A stretch of DNA of 53,208 nucleotides, taken from positions 1 through 53,208 of the forward strand of contig JAQNCT010000014.1 of the NCBI GenBank assembly GCA_029077825.1, given 5' to 3'. Source of the stretch: Acidocella sp. Its GTDB lineage: Bacteria; Pseudomonadota; Alphaproteobacteria; Acetobacterales; Acetobacteraceae. This document shows, piece by piece, positions 1 through 53,208 of the stretch. Numbering within the stretch: position 1 is the stretch's first letter; every line of letters starts with the position of its first letter. A program made the position numbers and the translations under genes. The notes beneath the pieces were generated by a model. The model was not told the DNA's origin, ran no database searches, and saw nothing but the letters and a program-made list of their open reading frames with translations.

Positions 1-1134
1 CACCGCCGCACCGCCCATGTTGAAAATTCCGGCAAAGTCGGCCCGTGGCAGCTGCATGGTTCCGGCTTGCCCGGTTAGCTGCATGGCGGCGATAACATGC
101 ATGGAAACGCCGGTGGCGCCGACCGGATGGCCCTTGGCCTTCAACCCGCCAGAGCGGTTGACCGGCAGTTTGCCATCCGCTGCGGTCAGACCATCCAGCA
201 CCACCCGTGCCCCCTGTCCATGTGGTGCGAGGCCCATGGCTTCATATTCGAGCAGTTCAGCGATGGTGAAGCAGTCATGGGTTTCGATGAAGGAAAGGTC
301 CATCAGCCCAAGACCGGCGCTCTCAAGCGCTTGCATCCAGGCGGCGGCACCAGCCTCAAAACGGGTGGGGTCGCGCCCGGAGAGCGGCAGAAAATCATTC
401 ACCTGCACGGCGGCGCGGAACCGTACGGCCTTTGCCATCTCCCGCGCCGTGTTTTCATCGGTCATCACCAGGGCGGCTGCGCCATCGCTGACCAGCGAGC
501 AATCGGTGCGCTTGAGCGGACCTGCCACGTAAGGATTTTTATCGCTCACGGTGCGGCAAAATTCAAAACCGAGGTCACGCCGCATCTGCGCATACGGGTT
601 ATCCACGCCGTTGCGGTGGTTCTTGGCGGCGATGGTAGCGAGCGCATCGGACTGGTCGCCGAAGCGCTGGAAATAATTTTCCGCGATCCGCCCGAACACG
701 CCGGCAAAACCGCCGGGCGTGTCACCTTCCTCACGGCGGTAGCACGCGCCGAGCAGATTATCTCCTACCACCGCATTGGGCAGCCCGGTCATTTTTTCGG
801 CGCCGATGACAAGTGCGAATTTACCCCGGCCGGCGGCGATATAGTCGCGTGCCGCATATACCGCGGCGGAGCCGGAGGCGCAGGCGTTTTCATAACGTGT
901 GGCGGGTTTGAAGCGCAGTTCGGGGATGGACTGCATGGGCAGCGAGGCGGGGAAATCCTGTCGGCTGAAGCCATTGTTGAAGTTGCCGACGAACACCGCT
1001 GAGATGGCATCCGGCGCAATACCGGCGTCCGCGATGGCGGCTCCGGCGACTTCCGAGATCAGGCCTTCAAGGTCGGGATGCTCAGATTTGCCAAAGGTCG
1101 AATGCGCCCAACCGGTGATGCAGGCTTCCGTCAT
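1..1134 (-). CDS. Thiolase family protein (acetyl-CoA acetyltransferase-like), 3' end cut by window edge
   Basis: Open from an ATG at 1134 down to base 1 (378 codons) with no stop, so only the last few residues are missing for a family usually near 390 residues. Thiolases condense or cleave acyl-CoA. The nucleophilic cysteine lies in the motif ENACASGSAAVYAA, and the C-terminal GGLKAKGHPVGATG gives the catalytic histidine; the style resembles SCP-2-type thiolases. An AAAGGAAA ribosome site precedes the ATG. It looks intact, unlike its neighbours to the right. Substrate cannot be told from sequence. Confidence 0.85.
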   Translation of the reverse strand, partial: MTEACITGWAHSTFGKSEHPDLEGLISEVAGAAIADAGIAPDAISAVFVGNFNNGFSRQDFPASLPMQSIPELRFKPATRYENACASGSAAVYAARDYIAAGRGKFALVIGAEKMTGLPNAVVGDNLLGACYRREEGDTPGGFAGVFGRIAENYFQRFGDQSDALATIAAKNHRNGVDNPYAQMRRDLGFEFCRTVSDKNPYVAGPLKRTDCSLVSDGAAALVMTDENTAREMAKAVRFRAAVQVNDFLPLSGRDPTRFEAGAAAWMQALESAGLGLMDLSFIETHDCFTIAELLEYEAMGLAPHGQGARVVLDGLTAADGKLPVNRSGGLKAKGHPVGATGVSMHVIAAMQLTGQAGTMQLPRADFAGIFNMGGAAV

Positions 1135-1258
1135 GTTTCAAATTTCCTTTGCGGGATCTCGTTGAGTGTTTGCGTAATGGGTCATTTACCGGCCTGACGG
1201 CGGGCGCGAGCGGCAAAACCAGTAGCACCAACGGGGCGCTCCAGCCGCCCCGACAGCC

Positions 1259-1471
1259 GACGGTGAGCCGGCCGGGGTTCAAGGCAAAACCGGCCCGACG
1301 CGTTTGCGCCACCTGTTCGCGCAGAAAATCCGGCGCGAAACCGGGGTATCCGGCCTCAAGCTCAGGGGTAATGTGGGTGATGACAACTTCCGTCTCGGCC
1401 GAGGGCAAGGCCGCCAGAATGGCGAGACTACCGGCACCAACACCCAGCGGATGACGGTCCCCGGCAATCAA
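1259..1471 (-). pseudogene. IclR-family transcriptional regulator remnant (C-terminal effector domain)
   Basis: About 70 codons read RHPLGVGAGSLAILAALP ... FLREQVAQTRRAGFALNPG, which looks like the effector-binding domain of IclR regulators. The N-terminal helix-turn-helix is absent, and after LNPG the family pattern is lost; the frame then runs on into the thiolase start. Upstream and in the same direction as the thiolase, it may once have been that gene's local regulator. The assignment is from pattern recognition only. Confidence 0.45.
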
Positions 1472-1557
1472 TCGAAACGAAACCGGACTAAAGACTTAAA
1501 CAAAAGAGGAACGCTTCCATTAAAAAAATCTCCTACCATAGCCTGAGAGCAGGCGCT

Positions 1558-1951
1558 TGGGCCCTGCCGCTCGTTACCATCAACGCCACGGGCGCTCGTG
1601 CCGCAAGCTTTCATTAAAAATTCGCGACCAATCTTCCGCCCGAGCAACCGTTGGATACGAGCAATGCTGCCGCCATCGCCCGTATCAAAGCGGCCACCAA
1701 CGGCGCGCTCGACATTAGTTTATACCCTAACAGCCAGCTCGGCACTGACCCGGTGATGCTGAACCAGGTACGCTCCGGCGCGATTCAGTTTTTTTACGCT
1801 GTCACCGCTGATTCTCTCCACCTTGGTCCCGGTCGCGGCGATCAACGGCGTTGGTTTGGCTTTCGCCAACGAAGCGCAGCCATTAAAGGCAATGGACGGC
1901 AAACTCGGCACGCTGGTTCGGGGCGAGATCAATAAAGTTGGTCTGTATGCG
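1558..1951 (+). pseudogene. TRAP transporter DctP-type solute-binding protein remnant
   Basis: The reading FATNLPPEQPLDTSNAA, then LYPNSQLGTDPVML, then (in the next frame) NEAQPLKAMDGKLG and VRGEINKVGLYA matches the N-terminal half of periplasmic DctP-family binding proteins. It is broken by an in-frame TAA at 1615-1617 just after a signal-peptide-like start, and by a +1 frameshift in the T-run near 1790-1796. It then stops abruptly. No partner permease genes (dctQM) are present. Two independent lesions make it a clear pseudogene. Confidence 0.6.
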
Positions 1952-2035
1952 GCGGGTTGTCAGGCATTGGCGAGGCCATTGCCAAACGCATGGTGGCGGA
2001 AGGTGCGACCGTCAAGGCGAACATACCGTGTTTGA
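1948..2035 (+). pseudogene. Short-chain dehydrogenase N-terminal fragment
   Basis: One frame reads GGLSGIGEAIAKRMVAEG ATVKA, the glycine-rich NAD(P)-binding turn (GxxxGIG) and first helix of a short-chain dehydrogenase/reductase. It begins exactly where the DctP remnant ends and loses family resemblance after about 25 residues. It is therefore a junction of two deleted genes, not a working gene. Confidence 0.45.
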
Positions 2036-2331
2036 CTTATGAGACGCCGCCGTTTCAACGTAACCCTATAACTGGCGATTTGCCGACATTCGTTGATGCC
2101 CCCTCCCGTGCAAGCCGACTGAGGTTCCACCGCTAACAATCATTGTGCACTTTGGCCCGTATCCACCGGCTGGCGGTTTTTACCAAAGTTTCACAATCGA
2201 CGCCCAGATGTTGGTCTCGTTCAAACCCTCGTTTTCGCAGGCCAAAGATTGATCGGCAAATGCAGCTAGGTTAAAAATTTACAAACCTACAAGGCGTTTA
2301 CGGCGGCGGCGATTTCGGCAATGTAAAGAGA
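2036..2331. other. Non-coding stretch before the efflux operon
   Basis: About 300 bases with no credible gene on either strand. It presumably holds the promoter of the downstream tolC-like gene, but I see no convincing -35/-10 pair or operator. Confidence 0.4.
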
Positions 2332-3687
2332 ATGAAGTTTTTGAAGGTTATACGAGCCGTCGCCGGAGCGTTATGCTGGGCCGGGCTTTCTGGTTGTTCT
2401 GGCTATCAACCGGCACCCTTGTCCTTCAATTTTCCGCTGAAGTCCTCGGCTTACATGCTCAAACATACCCTGCCGGATGGAACAAAGCTCTCCCTCACGG
2501 CGCCGGTTAGCCTCACTACGCTTGGTGCGCTGGCCATTTTGAATAACCCGGACCTGATCGCCGTGCGCGCCCAGCACGGCATTGCCCAAGCTGAGCTTTT
2601 CACCGCCGGGCTGTTGCCAGACCCCACCATCAGCGGCGGGTTCGCAGCTCTGGTCAGTGGGCCGGGGAGTATCCCCGCCATTTCGGGCGCCCTTAGCGAG
2701 GATATCTCCGCCTTGATCACCTATTCGGTGAATCGCCGCGCGGCCAAGGCCGGTTTGGCGCAGGTTGATGCACAAATTCTTTGGCAGGAATGGCAAACCG
2801 CCGGCCAAGCTGAGGCGCTCAGCATTGCCATCAACGCTGGTGATCAAACAATCGCCAGCCTGCGGGCTGACCAATTAACCCTCAGCAATATTAACCGTGC
2901 CACTACCGCCCAGCTTGCCAGCCACAACCTTACCATCGCCGCCGCCAGCGCCAGTGCCAGTGCTTTGGCCGCCAACCAAATGGCCCTAAACAGCGCCATC
3001 CAGACGCGTGAGGATACCCAAGACCAGCTTGATGCGCTGCTCGGGCTGCAACCGGGCATAGCACTTCCTGTAACCCTGCCAATGTTGCCAGCGCTGCAGC
3101 CCGCCGCCGCTGAACATATAATCAAAACCCTGCCGGAACACCGGCCTGACCTGATTGCGCTGCGTTACGGCTACGCGCAGGCGGATGATAAGCTCCGTGC
3201 CGCAATCCTTGCGCAATTCCTGCCGATCAGCCTCGGCGGCTCGGCCGGCCGTGATACCTCAAATGTATGGAGTGCCGGGCCACAACTCAGCCTCACTTTA
3301 CCTTTGTTCAACCGCAACCGCGGCGGCATCGCCAGTGCAAAGGCAACCCGCCAGCAGCTGGCAGCGCAGTTCCAAGCCAGCCTGGCTGCAGCCGAGGGTG
3401 GAGCTGAGGCGTTGCTGGCCAAAATTCCTCATCTCGCCGCTGAGTCCACCGCCGCCACTGCTGCTGCCGCCAGCGCGCGCGATATGGCAAAACAATCCAA
3501 CGCCGCTTTCAACAACGGCACGCTGGATGCCGTGAGTGCTGCCAACTTGACCACCGCTGCCTCAGAGCGTGCGCGTGAAGCCATAACCCTTTCCGCCCAG
3601 CTGATGACAGCGCGCTTGGCGTTGGACACGCTGCTGGGCGCTGGCCTGCCAGCGGCAAATTTATCTGACCTGGAAGCAATGCCATGA
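2332..3687 (+). CDS. TolC/NodT-family outer membrane efflux lipoprotein
   Basis: A 451-residue outer-membrane channel component of a tripartite RND pump. The N-terminus has a hydrophobic signal ending in the lipobox GLSGC (Cys22), so the mature protein should be lipid-anchored. The rest is Ala/Gln-rich helical repeat typical of OEP domains, including HRPDLIALRYGYAQAD and PQLSLTLPLFNRNRGG, the latter a hallmark of this family. The ATG follows AAAGAGA. Its stop overlaps the start of the adaptor gene by four bases (ATGA), so the operon is translationally coupled. Substrate is unknown. Confidence 0.85.
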   Translation: MKFLKVIRAVAGALCWAGLSGCSGYQPAPLSFNFPLKSSAYMLKHTLPDGTKLSLTAPVSLTTLGALAILNNPDLIAVRAQHGIAQAELFTAGLLPDPTISGGFAALVSGPGSIPAISGALSEDISALITYSVNRRAAKAGLAQVDAQILWQEWQTAGQAEALSIAINAGDQTIASLRADQLTLSNINRATTAQLASHNLTIAAASASASALAANQMALNSAIQTREDTQDQLDALLGLQPGIALPVTLPMLPALQPAAAEHIIKTLPEHRPDLIALRYGYAQADDKLRAAILAQFLPISLGGSAGRDTSNVWSAGPQLSLTLPLFNRNRGGIASAKATRQQLAAQFQASLAAAEGGAEALLAKIPHLAAESTAATAAAASARDMAKQSNAAFNNGTLDAVSAANLTTAASERAREAITLSAQLMTARLALDTLLGAGLPAANLSDLEAMP

Positions 3688-4724
3688 ATAAAATTCTGCG
3701 CGGGGTTATTCCTGCCGCCGTGCTAGCCGCTGCGTTGTGGTGGTTCTGGCCCAGCGCGCCGCATGACACCGCCGCCATCACCCCGAGCGTTCTGGTTACC
3801 ACCATAACGCTCAAGCCCGGATCTTTGCCACAAACCATTACCGCCTATGGCACCATTGCGGCCGGGCCGGGGGCGGAAACCACCATCACCATGCCGGCCT
3901 CAGGCAGCATGGATGCCATTGATGTTATGCCAGGGCAGGCTGTTATGGGCGGGGCGCCGCTGCTGCATGTCCAGCCAGACCCGCAAGCAGTCGCCGACCT
4001 GCGCAAGGCCAATTCGGCAGTTGTTGCGGCTAAGGCCAACCGCGCGCATGTGGCCGCTTTGTTCGCCGCACGCTTGGCCACCAGCGCTGACCTTGCCGCC
4101 GCTGACCAGACCTTGCGGGACGCCACCAGCACATTAACGGCGCTGCAAACCACCAACACCGGCATGGCTTTCACACTTACGGCCCCGTTCGCCGGAACCA
4201 TAACGGCTGTATCTGCAAGCACCGGGGCTATGTTGCCAGCTGGTACAACTTTGCTGCGCATTGTTAAAACCAGCGGCTTGGTGGCCGCTGTGGCAGCGCC
4301 TGCCGCAAATGCTGCTGCTTTGCACCCTGGCGATGGCGCATTGGTTAGTTTGCTGGGCAGCCACCAGAGCCTGCCAGGCAAGGTTACGGCTGTGGCCACC
4401 ATGATTGACCCGCAAACCGGCTTGATTGGCATAACCATAGCACCTGATGGCCCGGTTACATTGGGCGCCGCGGTTGTTGCCGATATTACCACCGGCACGC
4501 TGAGCGGCTATGTGTTGCCACGCGATGCTGTGCAAACCGATGACCACCGCGCTTATGTGTTTCAAATTGATGCGAAAAACATTGCCCACCGCCAGGATGT
4601 GAAAATTCTTGGCAACATTGGCAACCAAACCATTGTGGCACCCAACCTGAATACCGCCATGCCAGTGGTTATTACCGGCGCTTACCAGCTTGATGATGGC
4701 TCCGCTGTAAGGACCGGGCCTTGA
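3684..4724 (+). CDS. RND efflux periplasmic adaptor (membrane fusion protein)
   Basis: 346 residues. An N-terminal membrane anchor (IPAAVLAAALWWFWPS) is followed by a lipoyl-like half motif (AYGTIAAGPGAETTITMPASG), a short coiled hairpin, the second half motif (FTLTAPFAGTITAVSASTGAML) and beta-barrel domains. This is the order expected of HlyD/AcrA/CusB-type adaptors linking the inner-membrane pump to the outer-membrane channel. No His- or Met-rich metal-binding extension is seen, so a metal substrate is not indicated. Overlaps tolC upstream (ATGA) and the permease downstream (TTGA). Confidence 0.87.
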   Translation: MNKILRGVIPAAVLAAALWWFWPSAPHDTAAITPSVLVTTITLKPGSLPQTITAYGTIAAGPGAETTITMPASGSMDAIDVMPGQAVMGGAPLLHVQPDPQAVADLRKANSAVVAAKANRAHVAALFAARLATSADLAAADQTLRDATSTLTALQTTNTGMAFTLTAPFAGTITAVSASTGAMLPAGTTLLRIVKTSGLVAAVAAPAANAAALHPGDGALVSLLGSHQSLPGKVTAVATMIDPQTGLIGITIAPDGPVTLGAAVVADITTGTLSGYVLPRDAVQTDDHRAYVFQIDAKNIAHRQDVKILGNIGNQTIVAPNLNTAMPVVITGAYQLDDGSAVRTGP

Positions 4725-7700
4725 GGTTTGCATTCTGGTTGCAACGGCACCGTCGCTCTGTCCTTATTCTGGCGGCCACTCTGGCGCTGGGCGGTGTTAT
4801 TGCTGCGTTGTCCTTGCCGATTGGGCTTTACCCGCAAACTGATTTTCCGCGCGTGCGCGTAACAATTGATACCGGCAGCCAACCCGCGCAGCAGATGATG
4901 CTGCAAGTGACGCAACCGATTGAACAAGCCGTGCGCGCCACCCCGGGTGTGGTGAATGTCACTTCCACCACCTCACGCGGGGCGGCACAGGTGGTGATTG
5001 ATTTTGCCTGGGGCACTGACATGACCACCGCCACGCTCGGCGTGAATGCGGCATTATCGCAATTACTGCCCAGCCTGCCTGCCAATACTACCTACACGGT
5101 ATTGCACATGGACCCGACAGTATTCCCATTCATGGCCTATGCGCTTACCGCGCCGAATGTGTCACAAGTAAAACTGCAAAATATTGCACGCTACCAAATT
5201 GTGCCCCTGTTATCGGCTATTCCCGGCGTGGCGCGGGTGCAGGTGCAAGGCGGCAATACCGCTGAAATTGAGGTTGACGCTGACCCGTACCGCTTAGCGG
5301 CTTTTCATCTCACCATTGCTGATATTACCAAAGCCGTGAGTGCTGCTAACACGTTACAGTCAGTGGGCCGCGTTAATGACCATGACCTGCTGTATCTTTT
5401 AACCGCTTCTAACGCGCTTCAAACTCTGGATGATGTTAAAAATATTGTGGTGCGGGGCACACCCACCGGCATCGTACGGCTGTCTGACATCGCCACGGTG
5501 CGCGATGGCACGGAACCGCGTTATTTTAATGTCGCGGCAAATGGCAAGCAGGCGGTTACGGTTTTGCTGTTTCAGCAGCCTAACAGCAATTCAGTGGCCA
5601 TTGCGCATGCCGTGCAGAAAACTCTGGCTGTTTTTGCGCCTCAAATTCCCCCCGGTGTGCGCCTTAGCGCGTGGTATGACCAAAGCACGCTGGTTTTGGC
5701 TGCCGCGAGCTCCGTGCGTGATGCCATTTTAATTGGTGTGGTGTTGGCAGCCCTTGTGCTGCTGTTTTTCCTGCGCAACTGGCGTATCACGATACTGGCT
5801 ATTTTCATTGTTCCAGCCTCTCTGGCGGCTGCCGTGCTGGTGCTCTCCTTGCTGGGTATGAGCTTTAACATCATGACACTTGGCGGTCTGGCTGCATCAG
5901 TCGGGCTGGTGATCGACGATGTAATCGTGATGATTGAACATATCGCCCGCCGCGCCTCGGGGCCGGGGCTTGATGAAGCGCTGGAGGTTGTGCCGGCCAA
6001 AAGCTCACGCGTGCTGCTGGCTGCTGCTGAATTTTTATCGCCGTTGACCGGCTCCTCTACCGCCACCCTGATTGTATTCGTGCCACTGGCGTTTCTTTCA
6101 GGCGTTACTGGCAGTTTTTTCAAAGCTCTGTCGATCACCATGGCTTCCACTTTGTTTGCCTCATGGCTGCTTACCGCCTTTGCGGTGCCATTGCTGGCCA
6201 ACCGGCTGATTGATTTTCAAAAATGGCATGACCCACAAGCCGATCATCCCGGTTGGCTCACCCGCACGCATGCTACATTGCTGCGGCGCAGTTTTGCCCG
6301 GCCAATTTGGCTCGGCCTCGCTATCATTATTTTGCTGGTCTGTGGTTACATCTCCTTCACCCGTGTGCCCACCGGCTTTATCCCGCATCTCGATGAAGGC
6401 GGCTTCGTGCTGGACTATCAAACCGCGCCTGGCACTTCGCTTACTGAGACAGGACGTGAAATTGCGCAGATTGAAACGATCATCCGGTCTGACCCCGCGG
6501 TTGATAGTTTTTCAACCCGCATTGGTGCTGGTTTTGGCGGTGACTTTGCTGAACCCAATACAGGCGATATCGTGGTCCGGCTTACTCCCCTTCGTCAACG
6601 GCCCGGCATTGACACCGTCATGGCCCGCATCGCTGATGAGATTGCCGCCAAAGTTCCTGGCGTGGACACTGATGTTCACCAATTGATCGGCGATGAAATT
6701 GGCGATCTGACAGGTGTCCCGCAACCAATTGAAATAAAGCTCGCGGCCTCAGACCCAGCACAGCTTGCCCCGGCGGCCCTGCGGGTGGCTGATGCCATTG
6801 GTAAAATTCAAGGCGTTGATTCAGTTGTTAATGGGATCATCCCGGCAGGTGACTCAATTGATATTCATGTTGACCCGGTTCGCGCTGCGATTTTGGGGCT
6901 TGACCCTGCCACGGTTGCCGCAGCGCTTGATACTGAGCTGGCAGGTTCAGTAGTGACGCAGTTGGAAACCAGCGAACAGCAAATTGGCGTGCGCGTTCGC
7001 CTGCCACCAGCGGATGTTGATAATATCGATGCGCTGAAAACACTCCCAATCGCCACAGCCTCAGGCGGTTTGGTGCCACTTGGCTCCGTTGCAAGCTTTA
7101 CCATGGTTGCGGGGCAGCCCGAAATTACCCGGCAAAATCTGCAACAGATTGTCGCCGTTACCGCCCGTATCACCGGGCGCGGCATTGGCGGCGTGATTGC
7201 GGATGTAAAAACAACCCTCGCAAAACCCGGCGTGCTGGGCGATGGTGTTACTTACACGCTTGGCGGCATTTACCAGCAACAGCAAATTGCCTTTGCCGGG
7301 CTGGTCCGTGTGTTTATTGCGGCCTTGCTTGCCGAATTTGTTTTGCTGTTGTTTCTCTATGAGGAGTTTTTTCTAGTCGCCGCCATTATGGGCACCTCGC
7401 TGCTTTCAACCACCGCAGTGTTCACTGGGCTGCTGATCACCGGTGCCGAGCTAAATATCACTGCCCTCATGGGCATGACAATGATTATTGGCATCGCCAC
7501 CGAGATGGCGATTTTCTATGTATCAGAATACCGGCTGCTGCTGGAAACCATGAGCCCGCGTGATGCGCTTGCCGCCGCAAGCACCAACCGGCTGCGCCCC
7601 ATTGCCATGACCACGCTGGCCGCCATTTTAACACTTCTGCCGCTGGCGCTTGACCTTGGCCAAGGTGCCGGCATGCAGCAGCCGCTCGCTATCGCCATAA

Positions 7701-7798
7701 TTTCTGGCTTACTGGTACAATTTCCGCTGGTATTGCTCGGGCTACCGGTGTTGCTCTGGCTAAGGATCAAAGCCCAGAGTTCTGAGTCACCTGAGTGA
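4721..7798 (+). CDS. RND superfamily efflux permease (inner membrane pump)
   Basis: 1025 residues, the usual size of a 12-helix RND pump with two large periplasmic loops. Helix 4 carries the proton-relay pair Asp399-Asp400 in VGLVIDDVIVMIEH, the pattern of multidrug (HAE) rather than heavy-metal pumps. The second half ends with the typical RPIAMTTLAAILTLLPLAL. It starts with TTG, which overlaps the adaptor stop as TTGA; this start keeps the usual short cytoplasmic N-terminus (FAFWLQRHRR) before helix 1. Intact, in contrast to the degraded genes on both sides. Confidence 0.88.
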   Translation: MRFAFWLQRHRRSVLILAATLALGGVIAALSLPIGLYPQTDFPRVRVTIDTGSQPAQQMMLQVTQPIEQAVRATPGVVNVTSTTSRGAAQVVIDFAWGTDMTTATLGVNAALSQLLPSLPANTTYTVLHMDPTVFPFMAYALTAPNVSQVKLQNIARYQIVPLLSAIPGVARVQVQGGNTAEIEVDADPYRLAAFHLTIADITKAVSAANTLQSVGRVNDHDLLYLLTASNALQTLDDVKNIVVRGTPTGIVRLSDIATVRDGTEPRYFNVAANGKQAVTVLLFQQPNSNSVAIAHAVQKTLAVFAPQIPPGVRLSAWYDQSTLVLAAASSVRDAILIGVVLAALVLLFFLRNWRITILAIFIVPASLAAAVLVLSLLGMSFNIMTLGGLAASVGLVIDDVIVMIEHIARRASGPGLDEALEVVPAKSSRVLLAAAEFLSPLTGSSTATLIVFVPLAFLSGVTGSFFKALSITMASTLFASWLLTAFAVPLLANRLIDFQKWHDPQADHPGWLTRTHATLLRRSFARPIWLGLAIIILLVCGYISFTRVPTGFIPHLDEGGFVLDYQTAPGTSLTETGREIAQIETIIRSDPAVDSFSTRIGAGFGGDFAEPNTGDIVVRLTPLRQRPGIDTVMARIADEIAAKVPGVDTDVHQLIGDEIGDLTGVPQPIEIKLAASDPAQLAPAALRVADAIGKIQGVDSVVNGIIPAGDSIDIHVDPVRAAILGLDPATVAAALDTELAGSVVTQLETSEQQIGVRVRLPPADVDNIDALKTLPIATASGGLVPLGSVASFTMVAGQPEITRQNLQQIVAVTARITGRGIGGVIADVKTTLAKPGVLGDGVTYTLGGIYQQQQIAFAGLVRVFIAALLAEFVLLLFLYEEFFLVAAIMGTSLLSTTAVFTGLLITGAELNITALMGMTMIIGIATEMAIFYVSEYRLLLETMSPRDALAAASTNRLRPIAMTTLAAILTLLPLALDLGQGAGMQQPLAIAIISGLLVQFPLVLLGLPVLLWLRIKAQSSESPE

Positions 7799-7924
7799 TG
7801 GTGTTACGCCCGGGGTGGTTACGTTCCCACGCAAACGGCCTGGGCGATGATGAAAGTGGAGCTAGACTCTTGAGACTGATTGTTTGAAGTTAACGCGCTT
7901 GCGTCAAGCCGAACATATCGCGCT
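7799..7924. other. Intergenic region between the efflux operon and the permease remnant
   Basis: Two 3' ends converge here. I see no strong stem followed by a T-run, and no gene. Confidence 0.4.
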
Positions 7925-8325
7925 CTAGTATTCTTCATCGGCAACATACGAACCGATGCGCTGCACGAGATCAGGTGAGCGTTTCGCCAGGATGGCACCA
8001 TAAATAACCGCAAGCACCAGCAGGCCAAGCGCCAGGTATGGGTAGATATTGAACGGATAAGGCTGGCCTGGCTCCACCAGCCCATACAGCGGGAACAGCA
8101 TAAGACCGGTACCGAGCAGCGGAAAGATGAGATGTTTGACCGGGCTGAAATCCACCCGATGGTGCTTCAACATATAGACCGGTAAAGCCAGATTGGCGAC
8201 GAGATAAGTCACGATGATGGGAATGGTGCCAAGGGTGCCAGTATCGCCGAATTTTCCCAGCCGATGAACAAATAAATTGCCAACGGGAAGCCGACACCAA
8301 TACCCGCAAGACCGCCTGAGATATT
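7925..8325 (-). pseudogene. APC-superfamily amino acid permease remnant (internal deletion, frameshift)
   Basis: Reading leftwards, GGLAGIGVGFPLAIYLFIGW (one frame) and then GTIPIIVTYLVANLALPVYM to the C-terminus SYVADEEY (another frame) resemble helices of amino acid/polyamine permeases. Between ENSA and FGDTGTLG the expected central helices are missing and the frame changes, so an internal deletion is likely. The N-terminal helices are replaced by a piece of an aminotransferase gene. The resulting 375-codon open frame is a chimera and should not be annotated as a functional protein. Confidence 0.6.
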
Positions 8326-8860
8326 GGAGGGCATCATAGAACCCGCCTTCGCCCTGCACCGGTTCAAAAATGAATGCCGCAACGTGCTTGGGGTCGGTGT
8401 CTGATTTGAACAGGCGGCGCAGATGCTTAAGGGAGTCCGTGACAATGACGTCATGCAATTCATTGGGGAACGGTGCATGGAAAATATTCGCTGGCAGGGC
8501 ACCGAAGCCGACCTTGTAGGGAACCAATTTGCCGGTGAGTGCCATGCCGAGCAGCGTGCGGCCATGAAAAGCGCCGTCGAACGCAATGATGCCGGAGTGA
8601 CCGGTGGCGGCGCGGGCAATTTTCACGGCGTTTTCCACGGCTTCAACGCCGGTGGTGACGAGAATGGTTTTTTTGGCGTGGCTGCCAGGGGTGCTGGCAT
8701 TAATTTTTTCGGCGAGCGCTACATACGAGGTGTAAGGGATCACCTGATAGGCCGTATGGGTAAACTGGTTGAGCTGCTGGGTGACAGCAGCCACCACGCG
8801 TGGATGGCAGTGGCCCGTATTCAGTAAGGCGATGCTGCCTGCAAAAACGTCGATGTCGGC
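8326..8860 (-). pseudogene. GabT-like class III aminotransferase remnant
   Basis: The middle of a 4-aminobutyrate/ornithine-type PLP aminotransferase: NTGHCHPRVVAAVTQQL, ILVTTGVEAVENAVKIARAA, AFDGAFHGRTLLGMALTGK and FEPVQGEGGFYDA are consecutive family signatures. The first ~30 residues and the whole C-terminal half, including the catalytic lysine, are missing. At about 8325 the reading continues directly into an amino acid permease fragment. Such genes are often neighbours in amine catabolism operons, so the present structure looks like a collapsed operon. Confidence 0.65.
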
Positions 8861-9073
8861 GCCGCGATCACCGCCGAACGTGGCGTTCCGTGCGCGCACA
8901 TCACTCTGGCATGGGTGTGCTGCAAACCTGGAATCACGGCGCCGACCGTGGGTGCTACCAAGCGCGCACATCTTGATAATGCAATCGCCGCTGCCAAACT
9001 CACACTCACCGCGAACGAGATGGCGCGGCTGGAAGCCCCCTGCGTGCCGCATGCGATCGTTGGATTTTCATGA
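8855..9073 (+). pseudogene. Aldo/keto reductase C-terminal remnant
   Basis: On the plus strand one frame reads AAITAERGVPCAHITLAWV, then GITAPTVGATKRAHLDNAI, then LTANEMARLEAPCVPHAIVG and a TGA at 9071-9073. This is the C-terminal cofactor-binding part of an aldo/keto reductase (the IVGATK..HL motif). Only about 70 codons survive; the rest was replaced by the aminotransferase remnant, which runs the opposite way and overlaps the junction. Confidence 0.6.
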
Positions 9074-9420
9074 TCTGGTTAAAACTGACCGGGGCAGCAT
9101 CCAGATCGGCTCTCGCATCGTAAAGGATTTGGTAGCATGGCTCAAGCAATTGGGCCAGTGCGTCGAACTCGTCGCTTTTTTCAACGTGTCAAGCGGCATC
9201 ATCTATTTTGATGTCGCCATATTTTACGATCGCGATTTTTTACCAGTGTTCAGCAAATTTTTTATACTTGCGGGCTGGCTAAAGTGGCCTTCATAACAAC
9301 CCACACCATCGTCTTCCCTGGTAGACGATGGCTCGATCAGGCTCGGGCACCCCCCAGTGTTCGCAAGCTATTTTTCACAGACTACGCAATAAGCTCGCTT
9401 TGTTCCATGTATCCTAATCC
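9074..9420. other. Gene-free stretch at the edge of the photosynthesis cluster
   Basis: No convincing gene. Short open stretches exist on both strands, but none matches a family I recognise or has a ribosome site. It contains one perfect hairpin, listed separately. Confidence 0.4.
9306..9331 (-). terminator. Nine-bp perfect hairpin downstream of the puf superoperon
   Basis: CCATCGTCT and AGACGATGG form a 9-bp perfect stem with an 8-base loop, about 90 bases beyond the last gene of the leftward puf operon. There is no T-run after it on the minus strand. It could be a Rho-assisted terminator or an RNA 3'-end stabiliser. Confidence 0.35.
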
Positions 9421-9696
9421 TTATGCACGTTTTCGCCAACGCCGCGCGAGGTCAAACAAGTGGCATACAAATGATAACAGCAAGGCCGCCGCCACAAACG
9501 GCCACGCGTGATGTTTCGCGCTAAGCCACCACGCCGCCAGCAAAAAATCACCCGCCAGCAAGTTCGGCAGAAAGTCCCTCCAGACGACACCATGTTTGGT
9601 AAAATGGTAGAGTAGAGCCAAGCCTGCCGCTTCAAACATTGTGAGAATCAGAATAGGCACAATGATGTCACCGGATGTGACGAGGCTGGCAATCAT
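9421..9696 (-). CDS. Small integral membrane protein coupled to the SOUL gene, unknown function
   Basis: 91 residues with three predicted membrane helices (about 8-30, 43-58 and 66-80) and a basic tail DLARRWRKRA. Its ATG overlaps the stop of the upstream haem-binding protein gene (ATGA at 9693-9696). It is thus the last gene of the pufBALMC transcript. I do not recognise the family. The position suggests a role linked to the SOUL protein or to the photosynthetic membrane, which is inference only. Confidence 0.65.
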   Translation of the reverse strand: MIASLVTSGDIIVPILILTMFEAAGLALLYHFTKHGVVWRDFLPNLLAGDFLLAAWWLSAKHHAWPFVAAALLLSFVCHLFDLARRWRKRA

Positions 9697-10328
9697 GGGG
9701 GGATTTGGGTCACAAGCACAGCGGCTTCGTTACGGCGCACGAAGGGGATTGTCCAAGGCGGGTCGTAGAACCAATCGATAATGTCACCGCTTGGCCGCCA
9801 GCCCGAGTCGGCCAAGCCGGTGAGCAACTTAGCGTGTGCTTCTCTAACCAGCCCAACACCCGGTACACCTGAAAAACGGTAAACCGCATAAGTTTCGGCC
9901 GGCACTTCAACAATTACCACGGCTGGGTCAAGCGGCTTCGGCAAATTGGCCAGCGTGTAGTTGGCGGGCATAAAAAAACTTATGGTCCACTGGCCGGGGC
10001 TTGTTTGTGTTTGGGCGACTGGCGCCGTCATGGCGATTTTGGATGGCTGAATGCTTGACTGTTCAACCGGCGCTGTCATGCTAATTGAGGTATTTGCCTG
10101 ATTGGCGCCAAAAATATACCGCGCGATCCGCCGAAAACCTTGCGAGCGCGCGGCTATTTCATCAGCTTGCACGATTGTTGTGGCTGCCAATCTAGGGGCA
10201 TACTGCCTGATCTGTATATCGCCAAGGTTTGCAATAACTTTGTAGCGCGGCTCCTCGGTGCCATTGCGAATGCCGACGACAGAACAACCGGCAAGCGCAA
10301 TGGCGAGAAGTGGGGAGAATAGTTTCAG
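9693..10328 (-). CDS. SOUL/HEBP-family haem-binding lipoprotein, probable CTG start
   Basis: The mature part is a SOUL domain (haem/tetrapyrrole-binding family): ISMTAPVEQ, IAMTAPVAQ, WTISFFMPANY, YAVYRFSGVPG, WFYDPPWTIPFVRRNE. The first conventional start codon (TTG at 10190) would remove the N-terminus. The frame extends back to an in-frame TAG, just after which a CTG at 10328 begins [15 protein letters not shown], a textbook lipoprotein signal with lipobox LAGC. No ATG, GTG or TTG lies between. The CTG overlaps the pufC stop as CTGA, so translation is probably coupled to pufC. 211 residues. Role unknown; tetrapyrrole binding in the periplasm is plausible. Confidence 0.75.
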   Translation of the reverse strand: MKLFSPLLAIALAGCSVVGIRNGTEEPRYKVIANLGDIQIRQYAPRLAATTIVQADEIAARSQGFRRIARYIFGANQANTSISMTAPVEQSSIQPSKIAMTAPVAQTQTSPGQWTISFFMPANYTLANLPKPLDPAVVIVEVPAETYAVYRFSGVPGVGLVREAHAKLLTGLADSGWRPSGDIIDWFYDPPWTIPFVRRNEAAVLVTQIPP

Positions 10329-11422
10329 GGTTTTGTACTATCTGTTGTTGGAATAGATGAATTAGGCATTACAGACGGCATTGCAATGGGTGTTACGGCG
10401 GCTGTAGCCGAGGCACCAACCCCCAGGAGTGGCGGAAATTGAGCAGCCATGGCGGCCCCAAACAGCGGTTTATAAACCCCTTGATGGCACGTAGCGCAAT
10501 TGATTTTAGCAACATCGCCCATAGGCCCACGCTGGCCGGCGGGGAACGTGCTGGTTAACGGAACCATATAGTTGGTATTTAAATCACGCAGCATTGCTTC
10601 CGCGTAAAATGCGGTGAGGCGTTGCGGCGTGCTTTCGCTCCAATCACTGAAAGCCTGGCTGTTGTGACAAAAGGCGCAATTCACACCCAGCGCCTGCGAA
10701 TAATGCATCATGAGCGCGTAGGTCCAGTCGGTCTGTTTAATCGACTGAGTATTACCACTGGGCAACGCGGTAGTGCCCTGATCACGAATATTTTCATGAT
10801 TCAACAAAAACGGCGTGAAGGGATCGGACGGGAGCGAAGAGTTATTGATCGCTAATGCAGGCAGGTTTTTTCCCATGCTGGTCTCCAACAATCCGGCACC
10901 GGAGCCTGGTGTGGCACCCGTAAACCATATCTGCGATGGCATGGGCGCACCACGGTGGCAAGTGTAGCAAGTAACACCGACATTGCCAACGTGATTGGTG
11001 TATTTAGTATTCACGGCAATCGTCATTTGCAGCATCCGACGCGCAATGACCTTGGTGTATTTCGAATCATCCGCGAAATTACCTGCGACATGGCAATAGT
11101 TGCAACCTTGCTGCGGCGCCACCCAATTGGTCATCGATACCATTAGCCTTGTAAACGCACCGCTACTGACATTCCCCAAAACCTGCACATTTTTATAGAC
11201 CGTACTGGCCGGTGGGCCGGCATCAATTGGCGGCAGTGCCGCGGGCACCTGATTGATCGCCAAGGCTGCGGCAACTTGCTTGGGAACATAGTTGAGTTGC
11301 ATGCCAGTTCCGGGGTTACCTGTGGCAACAATGTTAATGGGTGGGCGCGTGAAGGTGAGAACGGCAACAAGTGATATAGCAAAAGCGCCAAGCAATGCGG
11401 CGCCCGACAGAGCGGCTCTCAT
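10325..11422 (-). CDS. pufC: Photosynthetic reaction centre tetraheme cytochrome c subunit
   Basis: 365 residues with four haem c motifs: CNYCH (107-111), CYTCH (152-156), CAFCH (249-253) and CATCH (309-313). This subunit sits on the periplasmic face of the reaction centre and re-reduces the oxidised special pair. The N-terminal hydrophobic helix (about 5-24) has no cysteine, so it is probably held by an uncleaved helix rather than by lipid as in Blastochloris. A proline/serine-rich tail follows the last haem. Its ATG overlaps the pufM stop (ATGA). A HiPIP encoded in the same cluster is a likely electron donor. Confidence 0.97.
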
Positions 11423-12396
11423 GGCTTACCTCCCTGTAGGGTCGCCGGGTCAACAGCATGACTGTAAATAGGCGCGTAATGCGGTGCCACACCATGTTTT
11501 ACCGCCCACAGGAACCAATTGTCGGTAACTGTGCCAGTCAGCAATATTCCAATTCCGCCTGTAAGGGGCGTGAGAACCGCAAACCACCAAGCCCAGCGAT
11601 GGATCGACTCCATGGTGGCATTGAAGCCCATTGTCCAACGCCAGAACAATGCGGCTCGCTCAGATGCGGTGCCACGATCAACCGATTGCTCAACCTCCTT
11701 TTCGCCCCCAAACCGGCTAACGGCAAGAATGGTTGCCGCATGCATGGCGAACAACAACACCGACCCATAAAGAAACACAATGGAAAGCATGTGGAATGGA
11801 TCGTAATAGAGATTTCCGTAGCGCAGAGAGAATGAGACGGTCCAGTCAAGATGAGGAAAAATTCCAAACGGCGGAGCTTCACCCCAGCTTCCCATCAAAA
11901 GCGGACGAAGGAAGCCCAGAACAAAATACAACCAAATAGCTGCCCCCCAGGCCCATGCCATATGAGTACCAAGCCCAAGCTGCCGGGCCCGGCGATACAT
12001 TCTGAAAAACCACAAAACCATTGCTGCGGTCAGGAAGAACCCTGCCATCAGCCACCAACCACCCTGGTTAAGCGGTGGAATTCTTAATCCGTTAGCAGGT
12101 GCCGGAGGTTCAAGCGCCAACCAAGGAAGATCACGAATGAATAAAATTGGGTTCCAGCCAACAGAGGCCCACATGTTAAGCCCGATAATCTCGATGGCGA
12201 TGAACCCAGAAATGAGCGATGCAACCCCAAGCGATCCTAGATATAGTGGCCCAACCTGGGCGTTTCCAATAATGCCCATAAGGTAGCTGTAAAATGGCTT
12301 GCCTTCACGCTGAAAGATGCTGCCTGAAACGGGAGGCCCAGCGTGGAGTGGCCCACGGATTTGTACGCGTGTGAAAATATTTTGATACTCGGTCAT
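11419..12396 (-). CDS. pufM: Photosynthetic reaction centre M subunit
   Basis: 325 residues, five membrane helices, type-II reaction centre. The accessory and special-pair bacteriochlorophyll ligands are present in IFPHLDWT and YYDPFHML, and the non-haem iron site in [17 protein letters not shown] and IHRWAWW. The residue equivalent to M197 is Tyr (NLYYDPFH), as in species with tetraheme cytochromes. A very strong AGGGAGGAG site lies ahead of the ATG at 12396. It lies between pufL and pufC in a pufBALMC operon. Confidence 0.97.
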
Positions 12397-12449
12397 TTGA
12401 ACGGCTTCTCCTCCCTATTGGCGAAGCATGGAATTTAAGATTGCAGACA

Positions 12450-13283
12450 CTAATGCGCGCCGGACCATATCGGCATATTCAACCACCAGCTCCACCATTC
12501 CGGCCAGCCGGCTGTCCAGAACGGTCCGCTGATGATAATACATACGGCACTAAAAAATACCGCAGCTAAGGCCAAGAACAAACCCAACCTATGAATACCC
12601 AGTGTGCCGATGGAATAACCAATAAAGTCACGGAAAAACGTATCTTCATGCTCAGCTGTTTTTACGTCCTCACCCTGCGCCGGGTTCAGCGCCGAGAGCA
12701 CCAGTGAGCCATGCAGTGCCAATGCAAACGTCGTGGTGAAAAATAGTGTCACCGCGATCATATGAGCCGGATTATATTCAAAATTCAAATACTGATAACC
12801 AGTGTTTGAAACCCAATCAAGATGGCTCATGATGCCATAAGGGAACGCAACCCCCCAGGCTCCCATTAAAATGGGCCGAATAACTTCCAAACTGAAGTAT
12901 GCAAAAATGGCGAAACTAAACGCAAAAGGAACGTGCAGGCCGATGCCGAGTTTGCGCGATATCTCAACTTCTCTAAGCGCCCACGAGACAAAGGCGCCAA
13001 GAGCACATATCGTGATAACCTGCCAAAGTCCGCCTTTGGCCAGCGGCGCAAAGCCTAAACCGTATGATACATCTGGTGGGACGATATTTATTTGCCAGAT
13101 ATTCCAGGTGGTTCCTTGAGACGCCCCATAGATAATGAGCGCTGTGCCGAGGATAGAAAAAAACGCCGCCGTGACACCAAAGAAACCGACATAAAAGGGG
13201 CCAACCCAATAGTCGAATAGATCGCCTCCTAAAAGTGTACCACCAGGCACACGATATTTTTTTTCGAAGGTCAACATCGCCAT
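12450..13283 (-). CDS. pufL: Photosynthetic reaction centre L subunit with Glu at L168
   Basis: 277 residues from ATG 13283, chosen over a TTG at 13304 because AGAGGGG lies ahead of the ATG and the product then starts [15 protein letters not shown] like other L subunits. With Met removed, the ligand histidines fall at the standard positions 153, 173, 190 and 230. Position 168, His in nearly all purple bacteria and a hydrogen-bond partner of the special pair, is Glu (NFEYNPAH, codon 12777-12779). From memory of the literature, Glu-L168 is the hallmark of Acidiphilium reaction centres that carry zinc bacteriochlorophyll. Confidence 0.98.
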
Positions 13284-13330
13284 CTGAATATCCCCTCTTT
13301 GCAAGCTTATCCGATAAAATTCAAGAATGT

Positions 13331-13364
13331 GGAGGTCGCCAGAGCGTTGACTCTGGCAACCTCC
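13331..13364 (-). promoter_or_regulatory. Intercistronic pufA-pufL hairpin (mRNA stabiliser/attenuator)
   Basis: GGAGGTCGCCAGAG and CTCTGGCAACCTCC form a 14-bp stem with a single mismatch and a 6-base loop, between the pufA stop and pufL start. In Rhodobacter a hairpin at the same place protects the pufBA segment from 3' decay and sets LH1 in excess over reaction centre. The same role is inferred here from position and strength. Confidence 0.8.
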
Positions 13365-13371
13365 AAACAGG

Positions 13372-13554
13372 TCACTTTGAAGCTGGTAGTGAAGACATCT
13401 GGGCTGGCGGTGCTACCGCTGCCCCGCCGCCGATCCAGTCAAAACGCGGCGTACTGAGCAAAATAAAATGTATCAGCAAAGCCAGCGTAAACAAGAAAGC
13501 GAACAGTGCGACCAGAGCGCGCCGTGGGTCAAATAACAACCATATACGATACAT
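13372..13554 (-). CDS. pufA: LH1 antenna alpha subunit
   Basis: 60 residues: short cytoplasmic start [14 protein letters not shown], one membrane helix with the bacteriochlorophyll-ligating His29 ([12 protein letters not shown]), then RFDWIGGG and a periplasmic Ala/Pro/Ser tail. FDPRR and the LL-H spacing are typical of LH1 alpha chains. It follows pufB by 12 bases and precedes the stabilising hairpin. Confidence 0.95.
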
Positions 13555-13566
13555 GATGAGCTCCCT

Positions 13567-13803
13567 TTATGAGAACATGCTGGTGGTAAGACCCAGCAAT
13601 GCATGTGCGTGGTTGGGTAGCAACATGGAGTAGCCATTTGGGCCTGGAATCCAGGGCCGCCATGACCAAACCAGGAAGTGCGCCACAATGGCGATCAGCG
13701 TGAAAGCGATAAAGCTAACCACAAAAATTTTATGGAACTCTTTCGCTTCCGTTTCGGTCAGCCCGCTAAGCGAGCCTTCCCTTGGTGGGCCGGAACTAGA
13801 CAT
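13567..13803 (-). CDS. pufB: LH1 antenna beta subunit with extended C-terminus
   Basis: 78 residues, longer than most LH1 beta chains. The core [17 protein letters not shown] plus [11 protein letters not shown] holds the ligand His42 and the second conserved His24. After [12 protein letters not shown] the chain continues about 18 residues ([18 protein letters not shown]), a mildly hydrophobic tail with two more histidines. The ATG follows AAAAGGA at good spacing. No pufQ or pufX is recognisable in the 120 bases separating it from bchZ. Confidence 0.95.
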
Positions 13804-13923
13804 GAAGTTTTATCCTTTTTTTAGGAGATATATTTTGCAACATACCTCCAGGATCGCGCGCACCCCGCACGAAGGAACGGACCCGCCACAGAAGGCAAGG
13901 GCCGATGGGAGAGAGGCCGGGCA

Positions 13924-15363
13924 TCATGCCAACTGCCTCGTTGAAATGGCGGCTGCGACATGCACAGCCATAACGATGATGTCACCTTTCGCCTGCGCTT
14001 CGCGCTCGGCTTTGTCGCGCAGGCGCTTTGCCGCAGAGATTCTAATTAAATACGGCTCGGTATCGAGATGATCATCAAGCATCTGCAAGGCGCCCTCATC
14101 CCACTCATACGGCGCAGCGGGCTTGGCATGGGTTGGCTCAATCTTGTCCATGTCAGTACCCAAGGGTAAAATATTGAACAGCGCGTCGAATAACGCGTTA
14201 CAATATTCCTGCACCACATAGGTCACGCCGGCGTAACCCATAAACGGTGTTCCCGTTGCCCGCCGGATAATGGCACCAGGAAAAGATGCCGGAATATATA
14301 TGCAACGACCTCCTAGTTCGGCGGCGTACATACGCTCATTGAACGAACCGAATAACACCAGCGGCGGTTTGGATTTCATGTCAGCGCGAATCGCGTCATT
14401 ATCAGGCTTCACGCCTGGCTTGCGTGCATAGGCAAAACTACATGGTATGCCAAAATCATCTTCCAGCATCCGCTTTAACCCACGTACATAGGTTTCAGTC
14501 GCCACCACCGCAAAGGAGGCCGTTGCGAAAAAATCTTGAGTGACACTGCGCCATAAGTCCCAGATCGGTTTAATCGTCTCGGCTTTTTCGCGCGCGATAA
14601 ATGGTTCGGCATTCAAGCCGGTAAGTTTTCCTAATGTGCGCAGGAAATTGGTGGTGGCATACATCCCCATTGGCGCATGCAGATAAGGCTTGCCAAGTTC
14701 TTCACAAAGCTTGCGACCAAATTCCCGGTACATACAAATATTTACATCGGCATCGGCCAGTTTGGGAATATCCTTAATATGTGTACCCAACGGGAATACC
14801 GCATTCACTTCACATCCAATGCCTTCAATAATTCGCCTGATTTCGCTTAGGTCTGAGGGCATATTGAAAGTGCCATAAATTGGCCCGATGATGTTTACCT
14901 TTGGTTTGGCATTAACATCGGCTGGCTTGCGTTTGGTTTTGGCATTGCCAAATTCGTTCCATAACCACACCATCGCCCGTTCGGCGCACTGCCATTGGTC
15001 TTCATCGATGGTCCTTGGAATAAAACGGCGCAGATTAGAGCCATCAGGTGTGACACCACCGCCGATCATCTCAGCAATACTCCCAGTGACGACAACTGCC
15101 GGGATCTTTTGATCGCCCATCAATGCCGCGCGGCGCATCGGGCCTTCAGTGCCTGATGATGATAAATTATCTTCTGATAACCCGGTAACAACAATCGGCA
15201 ATTCATGTGGTGGTAAGCCATCAGTGTAATGCAACACTGCCGTCACCGGTAAATTTTCACAGCCTACTGGTCCATCAATTACAACCCTTAAACCTTTGAC
15301 GGCGGTGAAAGTATAAACTGCGCCCCAGTAGCCGCCGGCACGATCATGGTCTTGCACTAGCAT
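13924..15363 (-). CDS. bchZ: Chlorophyllide a reductase (COR) subunit Z
   Basis: 479 residues; nitrogenase-like catalytic subunit that with BchY and electron donor BchX reduces the chlorin C7=C8 bond to a bacteriochlorin. Signatures include [20 protein letters not shown] at the N-terminus, a conserved FeS-cluster cysteine region, and the C-terminal DxDxxEP-like tail. Its ATG overlaps the bchY stop by seven bases. It is the gene directly upstream of pufB, so puf can be reached from the bch promoters (superoperon). Confidence 0.96.
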
Positions 15364-16763
15364 GCGGCTGGCTCCTGAGACGGAACAAAGAAATCGATCA
15401 TCCGGGAGAATCGTTCACGCCCGGCAGTTTGAGACGCCACAATTGATGCAAGCGAAGCTGGGCCCGCGACCCCAAACAAAGGCCGCGCCGATACCATGTT
15501 AGTGAAATAAACAGCGGGAATACCGGCTTCCTTCGCCGCCTGCACCAAAGGCGTGGTACCAACTGCAAGATCAGGTTTAACCTCGCGCATTGCACTAATG
15601 TCTTGCTCAAGTGAGGCGCGGTATTGCACGTGCGTTCCGCGAGCTTCTAACCATTCGCGGTCAGCATTGCTCCATTCAGTTTTTGGCAGAGCCGTGCCAA
15701 CGTAAGGAATGGTTGCCCCTGCTTCCATCAGAATTCTGGCCACCAACAATTCTGAACCCTCATAACCTGAAATGACCATGCGAGCATTCACCTTGTTATT
15801 GGCGAGAACGGCTTTTATGGCTGGTAAAATTTTGGCTTTGGCTGAATCGATCGCGGCTCCACCAACATCAGCGGCTTTACCAATGGCATCGAGCCAATCC
15901 GCCGTGCCATCTAAGCCAACCGGCGCTGAACCAACAATTGGCCTGCCTGCTGCGACAAATTCACGGATGGTTGCGGTATAGAACGGATGCACAGCTGCGG
16001 CCACCGTGCAGTCCAGCGCGCCATATAAATCGCGCCATTCACGCGCCGGCATACCAGGGGCCAATGAGAGACCCATTGGGGCCAGCAATGCCGCTACACC
16101 TGATGGGTCAGCGGGGAACAGCTCACCAATCAAACATACGCGTTTACCATCAGCAACCGGCCCACGCGGGCGTGCAACAGCGCCACGCTCAGCCTCACCG
16201 CGGGCATATTTTAGCATTGCGCCAGCCAGCACGTCTTTGGCTTCAGCATGTGTTGGCACACCAAATCCTGGCACATCAATGCCGATGATTCGTACGCCAT
16301 CAATTTCTTTAGGTAATAAATCAAGCGGCACGCCCGATGCCGTAGGGACACATAAATTAATGATCACCACCGCATCGTAATCGGCTGGCCTGGCAGTCTC
16401 ACGTACAGCTCGGCGGATGTCTTCAAACAACTGTCCTGTGACCAATGTTTCCGAGTCAAACGGCACGTACCCTACACTTCGACGGGCGCCGTAAAAATGT
16501 GAAGTAAAAGTCAGACCATAAACACAGCAGGCGGAACCGGATAGAATCGTCGCCACCCGCCGCATACGCAGCCCAACGCGCAGGCTACCGAAAGCCGGAC
16601 ACATTGATTGCGGTTGGTCATGCGGGCCCTGCGGGTAATCCATCGCAAGCTTATCAAGCACCTCGGATTTTCCAGCCGCACGTGCCGCTGCCTGCATGGT
16701 CTGCTTGCCACCGTGGCAGGAAGCAGCTTCAGGTTTCACGGGTAGGGTAACGGCACCATCCAT
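15357..16763 (-). CDS. bchY: Chlorophyllide a reductase (COR) subunit Y
   Basis: 468 residues; partner of BchZ in the heterotetrameric nitrogenase-like reductase. Conserved cysteine contexts [31 protein letters not shown] and [10 protein letters not shown] supply FeS ligands. The ATG lies three bases after bchX and is preceded by GAGGGG. Standard family size, no lesions. Confidence 0.96.
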
Positions 16764-16766
16764 TAG

Positions 16767-17735
16767 CTATGACCCCTCGTACACAACTTCGAGCGATGGG
16801 ATTTCGACGTGATCAATGCCGCACATATCGGCAAAGGTTGCGGGATCCAGCACCACATCACGGCCCACGGCATCACCTTTGAACAGGCCAAGCAGGCCAT
16901 CCTGCGTCAGCGGGGTTGGCCGCACCGGCGGTGCCTCGGCAACCGCCATGCCTAGTTGTTCAAATAGCGCCCCCCATTGGCTCTGTGAGGTGCCAATGAT
17001 TTCATAATTAGCGCTCTTACGGCGAATATCCTCATCCGCCGGAATGGCGGCAAGAATAGGGATTCCAACCGCGCTACAAAATGCCTGAGCCTCACCGGTA
17101 CCGTCATCTTTATTGATGACCATGCCAGCCACGCCAACATTACCACCAAGGTTACGGAAATAATCCACCGCCGAGCAAACATTGTTGGCGACATATAGAG
17201 ATTGCAGGTCATTCGAGGCAACCACAATTACCTTCTGGCAAAGGTCGCGCGCAATTGGCAGACCAAAGCCGCCACACACAACGTCTCCTAAAAAATCGAG
17301 CAGCACATAGTCAAAATCCCAATCCTGGAATCCGAGCTTATCAAGCAGCTCGAACCCGTGGATGATGCCGCGCCCCCCACAACCACGACCCACTTCAGGG
17401 CCACCGAGTTCCATGGCGAATACGCCATCGCGCTTGAAGCAGACATCGCCGATGACCACCGCCTCGCCGGCGGCTTTTTTCTTCGAAGATGTCTCGATAA
17501 TGGTAGGGCATGACCGGCCACCGAACAGCAGTGACGTTGTATCAGACTTCGGATCACACCCAATCAACAAAACCCGTTTGCCCTGCTCCGCCATCATGTA
17601 TGAAAGGTTGGCCAGTGTGAAACTTTTGCCAATTCCCCCCTTACCATAGATCGCAATGATCTGGGTCTTTTTTGGTGCCTTCACCGACGACTCGGCTGAG
17701 ATGTCTGGCAGAATACGGCCCGGTGTCGCGTTCAT
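16767..17735 (-). CDS. bchX: Chlorophyllide a reductase iron protein (BchX)
   Basis: 322 residues; NifH-like ATPase that transfers electrons to BchYZ. The P-loop YGKGGIGKS, and the cysteines that bridge one 4Fe-4S cluster in the dimer (GRGCGGRG and GDVVCGGFG), are present. The start is ATG 17735, overlapping the bchC stop as ATGA and preceded by GGAG; a TTG at 17747 is less likely. Distinguished from BchL by the N-terminal extension and the sequence around the cluster. Confidence 0.96.
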
Positions 17736-18661
17736 GTTGAACTCCAATCAATGATCATTTTCAGGCAGGAAGAATTTCCGAATGCGGTTTCATAAGCCCC
17801 GTCTGCCGCACTCGGGGGGGCATGGTGTGTGATGAGCCCATCGAGATTTAATGCGCCGGTTTCGACCAGATTTATAACCGCAGCTAAATCGGCCGGCTGC
17901 CATTGCGCGGCGATACGCAGGCGCGCTTCACGCATGAAAGCTGGCGCAAAAGCAAATTGTAAGTTTGCATAAAACCCGGCAAGCACTATCTCACCGCCCG
18001 GGGCTAAGCGCGAAACCAGAGTATCCAGAATCGATGAATCGCCACTTGCGTCGTATATTGTTTTGTAGTCGCGCCTTGCGTCTTCCTCTGGCTTGCAAAC
18101 CCGGTAGCCTTTGGCACCATTATGGCGCACTGGATTGGTCTCCCACACGGTTGGCTCCACACCAGCGATAACCGCGATACGGGCCAGCAACCTGCCGACC
18201 ACACCATGACCTATAATTAAGTCTGGTTGGGCGGCATGATTGGCACTGGCATGATAAGCTGTGGCTGCCAGAGCCAACAAAGCGCCGCGCTCTCCCAGCG
18301 CCTCATCAATTTTGGTCACGCGCGACTCTGGTACAACCAACCGGGAGGCTGTGGCGCCAAACAACCCACGCACATCACCAAAACAATTCGAGCCTGGTAC
18401 AAAGACAAACTCACCAATCCGATGACGTTTCGAGGCCGAAGCCTCGATAACACGGCCCACCGATTCATACCCGGGTACTAGCGGGTAACCCATGCCGGGG
18501 AACGGCGGCATGTCACCACTCCAGAACAAACGTTCAGTTCCAGTGCTGATACCACTATAGGCCACGTCCACCACCAAGTCTGAATCACCAGGGTCGTTCA
18601 GACGTAACGAGGCTAACTCGATACGTTTTGGCTCCCAGATGACAACGGCTTGGCTTTCCAA
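17732..18661 (-). CDS. bchC: Bacteriochlorophyllide a dehydrogenase (3-hydroxyethyl oxidation)
   Basis: 309 residues, zinc-alcohol-dehydrogenase-type fold. It converts the 3-hydroxyethyl group to the 3-acetyl group of bacteriochlorophyllide a. Family signatures: [37 protein letters not shown] and [18 protein letters not shown] (NAD-binding). The start is TTG 18661 with AAAGG upstream; no ATG fits the conserved N-terminus [12 protein letters not shown]. Two PpsR-like operators lie about 60-100 bases upstream, so a promoter in front of bchC is likely even within the superoperon. Confidence 0.95.
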
Positions 18662-18719
18662 AATTCTGACCTTTCAAGGACAGTTGCGGTCGGACCATGT
18701 GTCGGCGCCCTTCCGATAT

Positions 18720-18763
18720 TGTCAGACTAACTAGACACTATTTAATGTCAAGAAAAACTTACG
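18720..18763 (-). promoter_or_regulatory. Tandem PpsR/CrtJ-like operators upstream of bchC
   Basis: TGTcagactaactagACA at 18720-18737 is a perfect TGT-N12-ACA site. A second, TGTcaagaaaaacttACG, lies at 18746-18763, exactly eight bases away and running into the crtF stop codon. Rhodobacter bchC has two CrtJ sites separated by eight bases, cooperative in binding. Repression of bchC is inferred. Confidence 0.75.
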
Positions 18764-19892
18764 TAATAGCATGGGCTATGATAATGCTGGTCAACATTGG
18801 TTGGCTGGTGGGTATTTGGTGAACCGCGGAGAAACCCGCTTCAGCAAGCATGGCAATAATTTCAGCAGGATGGCGTGCGCGGCCGCTGCCCATAGCCAGC
18901 AGATAAAAACCAAAATAGGCATCCCCCACCGGCTCAGCACCTTTGGTGCCCGCCATCGGTTCGGCCAGCAAAAGTACCCCGTGCGGCGGGAGGGCCGCCC
19001 GTGCTGATTTGAGAATATGTAAAGCCAATTCGTCAGGATGGTCGTGCAACACCCTGATCAAAGTGATGATATCGGCACCCTTAGGCAGTTCATCCTGGGT
19101 AAAGTCACCACCGTAGGCTTTGGCACGGCCAATCAAATTACCGCGCTCAAACGCCTGAGTGGCGCAGGCGGCAACCGGCGGCAAATCGAATAACCTGAAC
19201 TGCAGCTCAGGCGCGTGTGGTGCCAGCAGGCGCAGAAAGCTGCCATCGCCACCGCCAACATCCATAATGACCCGATGCCGGTTAAAAGAATAGGCTGCAA
19301 TGACCTCGTGGGCGACCATCGGTTGTGATGCCGCCATCAGTGCCGAATAGGCCGCAGATTGCCCAGCGCTGCCACGATACGGCCAGAACTGGCCCAGCCG
19401 GGTTTCAACCTGGCCGCGCAGTAGCGCTACAGGGTCAGCAAGGTCGGCGTAAAACATCCTGTGATGCGCCACCATGGCGGCAATACCCGGGTTGCCCCGC
19501 AACGCCGCGCCCAGCGGGCCTAGCCGAAAAGACGTTCCATGCTGGCGAGAGAGCAACCGCAACGAAGCCGCCGCATTCAAAAGCATCAGCATCTGATGAA
19601 CAGGAATATCATAGCGCACCGCCAACGTCTCGGCAGAGGCGGGTTGGCGCGCCAAAGCATCAAACAGATCAAGCTCAACGCAAGTCGCCAGAATCTGCGC
19701 GTAAACAAACCCTGCGCACAGGTCGAACAATGCCCTGGCCTCACGCCGAGCCACCCTCCGGGTAAGGGGGAATCGCGCAGCCCATCCTTGGAATTGCGGG
19801 TTGGCTAGGCATTTATCCCGCCAGTCGAGCCAAAAACGATTAAGCAGCCCTAAACCAAGCGGTCCGTTTTCTGCCAAAGCGACCGGCGGCAT
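18759..19892 (-). CDS. crtF: Demethylspheroidene / hydroxyneurosporene O-methyltransferase
   Basis: 377 residues; SAM-dependent methyltransferase that methylates the 1-hydroxyl of acyclic carotenoids (spirilloxanthin route). An N-terminal dimerisation domain (DLFDALARQPASAETLA, plant O-MT style) precedes the SAM site VIMDVGGGDGSFLRLL and the later DIITLIRVLHDHPDE. The gene follows crtE by six bases, the usual crtEF order. Confidence 0.94.
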   Translation of the reverse strand: MPPVALAENGPLGLGLLNRFWLDWRDKCLANPQFQGWAARFPLTRRVARREARALFDLCAGFVYAQILATCVELDLFDALARQPASAETLAVRYDIPVHQMLMLLNAAASLRLLSRQHGTSFRLGPLGAALRGNPGIAAMVAHHRMFYADLADPVALLRGQVETRLGQFWPYRGSAGQSAAYSALMAASQPMVAHEVIAAYSFNRHRVIMDVGGGDGSFLRLLAPHAPELQFRLFDLPPVAACATQAFERGNLIGRAKAYGGDFTQDELPKGADIITLIRVLHDHPDELALHILKSARAALPPHGVLLLAEPMAGTKGAEPVGDAYFGFYLLAMGSGRARHPAEIIAMLAEAGFSAVHQIPTSQPMLTSIIIAHAIT

Positions 19893-19898
19893 GACCTA

Positions 19899-20768
19899 TC
19901 AGGCCGCGACCCTACATAGTGTCTTAGGAACCAGCCGCTTGGCCTCTTGCGCAATCAAGGCGCGGAGATGCACGGCGCCCGCACAATCCGGAATCGACGC
20001 TGCCGCCTGCGCCGCCAGCGAATCCAGCAGGTCCAGAGCCCCATTGATGCCATAGGCCCGCACAGCACTCGGCCGCTCCAATGCAGCATCGCGCCCCACT
20101 GGTTTGCCGCAATCATCGGAACTTGCCACGGCATCAAGCAGGTCATCGGCAACCTGGTAAGCCTCACCCAACGCCTCTCCTAAGCCCCGCCAGGGTTGCG
20201 GGTCGGCCCCTGCTGCTGCTGCACCGGCGATGGTGGCAGCGGAAAACAAGGCACCGGTTTTTGCACGTTGATACACCGAAAGATCAGGCTTCGGCTCACT
20301 CTCCCAAGCCTGACCCGCCGTGATTCCATTGGGCATACCCACCGCCTGAGCAATGGTAAGCACCAGTGGCCCCAGCCGCGCCGGGGCATTGAGCGTCCCC
20401 CAGGCCAGCAATTGAAACGACAGTACGATCAAGCCATCGCCTGCCAGCACGGCCAACGGTGAACCATAAGCCGCATGGACGGATGGTTTGCCACGCCGGG
20501 TGGCGGCATCATCAAAACAAGGCAAATCATCATGTACCAGCGAGGCGCAATGCAATAATTCAATGGCGCAGGCCGCGGCATCTGACGCCTGGGGATGATC
20601 ATCACCGCAGGCCGCGGCGACTGCCAGACAAAGTCTTGGCCGTACCCGAGCACCGCGCGGGAATACCGCATGACGCATGGCAGCGGCTAACAAAGGCGGT
20701 GCCGGCGGCGCGTGGGTACGGGTAAAAGCTAGATTCAGCCCAGCCTCAATGCGCGACGCTGCATCCAT
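19899..20768 (-). CDS. crtE: Geranylgeranyl diphosphate synthase
   Basis: 289 residues; trans-isoprenyl diphosphate synthase that supplies GGPP to phytoene synthase (CrtB) and bacteriochlorophyll synthase (BchG). The first Asp-rich motif is HDDLPCFDD, the second DDLLDAV after YQVAD. First gene of the leftward superoperon; its start lies 104 bases from the divergent crtD, in a region with two PpsR-like sites. Confidence 0.95.
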   Translation of the reverse strand: MDAASRIEAGLNLAFTRTHAPPAPPLLAAAMRHAVFPRGARVRPRLCLAVAAACGDDHPQASDAAACAIELLHCASLVHDDLPCFDDAATRRGKPSVHAAYGSPLAVLAGDGLIVLSFQLLAWGTLNAPARLGPLVLTIAQAVGMPNGITAGQAWESEPKPDLSVYQRAKTGALFSAATIAGAAAAGADPQPWRGLGEALGEAYQVADDLLDAVASSDDCGKPVGRDAALERPSAVRAYGINGALDLLDSLAAQAAASIPDCAGAVHLRALIAQEAKRLVPKTLCRVAA

Positions 20769-20801
20769 GGACGCTCTCCTGCGGTGTTGACCAACCTAAG
20801 C

Positions 20802-20844
20802 TGTCAATTTTATTTGTCATTAAATATGTGCATATTAATTGACA
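20802..20844. promoter_or_regulatory. PpsR/CrtJ-like operators in the crtE-crtD divergent promoter
   Basis: TGTgcatattaattgACA at 20827-20844 is a perfect TGT-N12-ACA site. An imperfect copy, TGTcaattttatttgTCA, lies at 20802-20819, seven bases away. The perfect site overlaps the TTGACA that serves as a likely -35 for crtD, so a bound repressor would block polymerase. The pair could control both crtE and crtD. Confidence 0.75.
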
Positions 20845-20867
20845 CTTGGTCAAGACATTTCGATACT
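20839..20867 (+). promoter_or_regulatory. Predicted sigma-70-type promoter of crtD
   Basis: TTGACA (20839-20844), a 17-base spacer and GATACT (20862-20867). The expected transcription start falls on or next to the crtD ATG at 20873, so the message may be leaderless. This agrees with the absence of a Shine-Dalgarno sequence before that ATG. Confidence 0.5.
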
Positions 20868-20872
20868 GCCGC

Positions 20873-22405
20873 ATGGCACAACGAAAGATCATCGTCATTG
20901 GCGCCGGCATCGGCGGGTTGGTTGCTGCCACGCAACTCGCGCACGCCGGGCTGGATGTGACTGTTTGCGAAACAGCGGCCACGGCCGGCGGCAAGTTACG
21001 CGAACTCAATGTGGGGGGTACGGCCATTGATGCCGGACCTACGGTTTTTACGCTACGGACGGTCTTCGATGCGATATTCACAATATTGGGCGAGCAGCTT
21101 GACCAGCATATCAGCTTGGAACCGCTAGACTGCTTGGCGCGGCATGTCTGGGAAGATGGTGCCCGGTTGGATTTATTTGCCGATACCGAACGCAATGCTG
21201 CCGCCATAAGTGCCTTTGCGGGTTTAGCAGCGGCCCAGGCTTATCGGAAATTTGCCAAACGCAGCGCCGAGATTTTTGCAACGCTTGATGCCAGCTTCAT
21301 GCAGCGCCAGCAGCCGGGCTTGCTGGGGTTGCTACAACATGCCGCCCCAATACATGGGATAGGCTTGATGCATTTAGCGCCATTTACCAGCCTGTGGGAC
21401 GAGCTGGGGCGGTATTTCATCAACCCCAAACTGCGCCAATTATTTGCCCGTTACGCTACTTACTGCGGCTGCTCGCCGTATGACGCGCCCGCCACATTGA
21501 TGCTGGTAGCACACGCCGAGCAAAATGGTGTTTGGCGGATTAAAGGCGGCATGTACCGGCTGGTTGAAGCTTTGGTAAAATTGGCTGAGGCGCGTGGTGT
21601 GGTATTTCGTTTTAACTGCCCCGTTGCCGAAGTTACCACGCACCATGGCCGCGCCAACGGCGTGAAACTGCAATCTGGTGAGGGTCTGATGGCAGACGCT
21701 GTCATCGCCAACGCTGACCTTGCCGCTATGAGCGCGGGATATTTTGGCGAGGCCGCAAAATCAGCCGTCAGCGGCCTCATTAAAGGCGCCAAACGCTCAC
21801 TCTCAGCGGTAACCTGGGCAATTAAAGGCAAAGTATCGGGCATGGAGCTTGCCCACCATAATGTTTTTTTTGCCAATGATAACGGCGCAGAATTTGCCGC
21901 CATTAAGGCTAGCACCTTACCCGCTGACCCTACAATTTACATTTGTGCGCCGACTGAGGGGGCGTTTTTTTGCCTGATCAACGCGCCGGCAACTGGTGAT
22001 CAATTTCGGCCCAATGGGCTTGAGGAGGAACAATGTCTCAGCGTGATGCTAGCGAAGCTGCAAAAATGCGGGCTACAACTAAAACCTTCAACGATGATCC
22101 GAACCGGACCACAAATGTTCAACCATTTATTCCCGGCCTCGGGCGGGGCACTATACGGCCGCGCCCTGACGGGGTGGCGAGATTCATTCCGCCGACCGGG
22201 GAGCACAACAAAATTGCCGGGGCTTTATCTGGCCGGCGGGGCGGTCCATCCGGGGCCGGGGCTACCAATGGCGGCAATGTCAGGCTGCTTGGCAGCCACA
22301 CAGATTTTGCAGGACCTCGCTTTGCGCAAATTATCAAACCGGGTGGTTACGCCTGGTGGTATGTCGATGCGATCAGTGATGATGGGCTCCAAGCGCTCAC
22401 CCTGA
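20873..22405 (+). CDS. crtD: Carotenoid 3,4-desaturase (methoxyneurosporene/rhodopin dehydrogenase)
   Basis: 510 residues from ATG 20873; the TTG at 20846 would put coding sequence inside the operator. FAD-dependent phytoene-desaturase family: KIIVIGAGIGGLVAATQLAH, then AGGKLRELNVGGTAIDAGPT, and C-terminal GLYLAGGAVHPGPGLPMAAM. Paired with crtC and distinct from the four-step desaturase CrtI encoded nearby; context and the CRELNVGG-type region favour CrtD. The family ending (CLAATQILQDL) is followed by about 30 residues, whose coding sequence overlaps crtC. Confidence 0.92.
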   Translation: MAQRKIIVIGAGIGGLVAATQLAHAGLDVTVCETAATAGGKLRELNVGGTAIDAGPTVFTLRTVFDAIFTILGEQLDQHISLEPLDCLARHVWEDGARLDLFADTERNAAAISAFAGLAAAQAYRKFAKRSAEIFATLDASFMQRQQPGLLGLLQHAAPIHGIGLMHLAPFTSLWDELGRYFINPKLRQLFARYATYCGCSPYDAPATLMLVAHAEQNGVWRIKGGMYRLVEALVKLAEARGVVFRFNCPVAEVTTHHGRANGVKLQSGEGLMADAVIANADLAAMSAGYFGEAAKSAVSGLIKGAKRSLSAVTWAIKGKVSGMELAHHNVFFANDNGAEFAAIKASTLPADPTIYICAPTEGAFFCLINAPATGDQFRPNGLEEEQCLSVMLAKLQKCGLQLKPSTMIRTGPQMFNHLFPASGGALYGRALTGWRDSFRRPGSTTKLPGLYLAGGAVHPGPGLPMAAMSGCLAATQILQDLALRKLSNRVVTPGGMSMRSVMMGSKRSP

Positions 22406-23235
22406 TCGGTTTTATCGGGAGCGTGTTTTCGCCATACTACGCCAGGGCCAATGCACGCCTTCCTGCAAACCCGGAAAATCATTGTGCGATGAATATCGTA
22501 CTGTATCAACCGGGCGGTGGGCGATGGGCCATGACTGAACGGAGGGCTGATAAATTATTCCGCTCGGCCCAACATTTGCAAATTGGCAACAGTGTTATGC
22601 GATGGGAGGACGGTAAGCTTACCGCTGAAATTGATGAAATCGGCGTACCAATTCCGCGCCGTATCCGCGGGCACCTAACATTAACACCGATAACAGTTCT
22701 GTCGACGCAATTTCAACTTGATAGCGCCGAACGGCACCGTTGGCAGCCGATTGCCCCGCTAGCCCGGATTGAGGTTGAATTTCAAAATCCAAAACTCTCA
22801 TGGCGCGGCAACGCCTATTTTGATAGTAATGAGGGAGATGCCCCGTTGGCAGCGGATTTTGTAAATTGGCATTGGTCCCGCGCCAACGATAAATCAGCCA
22901 CCAAAATTTTTTATAATGTAAAGCGCCGCGATGGCACAGGTTTGGTTTTAGGGTTAGAAGTTCAGCCAGACGGCAAAATTGAGTATGTATCACCACCGCC
23001 GGAACAACCACTGCCTGGCACAGTTTGGCGGGTGGCGCGCAGTACCCATTCCGATGCGGCGTACAAACCAATAGTGTTAAAAACGCTGGAAGATGCGCCG
23101 TTTTACAATCGCTCGATTATCCGCGCGCAATCTGACGGAAAGATATTCGATGCAATGCATGAATCGCTCGATCTGGACCGCTTCAACAAAAGCTGGGTAA
23201 GACTGCTACTGCCGTTCCGAATGCCCCGTATCTAA
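22174..23235 (+). CDS. crtC: Acyclic carotenoid 1,2-hydratase (hydroxyneurosporene synthase)
   Basis: Adds water across the terminal C1,2 double bond of lycopene/neurosporene. Signatures KPGGYAWWYVDAISDDG, TLIGFIGSVFSPYYA, FVNWHWSRA are typical. Homology begins only at GPRF (22312), yet no good start with a ribosome site is near: the frame stays open back to an ATG at 22033, deep inside crtD. GTG 22174 is given here as the first compromise; CTG 22285 is an alternative. From any of them crtC overlaps crtD by at least 120 bases. The true start needs experiment; the C-terminus overlaps a small convergent ORF by 30 bases. Confidence 0.85.
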   Translation: MARFIPPTGEHNKIAGALSGRRGGPSGAGATNGGNVRLLGSHTDFAGPRFAQIIKPGGYAWWYVDAISDDGLQALTLIGFIGSVFSPYYARANARLPANPENHCAMNIVLYQPGGGRWAMTERRADKLFRSAQHLQIGNSVMRWEDGKLTAEIDEIGVPIPRRIRGHLTLTPITVLSTQFQLDSAERHRWQPIAPLARIEVEFQNPKLSWRGNAYFDSNEGDAPLAADFVNWHWSRANDKSATKIFYNVKRRDGTGLVLGLEVQPDGKIEYVSPPPEQPLPGTVWRVARSTHSDAAYKPIVLKTLEDAPFYNRSIIRAQSDGKIFDAMHESLDLDRFNKSWVRLLLPFRMPRI

Positions 23236-23379
23236 TACGGCACATCTTGCTGCTTCGGCTTCGCGCTCTTTGTCGCGCTTTAAGTCCCGGCTGACAGAGA
23301 TATATTGCTGAATACCAAATAGCACCACGCCAAAATCAAGTGTCGTCCATTCCAGAAAGGTGGCAACATGACCGGTCAT
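23206..23379 (-). CDS. Small single-helix protein coupled to crtB, unknown function
   Basis: 57 residues, ATG at 23379 overlapping the crtB stop (ATGA). An amphipathic/hydrophobic stretch (residues about 8-29, LEWTTLDFGVVLFGIQQYI) is followed by a highly charged tail (RDLKRDKEREAEAA). This is the shape of a single-span membrane peptide with a cytoplasmic charged tail. It is convergent with crtC and overlaps its last 30 bases. I do not recognise a family. The coupling and clean frame support it being real. Confidence 0.55.
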   Translation of the reverse strand: MTGHVATFLEWTTLDFGVVLFGIQQYISVSRDLKRDKEREAEAARCAVLDTGHSERQ

Positions 23380-24404
23380 GCCAGACGGCCATCGGCTTCA
23401 CCAGCAGCGCCGCGCTGCACCCGCTCCAAACGTTCGAACAAATCCAGTAATTTAATAAACGGTGATGACGTTGTTTCAGGATTCAGTGCCGCAGCATTGA
23501 TGAGAAATAAGTTCGCCGCCAAGGCGCCAGCATCGTTGCTACGAACAGGCCGAAAGGCCGCACCGGCGGCACTTGCCGCCAGCCATAGCTTGCGCATTCC
23601 ACCGACATGCGCGCGCGAATTGAGAGAATCGTAACCGCTCGCGGCAATTTCATGACCGATGGCTGCATATATTTTCCGCGCTGCATGAATACCAACCCGG
23701 CAATCGAGCGGCAAACGCGTGATACCTGATGCAGCGCGGTCATAAAGCCGCATCGATTCGTCGAGTAACTTTTCAACCAGGCCGCCGATCTCCGGAGAGA
23801 ATTGTGGTGCCGCGATAAATGCCGTTTCATCAATACCAGCTTCCCGCAACCATATTTGCGGTAAAAATAATCGGCCGGCTCTGGCATCCTCACCCACATC
23901 GCGGGCGATGTTGGTAAGTTGCATTGCCAGACCAAGATCTGAAGCACGGGCCAGCGTCTCGTGATCCCGCACGCCCATCAGTACCGCCATCATCACGCCT
24001 ACGCTGCCGGCAACTCGGGCAGCGTAATCCAGCAAATCAGCTAATGTTTCATAACGCCTGCCCTGCGAGTCCCATGCCAGACCTTCAATCAACGCAGCTG
24101 GCAAAGTCTTCGGCACATCAAAGTCGGCGACAGTCGCTGCAAACGCCCGGTCCACTGATGAAGGATACGGCTCGCCCTCGTATGCGGCATCAAGACGATT
24201 ATATAAATTTGCCAAAGCCGCGGCCGGGTCATCACCTAAGTCAATCGCGTCATCGGCCTCACGGCAAAATGCGTAGAGCGCGGTGGCGGGGTCACGCACC
24301 CGACGAGGAAGCAACAACGAAGCGGCGTAAAAACTGCGCGATCCGTTGCAAAGCAACGTGCGGCATGCGGCAATATCGGCGGGATCAGCGGAAGACTGCA
24401 GCAT
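23376..24404 (-). CDS. crtB: 15-cis-phytoene synthase
   Basis: 342 residues from ATG 24404 (AGG at suitable distance); longer versions would lie deep inside crtI. Condenses two GGPP into phytoene. The substrate-Mg motifs are AFCREADDAIDLGDD and LTNIARDVGEDARAGRLFLP. Both Asp motifs are intact. It overlaps the crtI end by 20 bases, giving the familiar crtIB order. The C-terminal ~25 residues are Arg/Glu-rich and not conserved. Confidence 0.95.
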   Translation of the reverse strand: MLQSSADPADIAACRTLLCNGSRSFYAASLLLPRRVRDPATALYAFCREADDAIDLGDDPAAALANLYNRLDAAYEGEPYPSSVDRAFAATVADFDVPKTLPAALIEGLAWDSQGRRYETLADLLDYAARVAGSVGVMMAVLMGVRDHETLARASDLGLAMQLTNIARDVGEDARAGRLFLPQIWLREAGIDETAFIAAPQFSPEIGGLVEKLLDESMRLYDRAASGITRLPLDCRVGIHAARKIYAAIGHEIAASGYDSLNSRAHVGGMRKLWLAASAAGAAFRPVRSNDAGALAANLFLINAAALNPETTSSPFIKLLDLFERLERVQRGAAGEADGRLA

Positions 24405-25920
24405 TTGGAACGACCTCATCAAGAACACGCGCGGAAGACAATACACCCGGCACACCAGCACCAGGGTGGGTACTGGCACCTACTAAAAACAGATTTTCAA
24501 AATCTTCGGATTTATTGTGCGGCCTAAACCATGCACTTTGCAACAGCCGCGGGGCAAAACCAAAGCCAGCGCCATGCAGCGAGAGATAATTTGATTCAAA
24601 ATCCAGTGGTGACATAATTTTGGAGGTGACAATAGATTCACTCAGACCCGGCAAAACGCTGTTGTTCAAATACCGCTCAATCGCTTGGCGGTATAATTCG
24701 GCTTGATTTTTCCAGTCAGTCGTACTTTGCAGATTTGGCACTGGCGATAGCACGTAAAATGCGTCACAGCCCGGAGGAGCCAGTGTGGGGTCGGTATGTG
24801 TTGGGCGGTGCAAATACAGACTGAAATCTGGTGCCAAGGTTTTTATATCAAAAATATCGCGCAACAGTTCATCGTGCCTTGGCCCGAGCAAAATGGTGTG
24901 ATGGGGTACATTTTCAAATTTTCGGCTGGTTCCAAAATACCAGACGAACAAACCCATCGAGAATTTTGCCTTCGCGATGTTTCGGTCAGTCCAGCGCTTG
25001 CGTGGTTGCCTGGCCAGCAGGTTTTTGTAAGTCCAGCCAGCGCAGGCGTTGGAAACCACAATATCAGACTTAATTTCCTCGCCACCCTCAAGCACAACGC
25101 CGACGGCTGTTTTGCCGCGCACCAGAATTTCCTGCACTGTCGCATTTGTACGGACGATGTTGCCTTGCCCCTCAATCAGCCTCACCATGCCGCTTACTAA
25201 TGCTCCGGTGCCGCCGATTGGAAAATGTACCCCAAATTTACGTTCTAAATACAGAATCAAACAATAAATCGCGCTGGTATTCAGCGGGTTGCCTCCTACC
25301 AGTAGCGGGTGAAAGCTCAACGCAATACGTAGCCTCGGGTCTCGAATGTAGCGCCCCACCAACCCGCTGACGCTGCGATAGCCTGAGAGCTTCACAAGAT
25401 CAGGCAATATCCGTAGCATATCCACCCATGAGCCAAACGCTTTATGGGCAAGCTGCTCAAAGCCTATTTTGTAAATAGCCTCGCTTAACTTTACAAACTT
25501 CTCATACCCTGCCAGATCAGCCGGAGCGAAATCACGCACCTGTGCGCGCATAAAGTCAGCATCACCGCTACAAGAAAATGTTGATCCATCATTGAAATGA
25601 ATCCGGTAAAACGGCGACACGGAGCGTAAATCTATTTCATCGGCAAAATCACGACCAGCCAGTTGCCATAATTCCTCCAGCAAAAACGGTGCGGTGATGA
25701 TGGTAGGCCCGGCATCAAACGTGAAACCATCCTGCTGAAACACCGAGGCCCGGCCACCAGCTTGTAAAAGTCGCTCAAGCACCGTGACACGATAACCCCG
25801 TGCCCCCAGCCGAATGGCCGCCGCCAACCCGCCAAACCCGCTGCCGATCACCACCGCATGTGGCCTGTTGTCACTTTGACTGGCCATCACCTTACCTAGC
25901 GAGGGGGTGCTGATATTCAT
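24385..25920 (-). CDS. crtI: Phytoene desaturase
   Basis: 511 residues from ATG 25920, which overlaps the bchO stop (ATGA); an upstream start at 25968 would be inside bchO. Performs the stepwise desaturation of phytoene to neurosporene/lycopene. FAD site AVVIGSGFGGLAAAIRLGAR, then AGGRASVFQQDGFTFDAGPT, and the C-terminal LFLVGASTHPGAGVPGVL, the CrtI bacterial-type signature. Full family length. Confidence 0.95.
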   Translation of the reverse strand: MNISTPSLGKVMASQSDNRPHAVVIGSGFGGLAAAIRLGARGYRVTVLERLLQAGGRASVFQQDGFTFDAGPTIITAPFLLEELWQLAGRDFADEIDLRSVSPFYRIHFNDGSTFSCSGDADFMRAQVRDFAPADLAGYEKFVKLSEAIYKIGFEQLAHKAFGSWVDMLRILPDLVKLSGYRSVSGLVGRYIRDPRLRIALSFHPLLVGGNPLNTSAIYCLILYLERKFGVHFPIGGTGALVSGMVRLIEGQGNIVRTNATVQEILVRGKTAVGVVLEGGEEIKSDIVVSNACAGWTYKNLLARQPRKRWTDRNIAKAKFSMGLFVWYFGTSRKFENVPHHTILLGPRHDELLRDIFDIKTLAPDFSLYLHRPTHTDPTLAPPGCDAFYVLSPVPNLQSTTDWKNQAELYRQAIERYLNNSVLPGLSESIVTSKIMSPLDFESNYLSLHGAGFGFAPRLLQSAWFRPHNKSEDFENLFLVGASTHPGAGVPGVLSSARVLDEVVPNAAVFR

Positions 25921-26864
25921 GGCGGCAATACACCCAGTTCGACAGCTAAATTTTTGATAATTTCGCAAGTCTCCGCTGGCCGTTCCTCATGGGCCAAATG
26001 TCCCAGACCCTCCATGCGGATAATGCGGGCAGCGGGAATAACCCGTTGTATTTTTGTGGCATCCGCCGGTGGAATTGAGCGATCATTGCTGCCCACCACC
26101 AGCATCAAGGGCGCGCTAAGTTCCGTTAGTCTGGCTGCAAATGAAGCCAGATCCCAGTTCGCCATCATTTTCAGCGCGGCACCGGCATGACCGCTACGCC
26201 GTGCGAGCCGCGCATAAAATTTAACACCTTCTGGGTCGATCTCTGATCCAGTTCCGGTCAGCAACCGCGCAATCACGTTGCTATCAGCCGCCTGCCAGGA
26301 GAACAACATCGGCACCAGCGGGTTGCTGGCCATAAGCTTTGCCAGCGGCGCCATGAAGGACCGCCCCACGCCATGGTATGCCAGTGGCAGTAACGCGCCG
26401 TTAAGGGCCACAACCGCTTGCGGCGCTATCAAGCCATCAAAACACATTTGTAGCGCTATGGCAGCCCCGGCTGAGTGTCCGGCCGCCATTACGGGATGCA
26501 AGTCCAGTTGCTTTAGAAGTGCTGAAATACCCTGCGCCATACCGGGAAGTGTCATACCCTCGCTGGCCGGTTGCTCGGTAAAACCATGGCCTGGCAGGTC
26601 GGGCGCCACCACCGTAAAATGCTGTGCCAAAATGGGCAGCATATCACGCCATGAATGGGTAGCAGCGCCGGTGCCATGCAATAGCAATAACACCGGCCCC
26701 TGCCCCATGAGCTGAACATGCCAACGGGTTTTACCAACCCGGACAAACCGGCTGGCGTGATGATTTGGCCAATCCTTACCATCCTGCGTCCAATCGGGCC
26801 GCCCATAGGCGGGCCGAGGCGGGGCGACAAAGGCAGCCGAAACGTTACGCGGCAGAGCTTGCAC
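25917..26864 (-). CDS. bchO: BchO, alpha/beta hydrolase linked to magnesium chelatase
   Basis: 315 residues from GTG 26864, preceded by AGGGAGA at seven bases; earlier ATG starts would lie inside bchD and give a tail not seen in the family. Alpha/beta-hydrolase fold with LLLHGTGAATHSW (oxyanion region), nucleophile elbow AAGHSAGAAIAL and late GLGHLAHEE (catalytic His). BchO is found in bchIDO operons; its exact role in magnesium-porphyrin synthesis is not settled. Overlaps bchD by 20 bases and crtI by four. Confidence 0.9.
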   Translation of the reverse strand: MQALPRNVSAAFVAPPRPAYGRPDWTQDGKDWPNHHASRFVRVGKTRWHVQLMGQGPVLLLLHGTGAATHSWRDMLPILAQHFTVVAPDLPGHGFTEQPASEGMTLPGMAQGISALLKQLDLHPVMAAGHSAGAAIALQMCFDGLIAPQAVVALNGALLPLAYHGVGRSFMAPLAKLMASNPLVPMLFSWQAADSNVIARLLTGTGSEIDPEGVKFYARLARRSGHAGAALKMMANWDLASFAARLTELSAPLMLVVGSNDRSIPPADATKIQRVIPAARIIRMEGLGHLAHEERPAETCEIIKNLAVELGVLPP

Positions 26865-28614
26865 GGAAGTCTCCCTGGCTCTGCACAATGCGGCTGAGGT
26901 GCGAAGGGTCGGCATAGGGCAATGGTACGTAACGTGCGGCCATTTCAGCCGCGAGATTCGCAACAAACGGCTGTGGGCGGGGTGCTGTATCAATCACCAG
27001 GCACTGTAAGCGTGCCATCCTGCATAAGCGCGCGGCCGCCAGCGCATCCTGGGCGGCGGCGGCCCGGCCAGGCTTACCATCACGCCCAATGTTCGCACCA
27101 CCGTCGGTTAACAGCACCAGCAACGGCTGATGCCCCTTGCGACGCTCAGCTTCAGCCATCCCACGTGCGGCATCAAGCCCAATTGCCAAAGGCGTTGGCC
27201 CACCACCTGGCAGGCAGGCCAAAGATCGTTTGGCCCGTGCCAATGCGCTGGTGGGCGGCAATAAACATTCAGCCGTACGGCCACGAAACGCCAATAACGC
27301 CACCAGATCGCGCCGCACATAACAATCCGCCAACAATAACTGCACGGCACCCTTGGCCTCGGCAAGCCGGTTCACCGCAGCCGAGCCTGAGGCATCCACC
27401 GCGAATATCGCAACCGACTTTGTTTGTTCCTTGAACTTTTGAATCCGGAAATCATTCGCACGGATTTGTAACTTGCGCCCCGGTGCGGCGGTGCGCCGTA
27501 ATTTTTGCCATGGTGCGGCGGCCCTTAAGGTCTCGATAAGACTCAATCTGGCCCCGCCGCCCAACCCTCCCGACTTGGTCCCTGCCGGGCGGCCGCGCCG
27601 CAGGCTGGCGCTATCGCCGGTGTTACCAGCACCACGGCTCGCCCGTTTTGGCCCCGCGCCGACGGCCAGGGCAGCCAGCAATTCCGGCGGCAGCAAAGAT
27701 TTTTGCGCGTCGCTGATGCTGTCCTCCACCGCCTCCGGCTGTTCATCGCGGGGTGTCAGAGACTCTGGAGACTCTTCAGGCTGCTCCGCGGGCATCTCAT
27801 CCGCAGGCGCACTTGGCAATTGCGTCGCGCGCGGGGCTAATATCAAGCGGGTGGCCAGAGCAATATCACAGGCCGCGACCGAATCGCGGCCTTGCAATGC
27901 CGCCGCCGCCCGCGCCGCCCGCAGCGCGAACAGAGGTGCCCGCAATGAGCCTATACCAAGTGCGGCTGCCAGACTGCATAACTGCCCCAAAGCTTCATTG
28001 CTCGATGTAACCACCACCAAGTTCTCGCGAGCCTGTGCAACCACGGCGGCATCAGGCCACACGGCATCGCCGGACAGGCCCGATTGCGCCACCGTAAATG
28101 CCAAACGCTCAAGCAAACATGCTGGTGGCGCTTCATCGGGTTCCAGCCCTTCATCGAGGGCAACCACAGCAAAACGCGCGGGGTTAACCATTGTGGTGCT
28201 ATTCTGCTCACTGATGACGGCATGGCGGTCCATCGCCGCCGCAAGCCGTGCGGCAGTGCCGGGATTAATCCGTTCAGCCATCGCCAGAAGCAAAACCCCG
28301 CCATCGCAGTCATCGAGCAATCCGCTGGTCATCACCGGTCGGCCGGTTGCCAATGTTGCCGTAAGGTCAAGCCCACCCAACATCTGCTGATCCGAAATAT
28401 GCAGCGGCATTTTACGAAAGGCTGATTTCACCCTCAGCAAACTTCTATAATTTTGCAAATAATTCTCGCGTGCCGGCCCTGACCACGCCCGGATGGTCAT
28501 ACCGCCCAACCCGATAGGATCAATGGCAAGCAACGCAGCGGCCCAGACGGCGTCAGAAAATTCCCCACCCTCTGGTGCGGGATTTGCCGCCCATGCTGGG
28601 TCGAAGGGACTCAT
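26845..28614 (-). CDS. bchD: Magnesium chelatase subunit D
   Basis: 589 residues. The N-terminal AAA+ part lacks a functional Walker A, as expected for BchD; then an acidic Pro/Glu linker (about 280-310) and a C-terminal von Willebrand A domain with the MIDAS motif VDASGSAAVNRL. With BchI and BchH it inserts Mg2+ into protoporphyrin IX. The ATG overlaps the bchI stop (ATGA). This matters here because Acidiphilium-type bacteria with zinc pigments keep an Mg chelatase; the gene looks undamaged. Confidence 0.95.
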   Translation of the reverse strand: MSPFDPAWAANPAPEGGEFSDAVWAAALLAIDPIGLGGMTIRAWSGPARENYLQNYRSLLRVKSAFRKMPLHISDQQMLGGLDLTATLATGRPVMTSGLLDDCDGGVLLLAMAERINPGTAARLAAAMDRHAVISEQNSTTMVNPARFAVVALDEGLEPDEAPPACLLERLAFTVAQSGLSGDAVWPDAAVVAQARENLVVVTSSNEALGQLCSLAAALGIGSLRAPLFALRAARAAAALQGRDSVAACDIALATRLILAPRATQLPSAPADEMPAEQPEESPESLTPRDEQPEAVEDSISDAQKSLLPPELLAALAVGAGPKRASRGAGNTGDSASLRRGRPAGTKSGGLGGGARLSLIETLRAAAPWQKLRRTAAPGRKLQIRANDFRIQKFKEQTKSVAIFAVDASGSAAVNRLAEAKGAVQLLLADCYVRRDLVALLAFRGRTAECLLPPTSALARAKRSLACLPGGGPTPLAIGLDAARGMAEAERRKGHQPLLVLLTDGGANIGRDGKPGRAAAAQDALAAARLCRMARLQCLVIDTAPRPQPFVANLAAEMAARYVPLPYADPSHLSRIVQSQGDFRASSAA

Positions 28615-29630
28615 GCGGCGAAAACCTCCGCCACCACGCGCTCAACCCGCGTGCTAGCCAGGCTATCATCCAGCGGGTCACGCCGCAGCCTATGACGTAG
28701 CGCTGGCGATGTCATGGCACGCAAATGCTCCATACTGACCACAGCAGCCCCTTGAAAGGCTGCCCAGGCACGCGCCGCCCGCACCAGCGTTAGCTCACCG
28801 CGCAAACCATCAGTACCCAGGGCGATGCATAATTTGGCCGCTTGCTCAAGCACATTATCAGATACCGCAATTCCAGAAAGCCTCGCCCTTGCCTGCAAAA
28901 TAAGTTCCCGCAACGCAGCATCAGCGGCTTGCCACTTGGCTGAAAAGCGCACAGGGTCACGGTCATATTCGTCACGCCGGCGGACCACTTCGATACGGGT
29001 TGCGATGTCAGTTGGAGTCCGCACCTCAACGCACAGCCCAAACCTATCCAACAATTGCGGCCGTAATTCGCCCTCCTCAGGGTTACCGCTGCCGATCAGT
29101 ACAAACCGCGCCGGGTGACGCAGGCTCATGCCCTCGCGCTCCACCACATTTTCTCCGGAGGCTGCAACATCAAGCAGTACGTCAACGATGTGGTCTTCCA
29201 GCAGATTAACCTCGTCGATATACAAAAACCCTCGATGCGCCCGCGCCAACAAGCCAGGTTCAAAAACTTTTGTACCATCGGCCAGCGCACGTTCAAGATT
29301 CAACGCACCAATCACCCGGTCCTCGGTGGCACCGAGCGGCAAATCCACCACCGGAACCGCCACGCGGTGCACCGGCAAATTGCCACCCAACTGGCGTTCA
29401 CGGCAATTTTCACAAAGGCTGGTCGCATCATCAGGATCGCAGGCATAGGTGCAGCCTGAGACCGCCGCCATGTCTGGAAGCAATGCCGCCAGGGCGCGAA
29501 CCGCAGTGGATTTTCCGGTACCACGGTCTCCAAATATCAAAACGCCTGAAAGCCGGGGCTCGATGGCGGCAATGACAAGCGCATTGATCATTTCATCCTG
29601 GCCGACAACCGCCGAAAACGGAAATACCAT
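28611..29630 (-). CDS. bchI: Magnesium chelatase ATPase subunit I
   Basis: 339 residues; AAA+ motor of Mg chelatase. Walker A GDRGTGKSTAV, Walker B GFLYIDEVNLLED, sensor GSGNPEEGELRPQLLDRFG. Starts MVFPFSAVVGQDEM, one base after the tspO stop. All catalytic motifs intact, so ATP-dependent metal insertion should be functional. Confidence 0.97.
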   Translation of the reverse strand: MVFPFSAVVGQDEMINALVIAAIEPRLSGVLIFGDRGTGKSTAVRALAALLPDMAAVSGCTYACDPDDATSLCENCRERQLGGNLPVHRVAVPVVDLPLGATEDRVIGALNLERALADGTKVFEPGLLARAHRGFLYIDEVNLLEDHIVDVLLDVAASGENVVEREGMSLRHPARFVLIGSGNPEEGELRPQLLDRFGLCVEVRTPTDIATRIEVVRRRDEYDRDPVRFSAKWQAADAALRELILQARARLSGIAVSDNVLEQAAKLCIALGTDGLRGELTLVRAARAWAAFQGAAVVSMEHLRAMTSPALRHRLRRDPLDDSLASTRVERVVAEVFAA

Positions 29631-29631
29631 T

Positions 29632-30129
29632 TTACAAAACCTCTCCGAACGGCGAATTCAAACGCACAATGGCATTGTTTAAAATGGCGGCAAAACTCAC
29701 CCATAGTAAATATGGCAATAAAAACAGCCAAGCTTTTCCAGCATAGATCGCAAGAATCAGCATGGGTGCGGCGATTGAAAGCCACAAAAAACCCACCTCG
29801 AACAAGGCAAAATCTGGCCGTTTTAATTTAAAGAAAAAATAGCTCCATAAAATATTCAGAACAGCGTTGATCAGCAGCAAAATAATGAACAAACCGGCAA
29901 CCAAAGCATCCGTCATGGCGTGCCAGCCAATCACTGCGGCTGTAGCCTCGCCGATAAAAATCAGAGTCCACGCGGGGCCGAATAACCAATCCGGCGGCTG
30001 CCACGACGGTTTTTTCAAACTGTAATACCAATTATCCAGCACTGTCAGACTCATCCCAGCCCCCGCCAACACAGTGACCCCAAACGCGGCCACCATTACC
30101 GCGCCCCAACTCACAATAAACGCCTTCAT
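29632..30129 (-). CDS. tspO: TspO/MBR tryptophan-rich sensory protein
   Basis: 165 residues from ATG 30129 (overlaps bchG stop as ATGA). Five membrane helices and the TspO signature WYYSLKKPSWQPPDWLFGPAWTLIF, including WxPP. TspO proteins bind porphyrins and in Rhodobacter modulate pigment gene expression in response to oxygen. Its place between bchG and bchI, within one bch operon, fits a tetrapyrrole-linked role. Confidence 0.92.
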   Translation of the reverse strand: MKAFIVSWGAVMVAAFGVTVLAGAGMSLTVLDNWYYSLKKPSWQPPDWLFGPAWTLIFIGEATAAVIGWHAMTDALVAGLFIILLLINAVLNILWSYFFFKLKRPDFALFEVGFLWLSIAAPMLILAIYAGKAWLFLLPYLLWVSFAAILNNAIVRLNSPFGEVL

Positions 30130-31064
30130 GCCGCTACACCGTGAGCCAATGCATACGCGCAAACCAACATTCCCATCACATAAAGCGTGGTGCCGGTGGC
30201 ATTATACCAAATCGCCCGCTCGCGCGGCTGGTCTAATAATTCAACCATCAGGAACAACTGCACAACTGTGAGAAACGTTACCATAACGGCGGCCACCGGA
30301 CGATGCCAAAACAGCATAGAAAAAATGACCAAAACTTGTGGCGATATCATTACCACGCAGGCAAGGCTTGCAGCGCGTTCGGCACCGAGCATGGCTGGCA
30401 ATGATTTGATGCCGCATTGGCGGTCGCCCTCGATGGACTTGAAATCATTCAAGGTCATAATGCCATGCGCACCAAGGCTGTAGAGCAGCGCGATAAACAA
30501 TATATGCGGGTTGGGCAGCGTACCGGTCATGATCGCAGCGCCGGTGAACCAGGGGACACCTTCATAGCAAATGGCGACCGCAGCATTGCCCCACCAGCCA
30601 TTTCGCTTCAGCCGCAGCGGCGGTGCGCTATAGCCCCAAGCTAGCAACAGCGCCACGATTGCGGCGCTAAACCCCCACACGCCCAAAGTGGCCGCCAGCA
30701 GCAGCGACGCGCCGGTCCAGATGACGCCAATATACAGGCCCCATCGCCCCGGCATCCGACCAGAGGGAATCGGCCGGTTGGGCTCATTGATAGCATCCAC
30801 GTGGCGGTCAAACCAATCATTCACCGCCTGGCTGGTGCCGCATACCATCGGCCCGGCCAGCAGCAACCCCGCAATGATCATCGGCCAGTGCGGCCCAAAC
30901 GCCTCCCCGGAAGATACCGTGCCACAAAAAAACGCCCAGATCGGCGCGAACCAAGTCACCGGCTTGAGCAGTTCCAGGCAGGTCTTCAACTCTGGCACTC
31001 GGCGAGAGGAAACTACAAAATCAGATACCGGCAAGCTCAACTTCGCGTTCAAGTCTGCTGGCAT
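30126..31064 (-). CDS. bchG: Bacteriochlorophyll synthase (geranylgeranyl/phytyl transferase)
   Basis: 312 residues; UbiA-family membrane prenyltransferase that esterifies bacteriochlorophyllide a with GGPP or phytyl-PP. First Asp motif NDWFDRHVDAINEPNRPIPSG, second LNDFKSIEGDRQCGIKSLP. About nine hydrophobic helices. It heads the bchG-tspO-bchIDO-crtIB run; bchP, often its neighbour, is 17 kb away. Confidence 0.96.
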   Translation of the reverse strand: MPADLNAKLSLPVSDFVVSSRRVPELKTCLELLKPVTWFAPIWAFFCGTVSSGEAFGPHWPMIIAGLLLAGPMVCGTSQAVNDWFDRHVDAINEPNRPIPSGRMPGRWGLYIGVIWTGASLLLAATLGVWGFSAAIVALLLAWGYSAPPLRLKRNGWWGNAAVAICYEGVPWFTGAAIMTGTLPNPHILFIALLYSLGAHGIMTLNDFKSIEGDRQCGIKSLPAMLGAERAASLACVVMISPQVLVIFSMLFWHRPVAAVMVTFLTVVQLFLMVELLDQPRERAIWYNATGTTLYVMGMLVCAYALAHGVAA

Positions 31065-31107
31065 TTTCTTAAAGTCTCCCTAAACTTCGGACAAAGTTAT
31101 GTAGTCA

Positions 31108-32532
31108 TCACTCGAGGCCAACCGCGTCAGCCTCCAGCAAGCCGTGGCGGCGCATTTTCACGTACAGGCTCTGTCGGCTAACCCCGAGAACCTCGGCTGC
31201 CGAGGCGCGGTTATCCCGGGTCATCGTCAACGCAGCTTCAATACTCAGCCGCTCGATCACATCGGTGGTTTCGCGTACCAAATCCTTCAACGAAACCCGG
31301 CCAATCAGTTCAATGATCTGCTCTAGAGATTTCGGAAATGCCCGCGGTGCCATCACCCGGGGGGTTGCCCGCCCGCTGATCCCTCGGATGGCAAACCCAT
31401 ATGAGGGGTCACCACCATTTAGCACTGAGCCAGCAGAAATTTCGACATTCATTTCGGCGCCAAATTCATCGCGCAGCGAAGTCGAAAACAGCCTCACCGA
31501 GCCATGCTGGCGTAAATTATTCAGCAGCACGCCTAAATCCACCCCCGGGCGTCCCAGCCATTTGTCAAGCGATTGGCCATGCGCCTGGCTCTCACTCCGC
31601 AATTGTGACATCTCAATAAATGCCTCATTGACAGCAAGAATGGTTCCATCGTGGTCGGTGACGACAAAACCGTCAGGCACGCGCTCAACCAACCTTAATA
31701 ATTTTGCCTTGCTATCGGTCAGCATCAAGCCGGAGTCTTCACCGGGCGTCACTCGCAGCAATTTCACCAGTAACAACTGGGTACTGCCCTGGCGGAACAG
31801 AAATGCCGAAGCCACCATATCTATATCGCTATCGAGGAGGGCGAAAGGCACATCATCAGCCCGGCCTGAGACGCGGACATTCGCCAACATCTGGTCGATA
31901 ATGGGGGCTGAATCTGGCTTTAGTAAATCAGCTAAGTGTAAACCAATAATTTTGCCCGCCCGTCCCAAAATTTGCCGCGCCGCCGGGTTCGCCTCAATAA
32001 TCTTCTGGGTTGTCTGATCCACGATCAATACCGGCTCAGGGGTCATCTGAAACAATATCCGGTACCGAGTCTCAATGTGCCGCATGCGGGCATAATCGCG
32101 CTCAAATGACTGTTGAACGTCAACCACACGCTGCTGAAGCGCTGCAAACGCCCGCAAATCGCGGCCAAAAGCGATAATCTGGCCGCTATGGCCGACTGGC
32201 AAGACTGAAAAAAGAATCGGGATGTCGGCGCCGCGTACCGCCAGATAGTTAACCTGCCTGCCGTTTTTGTGGGCCTTGCTGTGCGCATTGCGCAGCATCT
32301 CATCAATTTTGATCTGACTCTCAACGGTAACCTGGTCTCGCCACGGCTTGCCTAGCCAATGATCCTGGCCGGCAAATTCCAACGCCAACGCCTCGCTCTG
32401 AAATGCAAAATCCCCGACAGTGCCATCGCTGTTTAAAATCACCGCAATATCTGCCGCTGCTGCAATCAACAATGCCGCTGCATCTGCATCTATCCCGTCC
32501 ATCCAACGCGCCGGAGACTTGAAGGCCTTCAT
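31108..32532 (-). CDS. ppsR: PpsR/CrtJ transcriptional repressor of photosynthesis genes, cysteine-free
   Basis: 474 residues from ATG 32532 (a TTG at 32550 is possible). An N-terminal domain, a Q-linker helix (LQQRVVDVQQSFERDYARMR), two PAS domains (about 155-265 and 275-390), and a C-terminal Fis-type helix-turn-helix (RASAAEVLGVSRQSLYVKM). PpsR represses bch, crt and puf genes under oxygen or light. Rhodobacter PpsR/CrtJ uses redox-active cysteines, one in the DNA-binding domain; I find no cysteine anywhere in this protein. Downstream of aerR/ppaA, probably cotranscribed. Confidence 0.93.
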   Translation of the reverse strand: MKAFKSPARWMDGIDADAAALLIAAAADIAVILNSDGTVGDFAFQSEALALEFAGQDHWLGKPWRDQVTVESQIKIDEMLRNAHSKAHKNGRQVNYLAVRGADIPILFSVLPVGHSGQIIAFGRDLRAFAALQQRVVDVQQSFERDYARMRHIETRYRILFQMTPEPVLIVDQTTQKIIEANPAARQILGRAGKIIGLHLADLLKPDSAPIIDQMLANVRVSGRADDVPFALLDSDIDMVASAFLFRQGSTQLLLVKLLRVTPGEDSGLMLTDSKAKLLRLVERVPDGFVVTDHDGTILAVNEAFIEMSQLRSESQAHGQSLDKWLGRPGVDLGVLLNNLRQHGSVRLFSTSLRDEFGAEMNVEISAGSVLNGGDPSYGFAIRGISGRATPRVMAPRAFPKSLEQIIELIGRVSLKDLVRETTDVIERLSIEAALTMTRDNRASAAEVLGVSRQSLYVKMRRHGLLEADAVGLE

Positions 32533-32583
32533 GATAACCCGCTCTTTCAACCATGACAGGCCAGTCCCTAACCGCTAGAGATT

Positions 32584-33546
32584 TCAGCCAATGTCAACCA
32601 ATTTGGTCTTAGACTGCTGTAAACGTTCCGTCACCTTAGACTTTACAAGAATATTCGCCTCCTCAAGTGCTTGGTGGGCATCAAGAGCGGTGGCGTCGGC
32701 TCCCAGAAACCTGGTTCGTTCCGTATGATTCATAATCGCCCGTCCACCGATTAATACAAATAAATGCGGATTGCAGGACGCTTGGCGGACCGCACGGATA
32801 CAGGCCGGCAAGCCTTCCAAGGCACGGTCAGCCATCACCGAAATACCGATAACATCGAACCATTCATCCTTCACAAAATTCATAATTTTTTTCCGCGAAA
32901 GAGCGCTCCCGGAACGCACCATCCAGCCACCCTCCCGGAACGTATCAACGACGACGTTCAAACCAAAATTGTGCTGTTCACCGGGTGACGGCACCAGCAA
33001 AATCCGATGGTCAAAAGCAACTCGCATGATATCTTCAATGCCAACCGCCGCGGTCTCCTTCATGATTTGGTCGAGCCTGAAAACACCCAGCGTTACCGTC
33101 GTAAAATCACAAACGTCACGCTCCCACATCCGGCCCAAAAGCTGCGCTGCCGGGGTAAGCAGTTCCGTCAATAAAACATCTCGGCCCCCACCAATTACGA
33201 TAACTCTGTCAGCAACGGCCCGGACCTGCTCCATATCATCTGCTACAATCAAATTAACGAAGGCAGCTACATCCGCAGCGTTGACATGGCTTGCTTGTGA
33301 GCTTGCTTGTTGGCTTGCTTGTTGCTCTGCCCTATTTAACAGATCCGCTTCACGCTGCGCCGCCAGCAAACGCGGCAAAACCTCCGCCTCAATCGTCCGC
33401 CTTAGCAACTCCACCCAAGGGCGAACGGACTTCTGGACAATCTCATCATGGCCTCTAACCCGCTCACCCAAGGGCGGATTTTCCGGGCATAACGATTTCT
33501 TAACTGTACTCATCCCATTCGAAAAAGACCGAAAGGTTGGATCCAT
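32584..33546 (-). CDS. ppaA: AerR/PpaA cobalamin-binding photosynthesis regulator
   Basis: 320 residues; ATG 33546 follows CAGGAGA. A four-helix B12-cap segment (LGRMWERDVCDFTTVTLG) and a Rossmann-like cobalamin-binding domain with LVPSPGEQHNFGL; His192 is the likely cobalt ligand. Members of this family sense light through B12 or haem and antagonise PpsR/CrtJ. It lies upstream of ppsR as in other purple bacteria. Residues 75-86 (QQASQQASSQAS) are encoded by a 12-base tandem repeat. A 34-base palindrome sits 47 bases upstream, suggesting autoregulation. Confidence 0.9.
   Translation of the reverse strand: MDPTFRSFSNGMSTVKKSLCPENPPLGERVRGHDEIVQKSVRPWVELLRRTIEAEVLPRLLAAQREADLLNRAEQQASQQASSQASHVNAADVAAFVNLIVADDMEQVRAVADRVIVIGGGRDVLLTELLTPAAQLLGRMWERDVCDFTTVTLGVFRLDQIMKETAAVGIEDIMRVAFDHRILLVPSPGEQHNFGLNVVVDTFREGGWMVRSGSALSRKKIMNFVKDEWFDVIGISVMADRALEGLPACIRAVRQASCNPHLFVLIGGRAIMNHTERTRFLGADATALDAHQALEEANILVKSKVTERLQQSKTKLVDIG
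33289..33324. repeat. 12-base tandem repeat (3 copies) inside ppaA
   Basis: gcttgcttgtga, gcttgcttgttg, gcttgcttgttg at 33289, 33301 and 33313, encoding the QxAS-like repeat of the AerR/PpaA linker. The unit is a multiple of three, so copy-number change would keep frame. Confidence 0.8.
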
Positions 33547-33592
33547 TCTCGTCTCCTGTTTATAACTTATGGTGTCCCGAACTAAACTATTA

Positions 33593-33626
33593 TGTCAACT
33601 TTTATTTACGTAAGAAAAACTTGACA
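33593..33626. promoter_or_regulatory. 34-base palindromic operator between ppaA and bchF
   Basis: Left arm TGTCAACTTTTATTT, centre ACGT, right arm AAGAAAAACTTGACA. Each half also reads as TGT-N12-ACG, a variant of the PpsR/CrtJ site, with the two halves mirror-imaged around the shared CG. The same 15+4+15 architecture recurs between bchP and bchH. Likely controls ppaA-ppsR and the long bchF operon. Confidence 0.7.
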
Positions 33627-33815
33627 CAACTAAGCCGCCCAAGTTAGCCTTCACTCATTCGAGGTACATCGATGAGGGAAATTTCAAGATGCGGCTGAAT
33701 TTTCGGCAAAATCTGCACTTAGATCGTTTTCTTTCAAGGGTTTTGCTCTGGGTTACGGAGCACTCCCGGTTATCCCCTCATTATTGGAGCCTTTTTTGGA
33801 AGGGCGAGTCAAGCA

Positions 33816-35695
<1,880 letters not shown>

Positions 35696-35699
35696 CGCA

Positions 35700-38180
<2,481 letters not shown>

Positions 38181-38181
<1 letters not shown>

Positions 38182-38882
38182 TGAGCAACGCCAGCTACCA
38201 GCAACGCCGCAGTGAAATAGAGACCTATTTTGACCGCACCGCCATGGCCGCCTGGGAAGCCCTTACTTCCACCGCACCCGTTAGTAAAATACGCGCCACA
38301 GTGCGGACCGGGCGAGATAATATGCGTAACATGCTCCTATCATGGTTGCCCGCCGATATGTCCGGCATGCGGTTGCTCGATGCCGGTTGCGGCACCGGCG
38401 CGCTCGCCTTACAGGCGGCAGCCCGGGGTGCCGAAGTTGTGGCAATTGACCTATCGCCGCAGCTTATCAGCATCGCTGCCGAACGAGCAGCCGCTTCACC
38501 GCATGCCACAAAAATTGCATTTCATGCAGGTGACATGCTGGATAAAAATCATGGTCGCTTCGATTATGCGGTAATGATGGACTCAATTATCCATTACAAC
38601 CAGGAAGATGCCATTCACGCATTAAGTCAGCTCGCCGCTCGCGTCGATTGCGCTATATTTTTTACCTTCGCACCCCGCACCGTATTACTCGGCACGATGC
38701 TGAGCGTTGGTAAAATTATGCCTCGTGGTGACCGCTCGCCGGCGATTATCCCACAAAGCGAGGCCAGATTGCAGCGTGAGGTTGCATTGCGTCCGGCATT
38801 TGCACGCTTCAATGTTGGCCGGACATCGCGCATTACATCCGGCTTCTATTTCAGTCAGGCGATGGAGATCACCGCATGCTGA
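38181..38882 (+). CDS. bchM: Magnesium protoporphyrin IX O-methyltransferase
   Basis: 233 residues; SAM-dependent, forms Mg-protoporphyrin monomethyl ester, substrate of AcsF. SAM site GMRLLDAGCGTGALALQAA and VVAIDLS, followed by FDYAVMMDSIIHY. C-terminal SRITSGFYFSQAMEI is a family signature. Overlaps lhaA by seven bases. Confidence 0.95.
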
Positions 38883-40270
38883 CGCCCAAGAAAATTCTGA
38901 ATCCGACCGGGCGCGTCAACAAATTTTGGCGCAAAATGAACAGTGGCATGTTACCTTTTGCTGATGTGGCAACACCTGAACTGCCTATGTCACGGCTATT
39001 GCGGTTGGCACTTTTTCAACTAACCGTCGGCCTTTCTGCAGCACTTATCATTGGCACACTTAACCGGGTAATGATCGTTGAGCTGCACCTAGCAGCTTGG
39101 CTGGTTTCCTTAATGATTTCGTTGCCGCTTGTGCTGGCACCCGCACGAGCTTTCATCGGTTACAAGTCTGACCAGCATCAATCATCATTTGGATGGAAGC
39201 GCCTGCCCTATATCTGGTTCGGCACCATGATGCAATTTGGTGGCCTTGCGATCATGCCGTTTGCCCTCATTGTCCTCTCTGGCGACAGCCATGCGCCACA
39301 TTTTGTTGGCCCCACAGCGGCAGCTTTAGCGTTTTTATTGGTGGGCGCCGGAATGCACACCACCCAAACCGCTGGTCTGGCACTAGCCACCGACATGGCA
39401 CCCGAGGCCGCCCGCCCACGCGTGGTGGGCATGCTATGCGTGATGTTACTGGCCGGTATTATGGTCGGCGCTCTAGGCTACGGAGCGTTGCTTCATCATT
39501 TCACCGAATTGCGTTTAATCCAGGTGGTGCAGGGCTCGGCCGTGTTGACCATGATATTAAATGGATTCGCTTTATGGAAGCAGGAACCACGCCGGGCCTC
39601 TACACTGGCGCCACAAGCTGTACGGCCTGAGCTGCGCCAAGCTCTCACAATGTTTCTGGCACAACCAAAATCTCTGCGCCGTCTGGTTACAATTGGTCTC
39701 GGCACCATGGGACTTTCGATGCAGGATATTTTGCTTGAACCTTATGGTGGGCAAATTCTGCATCTCACTGTTGGCCAGACAACATCTCTCACGGCTGCGC
39801 TGGCAGGTGGTGGTCTCTCTGGTTTGGCATTTGCTAAGCATCGCCTGAGTGCCGGTGCTGACCCATACCGCATCGCTGCCCTCGGGCTGCTGGTTGGTCT
39901 TGGGGCATTTGCTGCGGTGTTGTTCTCAGCACCATTGGTAGCACCTGCATTATTCGCAATCGGAGTCTATGCCATCGGAGCCGCCGGCGGCTTGTTCTTG
40001 GTTGGTACCTTGTCTGACGCCATGGGCCGGGCAGTCGATGGCATGAGTGGTCTCGCTCTCGGAACCTGGGGTTCCGTGCAGGCTGTGTCAGCCGGTTTGG
40101 CGATCGCGCTGGGCGGATTTTTACGCGACCTTGTTGGTGGCAATTCAGCATCAGGGTACGATGCCGTTTATTTAACAGAAATTGCCTTACTATTTGTCAC
40201 CCTCATTGCCCTTGGCCCATTGGTTCGTCGCGGGACCACATTAAAACTTAATCTTTCAAAACCTGCTTGA
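38876..40270 (+). CDS. lhaA: LhaA, LH1 assembly factor (PucC/BCD MFS family)
   Basis: 464 residues and about 12 membrane helices of the major facilitator fold. RVMIVELHLAAWLVSLMISL, GWKRLPYIWFGT and MDMAPEAARPRVVG-like segments are typical of the bacteriochlorophyll-delivery branch. Needed for assembling LH1 around the reaction centre in Rhodobacter. Sits directly before puhA as usual. Confidence 0.94.
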   Translation: MLTPKKILNPTGRVNKFWRKMNSGMLPFADVATPELPMSRLLRLALFQLTVGLSAALIIGTLNRVMIVELHLAAWLVSLMISLPLVLAPARAFIGYKSDQHQSSFGWKRLPYIWFGTMMQFGGLAIMPFALIVLSGDSHAPHFVGPTAAALAFLLVGAGMHTTQTAGLALATDMAPEAARPRVVGMLCVMLLAGIMVGALGYGALLHHFTELRLIQVVQGSAVLTMILNGFALWKQEPRRASTLAPQAVRPELRQALTMFLAQPKSLRRLVTIGLGTMGLSMQDILLEPYGGQILHLTVGQTTSLTAALAGGGLSGLAFAKHRLSAGADPYRIAALGLLVGLGAFAAVLFSAPLVAPALFAIGVYAIGAAGGLFLVGTLSDAMGRAVDGMSGLALGTWGSVQAVSAGLAIALGGFLRDLVGGNSASGYDAVYLTEIALLFVTLIALGPLVRRGTTLKLNLSKPA

Positions 40271-40291
40271 GAATTGGAAACGAGGATCGTC

Positions 40292-41068
40292 ATGCATACC
40301 GCAAATGCCATCACGCCTTACATCGATGTTTCACAACTTACCTTATATGCCTTCTGGATTTTCTTTGCAGGCCTGGTCATTTACCTGACTCTTGAGAGCA
40401 AACGTGAAGGATTCCCGCTGATCACCAGCAAACCAGGTGAGCGTTCTGATGGTATTCTGCCCTTACCAAAGCCAAAAACTTTCATTTTGCATGATGGCAC
40501 CACAAGAACTTTCCCATGGGCAGAGCCGATCGAAGTGCTGAATATGCGCCAGACCTCAAACTTTGAAGGTGCTAGCTGGGAGCCTTTGGGCAACCCAATG
40601 CTCGATGCCGTGGGGCCGGCCAGTTACACCCAAAGAGCCGATGTTCCCGAACTCACCTTTGAGGGCCACCTTCGCACCGTGCCGATGCGCCTCGCCGATG
40701 GCTATTCCGTCGCCAGCGAGGACCCGGACCCGCGCGGCTTCAACGTTATTGCAGCAGACGGTGAAGTTGCAGGGTGCGTCAGTGATATTTGGGTGGACCG
40801 CGCCTCTTGCCAGGCCCGCTGGCTAGAAGTGGTCCTTCCCGATGAGATGGCGCGCCATGTGCTTGTGCCAATGGAGCTGGCACGCGTTTGCGCAGCCGCT
40901 CGGGGCGGCGTTGTTAAAGTGGCGAGCATCACCGCCGCACAATTCACCACCGCACCAGTACCCGCCAACCCTGAGAGCATCACCGCGCGCGAAGAAGACC
41001 GTATCTCAGCGTATTTCGCCAGCGGCCATTTATACGCCATGCCAAGCCGGATGGAGCCGCTGATATGA
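40292..41068 (+). CDS. puhA: Photosynthetic reaction centre H subunit
   Basis: 258 residues from ATG 40292 (GAGG upstream; the TTG at 40274 is less likely). One N-terminal membrane helix (DVSQLTLYAFWIFFAGLVIYL) then KREGFPL and a cytoplasmic PRC-barrel domain (ASWEPLGNPMLDAVGP, VAGCVSDIWVDRA). It caps the L/M core and channels protons to QB. Overlaps puhB by ATGA. Confidence 0.97.
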   Translation: MHTANAITPYIDVSQLTLYAFWIFFAGLVIYLTLESKREGFPLITSKPGERSDGILPLPKPKTFILHDGTTRTFPWAEPIEVLNMRQTSNFEGASWEPLGNPMLDAVGPASYTQRADVPELTFEGHLRTVPMRLADGYSVASEDPDPRGFNVIAADGEVAGCVSDIWVDRASCQARWLEVVLPDEMARHVLVPMELARVCAAARGGVVKVASITAAQFTTAPVPANPESITAREEDRISAYFASGHLYAMPSRMEPLI

Positions 41069-41718
41069 GCCGGTTTAAAGGAAAATTAAATGACGGCTTG
41101 CCGGAAAAACTACCCGCAGGTGAGCAGATTCTCTGGCAAGGTGCGCCAAACTGGCGCTCACTAGCACGGCGTGCTTTTCGAATTAATATCGTAGGGATTT
41201 ATTTCGCGGCGCTGATTATCTGGCGGATTGGTGGTTCCTTAATAGCAGGCCATACAACCGGCTACGCCCTGACATCGGGGCTTTCGAGCATCGCCTTAGG
41301 CACCACGGTGATCGGTATTTTCTGTATGCTTTCCTGGTTGATGACACGCTCGACCACCTATACCATCACTAACCGGCGGGTTGTCATCACCTACGGCATT
41401 GCGCTTCCTAAATCAGTCAACTTACCGTTTTCGCGTATTGATGCCGCTGATTATCGGTTGCATGCGGAAAGCACTGGCGACATCGCGCTGAAACTACCAC
41501 CCGCCACCCGGCTTTCCTATTTGCTGCTTTGGCCCCATGTCCACTCTGGGAGCGGCGGTAATACCGAGCCAGTTTTGCGCTGCATTGAAAAACCAGCTCA
41601 AGTGGCAGAGATTTTGGTTAATGGCTTGGGCAGCAGCATAGCCAACAATGAACGCGCAACTCTCATCACGCAGCCGGCACCCGTTGACCTAGCCGACATA
41701 CGAGCCCAAGCCGCATGA
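41065..41718 (+). CDS. puhB: PuhB, reaction-centre assembly protein (PH-domain membrane protein)
   Basis: 217 residues; two or three helices in the first half (residues about 30-100) then a bacterial PH-like region with TTYTITNRRVVITYGIALPK, the family signature. PuhB aids reaction-centre assembly in Rhodobacter capsulatus. Coupled to puhA and puhC by ATGA overlaps. Confidence 0.93.
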   Translation: MSRFKGKLNDGLPEKLPAGEQILWQGAPNWRSLARRAFRINIVGIYFAALIIWRIGGSLIAGHTTGYALTSGLSSIALGTTVIGIFCMLSWLMTRSTTYTITNRRVVITYGIALPKSVNLPFSRIDAADYRLHAESTGDIALKLPPATRLSYLLLWPHVHSGSGGNTEPVLRCIEKPAQVAEILVNGLGSSIANNERATLITQPAPVDLADIRAQAA

Positions 41719-42170
41719 CCGCGACTGCCACAGCACCGTTTCCGCGCTTGCAACTGACAGCCGTCGCAACGGTACTGGCCTTGGTGTTGGTTGCCTCCGC
41801 AACAGCGCGCTTTACTGGCTTTGCAAAATCACAGGCTAATCCATCATCAATCATTGCCACAACAGATGTCACCTTTAGCGATATGCCCGATGGCAGCGTT
41901 GCAATTCGCAATGTCAGAGGGAGCCATATCGTTGTATCAATTCCTGCTCGCGCTGGTGGCTTTGTGCGTTCTACCATGCGGGTTTTAGCCACCGAGAGAT
42001 TACACGAAGGCATCGGACAGGCGCAGCCGTTCCGGTTAATCCAGCTGCAAAATGGTACCTTCGAGCTGAACGATCCAGCAACCGGCCAGACCCTTGACCT
42101 GGTTGCTTTTGGCCCCACCAATGAAGCCGAATTTGCCAATATATTTTTTGCCAGCGAGGCCCAGAAATGA
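41715..42170 (+). CDS. puhC: PuhC, photosynthetic complex assembly protein
   Basis: 151 residues: one N-terminal helix (about 14-32) and a periplasmic beta-rich domain with LRVLATERL-like and GQPFRLIQLQNGTFELNDPATG segments seen in PuhC. Required for normal LH1-RC levels in Rhodobacter. Part of the uninterrupted chain of ATGA overlaps from puhA to the next ORF. Confidence 0.88.
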   Translation: MTATATAPFPRLQLTAVATVLALVLVASATARFTGFAKSQANPSSIIATTDVTFSDMPDGSVAIRNVRGSHIVVSIPARAGGFVRSTMRVLATERLHEGIGQAQPFRLIQLQNGTFELNDPATGQTLDLVAFGPTNEAEFANIFFASEAQK

Positions 42171-42481
42171 GCAACCCTTATCAAATCATCGATGTGCTTT
42201 GTTCAATCGATATCGAACAAAGCCCCTACAGTCTGCATGCTCATGCGATACCTGAAAATATCGACATCGGGCCAGGTGACACAATTATCGTGCATGATGC
42301 GCCCACCAATATCGCCTTCGGCGAACGCTATACTGGCGAACGTCGTGCCACACTCTACCGCGCCAGCGCACTACAACGGTTATGGACCGAATTCGTCTCG
42401 ATTTTCGATATCGGCGAACTCTATGAGGTTGGCTTTAGTCCGGTTGCCGAGGCTGCATGTTTCTCAAGCTTGAAAGTCTGA
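42167..42481 (+). CDS. Conserved-position hypothetical protein between puhC and acsF
   Basis: 104 residues, soluble, acidic, no signal or membrane helix. Contains [20 protein letters not shown] and [29 protein letters not shown] short ORF at this position occurs in other photosynthesis clusters that I remember, but I know of no assigned function. Its ATG overlaps the puhC stop and acsF starts four bases after it, so it is made with the assembly and cyclase proteins. Confidence 0.8.
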
Positions 42482-42485
42482 AGCC

Positions 42486-43541
42486 ATGAATGAAATCATC
42501 GCCCCTAACGAACAAACCAAGCTCGCCCAAACAAGTACAGTGCTGAGCCCGCGCTTTTATACCACCAACTTTGAGGCACTAGAGGCGATTGATGTCTCCT
42601 CAGTACGCGATAAGTGGGATGCTCTGCTGGCGGAATTCAAGGCCGACCCAAACAAAGGCCATTTCATCCGCAACGAGGAGTTCGACGTTGACCTCACTTT
42701 ATTGCCGCCTGATTTGCGCGCGGAATTATTAGATTTTCTGGTAAGTTCCGTCACTGCAGAGTTTTCAGGTTGCGTGCTATATGCGGAGATTCGCAAGCGG
42801 GTAAAAAATCCTGACCTCAAAGCCCTGTTCGCTTACATGAGCCGCGATGAAGCCCGCCATGCCGGTTTCATCAACGATACGCTTAAAGACTTTAATATGA
42901 AGGTTGATCTTGGGTTTTTGACCAAGGCCAAAAAATATCAATATTTTCAACCAAAGTTTATTTTTTACGCAACCTATCTCTCTGAGAAAATCGGCTATGC
43001 GCGTTATATCAGCATCTACCGCCAATTAGAGCGGCACCCTGAATTGCGCATTCACCCGATTTTTAAATGGTTCCGCGAGTGGTGCAACGATGAATTCCGC
43101 CATGGTGAGGCATTTGCCTTATTGATGCGTGCCAACCCATGGATGTTGACCGGCTTTAACAAACTTTGGATCCGGTTTTTCGTGTTGGCGGTGTTTGCCA
43201 CCATGTATGTGCGCGACCATGCGCGGCCGGTGTTCCACGCAGCGCTTGGGCTTGACCCAACCGAATATGATTTCCAGGTGTTCCGCATTACCTCAGAAAT
43301 CACCAAACAAACCTTTCCGGTCAGCCTTGATCTTGACAATCCAAACTTCCACGCCGGGCTGGAAACACTGCGTGAAATTAGTGTCAAGATGGCGGCTGAC
43401 AAAAATAAAACCGGCCCTGTGGCAGGGTTGATTAAGTTGGGCCGACAAGCCAAAGCAGCCTCCGCTTTTATCAGGTTATTCCTGCTGACACCAAAGCGTC
43501 ATGCGTTGCCGCAAGACGTCCGCCTCGCCCCGACCTGGTAA
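42486..43541 (+). CDS. acsF: Mg-protoporphyrin IX monomethyl ester oxidative cyclase (aerobic)
   Basis: 351 residues; oxygen-dependent di-iron enzyme that closes ring E. Ligand motifs [16 protein letters not shown] (Glu92), [10 protein letters not shown] (Glu122, His125) and [15 protein letters not shown]. Its presence, with no bchE in the window, marks an organism that makes pigment under oxygen. Followed after 13 bases by the puhE-G3E fusion. Confidence 0.96.
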
Positions 43542-43554
43542 GGATAGCACCGCC

Positions 43555-45342
43555 ATGCAAAGCTATTTTTATCCAGCTATGTTCGCTTTATTTGTCTGGT
43601 GGTTCAGCACCGGCGCGATTATTTTCCTCGATAATCTGCCGCGTAAAACCTTCAAATACAGCATGGTCGGCGCCACCATCGTCTCTCTCTCATGCCTTTA
43701 TGGCTTGAAAATAACGTCTGCCCAGACGAGCCTTGTGAGCGCCTATGAGGCATTTTTTTTCGGACTATTCGCCTGGGGCTGGCAAGAGATCAGCTTCTAC
43801 ATGGGCTATGTCACCGGCCCACGTAATCAACCTTGCCCGGAAGGCTGCGGTGGCTGGAGACATTTTGGCCACGCCATTGAAACCAGCCTGTATCATGAAG
43901 TTGCCATTATCATCTCGGCTTGCGCCATCTTCATCCTCACGCGCCATGAGCCTAATCAAATCGGCATGTGGACGTTCATGGTGCTGTGGTGGATGCATCA
44001 GAGCGCTAAACTCAATGTGTTTTTCGGCGTACGGAATCTTAATGAAGAATTTTTACCTGAGCATTTAACGTTTCTAAAAAGCTTCCTTAAATCTAAACCT
44101 ATGAATTTATTTTTTCCAATCTCCATTACGGTTTCAATGGTGATTGCAACCATGCTGTTCGAGCATGCCGCGAGCGCTTCAAACGCATTCGAGCGTTCGG
44201 GCGATACGTTCCTTGGCACCATGATGGCACTGGCAATTCTGGAACACTGGTTCCTGGTAATTCCGCTACCGGCTGGAAAACTGTGGAAATGGGGTCTGGC
44301 TTCACGCAAGACATTAAAAGCCTTTGATGTTGAAATCGTCGCGGGCTTTCTGGGTGCCGGCAAAACCACTTTCATGACCCGCCGCCTCAATGACCTCGCC
44401 ACACTTCCCGGCAAAACCGTTGTTCTGGTCAATGATTTCGCTTCCGTCGGGGTGGATGGCTCGCTGCTGACCAACCAGGGTGCCGATGTAGTAGAACTTC
44501 CCAACGGCTGCATCTGTTGCAGTCTGCGTGACGATCTATCCCGTCAGCTGGAAGACACCGTTACCCGCTTTGCCCCTGACCGCGTACTGATCGAACCATC
44601 CGGTGTAGCCGATATCGCATCGCTGATCGGGGTGATGCGGCGCCCTGCCCTACTGCCCTTTGTTCGCGCGGTGAAAATTACCACGATCATTGATGCTGGG
44701 GCGTTCCTAGAAGATTACAGCAAACTGCCAGCGCATTTTGCGGCGCAAGCCAAATTGGCGTCACTGTTAATCATCAATAAGGCCGATGTCGTCTCAACCG
44801 CCGAACGGATGATAGTGGTTGAAACGTTGCGGCGCCTCAACCCCGCGGTTGTCATTGTTACCGCACGCTATGGTCATATTGACCCCGAGCCATTACCACA
44901 GGCCCGAATTGCGCTGGTCCATCAAAACCCAATGCATAATGAAGCAAACCATGAATGCGATGATCATTGCAGCCACGATGGTCATGCGCCCCACAGCCAC
45001 CATCCACATGACCATAGCGAACACAACCACAACCACGCGGCATCTGATCTAGGCTTCACCTCCTGGAATACCGAGCTTCATACCCACTGCAATGCGGATG
45101 CTTTGCAAGCTGTGCTCGATGAGATTGTTGGCGGTAAATTTGGCACCATCGCCCGTGTTAAGGGTTTAGCAAAATCCGGCAACGGTTGGCTGCATTTCGA
45201 TGTGGCCGGCGGCCGTGCCAGCATGACCGCGTTTGCCGCCCGCAGCGATGAGCAAGCCCGCGTGGTCGCTATCGGCAAGGACATTCATGAATCTGAACTT
45301 GCTGCTGCGTTTTTGGCCTGTGACGTAAAACTAGCCGCCTGA
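43555..45342 (+). CDS. puhE: PuhE fused to a COG0523/G3E metallochaperone GTPase
   Basis: 595 residues from ATG 43555 (AAGGAT upstream). Residues 1-252 are PuhE (DUF3623): seven helices, with SAYEAFFFGLFAWGWQEISF, GPRNQPCPEGCGGWRHFGHA and MWTFMVLWWMHQSAKLNVFF. From about 258 to the end, in the same frame, is a complete G3E GTPase: Walker A GFLGAGKTTF (Lys270), CxCC motif GCICC (319-322), IEPSGVADIASL, NKAD (408-411), a loop with 13 His and two Cys in 34 residues (461-494), and the CobW C-terminal domain. Positive-inside counting puts the GTPase in the cytoplasm. PuhE alone is normally about 270 residues. A role in metal delivery is inferred; alternatives are iron for AcsF or general zinc supply. 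Confidence 0.93.
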   Translation: MQSYFYPAMFALFVWWFSTGAIIFLDNLPRKTFKYSMVGATIVSLSCLYGLKITSAQTSLVSAYEAFFFGLFAWGWQEISFYMGYVTGPRNQPCPEGCGGWRHFGHAIETSLYHEVAIIISACAIFILTRHEPNQIGMWTFMVLWWMHQSAKLNVFFGVRNLNEEFLPEHLTFLKSFLKSKPMNLFFPISITVSMVIATMLFEHAASASNAFERSGDTFLGTMMALAILEHWFLVIPLPAGKLWKWGLASRKTLKAFDVEIVAGFLGAGKTTFMTRRLNDLATLPGKTVVLVNDFASVGVDGSLLTNQGADVVELPNGCICCSLRDDLSRQLEDTVTRFAPDRVLIEPSGVADIASLIGVMRRPALLPFVRAVKITTIIDAGAFLEDYSKLPAHFAAQAKLASLLIINKADVVSTAERMIVVETLRRLNPAVVIVTARYGHIDPEPLPQARIALVHQNPMHNEANHECDDHCSHDGHAPHSHHPHDHSEHNHNHAASDLGFTSWNTELHTHCNADALQAVLDEIVGGKFGTIARVKGLAKSGNGWLHFDVAGGRASMTAFAARSDEQARVVAIGKDIHESELAAAFLACDVKLAA

Positions 45343-45384
45343 ACAAAACCCTGGGGATCAACACTAAACCAACAAGAGGACGCC

Positions 45385-46596
45385 ATGCAGTACGAAGAAT
45401 TTTTTCGTAGCCAACTGGATACATTGCACCGCGAGGGCAACTACCGCGTGTTCGCCGACCTCGAACGAGTTGCAGGGTCATTCCCGGTTGCCACCCAGCA
45501 CGCCGCCCGCGGTAAGCGTGATGTCACCGTGTGGTGCTCCAACGATTATCTCGGCATGGGCCAGCATCCGGCGGTACTGAAAGCCATGCATGAGGCGTTG
45601 GATAAATGTGGCGCCGGGGCCGGCGGCACCCGCAATATTGCCGGGACCAATCATTACCACCTACTGCTTGAGCGCGAACTCGCTGATTTGCATCACAAGG
45701 ATTCCGCTCTGCTGTTTAATTCCGGCTATATGTCAAATTGGGCGACCCTCTGCACGCTGGCCGCCCGCATGAAAGGCTGTGTGGTACTCTCGGATTCTGG
45801 CAACCATGCCTCCATGATCGAGGGCATCCGCCATAGCCGTGCCGAGTGCCAGGTATGGGAACATAATAATCTCGCTGATCTGCGCGAGAAGCTTACGGCC
45901 ATCGAGCCCGGCCGGCCTAAACTGATTGCTTTTGAATCGGTGTATTCAATGGATGGCGATGTCGCCCCTATTGAAGGCATCTGCGACCTCGCCGATGAAT
46001 TTGGCGCCATGACATACCTCGATGAAGTTCATGCGGTTGGCCTGTATGGGCCAAGCGGTGGCGGGCTGTCAGATCGCGATCACCTTAGTCATCGCCTCAC
46101 CATCATTGAGGGCACATTGGCGAAAGGCTTCGGTGTCATCGGCGGTTACATCACCGGCTCACATGCGCTGTGCGATTTTATCCGCAGCTACGCCTCGGGT
46201 TTCATTTTTACCACAGCACTGCCGCCGATGGTGGCAGCTGGGGCACTGGCCTCAATCCGGCATCTCAAAGCCAGCAGTGCCGAGCGTGAACGGATGCACA
46301 ACCGGGTGGCGGTGCTACGCGCAGCACTTGACAGCGTGGGGGTGCCGCATCTGGCCAACCCCAGCCATATCGTGCCCGTCATCGTTGGTGACCCGGTGCA
46401 GTGCAAGAGCATCTCGGATCAGTTGCTCGACCGTTTTGGTATTTATGTCCAGCCGATCAATTACCCCACCGTGCCACGTGGCACCGAGCGGCTGCGCATT
46501 ACCCCCTCGCCGCTGCATACCGATGCTGATATCGCGCATCTGGTGGCAGCTCTTGCAACCATCTGGAGCGAATTAAGCATTCGTAAGGCCGCATAA
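45385..46596 (+). CDS. hemA: 5-aminolevulinate synthase
   Basis: 403 residues; PLP enzyme condensing glycine and succinyl-CoA, first step of tetrapyrrole synthesis in alphaproteobacteria. [47 protein letters not shown] and the PLP lysine Lys247 in [16 protein letters not shown] precedes the ATG. Gives the photosynthesis operon its own supply of precursor; a second copy may exist elsewhere. Confidence 0.97.
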
Positions 46597-46597
46597 T

Positions 46598-47620
46598 ATG
46601 GATCTATCTCGCTTTCCGGTCGCATTCCGCGCTGGGTACTCAAGCCTGGTGCAGGTGCCCGCGCACGACCGCCCGCTGCCGCTTAAAGTTGGCACCCGCG
46701 GCTCACCTTTAGCGGTCACTCAAACGCGCAACTTCATCGCCAAGCTGCAAAAAATATGTCCAGCGCTAAATGGTGCCAACACCGAGACGCTTATCATCCG
46801 CACCACTGGCGATGCGTCGCAGGCTTCTGGTTGTCGGCTCGCGGATATTGGCGGTAAGGGATTATTCTCGAAGGAAATTGACGAGGCGATGCTGGCAGGA
46901 CGCATCGATATCGCCGTTCACAGTCTGAAAGATTTGGAAACAGAACTACGCCCTGGCATCGTACTCGGCTGCGTGCTGGCCCGTGAGGATGCCCGCGACG
47001 TCCTTATTCTCGGCCCTAATTGCACCAAAGCTGACCCATGGCACCCCTGGGATTGCCTGCCCAAAAATGCCCATGTCGGCACAGCCTCGGTGCGCCGCCA
47101 GGCACAATTGCTGCATGCGCGGCCCGATTTAATCTGTGAGGTGATACGCGGTAATGTGCAAACCCGGCTGGATAAAGTCGCCATGGGTGCCACCAGCGCC
47201 ACTTTGCTGGCCTACGCTGGCCTGCGCCGCCTAGGGCTCGCCGAGCAAGCGTCACTGGTCATCCACCCCGAGATTATGGTGCCCGCCGCCGGGCAGGGCA
47301 TTGTGGGCATCACGGTCCGTGAATCAGATACCCAAATGCGCGAACTTCTGTATGCCATCGAGGACCGCGATGCTCGGGCCGTGTCCACCGCCGAACGCTC
47401 AATGCTGGCGGTGCTGGATGGCTCATGCAACACCCCTATCGGGGCCTACGCCCGTACCACGCCTGATGGTGACCTGCACCTCACCGGCTTGATTGCCAGC
47501 GTTGATGGCACTTTTCTGCTGAAGCGCCGCCTGCACGGTGCCCGCACTGACGCTGCCGCCATTGGCCGCATGCTGGGCACAGAGTTGAAAAAAGACTCAC
47601 CAGCCGGCGTGTTCATGTGA
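46598..47620 (+). CDS. hemC: Hydroxymethylbilane synthase (porphobilinogen deaminase)
   Basis: 340 residues; polymerises four porphobilinogens. Conserved domain from about residue 29 (LKVGTRGSPLAVTQT), with DIGGKGLFSKEID, AVHSLKDLE, VGTASVRRQAQL, IRGNVQTRLDK and dipyrromethane cofactor Cys277 in LDGSCNTPIGAYA. The first ~28 residues are an unusual extension. One base after hemA. A hemC inside the photosynthesis cluster is not the common arrangement. Confidence 0.95.
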   Translation: MDLSRFPVAFRAGYSSLVQVPAHDRPLPLKVGTRGSPLAVTQTRNFIAKLQKICPALNGANTETLIIRTTGDASQASGCRLADIGGKGLFSKEIDEAMLAGRIDIAVHSLKDLETELRPGIVLGCVLAREDARDVLILGPNCTKADPWHPWDCLPKNAHVGTASVRRQAQLLHARPDLICEVIRGNVQTRLDKVAMGATSATLLAYAGLRRLGLAEQASLVIHPEIMVPAAGQGIVGITVRESDTQMRELLYAIEDRDARAVSTAERSMLAVLDGSCNTPIGAYARTTPDGDLHLTGLIASVDGTFLLKRRLHGARTDAAAIGRMLGTELKKDSPAGVFM

Positions 47621-47657
47621 GTTGCAAATTTTATGTAAGTATCCATATCACACTAGC

Positions 47658-47675
47658 AGGGTCGAAACAGACCCT
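47658..47675 (+). promoter_or_regulatory. Small hairpin between hemC and the HiPIP gene
   Basis: AGGGTC, a 6-base loop, GACCCT. No T-run follows and the HiPIP ribosome site (GGAGG) lies 11 bases downstream. It may mark an mRNA end or affect HiPIP translation. Confidence 0.35.
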
Positions 47676-47694
47676 CTAACCCTGGAGGATAATC

Positions 47695-47964
47695 ATGAAT
47701 TCAGAGTCCAAATCCACCTCACGCCGCGCCGCCCTAAAAGTTGGTGTTGCGGTTATTGCCGGCACCAGTTTTGCCGCACTTGCCACCCGCGCCAGCGCCC
47801 AAAGCGCTCAGGCCACTCCCGCCTCGGTGGCCTATCAAACCAAGCCCAACAATGGTGCGCAGTGCAGTGGCTGTGTGCAGTTTGTCCCACCCAACGCCTG
47901 CAAAATTGTCTCCGGAGTCATCGCCGCCGATGGCTGGTGTGAACTTTATTCGCCTAAATCCTGA
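47695..47964 (+). CDS. hip: High-potential iron-sulfur protein (HiPIP), Tat-exported
   Basis: 89 residues with a twin-arginine signal (SRRAALKVGVAVIAGTSFAAL, cleavage likely after ASAQ). The mature part has the HiPIP cysteine pattern C57-x2-C60-x8-C69-x12-C82 for one 4Fe-4S cluster, with AADGWCELY near the end. Periplasmic electron carriers of this kind reduce tetraheme PufC in several purple bacteria. A strong CTGGAGGAT site precedes the ATG; it may be a separate transcript after the hemC hairpin. Confidence 0.93.
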   Translation: MNSESKSTSRRAALKVGVAVIAGTSFAALATRASAQSAQATPASVAYQTKPNNGAQCSGCVQFVPPNACKIVSGVIAADGWCELYSPKS

Positions 47965-48033
47965 TCACGCGTTTTTTGCGCCAATAACCGCGACCGCTAC
48001 TTTGATGAGCTTTGGTTGGAACGTAAGCGGTCA

Positions 48034-48139
48034 CTAGAGCGTTTTCCGATCAATCGGAAACGCTGTAGATTTGTTTGGGCGAGCAATTTTATCCGATCAC
48101 GCTGAGTCGTCGATACAACCTGATCGGATATTGCTCTAG
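48034..48139. repeat. 106-base palindromic MITE/REP-like element with CTAGAGC termini
   Basis: Bounded by CTAGAGC and GCTCTAG in inverted orientation. It contains AGCGTTTTCCGAT-CA-ATCGGAAACGCT (one-base bulge), and GAGCAATTTTATCCGATCA pairing with TGATCGGATATTGCTC across a central loop. The whole element can fold into a cruciform. No coding capacity. Looks like a dispersed intergenic repeat. Confidence 0.55.
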
Positions 48140-48144
48140 GTGTC

Positions 48145-48156
48145 GGGGGGGGGGGG
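48145..48156. repeat. Homopolymeric G tract (12 G)
   Basis: Twelve consecutive G followed by CCTACCCCCG, able to fold back (CGGGGG/CCCCCG). It lies between the HiPIP and bchP 3' ends. Length may be variable or a sequencing artefact. Confidence 0.7.
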
Positions 48157-48260
48157 CCTACCCCCGAGGCCGAACACCGGCCACTATAATGCGTGAGACA
48201 CAACATCGAGCATAAGTAACCTGACGCCACAGTAGCTACGCCACTGGCGCAGTTACGCAA

Positions 48261-49454
48261 TCACGCGCGCGCAAGCCCGGTAAGATGTGCTATGTTTTTC
48301 AGGAAAATTTTCAAATGTGCGGTTGGTTTGGCATAAACCAGTGCCTTGTTCATGTAAGCCTGCCAGGTAAGAGACTGCACATCCTTGTCGCCGCAAATAC
48401 GCACAAACCGCTCGCGGCGTTTGTCATTAGCGTACCAAAAATTTTGCATAAAACCGAGCACCCAGAACACCTGCCCATGCGTCCGCATAAATCGTTGTCT
48501 CGGCCTCGCCAGTGCTTTTACATCACCAGTAGCAAGATATTCGTCGGCTCCCTGTGCCGCCATTTCGCCACCAAGCATGGCATAATAAATTCCCTCACCT
48601 GAGGCAGGTGCTACCACCCCGGCGGCATCACCGGCCAGAATCACATCGCGGCCATTATCCCAGTGTTTCAGAGGACGAATCGGCAGAGGTGCGCCTTCCC
48701 GGCGCAACGTTTCAGCACCGCTAAGCCCCGCCGCCTGGCGTAACTCACCTACCGCCTCGCGTAGAGCAAAGCCCTTGCGTGCACTGCCGGTACCAATGCT
48801 GGCGGTGTCACCGTGCGGAAACACCCAGCCATAAAAATCCGGCGATATAGCGCCCTGATAATAGATATCGCAGCGCTTTGCATCCCAATCGCCGCCAGGT
48901 GCCGCCGGAGTGCGAATAATTTCGTGATAGGCAAACACATGTTTGGTTTTGGTGCCGTCTTTCACTTCCTGCCGCGCCACCGCGGAGACCGCGCCATCGG
49001 CGCCAATAACCAACCGGGTATGAACCATCGAGGAGCTTAAGCAGTCCTTACCGGGCCGATAATGCACGCTGGCAAAGCCAGGATTATCCCGTGATATTTT
49101 CACAAAACAACCAGTCTCGCGCACCGCCCCCGCCGCCGCCGCACGGTTGCGCAAATACTCATCAAACACATCGCGGTCCACCATGCCGACATAACCGCCA
49201 TCGTCAATTGGCATCATTTCCGCCCGCCCTGAGGGGGCGAATATTTTTGCCCCGGTGGCATGGGCAACAATCAGGTGCTCCGGTATTTTAAAATCCCGAA
49301 TAAGTCGCGGCGGTACCGCACCACCGCAGGGCTTAATCCGCCCAGCTTTATCCAGCAACATGACGCGCCGCCCGGCCTTGGCCAAGGTCTCAGCTGCTAT
49401 GGCGCCCGCTGGGCCGCCGCCAACCACCACCACATCGAAAATCTGGTCGGTCAT
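48261..49454 (-). CDS. bchP: Geranylgeranyl (bacterio)chlorophyll reductase
   Basis: 397 residues from ATG 49454 with GGAGGAAC just upstream. FAD-dependent reductase that saturates the geranylgeranyl tail to phytyl. VVVGGGPAGAIAAETLAKAG, KPCGGAVPPRLIRDF, VIGADGAVSAVARQ and ILAGDAAGVVAPASGEGIYY are family hallmarks. Divergent from bchH across a palindromic operator, unlike the usual bchGP pairing. Confidence 0.95.
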   Translation of the reverse strand: MTDQIFDVVVVGGGPAGAIAAETLAKAGRRVMLLDKAGRIKPCGGAVPPRLIRDFKIPEHLIVAHATGAKIFAPSGRAEMMPIDDGGYVGMVDRDVFDEYLRNRAAAAGAVRETGCFVKISRDNPGFASVHYRPGKDCLSSSMVHTRLVIGADGAVSAVARQEVKDGTKTKHVFAYHEIIRTPAAPGGDWDAKRCDIYYQGAISPDFYGWVFPHGDTASIGTGSARKGFALREAVGELRQAAGLSGAETLRREGAPLPIRPLKHWDNGRDVILAGDAAGVVAPASGEGIYYAMLGGEMAAQGADEYLATGDVKALARPRQRFMRTHGQVFWVLGFMQNFWYANDKRRERFVRICGDKDVQSLTWQAYMNKALVYAKPTAHLKIFLKNIAHLTGLARA

Positions 49455-49500
49455 CAGGTTCCTCCTGCCTGATTTCAGCATCGCCCAGACTTGCCGCATG

Positions 49501-49534
49501 TGTCAATGCAAATTGACGTAAGTTATTATTGACA
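49501..49534. promoter_or_regulatory. 34-base palindromic operator between bchP and bchH
   Basis: Left arm TGTCAATGCAAATTG, centre ACGT, right arm AAGTTATTATTGACA: 15+4+15 bases, the same geometry and the same TGTCA/TGACA ends as the site between ppaA and bchF. Left half reads TGT-N12-ACG. Probably a PpsR (or PpsR/AerR) site controlling both divergent genes. Confidence 0.7.
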
Positions 49535-49589
49535 GTCATTGAGAGGCGGCGCTAGCCTCGTCACAGCCGCATGAGCGGAGGAGCAGACC

Positions 49590-52500
49590 ATGCCTCTTGA
49601 TACGTCCAAAGCCTGGCAAACCGGGCTCCACCTCTCCATCATCACCATGGACAGCCACATGGCGGGCGCATTGGCAGTGGCTGAAACAAAACTCAAAGGC
49701 CAGTGGCCTGGCCTGCAGATAGAACTGCACTCTGCCGACCAGTTTGGCAGCGATAAAACCGCCTTGGCTGCGTGCCATGAGGCCATTGCTAAAGCCGATA
49801 TCATCATTTGCACCATGCTGTTTCTCGATGAGCATGTTCGCCTGGTGGCCCCGCAATTGGCGGCACGGCGGATGGATTGTGATGCCATATTCTGCGCCCT
49901 CTCGGCGGCCGACATTGTCCGCCAAACCCGGATCGGCAAACTCGACATGGCAAACGAGCCCGGCGGCGCCATGGCGATGCTGAAAAAATTGCGTGGCAAA
50001 AAACAAGGCTCAACAAAAATTTCAGCCGGTGAAAGCCAGATGAAATTACTGCGCAACTTGCCCAAAATACTTCGCTTCATTCCCGGTGCCGCGCAGGATT
50101 TGCGAATTTACTTCCTGGGCATGCAATATTGGCTAGCCGGCTCGGCTATCAATATCGAGAGCATGGTCCGCATGATGGTGGGAAAATACGCCACCGGCCC
50201 GCGCAAAAATTTTCAAATCGCCAAACCCATCGCAGAGCCGATGGAATACCCCGACATGGGGCTTTATCATCCGCGTGCCGCTGGCCGCATTGTTACCAAA
50301 ATTTCTGAAATTCCGCGCTGCAACCATGCCAAAGGTACGGTTGGTATTTTACTGCTACGTTCCTACCTTTTAGCGGAAGATTGCGCGCATTACGATGGGG
50401 TGATCAACGCGATTGAAGCAGCCGGCTTTAACACCGTCCCGATTTTTGCAACCGGGCTCGACCAACGCGCTGTCATTGAGAGATTTTTTATCCAGGACGG
50501 CGTACCCATTATAGATGCCGTGGTCTCGCTCACCGGGTTCTCACTTGTCGGAGGCCCTGCCTATAACGACTCGGCTGCTGCTGAAGCTACTCTGGCAACG
50601 CTTGATGTTCCCTACATCGGTGCCGTGCCTCTGGAATTTCAAACCCTGGATGATTGGGAAGGCGATGTTCGCGGTTTAACCCCCGTTGAAGCAACATTGA
50701 TGATCGCCCTGCCCGAACTTGACGGCGCGTCCATGCCGATGGTCTTTGGTGGCCGCCGCCGGTCTGGTACGCCGCTGGAACAGCGCAGCATGTGCGTTCA
50801 CCCCGAGCGTGCCGCCAAGCTCGCCGCCCGAGTGGCGCGCTTGATCAGGTTGCGCAAACGTAGCCGGGCCGAACGCAAGGTCGGCATCATTTTGTTTAAC
50901 TTTCCGCCTAATGCTGGTGCCACCGGAACCGCTGCCTATCTCTCGGTATTTGCATCATTACATAATACGCTAAAAGCCATGCAGGCCGCCGGGTACACAC
51001 TAGACGTGCCCGAGGATGTTGACGCACTGCGATCTATGATCCTGCAAGGCAACAGCGCGCATTATGGTACACCAGCCAATGTCGGCGCCAAAATCCCGCG
51101 CGACTTACATATCCGCCGTGAGCCACATTTAGCCGAGATCGAGAAAGTTTGGGGCCCGGCACCTGGGCGGCAACTTTCTGATGGCAACTCAATCTTTATA
51201 ATGGGCGTTCAACTAGGCAATATATTTATCGGCGTGCAACCGGCCTTTGGCTATGAGGGCGACCCGATGCGCCTGCTATTTGAAGGCGGCTTTGCCCCAA
51301 CCCATGCCTTTAGTGCGTTCTATCGGTTTCTGGCCGATGATTTTGACGTTGATGCGGTGCTGCATTTCGGCACCCATGGCGCCTTGGAATTTATGCCCGG
51401 CAAACAGGCTGGGCTTTCAGCTAAATGCTGGCCAGACCGCTTGATTGGCCATTTGCCAAACTTTTATTTATATGCGGCCAACAATCCTTCCGAGGGGATG
51501 CTGGCAAAGCGCCGCGGTCTCGCCACACTCATCAGCCATTTAACCCCGCCGGTCGGTTCCGCTGGGCTGTATAAAGGCCTTACTGAATTAAAGGCCAGTT
51601 TGGAGCGGGCCCGCGCCATCGGACCAGAAACACCAGACTCTGAAGCCACCGCCTTAATTGCATTGGTGCAAGCGCAAGCCAGCGCTCTTGACTTGTGCGC
51701 TGGCAGCCCAGCCTGGGGAAACGATGCCAGTGCCACTATGAACAGACTGGCCAACACATTGCTGGAGCTTGAATATACATTGATCCCGGAAGGGCTGCAT
51801 GTGGTTGGTGCGCCTCCGAATGAGGCCGCACGGGCCCGTGTCATGGATGCTGCTGGTATCTCTGACCCACGGGAGCGCGAGCGTGTTGACGCTCTCATGG
51901 CAACCGACAGTGAATTGCCCGGCATTATCACCGCTCTCGACGGCCGCTACATTCGCCCCGCACCAGGCGGAGACTTGTTGCGCACACAAGCTATTTTGCC
52001 GACAGGGCGGAATTTGTACGGGTTCGACCCGTTCCGTATTCCCACCGCCTTCGCTGTGCAGGACGGCGCGCGGCAAGCCGAATTACTACTTGCGCGGCAT
52101 GCCGCCGAAGGCAATGGCCTGCCAGAAACTGTTGCACTGTTGCTTTGGGGCAGCGACAATCTAAAATCTGAAGGTGGCCCCTTGGCGCAAGCTTTATGGC
52201 TCATGGGTGCAGCACCCCGCCGCGATGGTTATGGTCGGCTGTGCGGCGCTGAATTAGTACCGCTAGAGACACTTGGCCGGCCCCGTGTTGATGTTATCGT
52301 AACGCTATCTGGCATCTTCCGCGATTTGCTGCCGATTCAAACCAAGCTTCTCGCCGAGGCCGCTCTCCTGGCGGCCAAAGCCGATGAACCGGCGGCACAG
52401 AATTACATTCGCAAACACGTATTGGAATTTATGGCAACCAACGGCGGCACCATTGAGGACGCAGCACTACGGGTGTTCAGCAACCAGGAAGGCAGTTATG

Positions 52501-53198
52501 GCGCGAATGTCAATAATCTGATTGAATCCGGCGCCTGGGAAAATGAAGACGAACTAGGCCGTGCTTACATGAGCCGCAAAGGTTTCGCTTACGGCGTTGA
52601 AGGTAAGCCAGCCCGTAGTGATGCCGTATTGGCGCAGGTTCTTGGTACCGTTGAAGCTGCCTACCAAAACCTTGAATCGCTAGAGCTTGGCGTGACCAGC
52701 GTTGACCATTATTTCGATGGTCTCGGCGGCCTCACGCGCGCCATCAGCGCCATTAAAGGCAATAACAAAAAACCCGCTTTGTATATCGGTGACCAAACCC
52801 GTGGCGAGGGTAAAGTACGCACTTTGAATGAACAAGTCGCCCTCGAAATCCGTACGCGCACCTTGAATCCCAAATACATCGAAGACCTCTTAGCGCACGG
52901 CCATGAAGGTGTCCGCCAAATCGAGTCACAAGTTTCTAATACCCTCGGCTGGTCGGCCACTACAGGGTCAGTTGACCCGTGGGTTTATAAAAAAATCACC
53001 GAAACCTTTGTGCTGGACAAAGAGATGCGTGAGCGTATCGCGCAACTCAACCCCACAGCCTCGGCGCGCCTTACCAACCGGCTGATCGAAGCGCATGAAC
53101 GCAGCTACTGGACGCCTGATGCGGACATGCTGGCGGCACTGCGTGGCGCCGGTGAGGAGCTCGAAGACCGGCTGGAAGGTCTCGACCACGCGGCGTAG
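49590..53198 (+). CDS. bchH: Magnesium chelatase subunit H
   Basis: 1202 residues, full family length. The porphyrin-binding catalytic subunit that receives Mg2+ in the BchHID complex. CobN/BchH signatures: GFSLVGGPAYNDS, VGIILFNFPPNAGATGTAAYLS, LHFGTHGALEFMPGKQAGLS, LYAANNPSEGMLAKRR and the C-terminal DHYFDGLGGLTRAIS and WVYKKITETFVLD. GCGGAGGAGC precedes the ATG. It is absent from the bchB-bchL interval and sits here opposite bchP. No substitution can be tied by eye to zinc use. Confidence 0.97.
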   Translation: MPLDTSKAWQTGLHLSIITMDSHMAGALAVAETKLKGQWPGLQIELHSADQFGSDKTALAACHEAIAKADIIICTMLFLDEHVRLVAPQLAARRMDCDAIFCALSAADIVRQTRIGKLDMANEPGGAMAMLKKLRGKKQGSTKISAGESQMKLLRNLPKILRFIPGAAQDLRIYFLGMQYWLAGSAINIESMVRMMVGKYATGPRKNFQIAKPIAEPMEYPDMGLYHPRAAGRIVTKISEIPRCNHAKGTVGILLLRSYLLAEDCAHYDGVINAIEAAGFNTVPIFATGLDQRAVIERFFIQDGVPIIDAVVSLTGFSLVGGPAYNDSAAAEATLATLDVPYIGAVPLEFQTLDDWEGDVRGLTPVEATLMIALPELDGASMPMVFGGRRRSGTPLEQRSMCVHPERAAKLAARVARLIRLRKRSRAERKVGIILFNFPPNAGATGTAAYLSVFASLHNTLKAMQAAGYTLDVPEDVDALRSMILQGNSAHYGTPANVGAKIPRDLHIRREPHLAEIEKVWGPAPGRQLSDGNSIFIMGVQLGNIFIGVQPAFGYEGDPMRLLFEGGFAPTHAFSAFYRFLADDFDVDAVLHFGTHGALEFMPGKQAGLSAKCWPDRLIGHLPNFYLYAANNPSEGMLAKRRGLATLISHLTPPVGSAGLYKGLTELKASLERARAIGPETPDSEATALIALVQAQASALDLCAGSPAWGNDASATMNRLANTLLELEYTLIPEGLHVVGAPPNEAARARVMDAAGISDPRERERVDALMATDSELPGIITALDGRYIRPAPGGDLLRTQAILPTGRNLYGFDPFRIPTAFAVQDGARQAELLLARHAAEGNGLPETVALLLWGSDNLKSEGGPLAQALWLMGAAPRRDGYGRLCGAELVPLETLGRPRVDVIVTLSGIFRDLLPIQTKLLAEAALLAAKADEPAAQNYIRKHVLEFMATNGGTIEDAALRVFSNQEGSYGANVNNLIESGAWENEDELGRAYMSRKGFAYGVEGKPARSDAVLAQVLGTVEAAYQNLESLELGVTSVDHYFDGLGGLTRAISAIKGNNKKPALYIGDQTRGEGKVRTLNEQVALEIRTRTLNPKYIEDLLAHGHEGVRQIESQVSNTLGWSATTGSVDPWVYKKITETFVLDKEMRERIAQLNPTASARLTNRLIEAHERSYWTPDADMLAALRGAGEELEDRLEGLDHAA

Positions 53199-53208
53199 TA
53201 AATTTGGC

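Follow-up and report, generated by a model that had tools for sequence, protein, structure and literature searches.

To our knowledge, PuhE (TIGR03055; DUF3623, PF12291) has no known biochemical activity. The COG0523 (G3E) GTPases form the second relevant family, and a His-rich loop occurs in some of its members. In the accessible part of one source, CobW appears as a G3E GTPase that serves a tetrapyrrole pathway by delivering cobalt for vitamin B12 (PMC7895991). The available section of another gives the clients of many COG0523 GTPases as unknown and predicts target-specific interactions for the C-terminal domain of these proteins (PMC9164220). Paper searches, run outside most of the subscription literature, found no report of a PuhE-CobW or PuhE-GTPase fusion and none of a PuhE-CobW_C architecture, and in PMC2770081 neither fusion nor photosynthesis turned up as a term. 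The locus described here joins the two families in one gene. The fusion is genuine and broadly distributed, and a possible metal-binding site in PuhE accompanies it; new here are PuhE-CobW_C proteins without a GTPase and a CCHH motif plus H148 linked to the fused PuhE.

The analysed window is a stretch of 53,208 nucleotides from Acidocella sp. (contig JAQNCT010000014.1), with Acidocella metagenome bins as its closest named relatives (best segment ~90%). The puhE-cobW gene lies in a single unbroken open frame of 613 codons (43501-45342, +). The likely start is the ATG at 43555, which gives a protein of 595 residues (43555..45342, +); acsF ends shortly before it, with its stop at 43541, and an AAGGA-like site precedes the ATG. 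The choice rests on the distance from acsF and on where PF12291 matches. In the 613-residue frame Pfam finds DUF3623 at residues 19-271, cobW at 277-450 and CobW_C at 519-607, confirming the in-frame fusion that the first-pass annotation had described. The PuhE domain (43555..44313, +; PF12291, E 4.6e-105 to 4.5e-106) has seven predicted transmembrane helices and belongs to the PuhE family by the TIGR03055 model (307.4 bits, curated cut-off 164.05). The GTPase domain (44329..44853, +; PF02492, E 1.6e-39 to 1.3e-40) carries the P-loop GFLGAGKTT (44344..44370, +), the metal motif GCICC (44506..44520, +) and the guanine-specificity motif NKAD (44776..44787, +), so that the three COG0523 signatures (P-loop, CxCC, NKxD) are all present, as had been stated for this half. 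It is followed by a His-rich linker (44920..45036, +; residues 474-512 of the 613-residue frame), in which 14 His residues were counted in place of the 13 given before, and by the CobW_C domain (45055..45321, +; PF07683, E 1.2e-8, 35.2 bits with a cut-off of 22).

The gene order is puhA-puhB-puhC-orf104-acsF-puhE::cobW-hemA-hemC, a position in the puh operon as expected for PuhE. The di-iron cyclase gene acsF (42486..43541, +; TIGR02029, 477.8 bits) is directly upstream and the 5-aminolevulinate synthase gene hemA (45385..46596, +; TIGR01821, 653 bits) directly downstream. The 104-residue protein between puhC and acsF (42167-42481, +) is matched in many fused loci and has no NCBIfam match; a 464-residue frame upstream, which we take for lhaA, also has none. 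The window carries its own Mg-chelatase, BchHID. Elsewhere in it, an open frame (7925-9052, -) appears by eye to join a partial class III aminotransferase to the last part of an amino-acid permease, and may be a pseudogene or the scar of a deletion. Phototrophy looks patchy in the genus, with PuhE in just 4 of its 21 listed genomes. The window's genome also holds a full BchE (G000:C97:10304-11812, -) besides AcsF; G283, of the same genus, gives a weak match only.

PuhE was found in 96 of 299 genomes of the window's family. The 93 copies classified (92 genomes) comprise 58 plain PuhE, 22 PuhE-GTPase-CobW_C, 10 PuhE-CobW_C and 3 truncated at contig ends, of which L007 breaks off inside the GTPase. 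Outside this classification stand the fragments in G018, G026 and G178, a second copy in G053, and G264, with a PuhE frame of 276 residues, too short for the fusion. The fused form accounts for 3 of 27 matches over the cut-off in a class sample and 3 of 31 in a phylum sample, with the window's own gene counted in both (one of the 31 was judged by frame length alone, being too short for the fusion). A public collection of named genomes gave 52 loci in 50 genomes (43 with complete fusions, 4 cut or frame-shifted, 3 without GTPase), in a scan biased to fused genes because the fused protein was the query. The complete fused gene in these 43 genomes and 22 of the window's family excludes chance or a frame error; the alignment of 52 distinct fused tails rules out a sequencing artefact. 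The P-loop GxxGAGK(T/S) is kept in all 52 tails and GCICC in 46.

Some variants deserve mention. In L073 (Jiella pelagia, complete chromosome, 8001-10200) the fused gene is read as two frames overlapping inside the GTPase, which is a frameshift or sequencing error. In four Aurantimonadaceae loci (L060, L070, L074, L079) the His-rich linker is expanded to ~150-180 residues with ~40 His. A family sample was defined as the 80 genomes with a complete PuhE and a completeness of at least 87. No close stand-alone homologue of the GTPase was found in these 80 (best 116 bits, weakest fused copy 137), which argues against its supply in trans where it is unfused. BchE, considered as a driver of the fusion, showed no association: a match above the cut-off is present in 8 of the 21 fused genomes, 5 of the 10 with PuhE-CobW_C and 15 of the 49 with plain PuhE.

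Across 174 distinct PuhE domains E78, E115, E230 and H231 are invariant, and H114 is present in 171. The fused proteins carry in addition a candidate metal motif, C94-x3-C98-x4-H103-x2-H106 (43834..43872, +), in loop 87-99 and at the beginning of helix 4, and H148 in helix 5 (43996..43998, +). This CCHHH set is complete in 54 of 54 fused rows (including the cut L007 and the frame-shifted L073). Among 105 plain rows, Arg occupies position 103 in 82 and position 148 in 92; five have the full set, all inside a 66-row clade of the PuhE tree (support 95) that holds every fused row. Outside this clade H148 is found in 0 of 107 rows and CCHH without H148 in 9. His or Cys makes up four of the seven columns that are invariant in fused rows and below 25% elsewhere, with a binomial P of 1e-4 relative to overall His+Cys content and of 0.0095 relative to invariant columns. 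In the motif region of 35 rows the only gap is a one-residue gap in L181. Three named plasmid-borne PuhE proteins (of 11 found), 259-280 residues long, are without the set.

The full set is absent from all 10 PuhE-CobW_C rows of the family, leaving out L075, a Pelagibius bin with a partial CobW_C match, which has it and lies inside the 66-row clade. A later sample of 29 rows, in which the fused genes were three duplicates and none was new, has the set in three of its 15 plain rows and in none of its 14 PuhE-CobW_C rows, giving 0 of 24 PuhE-CobW_C proteins over both samples (L075, with its partial match, again left out). Of the nine GTPase-less rows inside the clade, three show a decayed set and six retain it, versus decay in 0 of 54 rows with GTPase (Fisher 0.002, uncorrected for kinship). 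With correction for kinship only two independent pairs on well-supported branches are left to compare motif and fusion, which gives no power. When the seven motif columns are removed, the smallest clade with all fused rows grows to 87 rows (support 68), and on that tree H148 requires 4 changes, the full set 6 and the fusion 5.

In the 10 family proteins of the GTPase-less architecture (L144, L145, L146, L147, L153, L154, L155, L211, L218, L235) PuhE is followed directly by CobW_C. The ~100 residues after PuhE match the fused CobW_C at 50-89 bits, with 32 bits for the best stand-alone G3E protein; L073, which also scores above 32, represents the second half of a fused gene that is split. Pfam itself is less sensitive here, with 21.0 bits for L146 (cut-off 22), 13.8 for L147 and no match for L145. 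A tree of 103 columns separates 62 PuhE-linked CobW_C domains from 19 stand-alone ones at support 100. The GTPase-less domains are nested, with weak support, among the fused ones, and this kinship is compatible with a full fusion having lost its GTPase. The tree of PuhE conflicts with this, placing the PuhE-CobW_C rows outside the clade of fused rows. With 14 further proteins in the second sample, the architecture is known from 24 proteins, which suggests that CobW_C is an independent docking module.

The AlphaFold2 model (mean pLDDT 77, pTM 0.54) consists of seven long helices, in agreement with the number claimed earlier for the PuhE half, followed by a G3E-like fold. The helices span residues 2-26, 30-54, 60-86, 100-129, 136-156, 186-206 and 211-235. 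For the GTPase half Foldseek matches YjiA (4ixm, E 2.2e-12); for the PuhE fold it finds nothing at E 0.001 or better. The best VIA-align hit of PuhE, a helical barrel of designed origin (Z 6.9, 5.2 A, 185 aligned), was read as meaningless, and the assignment of PuhE as a transmembrane acyltransferase, after an old Pfam clan, has been dismissed by others on structure, according to the accessible part of PMC12423673. The His-rich linker is mostly at pLDDT <50, and residues 81-100, the loop with the candidate motif, are poorly modelled (mean pLDDT 54-65). Since the GTPase has to be cytoplasmic and follows seven helices, the order of the helices predicts a cytoplasmic location for loop 87-99 and for the beginning of helix 4. 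C94, C98, H103 and H106 would thus be on the side of the C-terminus and GTPase, with H148 probably in the nearer half of helix 5.

Our tentative preference, which we hold at somewhat less than even confidence, is for an old three-domain photosynthesis assembly protein (PuhE-GTPase-CobW_C), in which the GTPase is a cis-acting metallochaperone that loads PuhE itself. The GTPase and CobW_C would hang from the seven-helix PuhE on the cytoplasmic side, with the His-rich loop as a metal antenna. In the GTP state a transition metal (zinc, iron or cobalt) would be bound at GCICC; GTP hydrolysis and docking of CobW_C would then pass it to PuhE, at a putative receiving site in the cytoplasmic half formed by C94, C98, H103, H106 and probably H148. 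Metal loading may switch PuhE to its assembly-active form. The intact GTPase and metal motifs, the YjiA-like fold, the invariance of CCHHH in fused rows, the share of His and Cys among the columns specific to them, the decay of the set in some GTPase-less rows of the clade and the lack of a close stand-alone GTPase in the 80 genomes support this model, as do the target-specific interactions predicted for the C-terminal domain of COG0523 proteins, and PuhE is favoured as the client of its own chaperone because the motif loop and the start of helix 4 are predicted to be cytoplasmic. The main objections to PuhE as client are that the six fused proteins lacking GCICC, among the 52 tails, all keep CCHHH, and that independent events are few. 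Weighing against it as well are the six GTPase-less rows of the clade with CCHHH intact, the nine rows outside the clade with CCHH, the three plain rows of the later sample with the full set, the looser 87-row clade and the poorly modelled motif loop. Of the earlier proposal of a membrane-tethered metal donor, a tethered, presumably cytoplasmic GTPase with an intact metal motif in the puh operon stands; its link to zinc does not. A more extended version of the preferred model makes the PuhE of this clade, whose phototrophs mostly have the oxygen-dependent cyclase, a metalloprotein with a candidate CX3CX4HX2H plus H148 site and a dedicated cis GTPase metallochaperone, so that metal and GTP would gate photosystem assembly, some GTPase-less lineages letting the site decay and others keeping only the CobW_C docking domain. 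We regard this version as possible, if rather doubtful.

The persistence of the P-loop in 52 of 52 fused tails, six of them with GCICC lost, is what would be expected of a brake that senses GTP and metal: the GTPase module would regulate the conformation of PuhE and tie bacteriochlorophyll output to metal or GTP with no handover of metal, and CobW_C would be the contact that also works alone, as its survival without a GTPase in 24 proteins of two samples suggests. We find this unlikely, as GCICC in 46 of 52 tails and a His-rich linker in most of them point to the handling of metal, and the change of motif in PuhE is left without explanation.

A trans-acting role, by which the GTPase would donate iron or another metal to AcsF or to the non-heme iron of the reaction centre at the cytoplasmic face, draws on the neighbourhood. 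In 40 of the 47 fused loci of the named collection acsF is matched next to puhE; of the other seven, two (L059, L072) extend hardly at all upstream, and the flank is present but without acsF in L048, L056 and three Roseospira loci. The presence of AcsF is uninformative on the GTPase, since it occurs in all 80 genomes of the family sample whatever the architecture; that 59 of these carry no fused GTPase (21 do) counts against the donor. Five of the 50 named-collection genomes lack an AcsF match (45 have it): Roseospira marina, R. visakhapatnamensis, R. navarrensis, a Rhodospira bin (gene cut) and a 'Thiodictyon' bin. The three Roseospira keep the P-loop and have lost GCICC, so that among readable fused GTPases the loss is seen in 3 of 4 AcsF-less versus 2 of 40 AcsF-bearing genomes (Fisher 0.003, uncorrected). 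These three losses share a genus, however, and count as one event; GCICC is kept in the AcsF-less 'Thiodictyon' bin and lost in L067, L068 and L141 (genome G019), where AcsF is present. The bin may be mis-assembled, given that a complete Thiodictyon plasmid has a plain PuhE of 280 residues beside bchE. The donor reading also leaves CCHHH unaccounted for, and we judge it improbable: the iron alternative raised in the first-pass annotation keeps the Roseospira hint and is weak otherwise.

A function in inserting or exchanging zinc in bacteriochlorophyll had been proposed from the Glu-L168 marker of zinc pigment. The marker is real: pufL (12450..13304, -) reads NFEYNPAHM. Complete fusion and a readable PufL coincide in 42 of the 43 named-collection genomes, with His-L168 in 33 and Glu-L168 in 9. 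The fusion is thus spread through His-L168 species (among them Fulvimarina, Jiella, Aurantimonas, Roseospira, Caenispirillum and Lichenibacterium), which we take to produce Mg-bacteriochlorophyll, the very finding that had been named as the refuter of the proposal; in two Pelagibius bins (L087 and L089, the genomes of L075 and L078) the L168 position is Met, neither His nor Glu. In the family sample an exact DNA pattern for (N/H)FEYNP is present in 9 of 80 genomes, eight fused and one (G231) outside the fused group, whose match was counted as chance, the stretch giving no pufL match; it is missing from 13 of 21 fused genomes, where a missing pattern alone does not prove His. All Glu-L168 genomes found are fused with GCICC (9 of 9 in the named collection, 8 of 8 in the family), and they fall in one 13-row Acidiphilium/Acidocella clade among the fused rows, so the overlap reflects inheritance and not independent association. 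As each of these Glu genomes has the fusion, it may be permissive for zinc pigment, and the route of zinc into the pigment is uncertain in the available part of PMC12654162; with 33 His to 9 Glu and the 13 pattern-less genomes, the fusion is not a mark of zinc pigment, the protein is not a dedicated zinc-chlorophyll factor, and such a role is very improbable. The search for the zinc-pigment enzyme thus loses a candidate that was attractive but had little support.

The preferred, cis-acting reading has a metallochaperone covalently joined to its likely partner, with a candidate metal site that can be named residue by residue, so that both the activity of PuhE and the client question of COG0523 become testable with point mutants. 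Automatic naming by the PuhE model would probably hide the second half of the protein. Compared with known PuhE, the fusion has an N-terminal half far over the cut-off, the same universal E78, E115, E230 and H231 and the same place in the order puhABC-hyp-acsF-puhE-hemA; it differs by ~340 extra residues (GTPase, linker and CobW_C) and by CCHH and H148. With YjiA, CobW and ZigA it shares the P-loop, CxCC, NKxD, CobW_C and the YjiA-like fold, and unlike them its GTPase is fused to a membrane protein within a photosynthesis cluster. It scores below the equivalog models of CobW (TIGR02475, 98.7 versus 332.1 bits) and ZigA (NF038288, 85.6 versus 600 bits), and its CobW_C groups apart from the 19 stand-alone ones. 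The CobW system of vitamin B12, as far as the accessible part of its description goes (PMC7895991), is alike in pairing a G3E GTPase with a tetrapyrrole pathway; it differs in that the GTPase here is tethered to an assembly factor, in a window that encodes a Mg-chelatase (BchHID) of its own.
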